The notes beneath the pieces were generated by a model. The model worked only from the letters and a program-made list of their open reading frames with translations. It was not told where the DNA came from and ran no database searches. Source: Acholeplasmatales bacterium (lineage in GTDB: Bacteria; Bacillota_I; Bacilli_A; Acholeplasmatales; Anaeroplasmataceae). From it: DNA of 43,274 nt. Made by a program: the position numbers and the translations under genes. The stretch lies in contig JAFSJY010000088.1 in assembly GCA_017449215.1 (NCBI GenBank), forward strand, positions 1-43,274, written 5' to 3'. Every line of letters starts with the position of its first letter. Within the stretch, counting starts at the first letter, position 1. This document shows, in pieces, positions 1 through 43,274 of this stretch.

Positions 1-3
1 AAA

Positions 4-747
4 ATGAAGAAGAAAAAGATTTTATTAGGCTTAGCTTTAGCTGCCGCAGCAGTATTCTCATTGGCATCATGTGGTGATGATACTAAACCTGCTGATAATG
101 GCGGAAGCCAAGTAACACCAGAACAAGGTGGAGGAGAAGCTCAAACACAAAAATATAGTGTTACATACCATACAATACGTGGTACAGCACCAGCAGCAGT
201 ATCAAATGTAACTGCACTTCCAGCTACACTGCCTACACTTACAGATGATGAATATAATTTCTTAGGTTGGTCAAAAACAGAAAATGGAACTACTTTAGTT
301 ACTGCAGGTTCTGCAATTACAGTTAATACAGATTTATATGCAATATGGCAAGAAAAGGCTAAATTTACTGTAACATATCATACAGCACATGGTACAGCAC
401 CAGATGCTTTAGCAAATGTAAGAGCATTACCAGAAACATTACCTACATTAACTGATACTGAATATGATTTCTTAGGTTGGACAGCAACAGAAAACGGAAC
501 TACATTAGTAATAGCAGGGTCTGCAATTAGTGCTAATACTGATTTATATGCAGTATGGGTTGAAAAGGGTGCATATGATAAATTTGTTTCAGTTGCAACA
601 AATAATCAAACTTTAATTTTAAATGAAAACTTTAACGAAACAACATCTATTACTAAATTAGAAAAAGATGAAGATGCAGAAAATGTTGGTGTATTTAATA
701 AACATCAACAAAAGGTACACCAAAGGATGGCTCTAAATACGATTTAG
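4..747 (+). CDS. Repeat-containing surface lipoprotein, 5' fragment of a frameshifted gene
   Basis: N-terminal part of a secreted lipoprotein. Residues 1-23 form a lipoprotein signal (lysines, hydrophobic stretch, lipobox LASC with the lipidated cysteine at 23), then a Gly/Gln/Glu-rich linker. Two tandem 70-residue copies of a Listeria/Bacteroides (Flg_new, InlB B-repeat-like) module follow at about residues 50-119 and 120-189, each with an FLGW motif and a closing 'DLYAxW'. The last residues before the stop at 745-747 are out of frame: the protein resumes one frame over from about 702 and runs to 3512. The restored protein would be about 1,170 residues. The ribosome site lies off the window's left edge. 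The repeats suggest binding or adhesion at the cell surface; the ligand is not visible. The module calls are firm, the biological role is inferred. Confidence 0.8.
   Translation: MKKKKILLGLALAAAAVFSLASCGDDTKPADNGGSQVTPEQGGGEAQTQKYSVTYHTIRGTAPAAVSNVTALPATLPTLTDDEYNFLGWSKTENGTTLVTAGSAITVNTDLYAIWQEKAKFTVTYHTAHGTAPDALANVRALPETLPTLTDTEYDFLGWTATENGTTLVIAGSAISANTDLYAVWVEKGAYDKFVSVATNNQTLILNENFNETTSITKLEKDEDAENVGVFNKHQQKVHQRMALNTI
151..570 (+). repeat. Two tandem 210-bp repeats coding for Flg_new modules
   Basis: Positions 151-360 and 361-570 encode two 70-residue modules that align end to end without gaps (both begin K-x-x-VTYHT and share GTAP, LPTLTD, FLGW and ENGTTLV). This is an in-frame tandem duplication inside the lipoprotein gene. 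A third, more divergent module lies near 2640-2830 in the same gene. Confidence 0.8.
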
Positions 748-749
748 AG

Positions 750-3512
750 GTGTCTGATGGTAAAGCAGTTGCAACAGATAATGATGCAACAGTAAATAAA
801 GATGATGGTAATAACAATGGTAAAACACAAGCTATCATTAGCTATGCTCATGATAATGTATATAAGAAAATAGAAGGATATGTTGATGTTACTTTAGCAA
901 CTGCCGCAGGTAGCTGGACATTTATGCAATTAGTTGGTACTGATGACAATAAAGATAGTGGTGAAGTATTTGGCTTAAGAACTGTTAAGGTTACTGAAAA
1001 TAAAACTGACAAAATATATTTAAAATATAGAGTTGATGGTGGTGCTGAAACGAATCCAGAAAATGATGTTATTGTAACTGCAAATTCTACTTATGGTATT
1101 TTATATTCTATTGATTTAGTTAATAGTAAAATAACAATTAAGATTGTAACAAAAAATGCAACTGGTCAAGAAACAATTACTGATTTTGTTACTGATAAAC
1201 AAGTAGCTGGATTAATGCATGCCGAATATATGAATATTCAATCATCAGATAAAAATTCAAATCTATTCTCAATTGATAATGTTGCAGTTTCGGGAGTTGA
1301 GTATGAAGTTAGTGAATATAAAGAATTAATGTTAAATATGTATACTCCATATTTGGAACAAATGGCTCCTTCATATACAACTAATAGTGCTGCATTTAAT
1401 GCTTGGAAGGAAAAATTTATAGCTGCTATCCAAAATGCAACAACTATTGAAGAAATTAAAGCTGTTGAAGATATGGATTCAGATTTAATGAAAGAATTCC
1501 TTGAAATTAAATCTGATATTCAAATTGCAATCGAAAGTGCTATTAGTGAGATTGATACAAAATATGGAATTGATAAGACTGATGAACATATTAGTGCTCC
1601 AAATTATACAATTAATGAATCTACTTTCTTAAGCACTTATGCTGAAAAATTAAAATCATTATATAATTGTACTACAGTAGAAGCAGTAACAACTGCAAAG
1701 AATGCAGCAATTACAGCATTAGATGCAATTGAAGATGACGCAACTGCTAAGGCAGGATATATTGCATCTGTAAAGGAAATAATTCAAACTGCCTACCCTG
1801 CTACAAATTATTCATACACAGATACTACTTATAATAATAAAACTGCATATGACAATGCCCTTTCATCTGTTACAGGTGATAATAAGAAAGCTATAGATGA
1901 TTCAGCTAGTACAGCATTACAAACATTAGCAAATATTTCTACAAATGCTGAATTATTAGCTCAAGCAAAGACAGATTACAAAGCATCTGTAAGCACATAT
2001 AAAACAGACTTGTCTGGAAAAGATGTTGATGCTGGTGACCAAACTGAAATTGATTCTTACTATAATGGTACTGAATACTCAACATTAGTTACAAATACTC
2101 AAACTGATATTGATAGTGCTGAATCTATAGAAGTTGTTAAAAATGTATTTTCAACATTTACATCTTCAGTTGATTCAAGTATTAATGCAATAGTATTATC
2201 ATTAGAAGATTATGTTGCATCTTTAAATGATTTAATTGGTGAGTATAAAACTACTGCAAACGAAAAAATAGGTGCTGATACTTATTTCAATGGTCTAGTT
2301 AATGCTGTTGAATTATTAGAGGCAACTGATTATGCTGATAAAACTGCTGCTAAAGCTGCTTATGAAAATGTCAAAGCTGAAATTGATGGCATTGTTGAAA
2401 GAGCAGAAAAGGCATTCCAAAGAGTTGCTGCATTAAGAGATTATAGAGATGCTGCTATAGCAACTTTATTAGATCAAGATACATTCAAAAAAACTTATGT
2501 ACCACAAATGAATAATCAAGTTATAATTCCTGCGACTCATAATATTGAAAAAGCTGAAACTGAAGCTGCTATGGATTCTGCTTTAGAAGCAGGAAAAACT
2601 GCTATGGATGAATTTATTGCATCTGTTAAGGCTGAAACTGAAGTAACTGTTAAATTCGTAAAGAATGAAGGTGATACAGTAGCATTTGTTGAAAAAACTA
2701 TTATAAAGAATACTAAGGTTACTGTACCAAATACTGAACCTACATTAGAAGGTTTCAAATTTGCAGGTTGGGATTTCGATTTCGATACAGAGATTTCATC
2801 CAATGAAACAATTGTTGCAAAGTGGCATGATACATATGCGACACCTAAAAATACATCTTTAGATTTTTCTGGTTTTGATTATAGTGAAAATAGTAAAGTT
2901 ACTTCAACAGCTGGTATTATAGAATTCTATTCTAATAATAGTAGTGATAAAGTTGAAAATTCAATGCTATGGATTAATGGTGCAACTAAGACATCTAGAT
3001 ATTTAAAGATTGTAGTTGAAACTGATGCTACAATTACTATTGTTGTAAATCCTAAGGATAAAGATCGATATGTTGCTATTGCATCTTCAACTGGTTCAGC
3101 TTCAGGTTCAGGTTATACCGCTGATACTAACACATTAAAGAAAGCAAGTAAAAATGTTGATACAACAATGACATTTAATGTTACTGCAGGTACATATTAC
3201 ATAAATACAAGTGACAAATTGTATTTCAAATCAATTAATGTTGAGTACAGTGTTTTAACTGAAATTAAAGAAATTAAAGCAAGTATAGCTAATGATGCTA
3301 ATCTAATAAGTGTTTCAAATGTTAAATTAATTGATATTGATGATAATGAAATTGCTATTACAGAAGGTTATAATGTATCAGTTGTAAATTCTGCCAATGA
3401 AGTAGTAGATAATTGGCAAGATGCATTACCAGCTGGTAATTATAAGGTATATGTACAATATGGTTCATATACTCAAATTGTAGGTCTAGTACAAATTAAT
3501 GGTATGGCATAA
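750..3512 (+). CDS. Repeat-containing surface lipoprotein, 3' fragment of the same frameshifted gene
   Basis: Downstream portion of the lipoprotein begun at 4. The GTG at 750 is only the first start codon in this frame: the frame is already open from 702 and continues the upstream protein, so independent initiation is unlikely. The first 200 or so residues look like a beta-sandwich, lectin-like domain. A long helical region follows, made of repeated bundles with many Ala/Asp/Glu/Thr. Near residues 630-695 there is another Listeria/Bacteroides-type repeat (FAGW, ending 'TIVAKWHD'). The C-terminal 220 residues are a beta-rich module that resembles carbohydrate-binding modules attached to polysaccharide lyases. 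No catalytic domain is recognisable. The adjacent uronate operon makes polysaccharide binding a reasonable but unproven role. A terminator follows directly. Confidence 0.7.
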   Translation: MSDGKAVATDNDATVNKDDGNNNGKTQAIISYAHDNVYKKIEGYVDVTLATAAGSWTFMQLVGTDDNKDSGEVFGLRTVKVTENKTDKIYLKYRVDGGAETNPENDVIVTANSTYGILYSIDLVNSKITIKIVTKNATGQETITDFVTDKQVAGLMHAEYMNIQSSDKNSNLFSIDNVAVSGVEYEVSEYKELMLNMYTPYLEQMAPSYTTNSAAFNAWKEKFIAAIQNATTIEEIKAVEDMDSDLMKEFLEIKSDIQIAIESAISEIDTKYGIDKTDEHISAPNYTINESTFLSTYAEKLKSLYNCTTVEAVTTAKNAAITALDAIEDDATAKAGYIASVKEIIQTAYPATNYSYTDTTYNNKTAYDNALSSVTGDNKKAIDDSASTALQTLANISTNAELLAQAKTDYKASVSTYKTDLSGKDVDAGDQTEIDSYYNGTEYSTLVTNTQTDIDSAESIEVVKNVFSTFTSSVDSSINAIVLSLEDYVASLNDLIGEYKTTANEKIGADTYFNGLVNAVELLEATDYADKTAAKAAYENVKAEIDGIVERAEKAFQRVAALRDYRDAAIATLLDQDTFKKTYVPQMNNQVIIPATHNIEKAETEAAMDSALEAGKTAMDEFIASVKAETEVTVKFVKNEGDTVAFVEKTIIKNTKVTVPNTEPTLEGFKFAGWDFDFDTEISSNETIVAKWHDTYATPKNTSLDFSGFDYSENSKVTSTAGIIEFYSNNSSDKVENSMLWINGATKTSRYLKIVVETDATITIVVNPKDKDRYVAIASSTGSASGSGYTADTNTLKKASKNVDTTMTFNVTAGTYYINTSDKLYFKSINVEYSVLTEIKEIKASIANDANLISVSNVKLIDIDDNEIAITEGYNVSVVNSANEVVDNWQDALPAGNYKVYVQYGSYTQIVGLVQINGMA

Positions 3513-3517
3513 ATAAT

Positions 3518-3540
3518 AAAAGAGGCTTCGGCCTCTTTTT
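3518..3540 (+). terminator. Rho-independent terminator with UUCG loop
   Basis: Stem AAAAGAGGC / GCCTCTTTTT closed by a TTCG tetraloop, immediately after the lipoprotein stop codon and ending in a T run. Confidence 0.9.
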
Positions 3541-3550
3541 GATTTTATAA

Positions 3551-3615
3551 TGACAAAAATATTTACAAATGACAAACGAAGTATATGAATGACAAAAATA
3601 TTTACAAATGACAAA
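3551..3615 (+). repeat. Four TGACAAA repeats spaced 19-20 bp
   Basis: TGACAAA begins at 3551, 3570, 3590 and 3609, so the copies are 19, 20 and 19 bp apart, close to two helical turns. The 25-base block at 3551-3575 recurs exactly at 3590-3614, and a shortened copy follows. The last units overlap the predicted promoter of the ATPase gene at 3651. The layout suits cooperative protein binding on one DNA face, possibly autoregulation; the binder is unknown. Confidence 0.65.
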
Positions 3616-3629
3616 AATATTTGTATACT
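3601..3629 (+). promoter_or_regulatory. Promoter for the ATPase gene
   Basis: A -35 TTTACA (3601-3606), a 17-bp spacer and a -10 TATACT (3624-3629). The start site would be near 3636, giving a very short leader with the ribosome site AGAGGTG at 3637-3643. Confidence 0.6.
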
Positions 3630-3650
3630 TATTATTAGAGGTGATTAACA

Positions 3651-4709
3651 ATGAGTTTAAATAGTCCTTTTAATGTTTCATTTGGTGAAAAACCTAATAA
3701 TTTAATAGAAAGAAATGACGAGTTTAATCAAATTACATCTGTTTTCGATAGTGAAAATCCAGAAACTAAAATAATGATTATTACAGGCGCTAGAGGTGTA
3801 GGTAAAACTGTATTATTATCATCAATAAAAAAAAATTATGATAATCAAAAAAATTGGTTATGTGTAGATACAAATCCTAATATAGATATATTAGAACAAG
3901 TTGCTTCAAAAATATATGAATTTGGAAAAGTAAAGAAGCTATTTTTAAAAGCTGAGTTTAATTTTTCTTTTAAAGGTGTAGGTTTTTCAATAGTTGGTGA
4001 TGAACCTGTAAGTAGTATTCAAGTATTATTAGAAAAAATGTTTTCTTATTTAAAACGTAAGAATATTAAAGTTTTGGTAACGTTAGATGATATTGCATCT
4101 AATCAGTATGTTAGAACATTTGCTCATGCATATCAAAGTTTTATTAGAGAAGGTTATCTACTATATTTCCTTGCTACAGGCTTATACGAAAATATAGAGA
4201 AATTATCAAATGAAAAAAATTTAACATTCTTAACAAGATCAACTAAAATCTATTTAGGTAAATTAAATATGAAGGCAATTACATATTCTTATATGGATGT
4301 ATTTAATATTGAAGAAGATGATGCATTAAGAATAGCTAAACAAACTAATGGATATGCTTATGGATTCCAACTTTTAGGTAGTATCTTATATAAAAGTGAT
4401 AAAAAGAAAATTGATAGTGATGTTTTAAAAAAATATGATTTGTATTTAGACGATAATTCATATTCTTTAATATGGAATTCATTATCTAAAAATGAAAAAA
4501 TAATTTTGTTCTCTATGATTAATACTAATTCATCAATAAAAGAAATTATAGAAAAGACAGGATTAACCAATTCAGCTATTCAGGTATATAAAAAGCAATT
4601 GGTAAGAAAAGGGCTAGTTGATGATTCAACAAGAGGTAAGTTAACATTTGTTTTACCACGTTTTAATGAATTTGTTACTTTCCAATATAAACTAGAAAAC
4701 CTTGAATAA
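3651..4709 (+). CDS. P-loop ATPase with C-terminal winged-helix domain
   Basis: A 352-residue soluble protein of the ORC/STAND-like ATPase_2 type. Walker A is GARGVGKT near residues 46-53 and Walker B is VLVTLDD near 140-146. A mixed helical lid follows, and the last 80 or so residues look like a winged helix ('ILFSMINTNSSIKEIIEKTG', then 'VRKGLVDD'). Such proteins are widespread in Bacillota as stand-alone genes; their cellular job is mostly unknown, with regulatory or mobile-DNA roles proposed. The ATG at 3651 has AGAGGTG 8 bp upstream. The gene is alone, with its own promoter over a TGACAAA repeat array and a terminator after it. Autoregulation by the winged helix would fit this arrangement but is not shown. 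Confidence 0.8.
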   Translation: MSLNSPFNVSFGEKPNNLIERNDEFNQITSVFDSENPETKIMIITGARGVGKTVLLSSIKKNYDNQKNWLCVDTNPNIDILEQVASKIYEFGKVKKLFLKAEFNFSFKGVGFSIVGDEPVSSIQVLLEKMFSYLKRKNIKVLVTLDDIASNQYVRTFAHAYQSFIREGYLLYFLATGLYENIEKLSNEKNLTFLTRSTKIYLGKLNMKAITYSYMDVFNIEEDDALRIAKQTNGYAYGFQLLGSILYKSDKKKIDSDVLKKYDLYLDDNSYSLIWNSLSKNEKIILFSMINTNSSIKEIIEKTGLTNSAIQVYKKQLVRKGLVDDSTRGKLTFVLPRFNEFVTFQYKLENLE

Positions 4710-4715
4710 TTTATA

Positions 4716-4745
4716 AAATAGCTACATTATGTGGCTATTTTTTAT
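4716..4745 (+). terminator. Terminator of the ATPase gene
   Basis: Hairpin with arms AAATAGC and GCTATTT, extended by a G-T pair and two further pairs around an ATTAT loop, followed by TTTTT. Confidence 0.8.
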
Positions 4746-4770
4746 TATGATATTTTATTTATCAATGAAA

Positions 4771-4797
4771 ACAAAAACCTAGATTTTGAATCTAGGC
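4771..4797 (-). terminator. Terminator of the permease gene (minus strand)
   Basis: Stem CCTAGATT / AATCTAGG at 4778-4796. On the minus strand it is followed by a T run (the A run at 4773-4777 on the plus strand). It sits back to back with the ATPase terminator between convergent genes. Confidence 0.75.
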
Positions 4798-4823
4798 TAG
4801 TCATTTTTAATTTACATTTATTC

Positions 4824-6146
4824 CTACAAAAGAATTAATATTGATATAATTGCTACACCAATAATAGTTAATGTAACAAAGAATCCATTTTTAATAAAAT
4901 CAAAGAATGAATATTTAATATGAGTTTCCTTTAATATTCTTAACCACATGATACCAGCTAAGGCTCCGATAGGAGTTAATAATGCTCCTATATTAGAACC
5001 CATAATAACAGCATAAATTGAAGTAAGAGAAGCATTTGCTCCTAATACAGATGAGAATGCTAGTGTCATTGGTATATTATTCACTATATTACATGATAGG
5101 ATAGATACTATTAAATAAATAATAGCAGTTACCTTTTCATTACCAATTGATTCAATTGCATTACCTAGCATACCAAATAGATTAAAGCTTTCTAGTGCTA
5201 TTATTATAGCAAACATAGATAAAACAAATGGTATTAGATTATAAGGTATTCTTTTAATTGGATTTAATATAACATTTAAATTTTGTTTATATATAGAATA
5301 TATAATAAGGAACAATAATAAGATACCAGCATATATTAACGCAACTATATACATCTCTAAATTAATATAATTTGATATAGCTAATGTTATTGTTGCTAAA
5401 AGTAATATAGAACCAGATACAATACATAATTTTTTATCTCTTAATGGAGATACATTCATTTGGAATACTTCAATTTCCTTTTTTAGATCCTTTCTAAAAA
5501 TAAGAAGTAGTACTAATAGAGATGCTAAGCCACATAGGATTGATGGAATTGCCATCTTTAAGAAGTAATCTAGGAATGGTATTTCATATACACCAGATAG
5601 ATATACATTAGTAGGATTTCCTATTTCAAGCATCATTGAATAGGTATTCGCTGCGGCGAATTCCATTACAAGATATGGAATAGGATTTATATTTCCTTTT
5701 TTAGATAAGAATATAATGAATGGTGTAAATGTTAATATAACAATATCGTTTGATGTAAATATAGTTAATATAGATATTAGAACATATAAAACTAAGAATA
5801 ATTTAATTTGTGAGTTGTGATATTTAGATACAAATAGACTTGCTATAAAGCTAAAAAATCCTGAATCATCTAAGGTTACTGATAGGAATGAAACTGAGAT
5901 GAATAATACTAATATCTTTAATGGATTTAAAGAATTATTAGTAGTAATAGAATCTATAAATGTTTTTCCTACATCCTTAATTATTATAATTAATAATAAT
6001 GCACCTACAAAGGTAGGTATCCAAAATGTATCTATACTAAATTTTCCAATTCTAAGTTTTGGAAATCTTAGGATACATACAAACATAATTATGATAGCTA
6101 ATACGGCTATAATAATTGATGCTACAAGTCCTGCTGTACCACTCAT
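4824..6146 (-). CDS. ArsB/SLC13-type ion-transporter superfamily permease
   Basis: A 440-residue integral membrane protein with about 10-12 hydrophobic helices spread over its full length, the normal size for the ArsB/NhaD/CitM/DASS ion-transporter superfamily. The two inverted halves each carry the expected re-entrant motif region: 'TSNDIVILTFTP' with 'IGNPTNVYLSG' in the first half, and 'CNIVNNIPMT' with 'GSNIGALLTPIGALAG' in the second. Substrates in this superfamily include arsenite, Na+/H+, citrate and dicarboxylates; nothing in the sequence chooses between them, and no ars genes are nearby. The ATG at 6144-6146 is preceded on its strand by GGTGAT. The gene is divergent from the uronate operon, so it could import a related organic anion, which is speculation. 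Confidence 0.8.
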   Translation of the reverse strand: MSGTAGLVASIIIAVLAIIIMFVCILRFPKLRIGKFSIDTFWIPTFVGALLLIIIIKDVGKTFIDSITTNNSLNPLKILVLFISVSFLSVTLDDSGFFSFIASLFVSKYHNSQIKLFLVLYVLISILTIFTSNDIVILTFTPFIIFLSKKGNINPIPYLVMEFAAANTYSMMLEIGNPTNVYLSGVYEIPFLDYFLKMAIPSILCGLASLLVLLLIFRKDLKKEIEVFQMNVSPLRDKKLCIVSGSILLLATITLAISNYINLEMYIVALIYAGILLLFLIIYSIYKQNLNVILNPIKRIPYNLIPFVLSMFAIIIALESFNLFGMLGNAIESIGNEKVTAIIYLIVSILSCNIVNNIPMTLAFSSVLGANASLTSIYAVIMGSNIGALLTPIGALAGIMWLRILKETHIKYSFFDFIKNGFFVTLTIIGVAIISILILL

Positions 6147-6341
6147 TTTATAATCACCGCGAATAATTATATATCTTTTTTTATAAAAAAGAAAAGAAAA
6201 AATAAAAATGCTATATTAATTATGATAAAAAAACTAGACTTTTAGTATATTTTTTTGATGTTGTTTTCAAACTATGTGTGCAAGGTTTTCGTATATTAAG
6301 TAAGATTGCTTGTAAAGGGTTTTCATAAAGACCGTTCTTGA

Positions 6342-6370
6342 TTGACAAATATAAAATTCCATTTTATAAT
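6342..6370 (+). promoter_or_regulatory. Consensus promoter of the uronate operon
   Basis: TTGACA (6342-6347), 17 bp, TATAAT (6365-6370): both hexamers match sigma-A consensus perfectly with optimal spacing. A promoter this strong normally needs tight control, which fits the palindrome directly downstream. Confidence 0.9.
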
Positions 6371-6391
6371 TGACCTAGGTAACCATGGTCA
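6371..6391 (+). promoter_or_regulatory. Palindromic operator candidate at the uronate operon start site
   Basis: A 21-bp dyad centred on 6381, with outer arms TGACC / GGTCA and inner arms GGT / ACC; 8 of 10 base pairs match. It begins immediately after the -10 box and covers the expected transcription start, a repressor position. The GGT-x-ACC core resembles GntR/FadR-type sites such as those of hexuronate regulators (UxuR, ExuR), but no regulator gene is present here. Confidence 0.6.
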
Positions 6392-6421
6392 CATGGAACA
6401 GAAAAGAGGTAATAGATAAAA

Positions 6422-7078
6422 ATGAAAAAATTTGATGTTTTAAATAGACTTGCTGAGTGCGGCGTAGTTGCTGTTGTTCGTGCTAAGTCTGAAGAAGAAG
6501 CAATCAACATTGGTAAGGCTTGTACTGATGGTGGTGTAAAGGGTATTGAGGTAACATTCACAGTACCTGGTGCAGACAATGTAATTAAAGCTTTAAAGAA
6601 GGCTATTCCTGCTGACAAGTTAATTGTTGGTGCTGGTTCAGTATTAGACTCTGAAACTGCAAGAGTTGCAATTTTAGCTGGTGCTGAGTTCATCGTAGCT
6701 CCTTCATTTAGTGCTGAAGTAGCTAAGTTATGTAACAGATATCAGGTTCCATATATCCCTGGTACACAAACAATTAAGGAAATTGTTACAGCTATGGAAA
6801 GTGGTTGTGATGTAATTAAGGTATTCCCTGGCGATATGTTAGGACCTAACTTCATCAAGGACGTAAAGGGACCTATCCCTTATGCTAACTTAATGCCATC
6901 TGGTGGTGTTAACTTAGAAAATGCAGGTGAATGGATTGAGAAGGGTGCATTATTAATTTCTTCTGGTTCTCATTTAACTGCTCCAGCTACAAAGGGCGAT
7001 ATGGCTGAAACTACTGCAAGAGCTAAGCAATATGTTGAAGCTGTTCAAACTGCAAGAGCTAAATTAGCAAAGAAGTAA
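6422..7078 (+). CDS. eda: KDPG/KHG aldolase
   Basis: 2-keto-3-deoxy-6-phosphogluconate aldolase: splits KDPG into pyruvate and glyceraldehyde-3-phosphate, the last step of uronate catabolism. At 218 residues it has the normal family length. The class I signature is complete: Arg20 in 'VVRA', Glu43 in 'IEVTF', and the Schiff-base Lys133 in 'VIKVFPG', the same position number as in E. coli Eda. 'PSGGVN' forms the phosphate-binding turn. It is first in the operon, 50 bases after a consensus promoter, with GAGGT upstream of the ATG. Use of AAG and TTC codons is higher than in neighbouring low-expression genes, suggesting strong expression. Confidence 0.93.
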   Translation: MKKFDVLNRLAECGVVAVVRAKSEEEAINIGKACTDGGVKGIEVTFTVPGADNVIKALKKAIPADKLIVGAGSVLDSETARVAILAGAEFIVAPSFSAEVAKLCNRYQVPYIPGTQTIKEIVTAMESGCDVIKVFPGDMLGPNFIKDVKGPIPYANLMPSGGVNLENAGEWIEKGALLISSGSHLTAPATKGDMAETTARAKQYVEAVQTARAKLAKK

Positions 7079-7114
7079 GATATAAAAATATATTAGAAAA
7101 AGAGCTGATAATCG

Positions 7115-8149
7115 ATGGAAGAAAAAATTATTACTTTTGGAGAGATAATGTTAAGACTTTCTACTCCAGATTATTCTACAATTAATCAGACTCAATCATT
7201 TTTAGTTAATTATGGTGGTGGCGAAGCAAATGTTGCTGTTGCATTATCTCATATGGGACACAAAACATACTTCATGTCAAAGCTTCCACCTAATCAGCTA
7301 GGTGATGGTGCATTATCACATTTAAAAATGCATGGTGTAAATACTGATTATGTTGTTAGAGGTTCTACAACAATTGGTATTTATTTCTTGGAAACTGGAT
7401 TTGGTGGTAGACCTTCAAAGGTTATTTATAACCGTAAGCACTCTGCAATCACAAGAATTCAAGAGGATGAGTTTGATTGGGATGAAATCTTTAAGGATGC
7501 TACATGGTTCCATTTATCTGGAATTACTCTAGCATTAGGTGAGAGAGTAAGAAAAGTTGCTTTTAGAGCCGTTAAAGAGGCTAAGAAGCATAATGTTCCT
7601 GTAAGTTTCGACTTCAATTATCGTTCAAAGCTTTGGACTGTTGAAGAAGCAAAGCCTGTTTACAAGAAGATTATGGAATATGTAAACATTGTATTTGCTA
7701 GCTTCTATGATGCTAATACAATTCTTGAAATACCATTAGATCCTGAATTTGAAGGTAAGACATTATCAGAGAAGAGAAGAAATGTATTCCCTAAGATGAT
7801 TAAGAAATACAATCTTCACTATATCTTTGGTACAGATAGAGTTGTTTATACAGCTACTGATAATTCATTAGCCGGATATTATTTCTGGTTAAAGGATAAT
7901 GAATTAAGTTGGGAATTAACTGAACCAATTAGATTCAATATCTTTGATAGAATCGGTGGTGGAGATGCATTTGCATCTGGAGTTATTCATGGCTTATTAT
8001 TAAATTATCATGATCCTGCTTATGCAGTTAGATATGGTTTAAATACTTCAGTATTAAAGCATACAATCTATGGTGATGCATCTACAATGGGCTGTGAGGA
8101 TATTGAAACATTTATGGCTGCTAATGGAACAGCAGAAGTTGTAAGATAA
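7115..8149 (+). CDS. kdgK: 2-keto-3-deoxygluconate kinase (PfkB family), first copy
   Basis: PfkB/ribokinase-family sugar kinase of 344 residues, expected to phosphorylate 2-keto-3-deoxygluconate to KDPG in the cytoplasm. 'GEIMLRLSTP' opens the protein, 'GGGEANVAVALS' is the substrate-binding signature near residues 31-42, and 'RIGGGDAFASG' at 279-289 carries the catalytic base Asp284. The KDG assignment rests on operon context and on similarity to known KdgK proteins; other PfkB substrates are possible. A second, clearly related kinase lies 1.5 kb downstream, so one copy may have a different substrate. The ribosome site is weak (GAGCTGAT), and the start at 7115 is the only suitable ATG. Confidence 0.85.
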   Translation: MEEKIITFGEIMLRLSTPDYSTINQTQSFLVNYGGGEANVAVALSHMGHKTYFMSKLPPNQLGDGALSHLKMHGVNTDYVVRGSTTIGIYFLETGFGGRPSKVIYNRKHSAITRIQEDEFDWDEIFKDATWFHLSGITLALGERVRKVAFRAVKEAKKHNVPVSFDFNYRSKLWTVEEAKPVYKKIMEYVNIVFASFYDANTILEIPLDPEFEGKTLSEKRRNVFPKMIKKYNLHYIFGTDRVVYTATDNSLAGYYFWLKDNELSWELTEPIRFNIFDRIGGGDAFASGVIHGLLLNYHDPAYAVRYGLNTSVLKHTIYGDASTMGCEDIETFMAANGTAEVVR

Positions 8150-8162
8150 TTAGGAGAAGAAA

Positions 8163-8636
8163 ATGATAGTAGGAAAATTAGTAGATTTATATCGTTATAA
8201 AGGTATTGCAAAGAATATTGATACAGCAATCAATTGGATGGAATCTTTAGGTATGGAAGGTTTATTAGCATTACCAAAAGGAAAGACTGTAGTTGATGGA
8301 ACAAATGTATACGCTAATAGAGATACATATGTTGCTAGACCACTAGAAGAGTGTTTCTTCGAAAATCATGAAAATTATATCGATATTCAAGTTGTTTTAA
8401 AGGGTAAGGAAGTAATTGGTTATACTCATATTACTAATCCTGATTTAAAGGTAACTACTCCTTATAATGCTGAAAAGGATGTTACAAAATATAATTATGA
8501 TCCAAAGGGTGCAGTATTCTTCACATTAGAAGAAGGATTTGCATTAGTATATACTGAGGATGCTCACCTTGCTAAGTGCAAGGCAGATGACAACATTACT
8601 GAAAAGTTAGTTGTTAAAATTAAAATTGAAAAATAA
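8163..8636 (+). CDS. YhcH/YjgK/YiaL family protein (DUF386)
   Basis: A 157-residue cupin-like protein of the YhcH/YjgK/YiaL (EbgC) family. Family hallmarks are visible: 'VDGTNVYANRDTYVARPLEECFFENHENYIDIQVVL' (quoted in part: DGTNVYANRDTY and NHENYIDIQ) and 'EDAHLAKC' near the C-terminus, with the metal-binding His. Members act as anomerases or isomerases on sialic acid, uronate or related sugars and often sit in such operons. A role in interconverting forms of a keto-deoxy-uronate intermediate is plausible. It follows the first kinase by 13 bp with AGGAGAAGAA upstream of the ATG, and precedes the second kinase by 30 bp. Confidence 0.85.
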   Translation: MIVGKLVDLYRYKGIAKNIDTAINWMESLGMEGLLALPKGKTVVDGTNVYANRDTYVARPLEECFFENHENYIDIQVVLKGKEVIGYTHITNPDLKVTTPYNAEKDVTKYNYDPKGAVFFTLEEGFALVYTEDAHLAKCKADDNITEKLVVKIKIEK

Positions 8637-8666
8637 TTAAACAAAAATTAATAAGAGGAGAAAATA

Positions 8667-9710
8667 ATGAAAAATTTAAAGTTTAATTCTAAAAAAGTAG
8701 TAACAATGGGCGAAATTATGCTTCGTCTTTCTACACCTGCAAACACTCGTTTTGTACAAGCTAATCAATTCGACATCATCTTCGGTGGTGGTGAAGCTAA
8801 CGTTGCAGTATCATGCGCTAATTATGGTTTAGATGCATACTTCGTATCTAAGTTACCAGATAACCAAATTGGTCAAGCTGCAATCAATTCTTTAAGAAGA
8901 TATGGTGTTAATACTGAATATGTTGCTCGTGGTGGTGACAGAGTTGGTATTTACTATTCTGAAACTGGTGCTTCAATGAGAGCATCTGTAGTTGTTTATG
9001 ACCGTGCTCATTCTTCAATTGCTGAAGCAAAGCCTGAAGATTTCGACTTTGATGCAATTATGAAGGATGCAGGTTGGTTCCACTGGTCAGGAATCACTCC
9101 AGCTATTTCTGATGCATCAGCTAAGTGCTTAGAGCAAGCTTTAATCGCTGCTAAGAAGTACGGTGTTGTTGTTTCATGTGACTTAAACTTCCGTAAGAAA
9201 CTATGGACTTCTGAAAAGGCTATTTCTGTTATGAAGCCATTAATGAAGTATGTTGATGTATGTATCGGTAATGAAGAGGATGCAGAATTATGCTTAGGCT
9301 TCAAGCCAGATGCAAATGTTGAAGCTGGTGAAACTGGTGCTGCTGGTTACCACAATATCTTCAAGCAAATGGCTAAGGAATTCGGCTTCAAGTATGTTGT
9401 TTCTACATTAAGAGAGTCTTTCTCAGCTACTCATAATGGTTGGAAGGCATTAATCTATGATGGAGAAGAATTCTATGAATCAAAGAGATATGATATCAAC
9501 CCTATCATCGACCGTGTTGGTGGTGGTGACTCATTCTCTGGTGGTTTAGTATATGGTTTAATGACTAAGGCTACTCAAGGTGAAGCTTTAGAGTTCGCTG
9601 TTGCAGCATCTGCATTAAAGCACACTATCAATGGTGACTACAACTTAGTAACAGTTAAGGAAGTTGAGTCATTAGCTGGTGGTAATGCTAACGGACGTGT
9701 TCAAAGATAA
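8667..9710 (+). CDS. kdgK: 2-keto-3-deoxygluconate kinase (PfkB family), second copy
   Basis: PfkB-family kinase of 347 residues, paralogous to the gene at 7115 and collinear with it: 'GEIMLRLSTPA' at the N-terminus, 'FGGGEANVAVSCA', and 'RVGGGDSFSGGLVYGL' at 283-298 with catalytic Asp288. This copy is closer to typical KdgK sequences of Bacillota. It is rich in AAG, TTC, ATC and CGT codons, more than its paralogue, which suggests it is the highly expressed main KDG kinase. The ribosome site AAGAGGAG lies before the ATG. A stable hairpin follows the stop codon and separates it from the next gene. Confidence 0.87.
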   Translation: MKNLKFNSKKVVTMGEIMLRLSTPANTRFVQANQFDIIFGGGEANVAVSCANYGLDAYFVSKLPDNQIGQAAINSLRRYGVNTEYVARGGDRVGIYYSETGASMRASVVVYDRAHSSIAEAKPEDFDFDAIMKDAGWFHWSGITPAISDASAKCLEQALIAAKKYGVVVSCDLNFRKKLWTSEKAISVMKPLMKYVDVCIGNEEDAELCLGFKPDANVEAGETGAAGYHNIFKQMAKEFGFKYVVSTLRESFSATHNGWKALIYDGEEFYESKRYDINPIIDRVGGGDSFSGGLVYGLMTKATQGEALEFAVAASALKHTINGDYNLVTVKEVESLAGGNANGRVQR

Positions 9711-9733
9711 TTTAAATTAAAATGACATTTGTG

Positions 9734-9763
9734 AGTGCAGGTGTAAAATTTTATGCCTGCACT
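9734..9763 (+). other. Intercistronic hairpin within the uronate operon
   Basis: Arms AGTGCAGG / CCTGCACT flank a loop that can extend the stem by two G-U pairs and an A-T tract. There is no T run, so it is not a standard terminator. It lies in the 76-bp gap after the highly expressed kdgK copy, where it could protect upstream mRNA or trim downstream expression. Confidence 0.5.
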
Positions 9764-9786
9764 TAAGGTCTAGTTGGAGGTATCAT

Positions 9787-10626
9787 ATGAAAATCGGTGT
9801 AAGAGTGCATGATTTTGGAAAAAGTAATGCAGAAACTCTTGCAAAGCAAGCTAAAGCTGTAGGCTTTGATGGAGTTCAATTTGTTATTAATAAAGCTATC
9901 GAAGGTGAAAGCGGTAAGGCAGGTACCTTAAACGATGAAAAGGTAAAAGCATTCGCTGATGCATTCCATAACGAAGGCTTAGATATTGTTATGCTTGGTG
10001 CTTATTTCAATCCAGTTCATTCTAACAAGCAATTAGTTAGTGATAATATTGCTAAATTTAAGGAGCATTTAGCTTATGAGAATAAGTTTGGTGCTAAATT
10101 TGTTGGAACTGAAACAGGATCATTTAATGATGATAAGTGGACTTATAATCCGTTAAATAGAACTGAAGAGGCATATCAAGAGGTTTTAAGAATATTTAAG
10201 GATTTAGCTAAAACTGCAGAAGATAATAATGCAAATATGGCTATTGAGGGTGCATTTGGTCATTGTATGTTTGAACCTAAGGCATTATATAGATTAGTTT
10301 CTGAAATTAATTCTAATAATGTTTACTATATAGTAGATATTTATAATTATTTAGCAATAAGTAATTATGAAAATTATAAGGAAATTCTTGAAGAATGCTT
10401 TAAGCTATTTAAGGGTAGAATTGTAATTTTCCATCTAAAGGATTTCGTTATCGAGGATGGTGCTTTAAAGCAATGTGCAATTGGTAAGGGTCTTTTAGAT
10501 TATGATTATCTATTAAAGAGAATGAACGAAGAAGCACCTAATGCTTATTTGATATTTGAAGGCTCTAAGCCAGAGGATATGGAATTCTCATATAATTTTG
10601 TTAAAAGCAAATTAGAAAAATTTTAA
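9787..10626 (+). CDS. Sugar phosphate isomerase/epimerase-like TIM-barrel protein
   Basis: A 279-residue protein of the xylose-isomerase-like TIM-barrel superfamily (AP_endonuc_2). Alternating strand and helix segments begin with 'MKIGVRVHDFGK', and likely metal ligands are Glu in 'FVGTETGSF' and 'MAIEGAFGH', Asp in 'YIVDIYNY', His in 'IFHLKDF' and Glu in 'LIFEGSKPE'. Members isomerise or epimerise sugars, keto-sugars and inositols; the substrate cannot be read from sequence. Because it lies between kdgK and kduI, it probably feeds a further sugar or uronate into this pathway. GTTGGAGG precedes the ATG, and kduI starts 12 bp after its stop. Confidence 0.75.
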   Translation: MKIGVRVHDFGKSNAETLAKQAKAVGFDGVQFVINKAIEGESGKAGTLNDEKVKAFADAFHNEGLDIVMLGAYFNPVHSNKQLVSDNIAKFKEHLAYENKFGAKFVGTETGSFNDDKWTYNPLNRTEEAYQEVLRIFKDLAKTAEDNNANMAIEGAFGHCMFEPKALYRLVSEINSNNVYYIVDIYNYLAISNYENYKEILEECFKLFKGRIVIFHLKDFVIEDGALKQCAIGKGLLDYDYLLKRMNEEAPNAYLIFEGSKPEDMEFSYNFVKSKLEKF

Positions 10627-10638
10627 GGAGATTATGTC

Positions 10639-11475
10639 ATGAAATTAGACGTAAGATATGCGAATCATCCAGATGATTCAAAAAAATATGATACAGCTGA
10701 ATTAAGAAAGCATTATTTAATTGAAACTGTATTTGAGGCAGATGAAATTGTATTTACATATTCTCATCAAGACAGAATGATTGCTGGTGGTGTTATGCCA
10801 GTTAATAAGGCAGTTGTATTAGATTCTGCAGATGAATTACGTGCTGATTATTTCTTACAAAGACGTGAAATGGGATTCATTAACGTTGGTGGTAAGGGTA
10901 AGGTTACTCTTGATGGTAAGGTTTATGAAATCCTACCTAAGGATGGTATGTATATTGGAATGGGTACAAAGGAAATTATTTTCGAGTCAGTAGACAAAAA
11001 TAATCCTGCTAAATTCTATGTAAATTCATGTCCTGCTCATAAGACATATCCAACAGTATATATTAATTACGAAAAGGCTAATCATAAGCCAATGGGTGAT
11101 GAAGCTCATATGAATAAGAGAGTAATTAATCAATATATTCATAAGGATGTTTGTCAATCTTGTCAATTAGCTATGGGTATGACTGAATTAGCTGTTGGTT
11201 CTTCATGGAATACAATGCCTTGTCATACACATGAAAGAAGAATGGAAGTATATTTCTATTTCAATTTCCCAGAAACAGAAAGAGTATTCCATATTATGGG
11301 TAGACCAGATGAAACAAGACATATCATTATGGCTCCAGAGCAAGCTGTAATTTCACCATCTTGGTCAATTCACTGTGCCGCTGCAACAATGAATTATACA
11401 TTCATTTGGGGTATGTGTGGTGAGAATCAGGAATATGATGATCAAGACTGGTTCGAAACAAAGGACTTAAAGTAA
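10639..11475 (+). CDS. kduI: 5-keto-4-deoxyuronate isomerase
   Basis: 4-deoxy-L-threo-5-hexosulose-uronate ketol-isomerase: converts the spontaneous product of unsaturated uronates (from pectin, alginate or glycosaminoglycan lyases) to 2,5-diketo-3-deoxygluconate. At 278 residues it has the same length as E. coli KduI, and the zinc ligands fall at the same numbers: His196 and His198 in 'CHTHERRMEV', Glu203 and His245 in 'SIHCAA'. AAGGAG precedes the ATG. Together with the next gene it defines the operon as unsaturated-uronate catabolism rather than plain gluconate use. Confidence 0.95.
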   Translation: MKLDVRYANHPDDSKKYDTAELRKHYLIETVFEADEIVFTYSHQDRMIAGGVMPVNKAVVLDSADELRADYFLQRREMGFINVGGKGKVTLDGKVYEILPKDGMYIGMGTKEIIFESVDKNNPAKFYVNSCPAHKTYPTVYINYEKANHKPMGDEAHMNKRVINQYIHKDVCQSCQLAMGMTELAVGSSWNTMPCHTHERRMEVYFYFNFPETERVFHIMGRPDETRHIIMAPEQAVISPSWSIHCAAATMNYTFIWGMCGENQEYDDQDWFETKDLK

Positions 11476-11550
11476 TAATAATTTAATTATTATAAAGGTT
11501 TAGGTTTTCCTAAAAAACCAAAAAAATTAATTTCGGAGGAAAATTTAAAA

Positions 11551-12351
11551 ATGAAAATGGAAGATTTCAGACTAGATGGCAAGATTGCCCTAGTTACAGG
11601 TGCTTCATATGGTATCGGCTTCAATATCGCTTGTGGTTTTGCTGAAGCTGGTGCAACAGTAGTATTCAATGATATTAAGCAAGAATTAGTTGATAAGGGT
11701 CTTGCTGCTTACGCTGAAAAGGGTATTAAGGCTCATGGTTATGTTTGTGACGTAACTGATGAAGATGCTGTTAATGCAATGGTTGCTCAAATCGAGAAGG
11801 AAGTTGGCGTTATTGATATTTTAGTTAACAATGCTGGTATCATTAAGAGAATTCCTATGTGCGATATGACTGCAGCTCAATTCCGTCAAGTAATTGATGT
11901 TGATTTAAATGCACCATTCATCGTATCAAAGGCAGTTATTCCTGCAATGATTAAGAAGGGTCATGGTAAGATTATCAACATCTGCTCTATGATGTCTGAG
12001 CTTGGTAGAGAAACTGTATCTGCTTATGCAGCTGCAAAGGGTGGCTTAAAGATGTTAACTCGTAACATTTGTTCTGAGTATGGTGAATTCAATATCCAAT
12101 GTAATGGTATTGGACCTGGTTACATCGCTACACCTCAAACTGCTCCTTTACGTGAGAAGCAACCAGATGGATCTCGTCATCCATTTGATTCATTCATCAT
12201 CGCAAAGACTCCAGCAGGACGTTGGTTAGAGCCAGAAGAATTAGCTGGTCCAGCTGTATTCTTAGCTTCTGATGCATCAAATGCAGTAAATGGTCACATT
12301 TTATATGTTGATGGTGGTATCTTAGCTTATATTGGTAAGCAACCTAAGTAA
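11551..12351 (+). CDS. kduD: SDR oxidoreductase, KduD / gluconate 5-dehydrogenase type
   Basis: Short-chain dehydrogenase of 266 residues. It has the cofactor motif TGASYGIG (16-23), NNAG (93-96), and the catalytic Tyr159 and Lys163 in 'YAAAK' with a serine in 'ICSMMSE'. The sequence is strikingly like streptococcal proteins annotated gluconate 5-dehydrogenase (the same 'NGIGPGYIATPQTAPLRE' block and 'NGHILYVDGGILAYIGKQP' end), which in streptococci act in glycosaminoglycan-uronate operons. In this context it most likely reduces 2,5-diketo-3-deoxygluconate to 2-keto-3-deoxygluconate, the KduD step. GGAGG lies 11 bp before the ATG; a second ATG two codons on is possible. Last gene of the operon. 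Confidence 0.88.
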   Translation: MKMEDFRLDGKIALVTGASYGIGFNIACGFAEAGATVVFNDIKQELVDKGLAAYAEKGIKAHGYVCDVTDEDAVNAMVAQIEKEVGVIDILVNNAGIIKRIPMCDMTAAQFRQVIDVDLNAPFIVSKAVIPAMIKKGHGKIINICSMMSELGRETVSAYAAAKGGLKMLTRNICSEYGEFNIQCNGIGPGYIATPQTAPLREKQPDGSRHPFDSFIIAKTPAGRWLEPEELAGPAVFLASDASNAVNGHILYVDGGILAYIGKQPK

Positions 12352-12374
12352 GATTTTACTTTATGAAATTAATT

Positions 12375-12400
12375 AGCACGTCTTTTGGCGTGCTTTTTAT
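12375..12400 (+). terminator. Terminator of the uronate operon
   Basis: Stem AGCACG / CGTGCT with a TTTTTATTATT tail, 23 bp after the kduD-like stop. Confidence 0.85.
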
Positions 12401-12429
12401 TATTCTTAGAATATGAAAAACTAGACTTC

Positions 12430-12458
12430 TTGTTTTAATCTTTCCATTAATGTATAAT
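12430..12458 (+). promoter_or_regulatory. Promoter of the small membrane protein gene
   Basis: TTGTTT (12430-12435), 17 bp, TATAAT (12453-12458); a GGAAAGGTGAT ribosome site follows at about 12469. Confidence 0.7.
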
Positions 12459-12482
12459 ATATTTAGTTGGAAAGGTGATAAA

Positions 12483-12902
12483 ATGCAAATATTGGGCTTA
12501 ATTTTAACGATAATTATATATATTATGTTAATGGCTTGCGTATGTTTACTAGGTCTTGCATTATTTAGAAAGAAATATAATTTTGCTTTCTTTATCAGTA
12601 AGATTTTATTTTTGTATGCATTTATTGCCCTAGCAGTAGAATCATGGGCTCTTATTTTAATAGCAGATGGCTTTAGTATTTATTTCAATATAGGCTTTGA
12701 TTATTCTTATACATTAATCCCAATTATTCCTATTGCAGGACTTATTATTTTTTCTGGAATAATGATAAAAAGACATGTAAAAATAGAAAGCACAATAGAA
12801 CAAATAGGTCAATTCCTATTACCAGCAATGACTATGGTCGCATTTGGTGCTTCAACTATTTTATTATTCTTTAATATTAATTATTTTACATTTATGATTT
12901 AA
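12483..12902 (+). CDS. Small four-helix membrane protein of unknown function
   Basis: A 139-residue protein with four predicted transmembrane helices (roughly residues 2-27, 37-60, 70-91 and 104-132) and almost no soluble part. No family was recognised. The start is placed at the ATG at 12483 because GGAAAGGTGATAAA lies directly before it; an upstream in-frame ATG at 12450 overlaps the -10 box and would not be in the transcript. It stands alone between the uronate terminator and the cre-regulated ACT-domain gene. No clear terminator follows. Confidence 0.6.
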   Translation: MQILGLILTIIIYIMLMACVCLLGLALFRKKYNFAFFISKILFLYAFIALAVESWALILIADGFSIYFNIGFDYSYTLIPIIPIAGLIIFSGIMIKRHVKIESTIEQIGQFLLPAMTMVAFGASTILLFFNINYFTFMI

Positions 12903-12908
12903 AAGTTT

Positions 12909-12922
12909 TGTAAACGTTTGCA
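12909..12922 (+). promoter_or_regulatory. Catabolite-responsive element (cre) candidate
   Basis: TGTAAACGTTTGCA fits the CcpA consensus TGWAARCGYTWNCW at every position. It overlaps the -35 box (TTGCAA, 12918-12923) of the likely promoter for the ACT-domain gene, a position typical of repression. Confidence 0.65.
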
Positions 12923-12947
12923 AACAAATCTAAATTTTCCGTATTAT
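12918..12947 (+). promoter_or_regulatory. Probable promoter of the ACT-domain/UPF0210 pair
   Basis: TTGCAA (12918-12923), 18 bp, TATTAT (12942-12947). It is overlapped by the cre candidate. Confidence 0.5.
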
Positions 12948-13010
12948 CTTTAATAAGATAATATTTTATTGTAGAATAGAAAAGTAAATTTATATTTTAG
13001 AGGTGTAATT

Positions 13011-13280
13011 ATGAACGCAGTTTTATCAGTAGTTGGTAAGGATACAGTTGGTATTTTAGCATCTGTAGCTTTAAAATGTGCAGAACACAAGGTTAATATT
13101 AACGATGTAAGTCAAACTATCATTGATGGTTATTTTACTATGTTTATGAATGTATCTATCGATGATTTAGATATTGAATTCAATAAATTTGTTGATGAAA
13201 TTCAAGCATTAGGAAAAGAAAAGAATCTTGAAATTCATTGTATGCATGAAGATATCTTTAATTTAATGCATAGAATTTAA
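13011..13280 (+). CDS. ACT domain-containing protein (UPF0237)
   Basis: An 89-residue stand-alone ACT domain of the UPF0237 family. The start '[15 protein letters not shown]' is the first beta strand and the ligand-binding turn; '[10 protein letters not shown]' and '[10 protein letters not shown]' complete the fold. ACT domains sense small metabolites, often amino acids. The pair ACT (UPF0237) plus UPF0210 is conserved in many Bacillota, and the next gene starts 14 bp away, so the two very likely work together, but their shared role is unknown. AGAGGTG precedes the ATG. The upstream cre site suggests carbon-source control. Confidence 0.88.
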
Positions 13281-13294
13281 GGAGAGCTTTTAAA

Positions 13295-14653
13295 ATGATT
13301 AATAATAATGAAATTTTAGAAACTATCAAGATGATTCAAGAGGAAAACCTTGATGTAAGAACTATTACTATGGGTATTTCTTTATTAGACTGTATGGATA
13401 CAGATATTGATAAGTCTTGTGAGAAGGTATATAACAAAATTTATAGCTATGCTAAGGATTTAGTTAAGACAGGAGAAGAAATCTCTAAGAAATATGGTAT
13501 TCCTATCGTAAATAAGAGAGTTGCAGTTACACCAATTGCTATGCTTGTAGGTGTATCTGGTGGTGATCCTGTAAAATATGCTAAGACATTAGATAGAGTT
13601 GCTCAGGATATCGGCATCAATTTCATTGGTGGATATTCTGCATTAGTACAAAAGGGCTTCGCTCCTGGTGATAGAGAATTAATTGAATCTATTCCTAGAG
13701 CTTTAGCTGAGACTAATTTAGTATGCTCAAGTGTTAATATTGGTTCAACTAGAGCTGGTATTAATCTAGATGCAGTTAAGATTATGGGTCAAAAGGTAAG
13801 AGAAGCTGCTGAATTAACTAAGGACAATAACTGTATGGGTGCTTCAAAGCTTGTAGTATTCTGTAATGCAGTTGAGGATAACCCATTTATGGCAGGTGCC
13901 TTCCATGGTGTTGGTGAGGCTGATGCTGTAATCAATGTTGGTGTATCTGGTCCTGGTGTAGTAAGAGCTGCTTTAGCAAAGGCTCCTAAGAGTGCATCTA
14001 TTGCTGAAATTGCTGATATTATTAAGAAGACTGCATTCAAGGTTACAAGAATGGGTCAATTAGTTGGTGTAGAAGCATCTAGAATGCTTGGTAAGCCATT
14101 TGGTATCGTAGATTTATCTTTAGCTCCAACTCCAGCTGTTGGTGATTCAGTTGCTCATATCCTAGAAGAAATTGGTCTTGAGCAATGTGGTGCTGCAGGT
14201 ACAACTGCATGTTTAGCAATGTTAAATGACGCAGTTAAAAAGGGTGGAGTTATGGCATCAAGCCGTGTAGGTGGCTTATCTGGTGCGTTCATTCCAGTTT
14301 CAGAGGATGCTGGTATGATTGCTGCGGCAGAATCTGGTGCTTTATCTATTGAAAAGCTAGAGGCAATGACTGCTGTATGCTCAGTAGGTCTAGATATGAT
14401 TATTATCCCTGGTGATACAACTGCAGAGGTAATTTCTGGTATTATCGCTGATGAGGCTGCAATTGGTATGATTAATTCTAAAACAACTGCTGTAAGAGTT
14501 ATTCCTGCAATTGGTGTACCTGATGATGGAAGACTTGATTTCGGTGGTCTACTAGGATATGGTCCTATTATGAAGGTATCTAAGGTTAAGCCTGATGTGT
14601 TTATTAATCGTGGTGGACAAATTCCAGCCCCAATTAATAGCTTAAAGAACTAA
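13295..14653 (+). CDS. UPF0210 / DUF711 family (PFL-like) protein
   Basis: A 452-residue UPF0210 protein, full length for the family. Recognisable blocks are '[14 protein letters not shown]' near the N-terminus, '[15 protein letters not shown]', '[10 protein letters not shown]', '[13 protein letters not shown]' and '[14 protein letters not shown]' at the C-terminus. The fold is related to the pyruvate formate-lyase barrel, but the family lacks a proven reaction and there is no glycyl-radical consensus that I can identify. It is translated from an AAGGAGAG site directly after the ACT-domain gene and ends at a terminator. Confidence 0.88.
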
Positions 14654-14663
14654 TTAATTATAC

Positions 14664-14693
14664 AGACTATCATATTTGGTAGTCTTTTTTTAT
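14664..14693 (+). terminator. Terminator of the ACT/UPF0210 operon
   Basis: Stem AGACTATC / GGTAGTCT (one T-G pair), loop ATATTT, followed by a long T run. Confidence 0.85.
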
Positions 14694-14734
14694 TTTTTTG
14701 GATTATTCCATTATTATTAAATTTCTTACTTAAC

Positions 14735-14763
14735 TTGAATATTAGTATATTTTATACTATAAT
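14735..14763 (+). promoter_or_regulatory. Promoter of the phosphoglucomutase gene
   Basis: TTGAAT (14735-14740), 17 bp, TATAAT (14758-14763), then AAGGAGCGATGAG before the ATG at 14793. Confidence 0.75.
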
Positions 14764-14792
14764 ATTTAGTATAAAAAAGGAGCGATGAGAAC

Positions 14793-16487
14793 ATGACTTA
14801 TTTAGAAAAAACTAATTTATGGAAAGCAAATGAAAACCTAGCTGCTGACTTAAAAGCAGAGCTAGATAAAATGAGTGATAATGACTTAAAGGAAGCATTC
14901 ACTAATGATATGGAATTCGGTACTGGTGGTATGAGAGGTATCTTAGGTGCTGGTACTAATAGATTAAATATTTATGTTGTTATGAAGGCAACATTAGGAT
15001 TTGGTCGTTATTTATTAAAGCAAGATCCATGCGCTGGTGCTCGTGGTGTTGCAATTTCTCATGATAATAGACATAAATCTGTAGAATTTGCAAGAATATC
15101 TGCAGAAGTATTATCAACTTTAGGATTTAGAGTATTCTTATTTGAATCATTAAGACCTACTCCTGAATTATCTTACGCTGTAAGAAACTTCAAGTGTATT
15201 GGTGGTATTATGATTACTGCATCTCATAATCCAAAGGAATACAATGGTTATAAGATTTATGATGAAACTGGATGCCAGCTAGTTCCAAAGGATGCTGACC
15301 AGGTTATTGCTGAAATTAATAAGATTGATGATTATTTCAATATTGATCATTCAAAGAATCATAATTTAATTTATTACATTGGTAAGGATGTAGATGAAAA
15401 ATATATCGCTGATGTAAAGAAGATTATTTTAAGACCAAAATTAAAGAAGGATTTCAAGCTTGTTTATACACCACTTCATGGTACAGGACAGGTATTTGCA
15501 CCACAGGTATTACAATCTGTTGGTTATGATGTAGTACCACTTCCTTGCCAAATGACTAATGACCCTGATTTCTCTGGTGTTAAGACTTCAAATCCTGAAA
15601 ATAAGGAAGCTTATGATGAGGCTATCGCCTTAGCTAAGGCATTAGGTGCAAAGATTGTACTAGCTACAGACCCTGACGCTGATAGATTAGGTATCGCTGT
15701 TGAACATAATGGTGAATATGTATTGTTCACTGGTAACCAAACAGCTGCTTTAGTATTTGATTATATTTGTAAGACAAGAAAAGAATTAGGTACATTACCT
15801 AAGGATGGTTATATGTTTACTACAAATGTATCATCTACATTACCTATCGCTATCGCTGAAAAGTATGGCTTAAAGACTGAAATCACATTAACAGGATTTA
15901 AGTTCATTGGTGAGAAGGCTAGAGAAATGGAAGAAACTGGTAGAGGTACATATGTATTCGGTTTCGAAGAGTCATATGGATGCTTAGTTTCTGACTGTGT
16001 AAGAGATAAGGATTCTATCCAAGCAATCTTAATGCTTTGTGAAACTGCAGCTTACTACCGTGAGAAGGGTATGGACCTAGTTGATGCATTAAATGCGATT
16101 TATGAGGAATATGGTTATTATAAGGAAGGAATTACTAATATCGGCTTAGCTGGTCTTGAGGGAGCTGCTAAGATTAAGAGAATTATGGAATTCTTCCGTA
16201 CAACTGATATTGCATTAAAGGGCTTTAAGATTTTAACTAAGGATGATGTTAAGTTAGGTATTAAGACTGATTTAGCAACTGATAAGAAGACAAAGATTAA
16301 TTTACCTTCATCTAATGTAATTAAATATTATTTAAATGATAATATGTGGTTTGTATTAAGACCATCAGGAACAGAACCTAAATTAAAGGTTTACTATGGT
16401 GTTAAGGGTAAGAACCAAACTGAAGCTGATAAGAAGCTTGAAGATTTAAAGAATGAAGTAATGACAATTGTCAATATGATTAAATAA
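14793..16487 (+). CDS. pgcA: Alpha-phosphoglucomutase / phosphomannomutase
   Basis: A 564-residue alpha-D-phosphohexomutase of the PgcA type, interconverting glucose-1-phosphate and glucose-6-phosphate for glycan and glycolipid synthesis. Four-domain architecture is complete: phosphoserine loop 'TASHNPKEYNGYK' with Ser144, metal-binding DPDAD at 293-297, sugar-binding 'GFEESYG', and phosphate-binding 'RPSGTEPK' near the C-terminus. The long N-terminal segment with 'DMEFGTGGMRG' is characteristic of this subgroup. The gene is monocistronic, with its own promoter and terminator. Confidence 0.93.
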   Translation: MTYLEKTNLWKANENLAADLKAELDKMSDNDLKEAFTNDMEFGTGGMRGILGAGTNRLNIYVVMKATLGFGRYLLKQDPCAGARGVAISHDNRHKSVEFARISAEVLSTLGFRVFLFESLRPTPELSYAVRNFKCIGGIMITASHNPKEYNGYKIYDETGCQLVPKDADQVIAEINKIDDYFNIDHSKNHNLIYYIGKDVDEKYIADVKKIILRPKLKKDFKLVYTPLHGTGQVFAPQVLQSVGYDVVPLPCQMTNDPDFSGVKTSNPENKEAYDEAIALAKALGAKIVLATDPDADRLGIAVEHNGEYVLFTGNQTAALVFDYICKTRKELGTLPKDGYMFTTNVSSTLPIAIAEKYGLKTEITLTGFKFIGEKAREMEETGRGTYVFGFEESYGCLVSDCVRDKDSIQAILMLCETAAYYREKGMDLVDALNAIYEEYGYYKEGITNIGLAGLEGAAKIKRIMEFFRTTDIALKGFKILTKDDVKLGIKTDLATDKKTKINLPSSNVIKYYLNDNMWFVLRPSGTEPKLKVYYGVKGKNQTEADKKLEDLKNEVMTIVNMIK

Positions 16488-16497
16488 ATCTAAAAAG

Positions 16498-16530
16498 AGG
16501 AGAAATGTTTAAAGCATTTCTCCTTAATTT
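16498..16530 (+). terminator. Terminator of pgcA
   Basis: Ten-bp stem AGGAGAAATG / CATTTCTCCT with a 7-base loop, followed by TAATTTATT. Confidence 0.75.
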
Positions 16531-16551
16531 ATTAAATACATTTGTATTTAA

Positions 16552-16580
16552 TTGATTTTAAGACTAAATTATGATATTAT
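16552..16580 (+). promoter_or_regulatory. Promoter of the pyrophosphatase gene
   Basis: TTGATT (16552-16557), 17 bp, TATTAT (16575-16580), with a ribosome site at about 16585. Confidence 0.65.
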
Positions 16581-16599
16581 TCACAAGGAGTGTGTTATT

Positions 16600-17130
16600 A
16601 TGAATATTTGGCATGATATAGACGATGATAGAATAACAAAAGATGAATTTATTGCATGTATAGAAATATCTAAGGGCAGTAAAAAGAAATATGAGCTAGA
16701 TAAGGAAACAGGTATGATTATACTTGATCGTATTTTATATACATCAACTCACTATCCAGCTAATTATGGATTCATTCCAAGAACATATTCTGATGATAAG
16801 GACCCATTAGATGTATTAGTATTATGTGATGAAGCATTTGATCCATTAACATTAGTTAGATGTAAGCCTATTGGAGTTTTCAAAATGAAGGATGAAATGG
16901 GTATGGATGAAAAGATCATCGCTGTATGCATTAATGACCCAGCTAGAAATATTTATAATGATATTTCAGAGCTTCCAGAGCATATTTCTCATGAAATTAA
17001 ACATTTCTTTACTGTATATAAGGAATTAGAAGGAAAGAAGACTGTAGTTTATGAGGTTGAAGGCTCTGAGTCTGCAAAGAAAGTAATTGAAGAGTCAATA
17101 CAGGCTTATAAGGATTTATTTATAAAATAA
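16600..17130 (+). CDS. ppa: Family I inorganic pyrophosphatase
   Basis: Soluble inorganic pyrophosphatase of 176 residues, hydrolysing pyrophosphate to drive biosynthetic reactions. Family I motifs are present: 'EISKGSKKKYELDKETG' near the N-terminus, 'YPANYGFIPRTY', the metal-binding 'DDKDPLDVLVL' cluster of aspartates and 'DEKIIAVCINDP'. The start at 16600 is chosen because ACAAGGAGTG lies just before it; the frame is open 16 codons further up but that stretch contains the promoter. It is followed 19 bp later by ychF. Confidence 0.92.
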   Translation: MNIWHDIDDDRITKDEFIACIEISKGSKKKYELDKETGMIILDRILYTSTHYPANYGFIPRTYSDDKDPLDVLVLCDEAFDPLTLVRCKPIGVFKMKDEMGMDEKIIAVCINDPARNIYNDISELPEHISHEIKHFFTVYKELEGKKTVVYEVEGSESAKKVIEESIQAYKDLFIK

Positions 17131-17149
17131 GGAATAAAGGTGAATTAAA

Positions 17150-18253
17150 ATGGCTTTAACAGCAGGTATAGTAGGTTTACCTAACGTTGGTAAATCAACT
17201 TTATTTAATGCAATTACAAAGGCTGGTGCTTTAGCAGCAAATTATCCATTTGCGACTATTGAACCAAATGTAGGTATGGTAAATGTACCAGATGAAAGAC
17301 TAGATGTTTTAACAAAAATGTATAATCCTAAAAAATCTACTCCAGCAGTATGTGAATTTACAGATATCGCAGGTTTAGTTAAGGGTGCGTCTAAGGGTGA
17401 AGGCTTAGGTAACCAATTTTTAGGTAATATCAGAAACTGTGATGCTATTCTAGAGGTAGTTAGATGCTTCGAGGATTCTAATGTAACTCACGTTGAGGGT
17501 GGAGTTGATCCAGTTAGAGATGCTGAAATTATTAATTTAGAATTAATTTTAGCTGATTTAGCCATGGTTGAAACTAGAATACCTAAGATTGAAAAGAAGG
17601 CACAATCAAAGATTGATGATGCACCAATTGAATATGCACTACTTCAAAGATTAAAGAAGCTATTAGAGGAAGAAAAGCCAGCAAGAGCTATTGGTGAATT
17701 ATCTGATAAGGAACAAAAGTTCTTTGCTAATTATCAATTATTAACAGCTAAACCATTTATGTATGTAGCTAATGTAAAGGAGGATTTTATCGCAAATCCA
17801 GAAGAAGATCCTAACTACATGAAGCTTAAGGCTTACGCAGATAAGACGAATTCTAAGATAATTGGTATTTCAGCTGAGATTGAATCTGAGCTTGCTCAAT
17901 TAGATGATGAGGAAAAGGAAATGTTCTTAGCAGATTATGGTGTATCTGAACCAGGCTTAAATAAGCTTGTAAGAGCAACATATGATTTATTAGGCTACGC
18001 AACATTCTTTACAACAGGTCCTGATGAATGTAGAGCATGGACATTTAAGAAGGGTATGCTAGCTCCTCAGTGTGCTGGTGTAATTCATACAGATTTCGAA
18101 AGAGGATTCATTAGAGCTGAAACTACTGCATATGATGATTTAATCAAGTGTGGTTCAGCCCTAAAGGCTAAAGAAGCAGGCCTTGTAAGACAAGAAGGAA
18201 AAGACTATAAGGTACAGGATGGAGATATCCTATTCTTCAAATTTAATGTTTAA
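17150..18253 (+). CDS. ychF: Redox-regulated ATPase YchF
   Basis: A 367-residue Obg-related P-loop NTPase that prefers ATP and binds ribosomes. G1 motif GLPNVGKST is at 9-17; 'NYPFATIEPN' covers switch I, 'DIAGLVKGASKGEGLGN' covers G3, and the C-terminal TGS domain is complete, ending 'VQDGDILFFKFNV'. The G4 position shows 'YVANVKED' rather than NKxD, as usual in YchF and the reason for ATP use. It lies 19 bp after ppa, probably sharing its promoter, and is followed by a terminator. Confidence 0.95.
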   Translation: MALTAGIVGLPNVGKSTLFNAITKAGALAANYPFATIEPNVGMVNVPDERLDVLTKMYNPKKSTPAVCEFTDIAGLVKGASKGEGLGNQFLGNIRNCDAILEVVRCFEDSNVTHVEGGVDPVRDAEIINLELILADLAMVETRIPKIEKKAQSKIDDAPIEYALLQRLKKLLEEEKPARAIGELSDKEQKFFANYQLLTAKPFMYVANVKEDFIANPEEDPNYMKLKAYADKTNSKIIGISAEIESELAQLDDEEKEMFLADYGVSEPGLNKLVRATYDLLGYATFFTTGPDECRAWTFKKGMLAPQCAGVIHTDFERGFIRAETTAYDDLIKCGSALKAKEAGLVRQEGKDYKVQDGDILFFKFNV

Positions 18254-18256
18254 AAT

Positions 18257-18282
18257 TACCGGTTTTATACCGGTTTTTTTAT
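18257..18282 (+). terminator. Terminator of ppa-ychF
   Basis: Stem ACCGG / CCGGT with a TTTTATA loop and a run of seven T. Confidence 0.8.
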
Positions 18283-18566
18283 TGGGAAAATGGTTTATTT
18301 TTTCTAATGAATCAAATAAGATTATTTATTGATAAAAACTACCATATTTTGGTATAAAAATTAGGTAATTTTTAGATGAATAATATGCCATTTATTTATT
18401 AAAATTAGATACCATCAAAAAATTAGTTTGATTTATGAAAACGCTAAATTCCATAAATTTTTGTTATTAGAATTATTGCGTAAAAACCATCCGTTTCATT
18501 GAAAAAAGTAGGGTTTTTTAATATAATTAAAATGTATGATTTTAAGCGAATGGAGGAAGTAAAACA
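18283..18566 (+). promoter_or_regulatory. AT-rich leader and promoter of the JetABC-SepF operon
   Basis: A gap of about 280 bp, unusually long here. The promoter is TTGAAA (18499-18504), 17 bp, TATAAT (18522-18527). Upstream are an imperfect hairpin at TACCAT/TTGGTA (about 18341-18356) and a cre-like TGAAAACGCTAAAT (18436-18449; one mismatch to the CcpA consensus). No gene or RNA was recognised in the rest. Confidence 0.6.
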
Positions 18567-19985
18567 ATGGATTTTTTTGATATGGTCCCAGATAACTTCT
18601 TTTCCTTATTAGCATCTAAAAATAAGAGAATATATTTAGCATCTATTCTTGAAGTTTTTAAGGTATACGAAACAGGTACAATTTTAGGTATTGATAAGAA
18701 GGTTGTAGTTGATGATTTAGTATACTTTTTAGACACTCATAAAAATTATTTTTACGATGTCGAAGATGAAGAGGATGAAGAATCTAATCCAAGCAATAAA
18801 AGAGAACTCGCAAATTATATTTTAAGAAGAATGGAAGAAACAGGTTGGATCTATGTAGATGTAACAAATGATTATATGGAGGTCTTGAATTTCTCAGACG
18901 ATGCCATAATCCTTTGTGAAGCAATTTTAAATGCTTATCCAGAATTTGAATACACGGATGATTCTGAGATTCCAGCCGATTTTATAAATGTCAATGAATA
19001 TAAGGGTTATATTTATAACATCTATTCATTACTTAACCAAACAGATAATGTTGATTACGCTACTACATTTAGCCTAGTATATTCAGATACTAGAAAGCTT
19101 ATTAGAGCTTTAAGAAAGCTAGATGCAAGAATGAAGGATTATATTACATCTGTTGTCGATAATACTGAAATTAAGGATTTAATGGAAAAACTTATCACAT
19201 ATAAGAATGAGATTTATGATAAGAGCTATTCTAAATTAAAGATTCAGGATAATATCGATAGATATAGATTATCAATTATTACTAAGCTAGAGGATATGCA
19301 AACTAGTGAGGTTGTAGTTAGATCTATTAGCTATAACTATTTAGAGTATTCTAAATCTCCTGAAGAGGCTATCGATAAGGCAATTAAGCAAATCGATGAG
19401 GTTATCGATGCATTTAATGCAATTGAGGACTTCGTACTTGAAATCGATAAGAAGAATAGAGATTATATCAATTCAACTATTGGTAAGATTAAGTTCTTAT
19501 TATCTGAGGAAGATAATATTATTGGTAAATTAAATTCTATCCTTAAATTCGTTCATGATTCTAATAAGAAGAATAAGATTGATAGAAGCTTAAGATTAGT
19601 GAATGAGTTATATGAATTACCTGAGCTTAAGATATTAGAAAATGAGAAGTCTTTATATACACCTCGTGGTAACTATACTAGAAACTATAATCAATATCTA
19701 GATGATTTAGGATTTGATGGCTTCGAGATGGATGAAGAATTCATGAAGCAATTTAAGAATTCTTATAATGAGGATGAAATTAAGAAATTCCTAGAATATC
19801 ATATGATGGATGATTTATTTAAAGCATCATTCGTTCTTAAATATGATTCAGATAGAGATTTCTTCTTAATGTGTATCTATTCTTTAATCTACGCAGCAGA
19901 GCATAATTATTTAGTTAAGATTTTAGATAGCTTTGTAGACTTAAAGGATTATAAGATTAAGGATTTCGAAATAAGAAGAAAGTAA
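18567..19985 (+). CDS. jetA: JetA-like (MukF/MksF-type) kleisin subunit of an SMC complex
   Basis: A 472-residue protein of the JetA/DUF5716 type, the kleisin-like subunit that bridges the heads of a Wadjet or Mks SMC dimer. The N-terminal 'NFFSLLASKNKRIYLASILEVFK', shown here in part as NFFSLLASKNK, is the typical opening. Then come an acidic linker (75-82), 'RRMEETGWI' in a winged-helix-like segment, 'YKGYIYNIYSLL', and a long helical middle. The C-terminal third, with 'FFLMCIYSLIYAAEH', could be the second winged helix. It is the first gene of a four-gene operon, with GGAGG before the ATG. The assignment comes from order (A-B-C), sizes and motifs; sequence divergence is high. Confidence 0.85.
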   Translation: MDFFDMVPDNFFSLLASKNKRIYLASILEVFKVYETGTILGIDKKVVVDDLVYFLDTHKNYFYDVEDEEDEESNPSNKRELANYILRRMEETGWIYVDVTNDYMEVLNFSDDAIILCEAILNAYPEFEYTDDSEIPADFINVNEYKGYIYNIYSLLNQTDNVDYATTFSLVYSDTRKLIRALRKLDARMKDYITSVVDNTEIKDLMEKLITYKNEIYDKSYSKLKIQDNIDRYRLSIITKLEDMQTSEVVVRSISYNYLEYSKSPEEAIDKAIKQIDEVIDAFNAIEDFVLEIDKKNRDYINSTIGKIKFLLSEEDNIIGKLNSILKFVHDSNKKNKIDRSLRLVNELYELPELKILENEKSLYTPRGNYTRNYNQYLDDLGFDGFEMDEEFMKQFKNSYNEDEIKKFLEYHMMDDLFKASFVLKYDSDRDFFLMCIYSLIYAAEHNYLVKILDSFVDLKDYKIKDFEIRRK

Positions 19986-19997
19986 GAGGAGATAAAA

Positions 19998-20582
19998 ATG
20001 CTAGATTCTTTAGAAAAAATGACAATAACACAGCAGGGTCAATTTAAGGATACTGCTAATAAGCTTTTAGCTAATACATTCTTATCAAGAGATAAGAAGG
20101 ATAATAAGGAAGCATATTATTTCCTTATGAGCTATAAAGAGGTATTTGATGAATTCTTTAAAATATTAGGCTATGAAATTGAGCTTGATATTCAGCTAGG
20201 TGCTGTTAAGCTTTCTGGTGCTTCAGCAGCTAACACATTAAAGCTAAAAAGAGATGAATCATTAGTTTTATTAATTTTAAGACTTTTATATCATGAGAAG
20301 ATGAAGGATACTTCATTAAATGAAAACATCGTTTGTGCTGTATCTGATATTCATACTAAGTATGATAATCTTGAAATTAAGAAGAAACTAAATAAGACTG
20401 ATTTAATTTCATCTTTAAGATTATTAAGAAGATATAACCTAATTGAAATTATTGGTGATGTTACAACATCAACTTGTAGATTAGTAATTTTACCTACTAT
20501 ATTAATGGCTATTAAGTCTGAGGATGTTACTGAGGTATTTAATACTATTAATAAGATTAATGCTGAGGAGGCTCAATTATAA
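19998..20582 (+). CDS. jetB: JetB-like (MukE/MksE-type, DUF4194) subunit
   Basis: A 194-residue DUF4194 protein, the MukE-like partner that binds the kleisin and DNA. It is predicted to be two winged-helix units: 'LLANTFLSRDKKDNKEAYYF', then 'KRDESLVLLILRLLYHEK', and 'LISSLRLLRRYNLIEIIGDV' towards the end, the usual DUF4194 pattern. It follows jetA by 12 bp with AAGAGGAG before its ATG. Its stop overlaps the next gene's start (TAATG at 20580-20584), so translation of the SMC is probably coupled to it. Confidence 0.87.
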   Translation: MLDSLEKMTITQQGQFKDTANKLLANTFLSRDKKDNKEAYYFLMSYKEVFDEFFKILGYEIELDIQLGAVKLSGASAANTLKLKRDESLVLLILRLLYHEKMKDTSLNENIVCAVSDIHTKYDNLEIKKKLNKTDLISSLRLLRRYNLIEIIGDVTTSTCRLVILPTILMAIKSEDVTEVFNTINKINAEEAQL

Positions 20583-23500
20583 TGAAAAAGTTAGTTAAAA
20601 TAAGATTAATTAATTGGCATTATCTTGCTAACGAAACAATTTTAATTAATGGTAATACATTATTAACTGGTCCTAACGCATCAGGTAAATCAACTATCAT
20701 GGATGCCATTACTTATATCCTAACTGCTGGTGATACAAACTTTAACCTTGCCGCTAATGAAAAGGGTAAGCGTGATCTAAGAGGTTATGTTAAATGTAAG
20801 CTAGGTATGGATGATAAGGAATATTTAAGAAATGGTGATGTTTCAGGTCACGTTGCCTTAGAGTTCCTAGATGAGAAGACTGGCTTAGCATTTACAGTTG
20901 GTGCTGTATTAGATGCATTTGGTGATTTAACTCCTGTTAAGACAATCTTCTATAAGTCTAATTCACCTATCAATGATTCTATGTTTATTTCTGATGATAA
21001 GACTATCTATGGTACAGTAGAATTTAGAAAGCATAATCCTGACTTTGAATATTTCTTAACAAAGAAGGAAGCTAAGCGTGGATTTAGAAATGCATTTGGT
21101 TCAATCAATGAGGATTTCTATAGATTAATTCCAAAGGCTTTAGCATTCAAGCCTATCGCTGATGTTAAGGAATTTATTTATCAAAATATTCTAGAAGAAA
21201 AGGAAATCGATGTAACAGCAATTAAGGATTCTATTCGTGCTTATAAGGAATTAGAAATTACCTTAAAGCAAATCCAAGCTAAGATTGCTGACTTAAGAGA
21301 AATCGATGTTGTATATCAAGAAATACTTAAAATTGAAGAGAATAAGACTTATCTAGAATATTTAATGCATCTATTTGATGTAGAAAAGATTAGAAATGAA
21401 ATTAATGATAAGAGAAAGGCTATCTTAAAGGAAGAATCTTTAAGAGAGGCTAAGAATCAAGCTATTAGAGATATCGAAACTGAAAAGCTTGGCCTTCAGG
21501 AGCGTGCTAGAGAGCTTTATAATATGCTTTCTAATAATGAAACATTTAAGGCTTCTGAATATGTTTCTAATCAAATTATTAAGACAAAGGCTAATATTGA
21601 AAATCTAGAGCAGAATGAGCAATTATTCTTAAAGAGAACCTCCCAATTTAAGGATACTGTTAATCAATTAAAGAAATTATCTAATGAAAAGCTATATGGT
21701 GAATTAGCAGCTGTTAATTTATCATTAATCAATGCTAATCAGGTAGAGGATACTAAGGTTAGATTAAGAGATATTTCTACTAGATTATCTGCATTCATTA
21801 ATAAGAAGAACCAGGATTTAGGTAAACTACAATCTCAAATCGCTGATGTTGTTAATGAAATCTCTCAAATTTCTGCAAGTGTTAGAAATTTAAGTCAAAA
21901 TAAATTAAATTATAACCCTCAATTAACTATGATGAGACAAGAAATCCAAGAAGGCTTAAAGAGAGTTTATAATTATGATGTATCAGTTCATATCGTAGCT
22001 GAATTATGTGAAATCACTGATCCTAAATGGGCAGACGCAGTTGAAGTATTCTTAGGTAATAGAAGATTCAATATGATTGTTGAGCCTAGATATTTCGATC
22101 AAGCATTACAAATCTTTAATAGAATTAAATCTAAATATAGATTATATGGTATAGGTTTAGTCAATACTAAACAAATTTCTAAATTTACTGATTTTGAAAA
22201 GAATTCAGTAGCTTCAATTATTGAAACTGAGAATAAGGATGCTAGATGCTTCATCAATTATTCAGCTGGTAATGTTATCATGGTTGATGATGTAACTGAG
22301 CTTGAATTATATAATACAGCTATTACTAAGGACTTCTTAATTTATAGAGGATATACTGTAACACAGATGAATCCAAATATTGAGCGTCCATTCATGGGTA
22401 AGAATGCTGCACAAAAGCTTGCTGAACAAATGAATCAAAAGGCTGTAAGTGCTAAGTCTAGATACAATGAATTAAATGAACAAGTAACTTCTTTAACTCA
22501 AGAAATTGATTTATTAGATTCATTAAATGTTAATCCATTAATTGAAGACTTAAATAAGGCATTAGAATTAGCTAAGGAAAAGGCTGCTCTTCAGGATTTA
22601 ATCAAGGAAGAGAAGCGTGCTAAGAATGCAACTCCTACTGATTTAGAGGATGATTATAATAAGGTTCAGGATACAATCAAGAAGAATGATGAAAAGAAGA
22701 TGCAATATGGTATGGACCTAGGTGGTATCAAGAGCCGTATTGAAGCTTACAATGCTGAAATCTTATTAAAGACTCAAGAGCTAGAAAGCTTATCTAATGA
22801 TTTAAAGAAGCTTGCTGGTGACAATGCTGAAATCATTGAACGTGCAAAGGCTGAATATCAACATATCATTGAAGGTCAATCTTTCAAATCAGCTTTAGCT
22901 CAATATGAGGAAAGATATAGAGTTGAGCAATCAACATATAATACTTTAGGAGAAACTATTATTGCTAAGCAATATGCTTATATCAATAAATATAATTCTA
23001 CTTTAGCTGTTGGTTTATCTGAAATTAGTAAATTTGAGGCTGAATTAAATAAACTAGAGAAATCAGAATTAATTAAATATGAGCAGAAGGTTCGTCAAGC
23101 AAGAGAATCTGCTGAAGTAGTATTTAAGGAAGACTTCATTGCTAAACTAAGAAATAATATCTTAACAGCTGAACAAGAAATTGGAAAGATTAATGAAACA
23201 TTAAAGAATATTACATTCGGTAATGATCATTATGAATTCATATTCCCAAGATCTTCTGAATATGCCCAATTCTATGACATGGTTACTTCAGATTTAGCTG
23301 ATATTAATCAAGGTCTATTCACTTATGATTTCCAAACAAAGTATGATGAGCAAATCAGAGAATTATTTGATTCATTATCAATGGATGAATTAAATTCTGG
23401 TGGTGCTATTAATAAGTTTACTGATTACCGTACATACATGGATTATGACATTAGAATTACTAACGGTGATGGTGATTCAATGACATACTCTAAGGTATTT

Positions 23501-23845
23501 AAGGAAAAATCCGGTGGTGAAACACAGGTTCCATTCTATGTAGCAATCATCGCTTCATTCGTAAGAGTATATACAAAGACATCAATTGTTGGTGGAGACC
23601 CAATTGGCATTGTAATGTTCGACGAGGTATTCGATAAGATGGATGGTAACAGAATGCGTGCAATGATGAGATTCATTACATCAATGCCACTTCAGGTATT
23701 AATTGCCTGCCCTCCTCAAAGAATGGATATCCTACAAGAATTCTCTGATACAACATTAATCATGGTAAGACAAGGTACTAAGGCTGCCGTATTACCTGCC
23801 TTAAAGAAGGAACAGGATGAAGATTCTGAGGAGGAAGAGGCTTAA
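20582..23845 (+). CDS. jetC: JetC-like (MukB/MksB-type) SMC ATPase
   Basis: A 1,087-residue SMC-like ATPase. Walker A GPNASGKST is at 30-38, then two long coiled-coil arms separated by a hinge-like globular region around 450-600. The C-terminal head has the ABC signature KSGGETQ (976-982) and Walker B 'IVMFDEVFDKMD' (1010-1021) with the catalytic Glu. The 'NWHYL' start and the KSGGE head are typical of JetC/MksB rather than canonical SMC, and the length suits JetC. The last residues are strongly acidic (EQDEDSEEEEA). Known relatives form JetABC or MksFEB motors that extrude loops on circular plasmids or the chromosome. The stop overlaps the next ATG (TAATG at 23843-23847). Confidence 0.92.
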   Translation: MKKLVKIRLINWHYLANETILINGNTLLTGPNASGKSTIMDAITYILTAGDTNFNLAANEKGKRDLRGYVKCKLGMDDKEYLRNGDVSGHVALEFLDEKTGLAFTVGAVLDAFGDLTPVKTIFYKSNSPINDSMFISDDKTIYGTVEFRKHNPDFEYFLTKKEAKRGFRNAFGSINEDFYRLIPKALAFKPIADVKEFIYQNILEEKEIDVTAIKDSIRAYKELEITLKQIQAKIADLREIDVVYQEILKIEENKTYLEYLMHLFDVEKIRNEINDKRKAILKEESLREAKNQAIRDIETEKLGLQERARELYNMLSNNETFKASEYVSNQIIKTKANIENLEQNEQLFLKRTSQFKDTVNQLKKLSNEKLYGELAAVNLSLINANQVEDTKVRLRDISTRLSAFINKKNQDLGKLQSQIADVVNEISQISASVRNLSQNKLNYNPQLTMMRQEIQEGLKRVYNYDVSVHIVAELCEITDPKWADAVEVFLGNRRFNMIVEPRYFDQALQIFNRIKSKYRLYGIGLVNTKQISKFTDFEKNSVASIIETENKDARCFINYSAGNVIMVDDVTELELYNTAITKDFLIYRGYTVTQMNPNIERPFMGKNAAQKLAEQMNQKAVSAKSRYNELNEQVTSLTQEIDLLDSLNVNPLIEDLNKALELAKEKAALQDLIKEEKRAKNATPTDLEDDYNKVQDTIKKNDEKKMQYGMDLGGIKSRIEAYNAEILLKTQELESLSNDLKKLAGDNAEIIERAKAEYQHIIEGQSFKSALAQYEERYRVEQSTYNTLGETIIAKQYAYINKYNSTLAVGLSEISKFEAELNKLEKSELIKYEQKVRQARESAEVVFKEDFIAKLRNNILTAEQEIGKINETLKNITFGNDHYEFIFPRSSEYAQFYDMVTSDLADINQGLFTYDFQTKYDEQIRELFDSLSMDELNSGGAINKFTDYRTYMDYDIRITNGDGDSMTYSKVFKEKSGGETQVPFYVAIIASFVRVYTKTSIVGGDPIGIVMFDEVFDKMDGNRMRAMMRFITSMPLQVLIACPPQRMDILQEFSDTTLIMVRQGTKAAVLPALKKEQDEDSEEEEA

Positions 23846-24159
23846 TGTTTGGTAAGAAGAAAAAGGAAGAGGAAATCATTTCTAAATCAAGCGAAAGAAT
23901 TCGTCTTGATAAGATGAAGGATAATGATGAGTTCGCAAGAGACATCATCATCGATATTAAGAATGGTATTCCTTGTGTAATTAACTTTGAAGGCCTAGAG
24001 GAAGAAGCTGGAAATAAATATTTAGCATTCCTTGAGGGTGCCGCAGTTGCCCTAGAGGGTAAGACTGTTAAGATTAATGAATTCACATACCTTTTTGCTA
24101 AAAAAGAGGATTTCATGGATGGTTCATTAAGAGAATGGATTAACAATATTCCAAAGTAA
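23845..24159 (+). CDS. SepF-like protein in the JetABC operon
   Basis: A 104-residue protein whose residues about 26-95 align without obvious gaps to the SepF core (DUF552). Compare 'EFARDIIIDIKNGIPCVINF' with B. subtilis SepF 'AQEIADHLKNRRAVVVNL', 'NKYLAFLEGAAVALEGKTVK' with '[20 protein letters not shown]', and 'FTYLFAKKEDF' with 'DIFLCTPDNV'. SepF tethers FtsZ to the membrane and aligns the septal ring. Differences: the first 25 residues are highly charged (MFGKKKKEEE) with no obvious amphipathic membrane helix, and the conserved GG of the core is EG. It is coupled to jetC by a TAATG overlap and ends the operon. The homology is seen in the sequence; a link between the SMC motor and division is inference. 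Confidence 0.75.
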   Translation: MFGKKKKEEEIISKSSERIRLDKMKDNDEFARDIIIDIKNGIPCVINFEGLEEEAGNKYLAFLEGAAVALEGKTVKINEFTYLFAKKEDFMDGSLREWINNIPK

Positions 24160-24163
24160 GATT

Positions 24164-24197
24164 GATGGCTAGTGTTAAACTAGCCATTTTCTTTTTC
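24164..24197 (+). terminator. Terminator of the JetABC-SepF operon
   Basis: Nine-bp stem ATGGCTAGT / ACTAGCCAT, loop GTTAA, then TTTTCTTTTT. It closes the operon straight after the SepF-like gene. Confidence 0.85.
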
Positions 24198-24301
24198 CTT
24201 AAAAAAAAATAAAAATTCTAAATAAGATCGATGTAGACTTTCAAACTAGTAGTTTTCTATTTATGTAAGTAGCTTTCATATAAAATATTACATAAGTAAT
24301 A

Positions 24302-24330
24302 TTGCAAGCGTTTTTTCGTCGTGTTAAAAT
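24302..24330 (+). promoter_or_regulatory. Promoter of the uracil permease gene
   Basis: TTGCAA (24302-24307), 17 bp, TAAAAT (24325-24330). The leader is only about 28 bases, too short for a riboswitch or PyrR attenuator. I see nothing else in 24198-24301 apart from a short hairpin at ATATTAC/GTAATAT. Confidence 0.6.
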
Positions 24331-24364
24331 AATACGTGGGTTTTCAGGAGGAGAAAATAAAATT

Positions 24365-25786
24365 ATGGAAAAACTATTGTATGATGTAAAAGACAGACCA
24401 CCATACCATAGAATTATCATATTTGCATTCCAGCAATTACTTGCTATTCTAGCAGCTACAATTGCTGTACCTGCAATTATCGGTAATGGTATGAGTCAAT
24501 CAGCAGCATTATTTGGTGCTGGTGTTGGTACATTAGTGTACTTGTTATTTACAAGATTTAAGAGCCCTGTATTCTTGGGTTCATCATTTGCCTTCTTAGG
24601 TAGTATGGCTGCGGCATTCGCTGGTGCTGTTACTGTTCAAGTTGGTTATTTAGGATTAATTATGGGTGCGGTTTTAGCAGGCTTAGTTTATGTTGTAATC
24701 GCATTAATAGTTAAAAAGGCTGGTACAGCTTGGATTAATAAGATTATGCCAGCAGTAGTAATTGGACCTACAGTTGCTATTATAGGTTTATCACTTGCTG
24801 GTAATGCAGTTGGTGATTTAATTGGTTCAACTGCAGATGGATTTGGCACATTTAATTATGTTTCAATTATTTGTGGTTTAATCACAATGTTTACTACAAT
24901 CGTAGTATCTGTATTCTCAAAGAAGTTCTTTAAGGCTATTCCATTCATCATTGGTATTTTAGCTGGTTATGCGGTTGCTGCTATTTTTACAGGTATTGGT
25001 GCGGCAGCTGATAATGCTTCATTAAAGATTATTAATTTCGAGTTATTTAAGGATATGAAGTGGTTACCTGATTTCACATTCATTGAAGCTTTCAAGGGCT
25101 TTAAGGATTTTGAATCAGCTGGTGATTTCTTCTCATTCTTTGGTACAGTAGCTGTTGCTTATATTCCAGTTGCCTTCGTATGCTTTGCTGAGCATATCGC
25201 AGACCACAAGAACCTATCAACAGTTATCGGTCATGACTTATTAGAAGATCCAGGTCTTTCTAACACATTATTAGGTGATGGTGTTGGTTCTATAGCAGGT
25301 GCTTTCTTCGGTGGTTGTCCTAATACAACTTATGGTGAATCAGTTGGTTGTGTTGCCATTTCTAAGAATGCATCAGTTATAACAATTTTATGTACATCTA
25401 TTTTATGTATGGTATTAGCATTCGTAGCTCCTTTTGTTACATTACTTGCAACTATTCCAAGCTGTGTAATGGGTGGTGTATGTATCGTATTATATGGTTT
25501 CATCGCTGTATCAGGATTAAAGATGATCAAGGATGTAGATTTAGGTGATAACAGAAATCTATTCGTTGTATCAGTTATCTTAATCTGTGGTGTAGGTGGA
25601 ATGGTAGTATCATTCGGTAAGGTAACTATTACTGAGGTTGCTTGTGCTTTAATCTTAGGTATTATAACTAATATTATTTGTAATATTGGTAAAAATAAGG
25701 AAGAAGTTAAGCCAGCTAAGGTAGAAGCTGAATTCTCTGAATCAGTAGAAGCTACTGAAGAAAAAGAAGATATAGTAGAATTATAA
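24365..25786 (+). CDS. uraA: Uracil permease (NCS2/NAT family)
   Basis: A 473-residue nucleobase:cation symporter-2 protein with about 14 hydrophobic segments. The N-terminal 'QQLLAILAATIAVPAIIG' matches uracil permeases, 'FAEHIADHKNLS' carries a substrate-binding Glu, and 'GGCPNTTYGESVG' is the NAT signature with the second binding region. The start at 24365 is set by AGGAGGAGAAAATAAA just upstream; an in-frame ATG at 24302 lies in the promoter. The acidic C-terminal tail is cytoplasmic. Uracil is the best substrate guess; xanthine or other bases cannot be excluded. Single-gene unit with its own terminator. Confidence 0.88.
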   Translation: MEKLLYDVKDRPPYHRIIIFAFQQLLAILAATIAVPAIIGNGMSQSAALFGAGVGTLVYLLFTRFKSPVFLGSSFAFLGSMAAAFAGAVTVQVGYLGLIMGAVLAGLVYVVIALIVKKAGTAWINKIMPAVVIGPTVAIIGLSLAGNAVGDLIGSTADGFGTFNYVSIICGLITMFTTIVVSVFSKKFFKAIPFIIGILAGYAVAAIFTGIGAAADNASLKIINFELFKDMKWLPDFTFIEAFKGFKDFESAGDFFSFFGTVAVAYIPVAFVCFAEHIADHKNLSTVIGHDLLEDPGLSNTLLGDGVGSIAGAFFGGCPNTTYGESVGCVAISKNASVITILCTSILCMVLAFVAPFVTLLATIPSCVMGGVCIVLYGFIAVSGLKMIKDVDLGDNRNLFVVSVILICGVGGMVVSFGKVTITEVACALILGIITNIICNIGKNKEEVKPAKVEAEFSESVEATEEKEDIVEL

Positions 25787-25792
25787 GAATTT

Positions 25793-25820
25793 GAGCCTTT
25801 AATTAGGCTCTTTCTTTTTT
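25793..25820 (+). terminator. Terminator of the uracil permease gene
   Basis: Stem GAGCCT / AGGCTC, loop TTAATT, followed by TTTCTTTTTT. Confidence 0.85.
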
Positions 25821-25825
25821 CTATA

Positions 25826-25854
25826 TAGAAAAAATCCTAAATATTTGGTAAAAT
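25826..25854 (+). promoter_or_regulatory. Possible promoter of the M3-like peptidase gene
   Basis: TAGAAA (25826-25831), 17 bp, TAAAAT (25849-25854). Each hexamer matches consensus at four or five positions. Confidence 0.45.
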
Positions 25855-25881
25855 ACCATAAGTGAAAGATAGGTGATAAGA

Positions 25882-27531
25882 ATGAAAAAGAAAAAAAGTA
25901 TATTATATTTCGTCATATTTTCTTTCATATTTGTAATCTTTTTCTTTTTAGCTATCTTTTTACTTGCCAATAGACATTGGTTTTATCCATATGAAACAGT
26001 TATTGAATATAAATATGATTCTGCTAAGGATGATAGAATCGATGATTTAAAGGATGAATGTGAAAAATTATTAGTAGCTCAAAATGATTATGATAAATTC
26101 ATATCAGATTTCAATGAATTAAAAACAATCTATACTGAAATAGGTACAAATTATAAAATAGAATATTTAAATGTATGTAATAATCCTTTAAAGGGTAATA
26201 TTAGATTAATGAATATTTATTATGAAAAGAAGGTTGAATTATCTAAATGGTTTGGATCATTATATTCAAAAATAAATGAATCAGCCTATAAGAATCAATT
26301 CTTCAATGGTGTAGATGAAAAGGAAATTAATTATTTAATTAAATCTCATTCAGAAGAAGCTAGTAAGAAATATGAAGTAATTTCTAATATTTCAGAAGAA
26401 TTCCAAAATTTAGATGATGATAAGCAAATAAGTCAATTTGCTACATACTATACTAAATTTATTAATGCTAATAATGAATATGCTAAAGTAGTTGGATATG
26501 ATAATTATTATAATTACGCAAATGAAAAGGAATATTCAAGAGATTATTTTGCAGAAGATATCCTAGAGTATTGTAATTATGTATATACATATTTCATAAA
26601 GGATTTTAAGATGCATGATGGTATTTATTATAATACTTACGATTATTATAGAAAGAATCATAAAAGCGACAATTTGTTTAATAACTTTTCAATGAGCGAT
26701 TTAGCATTAAATTTTGAAACAAATCATCATTCTAAATATGATGACTTAATAAGCTTATATGCAGAATCACTTGGAAGTGATTATTATAATGAATATGTTA
26801 ATTTTAAAAATGATGGTATTTTAATAGAATCAAATAAAGAAGGCTGTTATGAGGGTGGCTTTACAACATATTTACCATATTTAGAAAAGCCAGCAATGTT
26901 TTTAGGTGGTAGTACATATCAAACATTATTTGTTTATGTTCATGAATTTGGTCATTATTATAATTTCACTAAATCAAAAGCCAATGATGTATCACTTGAT
27001 TTATGTGAAACTCATTCACAGGCTAATGAATTATTATTCTTAAGCTATATATTAAGAGAATCATCTAAATTCACTAATACTGAAATACGACATATTTTAG
27101 CTTCTAAGCTAGAAAATTTTACTAGAATGGCTATTTATACAGCCTTAATAGGCGCTGTTGAATATGAAGCATATAATCAAGGTACTGTAACAGAAGATAC
27201 AATATCAAATATAATTAGTGATACAGTAGATAAATATTTCCCTGGATTATATTCAATCTTTGTTAGAGAGAATATAGAAGCATATATAAAGGGTGTATTA
27301 ATAGAGCATCCAATGTATTATATTTCTTATTCAACATCAATTTGCTCATCTTTAGATTTATTTGAAGTTTCATTACATTCCTATAGTGATGCTAAAGAGA
27401 AGTATTTATATATCCAAAATTATGATAATTATAAAGGATATGTTAATACATTAACAAATGCTGGATTAAAGAATCCATTTACAGAGGAATTCTTTATTGA
27501 ATTATCAGATTTATTTAATAGATTAGGATAG
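25882..27531 (+). CDS. Membrane-anchored M3-like (oligoendopeptidase-type) zinc metallopeptidase
   Basis: A 549-residue protein with a lysine-rich N-terminus and a transmembrane helix (about 7-29), so the enzyme likely faces outside. The catalytic zinc motif HEFGH is at 354-358 with the third ligand Glu376 in 'DLCETHSQ', which corresponds to the 'DFxExPSQ' block of M3/PepF peptidases. The rest is helical, as in that family. PepF enzymes are normally cytoplasmic, so the anchor is unusual. The start is placed at ATG 25882 because AGGTGAT lies just before it; a GTG three codons earlier overlaps that site. It probably degrades peptides or processes exported proteins at the surface; substrate unknown. 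The terminator overlaps its stop codon. Confidence 0.78.
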   Translation: MKKKKSILYFVIFSFIFVIFFFLAIFLLANRHWFYPYETVIEYKYDSAKDDRIDDLKDECEKLLVAQNDYDKFISDFNELKTIYTEIGTNYKIEYLNVCNNPLKGNIRLMNIYYEKKVELSKWFGSLYSKINESAYKNQFFNGVDEKEINYLIKSHSEEASKKYEVISNISEEFQNLDDDKQISQFATYYTKFINANNEYAKVVGYDNYYNYANEKEYSRDYFAEDILEYCNYVYTYFIKDFKMHDGIYYNTYDYYRKNHKSDNLFNNFSMSDLALNFETNHHSKYDDLISLYAESLGSDYYNEYVNFKNDGILIESNKEGCYEGGFTTYLPYLEKPAMFLGGSTYQTLFVYVHEFGHYYNFTKSKANDVSLDLCETHSQANELLFLSYILRESSKFTNTEIRHILASKLENFTRMAIYTALIGAVEYEAYNQGTVTEDTISNIISDTVDKYFPGLYSIFVRENIEAYIKGVLIEHPMYYISYSTSICSSLDLFEVSLHSYSDAKEKYLYIQNYDNYKGYVNTLTNAGLKNPFTEEFFIELSDLFNRLG

Positions 27532-27559
27532 CAAGCCAATTTGGTTTGCTTTTCTTTTT
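27530..27559 (+). terminator. Terminator of the M3-like peptidase gene
   Basis: Nine-pair stem AGCAAGCCA / TGGTTTGCT that includes the last bases of the TAG stop, followed by TTTCTTTTT. Confidence 0.8.
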
Positions 27560-27586
27560 GCAATAATAATTATATTATTGTATAAT
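27558..27586 (+). promoter_or_regulatory. Promoter of the yqeG-yqeH-yqeK-rsfS operon
   Basis: TTGCAA (27558-27563), 17 bp, TATAAT (27581-27586). Transcription would start next to the GCGAGG ribosome site. Confidence 0.7.
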
Positions 27587-27604
27587 TTTAGCGAGGTTTT
27601 TAAT

Positions 27605-28177
27605 ATGCTAAAGAAATTAATTCCAGATGAATACTATGAATCAGTATATGATATTCCTTATGAGGAATTATATAAAAGCGGTAAAAGGCTTATCATGGCT
27701 GATATGGATAATACTTTAATTTCATATAAGGAAACATTACCTAGTGAGAAATTAAAGGAATTAAAGAAAAGAATAGAGGATATTGGCTTTGAATTAATTA
27801 TTGTATCTAATTCAAGAAAGAATAGAGTAGATAATTTTTCTAATGCCTTTGGTGTAAAATATCAAAAATTTTCTACTAAGCCTTTAAAGCGTGGAATTAA
27901 AAGAGCGATGAAAAAAGTTGCCTCAAGACGCTATAGCAAGGATGAGGTTATATTAATTGGGGATCAATTAATGACTGATGTTTATGGTGGTAAAAGATGT
28001 AAGCTTACAGTATTTTTAATTGAGGCTATAGATAAGGGTACTGATATAGGACCTACAAGATTTAATAGAAAGCTTGAAAGATTTTTCTTAAAAAGAATAA
28101 AGAAGAAGTATCCAGATTTATATAAAGAAAAGCTATCTAGATATGGTGGTGATTTAATTGATAATAAAAAAATGTAA
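27605..28177 (+). CDS. yqeG: YqeG family HAD-IIIA phosphatase
   Basis: A 190-residue HAD phosphatase. Motif I is 'MADMDNTLISYKE' with the nucleophile Asp and the acid/base Asp two residues on, motif II 'IIVSNSRKNR', and motif III 'VILIGDQLMTDVYGG'. The family relates to phosphatidylglycerophosphate phosphatases (YqeG/GEP4), so a phospholipid role is possible. GAGG precedes the ATG at 27605; an in-frame ATG at 27578 overlaps the promoter. It overlaps yqeH by 20 bp. Confidence 0.88.
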   Translation: MLKKLIPDEYYESVYDIPYEELYKSGKRLIMADMDNTLISYKETLPSEKLKELKKRIEDIGFELIIVSNSRKNRVDNFSNAFGVKYQKFSTKPLKRGIKRAMKKVASRRYSKDEVILIGDQLMTDVYGGKRCKLTVFLIEAIDKGTDIGPTRFNRKLERFFLKRIKKKYPDLYKEKLSRYGGDLIDNKKM

Positions 28178-29252
28178 AGGCTGTGGAGCTGTTTTACAGG
28201 ATTTAGAGCCTGAAAAAGCAGGTTTTATTCCTAAGCTTAATGATGATTCTAAATATTGTAAAAGATGCTTCAGAATGATGCATTATAATGAATTACCTAA
28301 GATTGTTGCCTCAAATGAGGACTATGAAAAGGTAATTGATGATGTAATAAAGAAGAATGGCTTAATTGTCTTTGTTGTAGATATATTCCAATTCAAATCT
28401 ACATTCTCTAAGGCAATGATTGATAAGCTAAGAAATAAGAATGTAATATTAGTTGCGAATAAATATGATGTATTCCCTAAGAGTACTAATATAGAAAATA
28501 TTGTTAATTGGTTATCTCGTCAATGTGAAAAGATATTCTTTAAGGTAGATGCTATTCATATTGTATCTTCAAAAAGAGGATATTTTATTGAAGAATTAAC
28601 TAATACAATAGATTTAGCAAGAAAGGGAAGAGAGGTATATTTTGTAGGCTGTGCTAATGTTGGTAAATCATCATTAATAAATGCCTTATTAAAGAAGAAT
28701 ACCTCAATTGATGATGATGTAATATCAACATCTAATATTCCAGGTACTACCTTAAATGAAATTAGAATTCCATTCTTTGAGGATGGCAAGGCCTTAAATG
28801 ATACACCAGGATTAATTAATGAATATGATACATTAGGTAAGCTATTACCCAATTCATATGCTAAGATTTGTCCTAATAATGAAATTAAGCCTATTACATA
28901 TCAAATTACAGATAACAATTCTATTTCATTTGCTGGTCTTGGTGCTTTATCATTTAAAGCAGAGAATAGAATATCTGTTATAGTATATGCATCTAATAAT
29001 TTATATATTCATAGATGTAAAACAGAAAAGCTAGATGATTTATATAAAAATAATTTAGGTAAATTATTAAATCCACCGCAAGAATTTGAAAAGGATAATA
29101 TTGAATATGAAACTACAGTATTTGAAATAGGTAATAATAAAACAAATATTTGGTTTTCAGGATTTGGATTTGCAGAAATTATTGGTAAATGTAAGGTTAC
29201 TGTAAAATATATTAAAGGAACTGAGGTATATGTTACAGATGCAATCATATAG
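28158..29252 (+). CDS. yqeH: Ribosome biogenesis GTPase YqeH
   Basis: Circularly permuted GTPase of 364 residues needed for 30S subunit assembly. The N-terminal treble-clef zinc finger has 'CKGCG' and 'YCKRC'. Permuted G motifs follow in the order G4 'ANKYD', G5 'VSSKRG', G1 'GCANVGKSS', G3 'DTPG'. The start appears to be TTG at 28158 with GGTGGTGAT upstream, since there is no ATG between it and the zinc finger. The gene overlaps yqeG at its start and yqeK at its end. Confidence 0.93.
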   Translation: MIIKKCKGCGAVLQDLEPEKAGFIPKLNDDSKYCKRCFRMMHYNELPKIVASNEDYEKVIDDVIKKNGLIVFVVDIFQFKSTFSKAMIDKLRNKNVILVANKYDVFPKSTNIENIVNWLSRQCEKIFFKVDAIHIVSSKRGYFIEELTNTIDLARKGREVYFVGCANVGKSSLINALLKKNTSIDDDVISTSNIPGTTLNEIRIPFFEDGKALNDTPGLINEYDTLGKLLPNSYAKICPNNEIKPITYQITDNNSISFAGLGALSFKAENRISVIVYASNNLYIHRCKTEKLDDLYKNNLGKLLNPPQEFEKDNIEYETTVFEIGNNKTNIWFSGFGFAEIIGKCKVTVKYIKGTEVYVTDAII

Positions 29253-29832
29253 TGAATTAGTAATTAAAGCTAAAAAATTATTAGAGGAGCACTATAAGGA
29301 TAAGAATCCTAAAAGATTAGCTCATATATATGGAGTAGCTGAAATGGCTGAATTATTGGCCAAAAGATATGGAATAGATGAAAATAAGGCTAAAATTGCA
29401 GCCTTGATGCATGATTATTCTAAATATGATGATTTTGATAATTTAAAGAATTTATTATCAAAGGAAGACCAAGAAGAATGTGAAAAATATCCATTCTTAT
29501 ATCATGCATATTTATCAGCTATCTTCTTTAAGAAATTAGTATTAGATGATGATGAAATCTATAATGCTATAAGATATCATGTATTTGGAAGACCAAATAT
29601 GAATATGCTAGAAGCTATTATTATGATTTCAGATTTCACAGAAAAGAATAGAACATATGATGATTGTATTAGATGTAGACATATTCTAGTTGATGATAAT
29701 GATATTGATTTAGCTATCTATGAATCATTAAAGGCAACTAGAAATGTATGTCTAAGGGATGGTAATCCATTACATCCGTTACAAGAAAAAGTTTTAAAAG
29801 AATATGAAGAAAAAATAAGGAGTAGAAAATGA
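29230..29832 (+). CDS. yqeK: YqeK family HD-domain hydrolase
   Basis: A 200-residue HD-domain protein of the YqeK family, which hydrolyses diadenosine tetraphosphate symmetrically. 'RLAHIYGVAEMAELLAKRYG' gives the first His, 'ALMHDYSKYDD' the HD pair, 'YHAYLSAIFF' and 'IRYHVFGRPNM' further histidines, and 'IMISDFTEKNRTYDD' the final Asp. It overlaps yqeH by 23 bp. The ATG at 29230 is only 3 bp from GAGG, and the ATG at 29239 is an alternative. Its stop is the window's only UGA stop, overlapping the rsfS ATG as ATGA. Confidence 0.9.
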   Translation: MLQMQSYSELVIKAKKLLEEHYKDKNPKRLAHIYGVAEMAELLAKRYGIDENKAKIAALMHDYSKYDDFDNLKNLLSKEDQEECEKYPFLYHAYLSAIFFKKLVLDDDEIYNAIRYHVFGRPNMNMLEAIIMISDFTEKNRTYDDCIRCRHILVDDNDIDLAIYESLKATRNVCLRDGNPLHPLQEKVLKEYEEKIRSRK

Positions 29833-30161
29833 CTTTAGAAGAAATATTAATTGATTGTACTAAAAAGGTAAAAGGACATAATATTTTAATTTATGATATG
29901 ATGAATAGAAGCCCATTCTATGATAAGATGATTCTAGCATCTGTAGATTCATTAAGACAGGCTAACGCTGTTGTAGGCTATATTGAGGATGCATTTAAGG
30001 ATACTAATTACAAGATTAGAAATGTTGAAGGTGGTAATTCATCTTGGGTATTAGTAGACTGTAATGATATTATCTTATCTGTATTTACAGAAGAAGAAAG
30101 AGAGCATTTCGCTTTAGAAAAGATTTACATTGATTACCCTTGTACAAAGATTGAAGACTAA
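29829..30161 (+). CDS. rsfS: Ribosome silencing factor RsfS
   Basis: A 110-residue RsfS/YbeB/Iojap protein, normal length. It binds uL14 on the 50S subunit and blocks subunit joining when nutrients are short. Family blocks: 'ILIYDMMNRSPFYDKMILAS', 'VEGGNSSWVLVDCNDIILSVF' (the conserved W-x-L-x-D-x-x-D/I-x-V core), and 'REHFALEKIY', matching the usual 'R-x-x-Y-x-L-E-x-LW'. AAGGAGTAGAAA precedes the ATG, which overlaps the yqeK stop. Last gene of the operon. Confidence 0.92.
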   Translation: MTLEEILIDCTKKVKGHNILIYDMMNRSPFYDKMILASVDSLRQANAVVGYIEDAFKDTNYKIRNVEGGNSSWVLVDCNDIILSVFTEEEREHFALEKIYIDYPCTKIED

Positions 30162-30168
30162 TAAAAAT

Positions 30169-30198
30169 AGGTCCAACACTGTTGGGCCTAAATTTTTT
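30169..30198. terminator. Bidirectional terminator between rsfS and the convergent gene
   Basis: Stem AGGTCCAAC / GTTGGGCCT around ACT, with a T run on the right (plus strand) and an A run on the left (T run for the minus strand). Confidence 0.85.
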
Positions 30199-31000
30199 TA
30201 TCCTTTTCTATATTATATATCTTTCTTAAATCTGATTCCTTATCATCAAATAGATATTCATTAATAGCTTTTATTTGATTTAATACATCATTTAAAGCTA
30301 AATCTAATGTATTATCATCTATTAGCTTTAAATCATTTAATCTATTATCCTTATAAATCATATCCTTAACTCTTTTTTTAGATTTAGATATTAATGATAT
30401 AAATTTATGAATAGGATATCTTAAATTATAATTCATAAATTTCTTATAATATTTTTTCTTATTTTTATAGCATTTCTTAAAATAATTAGTAGAAGCTAGG
30501 AATTTAAATATTCTAATACATGGATTATGAATTAAATTATCAATATAATCATAATAATTAAATGAATTCTTAAATATCTTATATAAATTATTTTTAGATA
30601 TATCTATATTATTTTCAGAAGCTATTGAAAAATCTATCATCTTATATATTTCATCATCATTTAATTTATCATTATTTAATGATTCAATATATTTATTAAT
30701 ATATTTTTCTAATGTATAAGAAGATACTAATGCATAGATAAAATATAATTGATTATAATCATTATGCTTTTCTATATTCAATAAACATTCAACTATAAAT
30801 TCATTAAATTTATCATTTAAATTAGAAGTAAAATTATATTTATCCTTAAATGATTTTAATGAATAGAAGTTACCTATATTCTTAAAATTAGATAAATTAA
30901 ATATTAAATTATCATCATATTCTAATTCATTTAGTATCATTGGATCTAATTTCAATGTTACTTTTTTTAAAAATAAGTAATGTAAATATGGAGCATTCAT
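30188..31000 (-). CDS. Hypothetical helical protein, possibly a degenerate zinc-dependent phospholipase C-like protein
   Basis: A 270-residue, Asn/Lys/Tyr-rich helical protein. The opening 'MNAPYLHYLF' and a mid-protein 'YFIYALVSSYTLEKYINKYI' resemble the N-terminus and the 'GFxxHYxLDxxxHPYI' core of zinc-dependent phospholipase-C-like proteins. However, the metal-binding His and Asp of that core are Ser, Glu and Asn here, so catalysis is doubtful. The family assignment is tentative. The start is placed at the ATG at 31000 because AGGTGAGAAAA lies directly upstream; a GTG three codons earlier overlaps that site. A monocistronic gene, convergent with rsfS; its stop lies within the shared terminator hairpin. 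Confidence 0.5.
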   Translation of the reverse strand: MNAPYLHYLFLKKVTLKLDPMILNELEYDDNLIFNLSNFKNIGNFYSLKSFKDKYNFTSNLNDKFNEFIVECLLNIEKHNDYNQLYFIYALVSSYTLEKYINKYIESLNNDKLNDDEIYKMIDFSIASENNIDISKNNLYKIFKNSFNYYDYIDNLIHNPCIRIFKFLASTNYFKKCYKNKKKYYKKFMNYNLRYPIHKFISLISKSKKRVKDMIYKDNRLNDLKLIDDNTLDLALNDVLNQIKAINEYLFDDKESDLRKIYNIEKDKKI

Positions 31001-31108
31001 TTTTCTCACCTGTAATTATTATATAATTAATAATTATTTTTTTTAAGTATTTATTTAATTTTAAGCCTTATTATAGTAAAATAAGTAATGTTTAAGGGAC
31101 GTGAGTTT

Positions 31109-32038
31109 ATGAAATTATTAACTAAAAATATGCAACAGGATATGGCTATCCAAATGTGTAATAAGGCAAGAGATATCGATATTTGTATATTTAATGCATT
31201 AGATGGATCTATGCCAAAGGATTATTTATTAGATTGCTTAACATTATATGAAACAGAAGATGGTGGCTTTGGTCATGGTCTTTATATTGATAACTATAAT
31301 ACTAATTCGAGTGTATATCAGGTATATGAGGCTTTAAGAATGCTTGATATGCTAGATTTTGATTCTAGCTGTGATTTAGATTTATATGATCATATTGTAA
31401 ATAAGGCATTTAATTTTATTTATAATAGAGCTGAATTAAAGGATGGTAAATGGAATCCAAATGTAAAATCAAATGATAATTTTGCTCATGCTAAAATATT
31501 TTCTTATGATGAAGAAAATAAAGAATTATTTGGATATCATCCAACTGCCGCTATTATAGGTTATACATTAACTTTATGTAAGCCTACAAAGGCTTATTAT
31601 AAGAAGGCATTAAGAATGCTAGATGATTGCTTAAATTATTTATATAAGGCTAATAGCCTAACTAAATATGAAGCTATTTCATTTGGTTCTTTATTAAATT
31701 CATTAAAGAAGGCTAATATTAAGTCTGAGGAATGGAAGAAGATTGAGGATAAATTAATTGCAAATGCTAAAGATAATGTATCATTAAGCTTTGAGGATAA
31801 TGAAACATTACATCCTTTAGAGGCAGCATTATTCTTAGATGATCCAGATTTAAATAATTTAAAGGATCAGGAATTAGATTATTTAATTTCATCTATTAAA
31901 TCATTCGGTCTATGGGATAAGATTGGTGATTGGGGATGGGATAAATATCCTGAGGCAGATTCAGCATCATTAAAATGGATTGGTGCTCAAACTGTAATAA
32001 ATTATTATTTATTAAAAAAATGTGGACGTATTGAGTAA
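31109..32038 (+). CDS. Alpha/alpha-toroid (prenyltransferase/squalene-cyclase-like) protein of unknown function
   Basis: About 309 residues. 'ETEDGGFGHGLYIDN' followed by 'NSSVYQVYEALRML' is the characteristic repeat of alpha/alpha-toroid proteins related to prenyltransferases and terpene cyclases; 'GYHPTAAIIGYTL' and 'DWGWDKYPEADSASLKWIGAQT' continue the pattern. Many Bacillota carry such stand-alone proteins with no assigned activity. No Asp-rich DxDD or zinc triad of the classical enzymes was recognised. An in-frame ATG at 31088 gives a 316-residue form; the ATG at 31109 has a weak GTGAG site upstream and the start is uncertain. The candidate promoter for the downstream riboswitch overlaps its 3' end. 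Confidence 0.7.
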   Translation: MKLLTKNMQQDMAIQMCNKARDIDICIFNALDGSMPKDYLLDCLTLYETEDGGFGHGLYIDNYNTNSSVYQVYEALRMLDMLDFDSSCDLDLYDHIVNKAFNFIYNRAELKDGKWNPNVKSNDNFAHAKIFSYDEENKELFGYHPTAAIIGYTLTLCKPTKAYYKKALRMLDDCLNYLYKANSLTKYEAISFGSLLNSLKKANIKSEEWKKIEDKLIANAKDNVSLSFEDNETLHPLEAALFLDDPDLNNLKDQELDYLISSIKSFGLWDKIGDWGWDKYPEADSASLKWIGAQTVINYYLLKKCGRIE

Positions 32039-32045
32039 ATAGGTT

Positions 32046-32051
32046 TATAAT
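32046..32051 (+). promoter_or_regulatory. Possible -10 box for the FMN riboswitch transcript
   Basis: TATAAT at 32046-32051, with TGGACG 17 bp upstream (32023-32028) as a weak -35. The start near 32058 would place the aptamer at the 5' end of the transcript. Confidence 0.5.
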
Positions 32052-32071
32052 ATCAGTGTAATTTAATTTTC

Positions 32072-32181
32072 ATATGCTTCGGGGTTTGGTGTAATTCCAT
32101 ACCGGCGGTAAAGTCCGCGAGCTTATGCATGAATAGGTGAAATTCCTATACCGACAGTAGAGTCTGGATGAGAGAAGTCAT
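32072..32181 (+). ncRNA. FMN riboswitch (RFN element)
   Basis: Canonical RFN blocks in order: GCTTCGGGG, ATTCCATACCGGCGGTAA, AGTCCGCGAGC, a short variable stem, then GGTGAAATTCCTATACCGACAG (shown in pieces: GGTGAAATTCC, TACCGACAG), GAGTCTGGATGAGAGAAG. The closing helix pairs the ATG-CTTC region with GAAG-TCAT. It senses flavin mononucleotide and lies upstream of ribU, separated by a terminator, so binding should stop transcription. Confidence 0.95.
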
Positions 32182-32205
32182 TTTAAAAACTTTTTTTAGA
32201 AACTA

Positions 32206-32233
32206 AGTGCCCCAAAAGGGCACTATTTTTTTT
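32206..32233 (+). terminator. Riboswitch expression-platform terminator
   Basis: Stem AGTGCCC / GGGCACT with a CAAAA loop and a T run, between the FMN aptamer and ribU. It is expected to form when FMN is bound. Confidence 0.9.
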
Positions 32234-32276
32234 GAAGTAGATGATTATTTTATTAACAAAATAGAAAGGGTTTAAA

Positions 32277-33221
32277 ATGGAAAACAAATTAAAGTCTGAT
32301 TTGACTCAAAACATCAAAAAGAATCTAATTCTTTTCATAATCCTATGTCTTTTAGGACTTGGATTAATCGTAACAGGTTTTGTTTTAAATATTGTTTTAA
32401 AGCAAAATTTCACTCCTAGTGTAGAAGGAGAAAAGTATAGTGTAGGCTGGTACATCTATATTTTAGAAATTGTTGGAGCAGTTATTTTCTTAGCTTCATT
32501 TGGTTATTTATATACTTATCTTCAAGATAAATATAATTTAAAGAGAATGAATATTAAGCAAATGTCTGTAATTGCAGTATTTGGTGCATTATCTGTTATC
32601 TTATATTATTTTGGTAAATTTAATTTACCTTTCTTCCCAAGCTGGCTAGATATTCAATTTTCTGATATTCCTGCCTTATTAGTTTCATTTATGTATGGAC
32701 CTATTTCAGGTATATTAGTAATTATTGTTAGATTTTTCTGTAAGCTACCTGGTACATCTACAGTTGGTGTAGGTGAATTTGCCGACGTGTTAATTGGTGT
32801 AACATTATGTTTAGTTTCAGGATTAATCTATAAGAAGCACAAGAGCTTTAAGGGTGCTTTATGTGCAATGGGTATTGGTATGGCATCAGCTACAGTTATG
32901 GCAACAGTTGCTAACTGGTTAATATTAATTCCTGCATATAAGGGAATCGCAGGCTTCCCTCAGGCAGCATTAACTGGTGTTATGGATAAGATTTTAGGTG
33001 GACAAGGAATTGTTACTGATGATAACTTTATGTTCTATTATCTATTTGTAGGTGTAATACCATTTAACTTATTTAGATATGCATTAATATTCGCAATCAC
33101 ATTAATTCTATATAAGAGATTACATATGTTAATTGTTTCTTTTGCAGGTGAATTTAAGGAAATAGATTTTGAAGCAAAAGAAGAAATAAATGAAGATAAT
33201 TTAGAAAGAGTACAAGCATAG
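32277..33221 (+). CDS. ribU: Riboflavin ECF transporter substrate-binding subunit RibU
   Basis: A 314-residue ECF-transporter S component for riboflavin, working with shared EcfA/A'/T subunits encoded elsewhere. After an N-terminal extension with one or two extra hydrophobic segments (about 18-80), the RibU core begins: 'MSVIAVFGALSVILYYFGKF', 'FPSWLDIQFSDIPALLVSFMYGP' (shown here as WLDIQFSDIPALL), and 'GVGEFADVLIG'. This pattern is diagnostic for RibU. The extension makes it longer than the usual 190-210 residues, and the acidic C-terminal tail is also extra. AGAAAGGGT precedes the ATG. FMN control is given by the riboswitch directly upstream. Confidence 0.93.
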   Translation: MENKLKSDLTQNIKKNLILFIILCLLGLGLIVTGFVLNIVLKQNFTPSVEGEKYSVGWYIYILEIVGAVIFLASFGYLYTYLQDKYNLKRMNIKQMSVIAVFGALSVILYYFGKFNLPFFPSWLDIQFSDIPALLVSFMYGPISGILVIIVRFFCKLPGTSTVGVGEFADVLIGVTLCLVSGLIYKKHKSFKGALCAMGIGMASATVMATVANWLILIPAYKGIAGFPQAALTGVMDKILGGQGIVTDDNFMFYYLFVGVIPFNLFRYALIFAITLILYKRLHMLIVSFAGEFKEIDFEAKEEINEDNLERVQA

Positions 33222-33250
33222 TAAATAGTAAATTAATTGATGTACATATA

Positions 33251-33296
33251 AACTCAACAAAAGGTTTTAGGTAACTGATTGTTGAGTTTTTTCTTT
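33251..33296 (+). terminator. Terminator of ribU
   Basis: Ten-pair stem AACTCAACAA / TTGTTGAGTT with an 18-base loop, followed by TTTTCTTTT. Confidence 0.75.
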
Positions 33297-33341
33297 TGTG
33301 TGAATGTACATACAAAATTATACAAAAAGTACATTTTTCTA

Positions 33342-33368
33342 TTGATATATATATATATATGGTACAAT
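33342..33368 (+). promoter_or_regulatory. Promoter with an (AT)8 tract in its spacer
   Basis: TTGATA (33342-33347) and TACAAT (33363-33368) are separated by 15 bp, and the region 33345-33360 is (AT)8. One extra AT unit would give the optimal 17 bp. A palindrome-like AAAGCGCTTT lies at 33378-33387, downstream of the start site. Confidence 0.5.
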
Positions 33369-33432
33369 TTTTAACGGAAAGCGCTTTATAAGTGCTTCAA
33401 AAGGGATAAATAAAAAAGGAGAAAGAGAAAAA

Positions 33433-34248
33433 ATGAACAAATTTAAAAAGATTTTGTTAGGTACACTTTCTGTACTAACATTAGGATTGTTTGTCAGCGT
33501 TGGGACTGATGTTGAAGCTGCAACAGTAACAAAATCATATGAAATCACTGCTTACGATGGAAGTGACATTATATCAGATTCATCAAGAAGTATGACAACT
33601 TCAGTTGGTGATGGAACAAGTAATAACGTTGTTTTTACAGTTGGAAGTAGTATTACCTATGATAATAGTAAGGGATTAGCTATTGGTTTAGCATCAAATG
33701 GTGCAACAAATGGTGATACTAAAAAGTTTGTTGTATCAATTCCAAGTGGATATTATGTATCAAGCTTTACAGTTAAAGCCGACAACAAAACTTCTGCAAG
33801 AGACATTAATTTAGCATCTACAGCAAGTACAACACCAATGGCAAATACTCACGCGAGTAAAACAGTAAAAAGTTCTACGGCTACAGTAAGTTTTATCGAC
33901 GATGATGCGAGATTGGATTATACAAGTGCAGGCGGTGATATTTATATTAACTGTGGTGGTAGTATGACATACTATGAAGTAAAATTAACTTTGGACGTTG
34001 ATTCTGAAACTAATGTTGAAACTGATGAAGATAGTGTGAATTATACATTTGACAATTATAATATTGACCTAACTAAATTAACAGGCACTAAAAAAGACGG
34101 TAGTGTTGATTATGAGGACGCATCATCAAGCGATTTAAGAAATTTTTATGTTCCATACGGAACAAACACAAGTGGTAGAGTATTTAAATATGTTAACTCA
34201 GGTACAACAGTAACTGCTTTACAACATCTGGTGGAAATTATGGCTTAA
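33433..34248 (+). CDS. Secreted protein, 5' fragment of a frameshifted gene
   Basis: N-terminal part of an exported protein. Residues 1-34 are a signal peptide (MNKFKKILLGTLSVLTLGLF, with a likely signal peptidase I site after VEA). Then comes a beta-rich Ser/Thr/Asp domain of about 190 residues, with no catalytic motif. The frame ends at a TAA at 34246, but the -1 frame is open from 34197 and continues the protein to 34928, so the last 12-17 residues here are out of frame. The full protein would be about 498 residues. AAGGAGAAAGAG precedes the ATG. The beta-sandwich pattern resembles modules found on secreted glycan-binding proteins. Confidence 0.75.
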   Translation: MNKFKKILLGTLSVLTLGLFVSVGTDVEAATVTKSYEITAYDGSDIISDSSRSMTTSVGDGTSNNVVFTVGSSITYDNSKGLAIGLASNGATNGDTKKFVVSIPSGYYVSSFTVKADNKTSARDINLASTASTTPMANTHASKTVKSSTATVSFIDDDARLDYTSAGGDIYINCGGSMTYYEVKLTLDVDSETNVETDEDSVNYTFDNYNIDLTKLTGTKKDGSVDYEDASSSDLRNFYVPYGTNTSGRVFKYVNSGTTVTALQHLVEIMA

Positions 34249-34928
34249 AATTTACAATTGATCAAAATGCAACACTTAATTTATCTGTAGGTTCAACAAG
34301 TAATGGTAATACTTCAATTTTCAAGGTAACAAGAATTGATGACAATGTTATTTTGGTGCCTACTGAAGATGCATCATTAACTACAAATACAAATTCAGGC
34401 ACTGCTGGTGTGTATGAAGTTAGTGTTGCGACAACCATGACTTATAGTTTGACTAGTGGAACATATTTTATGGAATTTATCAATGGAAAAAGTAATGCGG
34501 GTAGTGATATTACTCGAGGCGGTAGATGGTATGGTTTAGGTTTGACTTTATCTCAAGCATCTGAGTTAACTGCTAAATTACAAAAACAAGTAACAACTGA
34601 TAAGACAGCTATAAGATTTGTTGCTACATTAGAAGGATTAGATTCAACAAAGTTAAAGGATATTACATCATTGAAATATACTATTAAAGTGACTGGATAT
34701 AAAGCATTCGACAAAGAAGTAGACAAGGTTTATACTTCTGTTAAGAATGGTTCAACAACAATTTGTGCTGCGAAAGATAACACATATTATTGCTCATATT
34801 TATTTACAAATTTATTGGACAATGATGGAGCACTAGTTGGTTCGAATATTACTGCATATTTGACTATTGTTATTGGAAACACAACAATTAAAACAAATAA
34901 TGTTGGATATATTGTTGTAAGCGCTTAA
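34203..34928 (+). CDS. Secreted protein, 3' fragment of the same frameshifted gene
   Basis: Continuation of the protein begun at 33433, read one frame over; the start given is where the continuing frame takes over, not a start codon (the first possible start is GTG at 34353, within the domain). It holds a second beta-sandwich domain ('TIDQNATLNLSVGS', 'VYEVSVATTMTYSLTSGTYF') and a C-terminal domain of about 120 residues with 'TAIRFVATLEGLDSTKLKDI' and a final 'KTNNVGYIVVSA'. That last domain is a recurring C-terminal module in secreted proteins of related Bacillota, with no known role. The next gene starts 11 bp after its stop. Confidence 0.65.
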   Translation, partial: YNSNCFTTSGGNYGLKFTIDQNATLNLSVGSTSNGNTSIFKVTRIDDNVILVPTEDASLTTNTNSGTAGVYEVSVATTMTYSLTSGTYFMEFINGKSNAGSDITRGGRWYGLGLTLSQASELTAKLQKQVTTDKTAIRFVATLEGLDSTKLKDITSLKYTIKVTGYKAFDKEVDKVYTSVKNGSTTICAAKDNTYYCSYLFTNLLDNDGALVGSNITAYLTIVIGNTTIKTNNVGYIVVSA

Positions 34929-34939
34929 TGGAGGGGAAA

Positions 34940-35071
34940 ATGAAAAGTTATAAAAAACCATATATTGAAGATGAAACAATTGAATTAGAAGACGTTATAG
35001 CTATGTCTACTGGTACTGAAGGATCAGAAACTAGTGGTAGTATTTGGGATAATCTTGAGCCTGAAGATTAA
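34940..35071 (+). CDS. 43-residue acidic peptide with strong ribosome site
   Basis: A 43-codon gene beginning MKSYKKPYIEDETIELEDVI and ending IWDNLEPED, too short for routine gene calling. It is preceded by GGAGGGG and followed 2 bp later by a lipoprotein gene. A basic Lys/Tyr/Pro start, an acidic 'IELEDVIAMSTG' middle and an acidic, tryptophan-containing tail are like small unassigned proteins of gut Bacillota with the pattern KP-x(n)-E-x-E-D-V-I-A-x-S. There is no signal peptide, Cys pair or leader-peptide cleavage site I can name. The acidic end resembles that of the downstream lipoprotein (EWGPLED). Confidence 0.6.
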   Translation: MKSYKKPYIEDETIELEDVIAMSTGTEGSETSGSIWDNLEPED

Positions 35072-35073
35072 TC

Positions 35074-35355
35074 ATGAATTATAAAAAAATATTATTTATT
35101 TTTGTATTTTTAGGAATAATCATATTGGCTTCATGCAATGATCCAGAGATTCTTTCAAATGATGATTACGCCGAAGTTGAACCTGTAGAAAACATTAATG
35201 AATCTATAGAAAACAACGATACAAATAAAATTGAATCAAAAAATGATAATGCTCAAAATGACGAAAAAAAAGATAATAGTGATAATCAAGAAAGTAAAAT
35301 CAAAAATGATGGAGCATTAGAAGATGGAAGAGAATGGGGACCATTAGAGGATTAA
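35074..35355 (+). CDS. Small acidic lipoprotein of unknown function
   Basis: A 93-residue lipoprotein: signal peptide with lipobox ILASC (lipidated Cys21), then a low-complexity Asn/Asp/Glu/Lys chain that is probably disordered, ending in REWGPLED. No domain is recognised. It starts 2 bp after the 43-residue peptide gene and ends exactly where the XRE regulator begins (TAA directly followed by ATG), so the three are almost certainly one transcript. No good ribosome site lies before its ATG, suggesting coupling to the peptide gene. Confidence 0.7.
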   Translation: MNYKKILFIFVFLGIIILASCNDPEILSNDDYAEVEPVENINESIENNDTNKIESKNDNAQNDEKKDNSDNQESKIKNDGALEDGREWGPLED

Positions 35356-35613
35356 ATGTCACAACAAGTATTCTTTAAGAAGAATTTAAATTTCTTAACT
35401 ACTCATACATTGATATCGCAGGCTGAATTATCTAGACAAATTGGTATTTCAAGACAAGCTGTTCATAATCTTATAACTAGAGATGAAAATCCTAGATTAT
35501 CTACTATATTAAAAATAAGTGAAATTTATAATATAGATGCTTCAGATTTATTATTTGTTGATTTAGAAGAAAAATATAAGGATAAGAAAACTAAAATTTC
35601 ATGGGATGTTTAA
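35356..35613 (+). CDS. XRE-family helix-turn-helix regulator
   Basis: An 85-residue Cro/CI-type DNA-binding protein. The HTH is visible as 'ISQAELSRQIGISRQAVHNL' (roughly residues 21-40) followed by 'RDENPRLSTILKISEIYNID', the usual fourth and fifth helices. There is no sensor domain. Its ATG directly abuts the lipoprotein stop. It may control its own operon or the secreted protein upstream; a target site cannot be named. Its stop codon falls within the terminator stem. Confidence 0.88.
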   Translation: MSQQVFFKKNLNFLTTHTLISQAELSRQIGISRQAVHNLITRDENPRLSTILKISEIYNIDASDLLFVDLEEKYKDKKTKISWDV

Positions 35614-35630
35614 AACATCCCTTTTCTTAT
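35603..35630 (+). terminator. Terminator after the XRE regulator
   Basis: Stem GGGATG / CATCCC with an A-T-rich loop at the TAA stop, followed by TTTTCTTATTTTTCTT. Confidence 0.75.
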
Positions 35631-35681
35631 TTTTCTTGAAAAATAACAATATCTACTATAAAATTTTAAATGGTGAGTAAA

Positions 35682-36200
35682 ATGGAAAACGATAAGAAAT
35701 CATTTAAAGAACAATGGAATGAAGAATTAAATAAAGATGATTTAAAAAGAGTATGGCTAAAAGGTCTAGTTGTATGTATAGCAGCTATTATAGTAGCCTC
35801 ACTTATTGATTATTTACTATTCAGAATAAATGGATCATTCTTTGTTGGAATCATTTTAATTGGACCATTTATTGGTCGTACAATTGGTAATACCTATGAG
35901 AAGTATCATATTAAATATACTTTAATAGCTTTACTATATACTTTGATTGGAATGATACTATTAAACTTCTTTAGATTGTTATTAATTTATAATTTCTCTA
36001 ATTTAGGTTCTTTATTATCAAGTGGTGAGACTTGGTTCATGATTTTCTTACATCCAATAAGAGCTATTGTTAATGCATTTAAAATTAATGAAGTAGCTAA
36101 CTATTTCTTTAGTATTATCGAACTTTTATTATATGTAGGTACGTTTTTTCTTTCCTATATTCTTTCTAAAAAGAAACAAGCGAAAAATAGCGAAAAATAG
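35682..36200 (+). CDS. Four-helix membrane protein of unknown function
   Basis: A 172-residue protein with a charged N-terminus (about 1-24), then four predicted transmembrane helices (roughly 27-47, 51-66, 77-100 and 138-162) and a lysine-rich C-terminal tail. No family was recognised. The start at 35682 follows GGTGAG by 4 bp; the ATG at 35670 overlaps that site. The TAG stop lies just upstream of a cre-like element and the enolase gene. Confidence 0.6.
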   Translation: MENDKKSFKEQWNEELNKDDLKRVWLKGLVVCIAAIIVASLIDYLLFRINGSFFVGIILIGPFIGRTIGNTYEKYHIKYTLIALLYTLIGMILLNFFRLLLIYNFSNLGSLLSSGETWFMIFLHPIRAIVNAFKINEVANYFFSIIELLLYVGTFFLSYILSKKKQAKNSEK

Positions 36201-36212
36201 TAAACGTTTTCA
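36199..36212 (+). promoter_or_regulatory. cre-like site upstream of enolase
   Basis: AGTAAACGTTTTCA matches the CcpA consensus TGWAARCGYTWNCW at 13 of 14 positions. It lies 26 bp upstream of the -35 region, a position more typical of activation than repression. Confidence 0.5.
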
Positions 36213-36238
36213 AAAAATCACCGAAAATCATTTTTATA

Positions 36239-36267
36239 GTGAAATGGTTTGAAGACTAGTGTATAAT
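36239..36267 (+). promoter_or_regulatory. Promoter of enolase
   Basis: GTGAAA (36239-36244), 17 bp, TATAAT (36262-36267). The weak -35 with a strong -10 suits an activated promoter. Confidence 0.55.
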
Positions 36268-36292
36268 ATTTATGGTTTAAAAAATTTATTAA

Positions 36293-37624
<1,332 letters not shown>

Positions 37625-37648
37625 TTAAACAAAATTGATTTTAAAGTT

Positions 37649-37680
37649 CAGACAAGGATTAATTTCCTTGTCTGTTTACT
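37649..37680 (+). terminator. Terminator of eno
   Basis: Ten-bp stem CAGACAAGGA / TCCTTGTCTG, loop TTAATT, followed by TTTACTTTG. Confidence 0.85.
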
Positions 37681-37689
37681 TTGTAATCA

Positions 37690-37717
37690 TTGACAAAAAA
37701 ATAATAACCATTATAAT
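37690..37717 (+). promoter_or_regulatory. Consensus promoter of tRNA-Gln
   Basis: TTGACA (37690-37695), 16 bp, TATAAT (37712-37717); both hexamers are perfect, as expected for a stable RNA gene. Confidence 0.85.
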
Positions 37718-37736
37718 AATAATGTATTTTTAATAT

Positions 37737-37811
37737 AGCAGCTTAGCCAAGTGGTAAGGCACTGGACTCTGACCCCAGCATTCATAGGTTCGAACCCTAT
37801 AGCTGCTGCCA
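37737..37811 (+). tRNA. tRNA-Gln (CTG anticodon)
   Basis: Acceptor stem AGCAGCT / AGCTGCT, D arm GCC...GGC with AAGTGGTAA, anticodon loop CTCTGAC giving anticodon CTG, T loop TTCGAAC inside ATAGG / CCTAT, discriminator G73 and an encoded CCA. G73 and the AGCCAAGTGGTAAGGCA block are normal for glutamine tRNAs. The anticodon stem has an A-C mismatch at its base next to the loop (31-39). Confidence 0.93.
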
Positions 37812-37823
37812 TTTAGATTTCAT

Positions 37824-37852
37824 ATGACTATTCAAAAATAGTCATTTTTTTA
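37824..37852 (+). terminator. Terminator after tRNA-Gln
   Basis: Stem ATGACTATT / AATAGTCAT with a CAAAA loop and seven T, just upstream of the next gene's ribosome site. Confidence 0.85.
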
Positions 37853-37863
37853 TAGGAGGACGT

Positions 37864-38412
37864 ATGGTTGCCCAAAATCAAACAACATTAAATCCAGATA
37901 AGGCATATAATATCTTATTAACTACAACAAGAAAGAATATTAATAAAAGATATATTCATACTGGAGTAATAGCACTTGCCGGTATTATGATAATTCTAAT
38001 TGCTTCATTTACAGATAGTAATAAAGCATTATATATGTCATTTGGTTCAATCTTTGTAGCTATTTCACTTGCTTATGCAATTTATAATTTCATTACATTT
38101 ATAAAGGCTAAGAAGAATGTATTAACAAATAATAAAGAAATTTGTGAAAATGGCATAACTTATAATTATAAATTTAAGGAACAATCAATTCAAATTCTTT
38201 GTATGGAAGGTCAAAAGAGATCTAGATTAGAATATAAATATGATTCTTTAAAGAAGGCAATAGAGCTAGATGAGTATTATGAATTAAAATTTAAGGGCTA
38301 TGAAGTACTATATGTTTTTAAATCAGGATTTAATACTCCAAAGGATGAAGAATTCTTTAGAATTAATTTAGGTAAAAATAAGAAGAAAATCCTTACTAAA
38401 TTGTCAAAATAG
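37864..38412 (+). CDS. YcxB-like membrane protein
   Basis: A 182-residue protein. Two transmembrane helices (about residues 39-60 and 65-88) are followed by a soluble beta-rich domain of the YcxB-like type: 'ICENGITYNYKFKEQSIQIL', 'SRLEYKYDSLKKAIELDEYY', 'VLYVFKSGFNT', 'EEFFRINLGKN'. Function unknown. A strong AGGAGG lies 4 bp before the ATG. There is no room for a promoter between it and the tRNA terminator, so it is probably expressed by readthrough from the tRNA promoter. Confidence 0.75.
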   Translation: MVAQNQTTLNPDKAYNILLTTTRKNINKRYIHTGVIALAGIMIILIASFTDSNKALYMSFGSIFVAISLAYAIYNFITFIKAKKNVLTNNKEICENGITYNYKFKEQSIQILCMEGQKRSRLEYKYDSLKKAIELDEYYELKFKGYEVLYVFKSGFNTPKDEEFFRINLGKNKKKILTKLSK

Positions 38413-38437
38413 TGTATAATATGCTTGGTGATGAAAA

Positions 38438-38923
38438 ATGTTTAATGGATTAAGAAATGAAATTGTTGAATTAAATAAGGATGTTAATAATGTAGCTAAT
38501 TCAAAAAAGGCTAAAAAATTAAGAAAGAAGCTAGTAACTATTGGTCTTATTCTTGGTATTTTAGGCTTTGGTGGAGTACTTACATGCTTTACATTATTTG
38601 TAGTAAATGGTATTTATAATGATTCATTTGAACCTGGTCTTGGAATTATTATTCCATTTATATTATTTGTACCATGTGGAGCTATCGGTGGTATCGGTAT
38701 GATGATATTCCATATGGGATTATCTATTGTAATTACTGGATATACTTCAAACCTAATTAATGAAACAGTAACAATGAAATGTCCTGAATGTGGAGATCCT
38801 ATTTCTCCAAATGAAATGTTTTGTACAAAGTGTGGACATAAATTAAGAAATCAATGCTCAAAATGTGGCTTTATTAATGAGCCAGAAGATAAATTCTGTG
38901 CTAAATGTGGCAATGAGTTGTAA
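38438..38923 (+). CDS. Membrane protein with C-terminal double zinc ribbon
   Basis: A 161-residue protein. The N-terminal 32 residues are charged and helical, two transmembrane helices follow (about 31-55 and 67-104), and the C-terminus (about 113-161) is a double zinc ribbon with four CxxC knuckles: 'CPEC', 'CTKC', 'CSKC', 'CAKC', with the typical 'FCTKCGHKL' and 'FCAKCGNEL' endings. Such proteins are common but unassigned. GGTGATG lies before the ATG, and the start is 25 bp after the YcxB-like stop. A TATAAT at 38415-38420 may be an internal promoter, but the -35 is weak. Confidence 0.75.
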   Translation: MFNGLRNEIVELNKDVNNVANSKKAKKLRKKLVTIGLILGILGFGGVLTCFTLFVVNGIYNDSFEPGLGIIIPFILFVPCGAIGGIGMMIFHMGLSIVITGYTSNLINETVTMKCPECGDPISPNEMFCTKCGHKLRNQCSKCGFINEPEDKFCAKCGNEL

Positions 38924-38928
38924 ATCTT

Positions 38929-38957
38929 AAAACCGGTGAAAAACCGGTTTTTATTTT
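38929..38957 (+). terminator. Terminator after the zinc-ribbon gene
   Basis: Stem AAAACCGG / CCGGTTTT with a 7-base loop and a T-rich tail. Confidence 0.85.
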
Positions 38958-38965
38958 TAATAAAA

Positions 38966-38979
38966 TGTAATCGTTATCA
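38966..38979 (+). promoter_or_regulatory. cre candidate upstream of the MarR operon
   Basis: TGTAATCGTTATCA fits the older CcpA consensus TGWNANCGNTNWCA at every position and lies 12 bp before the -35 box of the MarR promoter. Confidence 0.5.
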
Positions 38980-38990
38980 CATAAAAAATT

Positions 38991-39039
38991 GTTGAATATC
39001 AAACATTTTTTATTATAATAAATATGTTGAATATCAAAC
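38991..39039 (+). promoter_or_regulatory. MarR promoter with two identical operators
   Basis: GTTGAATATCAAAC occurs exactly at 38991-39004 and 39026-39039, 35 bp apart; its core TTGA-x3-TCAA is an inverted repeat. The promoter is TTGAAT (38992-38997), 16 bp, TATAAT (39014-39019): one copy covers the -35 and the other the transcription start. This is a textbook layout for autorepression by the MarR protein encoded next. Confidence 0.8.
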
Positions 39040-39055
39040 AATTAAGGAGGGACTT

Positions 39056-39487
39056 ATGAACGACGTAGGAAGAATGATTCTTAGATTAAGTTCTAAAATC
39101 AAAAGAGAATTTATGAAGATGCCTTCTATTAAGAAGCTAGATAATATTTCATCCACAAATGGCTTTATTATCGTTTATATCTACGAGCATGGTGGTTCTG
39201 TATGCCAAAGAGAAATTGAAGAAAGATATGGTATTACAAGATCTACTGTAAGTAAGGTTATTACTCTTATGGAACAAAAGGGGTTAATCATAAGAGAAGA
39301 GGATTTAACTGATTCTAGAAAGAAAAAGGTTAGCTTAACTGATAAGGCAGTTGAATTATCTAAAGAATTCGTTAAGGAAAGAGATGAATTCGAGGATGGA
39401 ATCAATAAAGCCTTAGGTAATAATCTAGAAAACTTTAGAAAATCTCTTGATGTGTTAGATATGTATTTTAGTGGGGGAGAGAAATAA
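39056..39487 (+). CDS. MarR-family transcriptional regulator
   Basis: A 143-residue winged-helix regulator of the MarR type. 'STNGFIIVYIYEHGGSVCQREIEERYGITRSTVSKVITLMEQKGLI' in outline: GSVCQREIEE, then the recognition helix TRSTVSKVITLMEQKGLI, and the wing 'REEDLTDSRKKKVSLTDK'. GGAGGG precedes the ATG. Its stop overlaps the first ABC gene's start (TAATG), so the three genes form one operon. It most likely represses this operon through the twin operators and releases on binding a drug or toxic metabolite, the usual logic of MarR-exporter units. Confidence 0.92.
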   Translation: MNDVGRMILRLSSKIKREFMKMPSIKKLDNISSTNGFIIVYIYEHGGSVCQREIEERYGITRSTVSKVITLMEQKGLIIREEDLTDSRKKKVSLTDKAVELSKEFVKERDEFEDGINKALGNNLENFRKSLDVLDMYFSGGEK

Positions 39488-41268
39488 TGATAAAGGTACT
39501 TATGAGAAGTATTAAGGGTTATGTGAAGCCTAGTATACTTTCAATTGTATTTATTACTTTTGAAGTTATATTAGAATGTGCATTACCATTTATTACTTCA
39601 ATGCTAGTCGATCAAATGAACGACAAGAATATAACTAAATTAGTTTGGTTAAGTGTCTTACTAGTATTTATCGCTATGCTATCACTATTATGTGGTAGTC
39701 TTGCTGGTATGTGGTGTAGTAAGGCATCAGCTGGATTTGCTAAAAATTTAAGAAGAGATATGTATGAAAATATTACTAAATTCTCTTTTTCAAATATCGA
39801 TAGATTCCAAGCTTCATCTTTAGTAACAAGAATGACTACAGATGTTACAAATGTTCAAATGGCTTATATGATGATTATTAGAACAGCTATTAGATCACCA
39901 TTAATGATTGCCTTCTCAATTGTTATGTCATTTATTATGGCACCACAATTAGCATGGATTTTCGTTGTTGTAATGCCATTCCTAGCATTTGCATTATTAT
40001 TAATTATGTATTTTGCTATGAAGATATTTAGAAGAATCTTTAAGAAGTATGATGCTTTAAATGATTCAATTAAGGAAAACATTGATGGTATTAGAGTAGT
40101 TAAGACTTTCGTAAGAGAGGATTATGAAACAAAGAAATTCGATAAGGCTGCTAGTGAATTAAAGGATAATTTCACTAAGGCTGAAAGAATTATTGCCTTT
40201 AACGCACCAGCAATGCAATTTGCAGTAAATGCATTAATGATTTTATTATTAATTATTGGTTCAATCTTTATTATTAATAATTCAGAATACATTGGATTAG
40301 ACGCTGATGGTTCTAAGATTTACTTATTTAAGGAAGTAACAGTAGGTCAATTCCAATCATTAACTACATATGGATTCCAATCTTTAATGGCTTTAATGAT
40401 GCTATCAATGGTTATTGTTATGATTGTTATGGCTATTGAATCTAGTAAGAGAATCGCAGAAGTATTAATGGAAAAGCCAAATCTAGTAAATCCTGAAAAT
40501 CCAGTTTATGAAATTAAGGATGGCTCTATTGAATTTAATGATGTTTCATTTAAATATTCTGAAGAGGCTGAAAAGTATTCACTTGAAAATATTAATTTAA
40601 ATATCAAATCAGGTGAAACAATTGGTATTATTGGTGGTACTGGTTCATCTAAAACTACATTAGTAAATCTAATTTCTAGACTTTATGATACAACAACTGG
40701 TGAAGTTAAGGTTGGTGGATTAAATGTTAAGGAATATGATTTAGAGGTATTAAGAAATAATGTAGCAGTAGTATTACAAAAGAATTTATTATTCTCTGGT
40801 ACTATTGAATCTAATTTAAGATGGGGTAATCCAGACGCTACTATGGATGAAATTAAGCACGCAGCTCATTTAGCTTGTGCTGATGAATTTATTGAGCAAT
40901 TCCCTGATAAGTATGAAACTCATATTGAGCAGGGTGGTTCTAATGTATCTGGTGGTCAAAAGCAAAGATTATGTATTGCAAGAGCATTATTAAAAAATCC
41001 TAAGATTTTAATCTTAGATGACTCAACTAGTGCAGTTGATACTAAGACTGATTCAATTATTAGAAAAGGATTCAAGGAATATATTCCTGATACTACAAAG
41101 ATTATTATTACTCAAAGAATCTCATCTATTGAGGATGCAGATAAGATTATCGTATTAGATAATGGTAAGATTGACGCAATTGGTAATCATGATGAATTAT
41201 TAAAGAATAATGAGATTTATAAGGAAGTATATTATTCTCAAAATAAGGTAGGTGATGACAATGCCTAG
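39487..41268 (+). CDS. ABC exporter half-transporter with degenerate catalytic site
   Basis: A 593-residue half-transporter: six-helix membrane domain (about 15-325) fused to an ATPase domain. Walker A is GGTGSSKTT (383-391), the signature VSGGQ (487-491) is intact, but Walker B ends ILDD with Asp512 in place of the catalytic Glu, and the H-loop His is Gln543 ('ITQRIS'). These changes mark the non-catalytic side of heterodimeric exporters such as BmrCD, LmrCD or TM287/288. Its partner is the next gene, overlapping at the 3' end. It probably exports drugs, lipids or peptides; the substrate is unknown. Confidence 0.93.
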   Translation: MIKVLMRSIKGYVKPSILSIVFITFEVILECALPFITSMLVDQMNDKNITKLVWLSVLLVFIAMLSLLCGSLAGMWCSKASAGFAKNLRRDMYENITKFSFSNIDRFQASSLVTRMTTDVTNVQMAYMMIIRTAIRSPLMIAFSIVMSFIMAPQLAWIFVVVMPFLAFALLLIMYFAMKIFRRIFKKYDALNDSIKENIDGIRVVKTFVREDYETKKFDKAASELKDNFTKAERIIAFNAPAMQFAVNALMILLLIIGSIFIINNSEYIGLDADGSKIYLFKEVTVGQFQSLTTYGFQSLMALMMLSMVIVMIVMAIESSKRIAEVLMEKPNLVNPENPVYEIKDGSIEFNDVSFKYSEEAEKYSLENINLNIKSGETIGIIGGTGSSKTTLVNLISRLYDTTTGEVKVGGLNVKEYDLEVLRNNVAVVLQKNLLFSGTIESNLRWGNPDATMDEIKHAAHLACADEFIEQFPDKYETHIEQGGSNVSGGQKQRLCIARALLKNPKILILDDSTSAVDTKTDSIIRKGFKEYIPDTTKIIITQRISSIEDADKIIVLDNGKIDAIGNHDELLKNNEIYKEVYYSQNKVGDDNA

Positions 41269-43228
41269 AATGAATGTAAAGCCTGCTAGAAAGCAATTTG
41301 ATAAGAAGAAGACTTTTACTAGATTAATTAAATACTTATTCCATACTTATCCAGTTAGATTTGTTATCATCCTAATTTGTATTGTATTAACATCTATCGG
41401 AAGCCTTGCGGCATCTGTATTTATGGTTCAAATCATTGATAATGTTATTTATGCTGGTATTGAACAAGGCTTTGAGGCGGTCAAGCCGACTATGATAGCT
41501 TTAATTTCTACACTTGCAAGTATTTATGTTGTTTCTATTATTTCAACAATTACATATCAACAAATGCTATGTACTGTAACACAGGGATTCTTATATAGAG
41601 TAAGAACAGATATGTTTAAGAACATGGAAAAGCTTCCTATTTCATATTTTGATAGAAATGCTCATGGTGATATCATGTCTACATATACTAATGACGTAGA
41701 TGCTATTAGACAATTAATATCACAAAGCTTACCTGGTATTATTCAAACATTAGTTACTGTATCTATTCTATTTGTTGTAATGCTATATTATAGTATTTGG
41801 TTAGCTTTAGCTGTATTAGTTTCTGTTTATTTTATCTTCTTTGTTACAAAGAAGGTTGGTGGCGGTTCAGCTAAGTACTTTATAAAGCAGCAGCAGTCAG
41901 TTGCTAAATGCGAAGGCTTTATAGAAGAAATGATGAATGGTCAAAAGGTTGTTAAGGTATTCTGTCATGAGGAAGCTTCAAAGAAGGATTTTGAGGTTTT
42001 AAATGAGGAATTAAATCATAATGCATATAAGGCAAATGCATATGCTAATATGCTAGGACCTATTATTCATAATATCGGTAATGTATTATATGTTTTAGTT
42101 GCAATCATTGGTGTTGTATTAGTAGTTAATAATGTACCTAATTTTAGCTTAAGAGGCTTTGGTACTGCAGAGGATGTATCATTTAATTTATTACCTGGTG
42201 GCAATATGGGTGTAGCCTTAACAATGGGTATTGCTATTACATTCTTAGGAATGTCTAGACAATTTGCTAACTCATTTAACCAAATTTCAATGCAAATTAA
42301 TGCCGTAGTAATGGCTTTAGCTGGCGCTGATAGAATATTTGAATTATTAGATCAAAAGCCAGAAGAGGATAATGGTGTTGTCACTTTAGTAAATTGTAAG
42401 ATTGAAAATGATAATATTGTTGAAACAGAAGAAAGAACTGATCATTGGGCTTGGAAGAAGACTAATGAGGATGGAACGATATCATATAAGGAATTAAAGG
42501 GTGATATTAGATTCTTCGATGTTAACTTTGGTTATTATCCAGATAAGATTGTTTTACATAATGTATCATTATATGCAAAGCCAGGACATAAGATAGCATT
42601 CGTTGGTGCGACTGGTGCTGGTAAGACAACAATCACTAACCTAATTAATAGATTCTATGATATTCAAGATGGTGAAATCACTTATGATGGAATCAGCATT
42701 GATAAAATTAAAAAGAGTGATTTAAGAAAATCAATTGGTATAGTTTTACAGGATACTAATTTATTTACTGGTACAGTAAAGGATAATATTAGATATGGTA
42801 AGCTAGACGCAACTGATGAGGAAATCTATAAGGCAGCTAAGATAGCTAATGCTTATGATTTCATTACGAGATTACCTGATGGCTTTAATACAATGCTAAC
42901 TGGTAATGGTAGCCAATTATCACAAGGTCAACGTCAATTAATATCTATAGCTAGATGTGCTATCGCAGATGCCCCTGTAACAATTCTAGATGAAGCAACT
43001 TCATCAATTGATACAAGAACAGAGGCTTTAGTATCTAAAGGTATGGATGGCTTAATGGAAGGAAGAACTGTATTTGTAATTGCACATAGATTATCTACAG
43101 TAAGAAATAGTAATGCTATTATGGTATTAGATCATGGCAATATTATAGAACGTGGTGATCATGAAGCATTATTAAATAATAAAGGAACTTATTATCAGCT
43201 ATATACTGGTGCGTTCGAATTAGAATAA
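41261..43228 (+). CDS. ABC exporter half-transporter with canonical catalytic site
   Basis: Partner of the preceding half-transporter, about 655 residues, with a six-helix membrane domain and an ATPase domain. Walker A is GATGAGKTT, Walker B 'VTILDEATSS' has the catalytic Glu, and the H-loop is 'IAHRLS'. The signature is LSQGQ rather than LSGGQ, as common in the dimer whose partner supplies the normal signature. A 45-residue insertion with Trp-Ala-Trp and many Glu precedes the ATPase domain, typical of this subfamily. The ATG at 41261 is preferred, as AAGGTAGG lies 8 bp upstream; the ATG at 41255 is possible. It overlaps the previous gene by 8 bp. No terminator is visible before the window ends. 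Confidence 0.93.
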   Translation: MPRMNVKPARKQFDKKKTFTRLIKYLFHTYPVRFVIILICIVLTSIGSLAASVFMVQIIDNVIYAGIEQGFEAVKPTMIALISTLASIYVVSIISTITYQQMLCTVTQGFLYRVRTDMFKNMEKLPISYFDRNAHGDIMSTYTNDVDAIRQLISQSLPGIIQTLVTVSILFVVMLYYSIWLALAVLVSVYFIFFVTKKVGGGSAKYFIKQQQSVAKCEGFIEEMMNGQKVVKVFCHEEASKKDFEVLNEELNHNAYKANAYANMLGPIIHNIGNVLYVLVAIIGVVLVVNNVPNFSLRGFGTAEDVSFNLLPGGNMGVALTMGIAITFLGMSRQFANSFNQISMQINAVVMALAGADRIFELLDQKPEEDNGVVTLVNCKIENDNIVETEERTDHWAWKKTNEDGTISYKELKGDIRFFDVNFGYYPDKIVLHNVSLYAKPGHKIAFVGATGAGKTTITNLINRFYDIQDGEITYDGISIDKIKKSDLRKSIGIVLQDTNLFTGTVKDNIRYGKLDATDEEIYKAAKIANAYDFITRLPDGFNTMLTGNGSQLSQGQRQLISIARCAIADAPVTILDEATSSIDTRTEALVSKGMDGLMEGRTVFVIAHRLSTVRNSNAIMVLDHGNIIERGDHEALLNNKGTYYQLYTGAFELE

Positions 43229-43274
43229 TCCATAAATTAATGTAATATTGCAAACTATAAAATTTATGTTAAAA

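Follow-up and report, generated by a model that had tools for sequence, protein, structure and literature searches.

A JetD-less Wadjet-type operon as a probable replacement condensin in Anaeroplasmataceae

Introduction

Does a Wadjet-type motor encoded without its nuclease defend the cell, or does it organise the chromosome? The question is raised by an operon in an Acholeplasmatales bacterium, in which jetA, jetB and jetC are followed by sepF in the place of jetD. The operon lies in a window of 43,274 nucleotides, the whole stretch of DNA analysed here, which comes from contig C82 of a 2.05-Mb draft genome (88 contigs, 98.7% complete). The original prediction, made from the letters of the window, offered two readings: a housekeeping condensin rather than a defence system, or a defence system with JetD elsewhere in the genome.

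Two chromosome-organising complexes frame the question. MksBEF of P. aeruginosa is thought to be JetABCD minus JetD and organises chromosomes (PMC10586767, PMC7485682), and MukBEF of enterobacteria, a KITE-type condensin, is said to have replaced Smc-ScpAB (PMC10586767). A review has speculated that both descend from Wadjet defence complexes (PMC10586767). Here, we compare the gene content, inheritance and genomic company of the JetD-less operon across its family, order and class.

Results

Genes and borders of the jet operon

The locus is read on the forward (+) strand. It begins downstream of ychF (17150–18253), apparently the ancestral neighbour of sepF, with jetABC now between the two. A sequence scan found a terminator-like hairpin at 18258–18274, which parts ychF from the jet operon, and a promoter-like site ahead of jetA (TTGAAA-17-TATAAT, 18499–18527; 11/12, a consensus match only). 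The prediction that ychF lies upstream holds, although these two elements separate it from jetA. The first gene, jetA (18567–19985), encodes an MksF-like kleisin (PF18982, E = 1.2e-64; PADLOC JetA1, E = 4e-99), and jetB (19998–20582) an MksE-like KITE subunit (PF13835 (DUF4194), E = 2.7e-28; PF21980 MksE, E = 8e-7; PADLOC JetB1). An MksB-like, SMC-like ATPase is encoded by jetC (20582–23845), which PADLOC JetC1 matches over its full length (1003 bits over 1–1083). One-base overlaps join jetB to jetC and jetC to sepF (23845–24159; PF04472).

The operon ends at an intrinsic terminator (24164–24188) with a 10-bp stem and a U-rich tail. Its fold energy of −17.1 kcal/mol (z = −4.4) was equalled by 0/200 shuffles, confirming the strong terminator foreseen directly after the SepF-like gene. 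The row jetA-jetB-jetC-sepF closes there, and JetD is missing from the operon as predicted: the jetA, jetB, jetC order is that of Wadjet type I, but no jetD adjoins jetC. The next gene, an open reading frame (ORF) for a uracil permease (24365–25786), lies outside the operon and shows that no jetD follows. In the gap between sepF and the permease there is no further ORF on the + strand, and the − strand holds only ORFs of 59 and 20 amino acids; a jetD hidden in this gap was rejected on that check. The permease has a good ribosome-binding site (AGGAGGAG from 24347, ahead of the ATG at 24365). The prediction was right about the permease as next gene, while a promoter of its own is plausible only: the candidate at 24302–24330 is a 9/12 match at chance level, with 45 promoter-like matches in the region against 45.7 expected from shuffled sequence. 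Elsewhere in the window are an FMN riboswitch (32072–32183) and a tRNA (37737–37808).

The motor is intact and under purifying selection

The JetC of the window retains its Walker A (GPNASGKST), signature (SGGE) and Walker B (FDEVF) motifs, and all three ATPase motifs were found in 68/70 JetD-less JetCs. Set against the closest relative, jetA (compared over a partial copy), jetB, jetC and sepF of the window give dN/dS values of 0.05–0.08; the four genes are under purifying selection. These values and the intact motifs led us to reject the idea of a decayed remnant. The parts of an MksBEF/MukBEF-type condensin are all present, namely an SMC ATPase with intact motifs, a kleisin and a KITE subunit, with the nuclease absent.

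Sequence-profile comparison identified the JetC structures 8as8 and 8dk2 as solved relatives of JetC. MukB is only distantly similar (3euj matches profile positions 863–1055), and JetA alone and JetB alone gave no convincing solved relative by sequence. As a test of JetD contact, we inspected JetB N-termini for an IFDR motif; none was evident in operons with or without JetD.

Every genome of the family carries the JetD-less operon, inherited vertically

We sampled 113 genomes of the order (completeness ≥ 85%), 36 of which belong to the family of the window. Family and order labels rest on matching sequences: f1 is Anaeroplasmataceae and f22 Izemoplasmatales. From genome size and placement, we infer that f2 is Acholeplasmataceae and its small-genome genus g16 phytoplasma. 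Named records in the window's group comprise Anaeroplasma bactoclasticum and other Anaeroplasmataceae or Acholeplasmatales metagenome-assembled genomes (MAGs); Izemoplasmatales MAGs appear in the JetC clade next to it.

JetC is present in 93/113 genomes of the order, including 36/36 of the family. All JetD-less family loci that we read have the order jetA-jetB-jetC-sepF, a few of them cut by contig ends, and often lie 3′ of ychF. In a tree of 95 JetC sequences, the window's JetC falls in a 36-row clade (SH-aLRT 100) whose every member lacks JetD. This clade gathers all JetD-less JetCs of the family, of f21 and of Izemoplasmatales, with the family as a single branch inside it. Other JetD-less JetCs fall elsewhere, those of f2 in one clade and those of f9/f19 and Haloplasmataceae in others. 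JetD-bearing JetCs lie outside the window's clade, in agreement with a 50-row tree, and the unrooted trees need only 3–4 changes of JetD state. Divergence of JetC, JetB and JetA follows that of ychF (rho 0.78–0.86; JetC Mantel rho 0.86, 0/999). By these sequence comparisons, the JetD-less jetABC is vertically inherited in the family. Two loci of small-genome g16 members (L069, L070) keep jetB and jetC with no recognisable jetA alongside.

A second, complete operon in the same genome

A PF09983 search found a single JetD in the window's genome. It lies on contig C70 (G000, L002) inside a complete jetABCD operon, whose JetC is only 28% identical to that of the window and is among those outside its clade. 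Close by are two restriction enzymes, GmrSD and one of type ISP, along with a UvrD-like helicase that also carries a nuclease domain; the type ISP gene seems shortened. These surroundings form a defence island, and this one genome therefore carries both a defence Wadjet and a JetD-less operon. JetD is indeed elsewhere, as the prediction had allowed, but with its own jetABC.

Across the order, JetD is present in 7/113 genomes, 5 of them in the family. Four of the five family JetDs lie within a separate jetABCD operon; the fifth, a JetD-like gene in G096 (L254, 947–2212), follows an unrelated ORF at the start of a contig where jetABC would stand. The JetCs of jetABCD operons within the family share only 25–56% identity. 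Strict co-occurrence of JetD with the JetD-less operon, which the original prediction had named as its own refutation, does not occur: JetD is found in 5/36 family genomes, the operon in 36/36.

Smc is missing from the order and ScpB from the window's genome

We called Smc by the TIGR02168 cut-off (567 bits) and ScpB by PF04079. Smc reaches the cut-off in 0/113 genomes of the order, whereas ten control genomes pass; the window's JetC scores 48 bits. Profile searches of the window's genome found neither Smc nor ScpB. The absence of canonical Smc-ScpA-ScpB, named in the original prediction as a mark of a main chromosome organiser, is thereby borne out for Smc across the order and for ScpB in the window's genome, the two proteins covered by the search.

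A class sample of 296 genomes gave a wider view. Smc is present in 143/296 and ScpB above its cut-off in 142/296, the latter tracking Smc in all but a few genomes. JetC occurs in 83/296, 10 of which are Smc-positive. Among these JetC-positive genomes, JetD accompanies JetC in 8/10 with Smc versus 6/73 without it (Fisher p = 3e-6, uncorrected for relatedness). In Haloplasmataceae, Smc and a JetD-less jetABC occur together; Haloplasma contractile (G148; L236, L237) encodes a full jetABCD in addition to these two. This gene set is a possible intermediate state.

Neither Smc nor JetC was found in 80/296 genomes of the class. Within that sample, we found no Smc, no JetC and no ScpB above cut-off in f3 (which belongs to the window's order, as a sister family), f7, f14, f17 and part of f9. 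One f14 genome, G312, has Smc, with ScpB absent and contamination possible. In the order sample, neither Smc nor JetC was found in 10/23 small-genome g16 members, the ScpB search having covered the class sample. Genomes without Smc and JetC, possibly condensin-less bacteria, include the single-contig G105, G123 and G151. PF13558 (SbcC_Walker_B) matches in such genomes were considered as hidden condensins and rejected, all five examined being SbcC. As f3 and other families show no condensin, loss of Smc does not force replacement, and essentiality of JetABC does not follow.

sepF probably preceded jetABC at the locus

The fourth gene, predicted to be SepF-like, is a genuine SepF: it has the PF04472 domain, its AlphaFold model reaches a pLDDT of 90, and Foldseek matches it to the solved SepF structures 6sat and 3zih. 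It shares this domain and fold with SepF elsewhere, the membrane anchor of FtsZ, and differs in standing 3′ of jetC. Its N-terminus is short and basic (MFGKKK; MGLF in kin), resembling f2 SepFs. In each of the 36 family genomes sepF is single-copy, and in 36/36 its domain lies 72–185 nt 3′ of the JetC match, with the one-base overlap present in many.

Where we read sepF loci from other families of this order, the genes run ychF-(yggS)-sepF-ileS. The simplest account of this arrangement is that jetABC was inserted between ychF and sepF, which corrects the original prediction in one respect: this is the ordinary and sole sepF, and it probably stood behind ychF before jetABC arrived. SepF identity hardly tracks ychF (rho 0.21), unlike the Jet proteins, and the JetD-less jetABC operons of Izemoplasmatales and f2 have no adjoining sepF. 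The jetC–sepF pairing is conserved, but may have originated as an accident of position.

Discussion

No nuclease accompanies this motor, which is found throughout the family, descends vertically and occurs in genomes without Smc and ScpB. On these grounds we propose that JetD-less Wadjet-type JetABC replaced a lost Smc-ScpAB as the chromosome-organising condensin of Anaeroplasmataceae and of Izemoplasmatales, whose JetCs belong to the same clade. We give this reading a probability of about 0.7. JetABC would be loaded onto chromosomal DNA, where ATPase cycles of JetC would drive loop extrusion, with JetA as the kleisin and JetB as the KITE subunit of the complex. It would thereby aid compaction and the separation of sisters, and with JetD absent, extrusion would end without a cut. 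The jetABC genes would be transcribed together with sepF. The missing Smc and ScpB, together with the universality of the operon, support a role in chromosome organisation and segregation, and favour the housekeeping condensin of the original prediction over its defence system. Two observations count against replacement: Haloplasmataceae hold a JetD-less jetABC alongside Smc, and the sister family f3, among others, has no condensin that we could find. Most of the relatives compared are also draft MAGs.

The operon resembles Wadjet type I in its JetA, JetB and JetC subunits, their order and their length, and JetA1, JetB1 and JetC1 are its top models. Those PADLOC names and the intact motor would also suit a complex still engaged in defence, which might sense small circular DNA and rely on an unlinked nuclease, or block plasmids uncut. 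We consider this unlikely: the operon lacks any nuclease gene, and is universal, vertical, under purifying selection and set in a housekeeping neighbourhood, whereas the JetABCD of the same genomes is patchy and divergent. It is highly improbable that the JetD of C70 works in trans for both JetABC complexes. The genome does have a JetD, but one accompanied by all its own subunits and partnered with a very different JetC, and 31/36 family genomes have the operon with no JetD at all.

The constant company of the only sepF, often overlapping jetC by one base, could instead mean that a physical link or a dosage effect couples JetABC to SepF and the Z-ring, the main job of the complex being septal rather than genome-wide. 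The presumed prior presence of sepF, its absence beside the JetD-less operons of Izemoplasmatales and f2, and the failure of SepF identity to follow ychF as the Jet proteins do make this quite improbable. Anaeroplasma and its kin are wall-less gut bacteria. A version in which JetABC serves as the only condensin, with functional coupling to SepF, so that loop extrusion and Z-ring anchoring form one co-expressed module in these wall-less cells, is conceivable but doubtful.

As a replacement condensin, JetABC would resemble P. aeruginosa MksBEF, a kleisin-KITE-SMC trio with a known chromosome role; P. aeruginosa retains Smc, whereas the window's genome has neither Smc nor ScpB. It would also resemble enterobacterial MukBEF, though with a motor of Wadjet type. 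In the open-access literature, with subscription papers mostly outside the search, we found no report of a JetD-less Wadjet motor as a condensin in these bacteria. A practical warning follows from the PADLOC scores, as models built to find defence systems give a Wadjet call to an operon whose role appears to be housekeeping.

One bacterial class displays several states at once: JetABCD alongside Smc; both JetABCD and a JetD-less JetABC alongside Smc (Haloplasmataceae); a JetD-less JetABC without Smc (Anaeroplasmataceae, Izemoplasmatales and f2); and no condensin found. Because these states coexist in a single class, a switch from defence to housekeeping becomes testable there.
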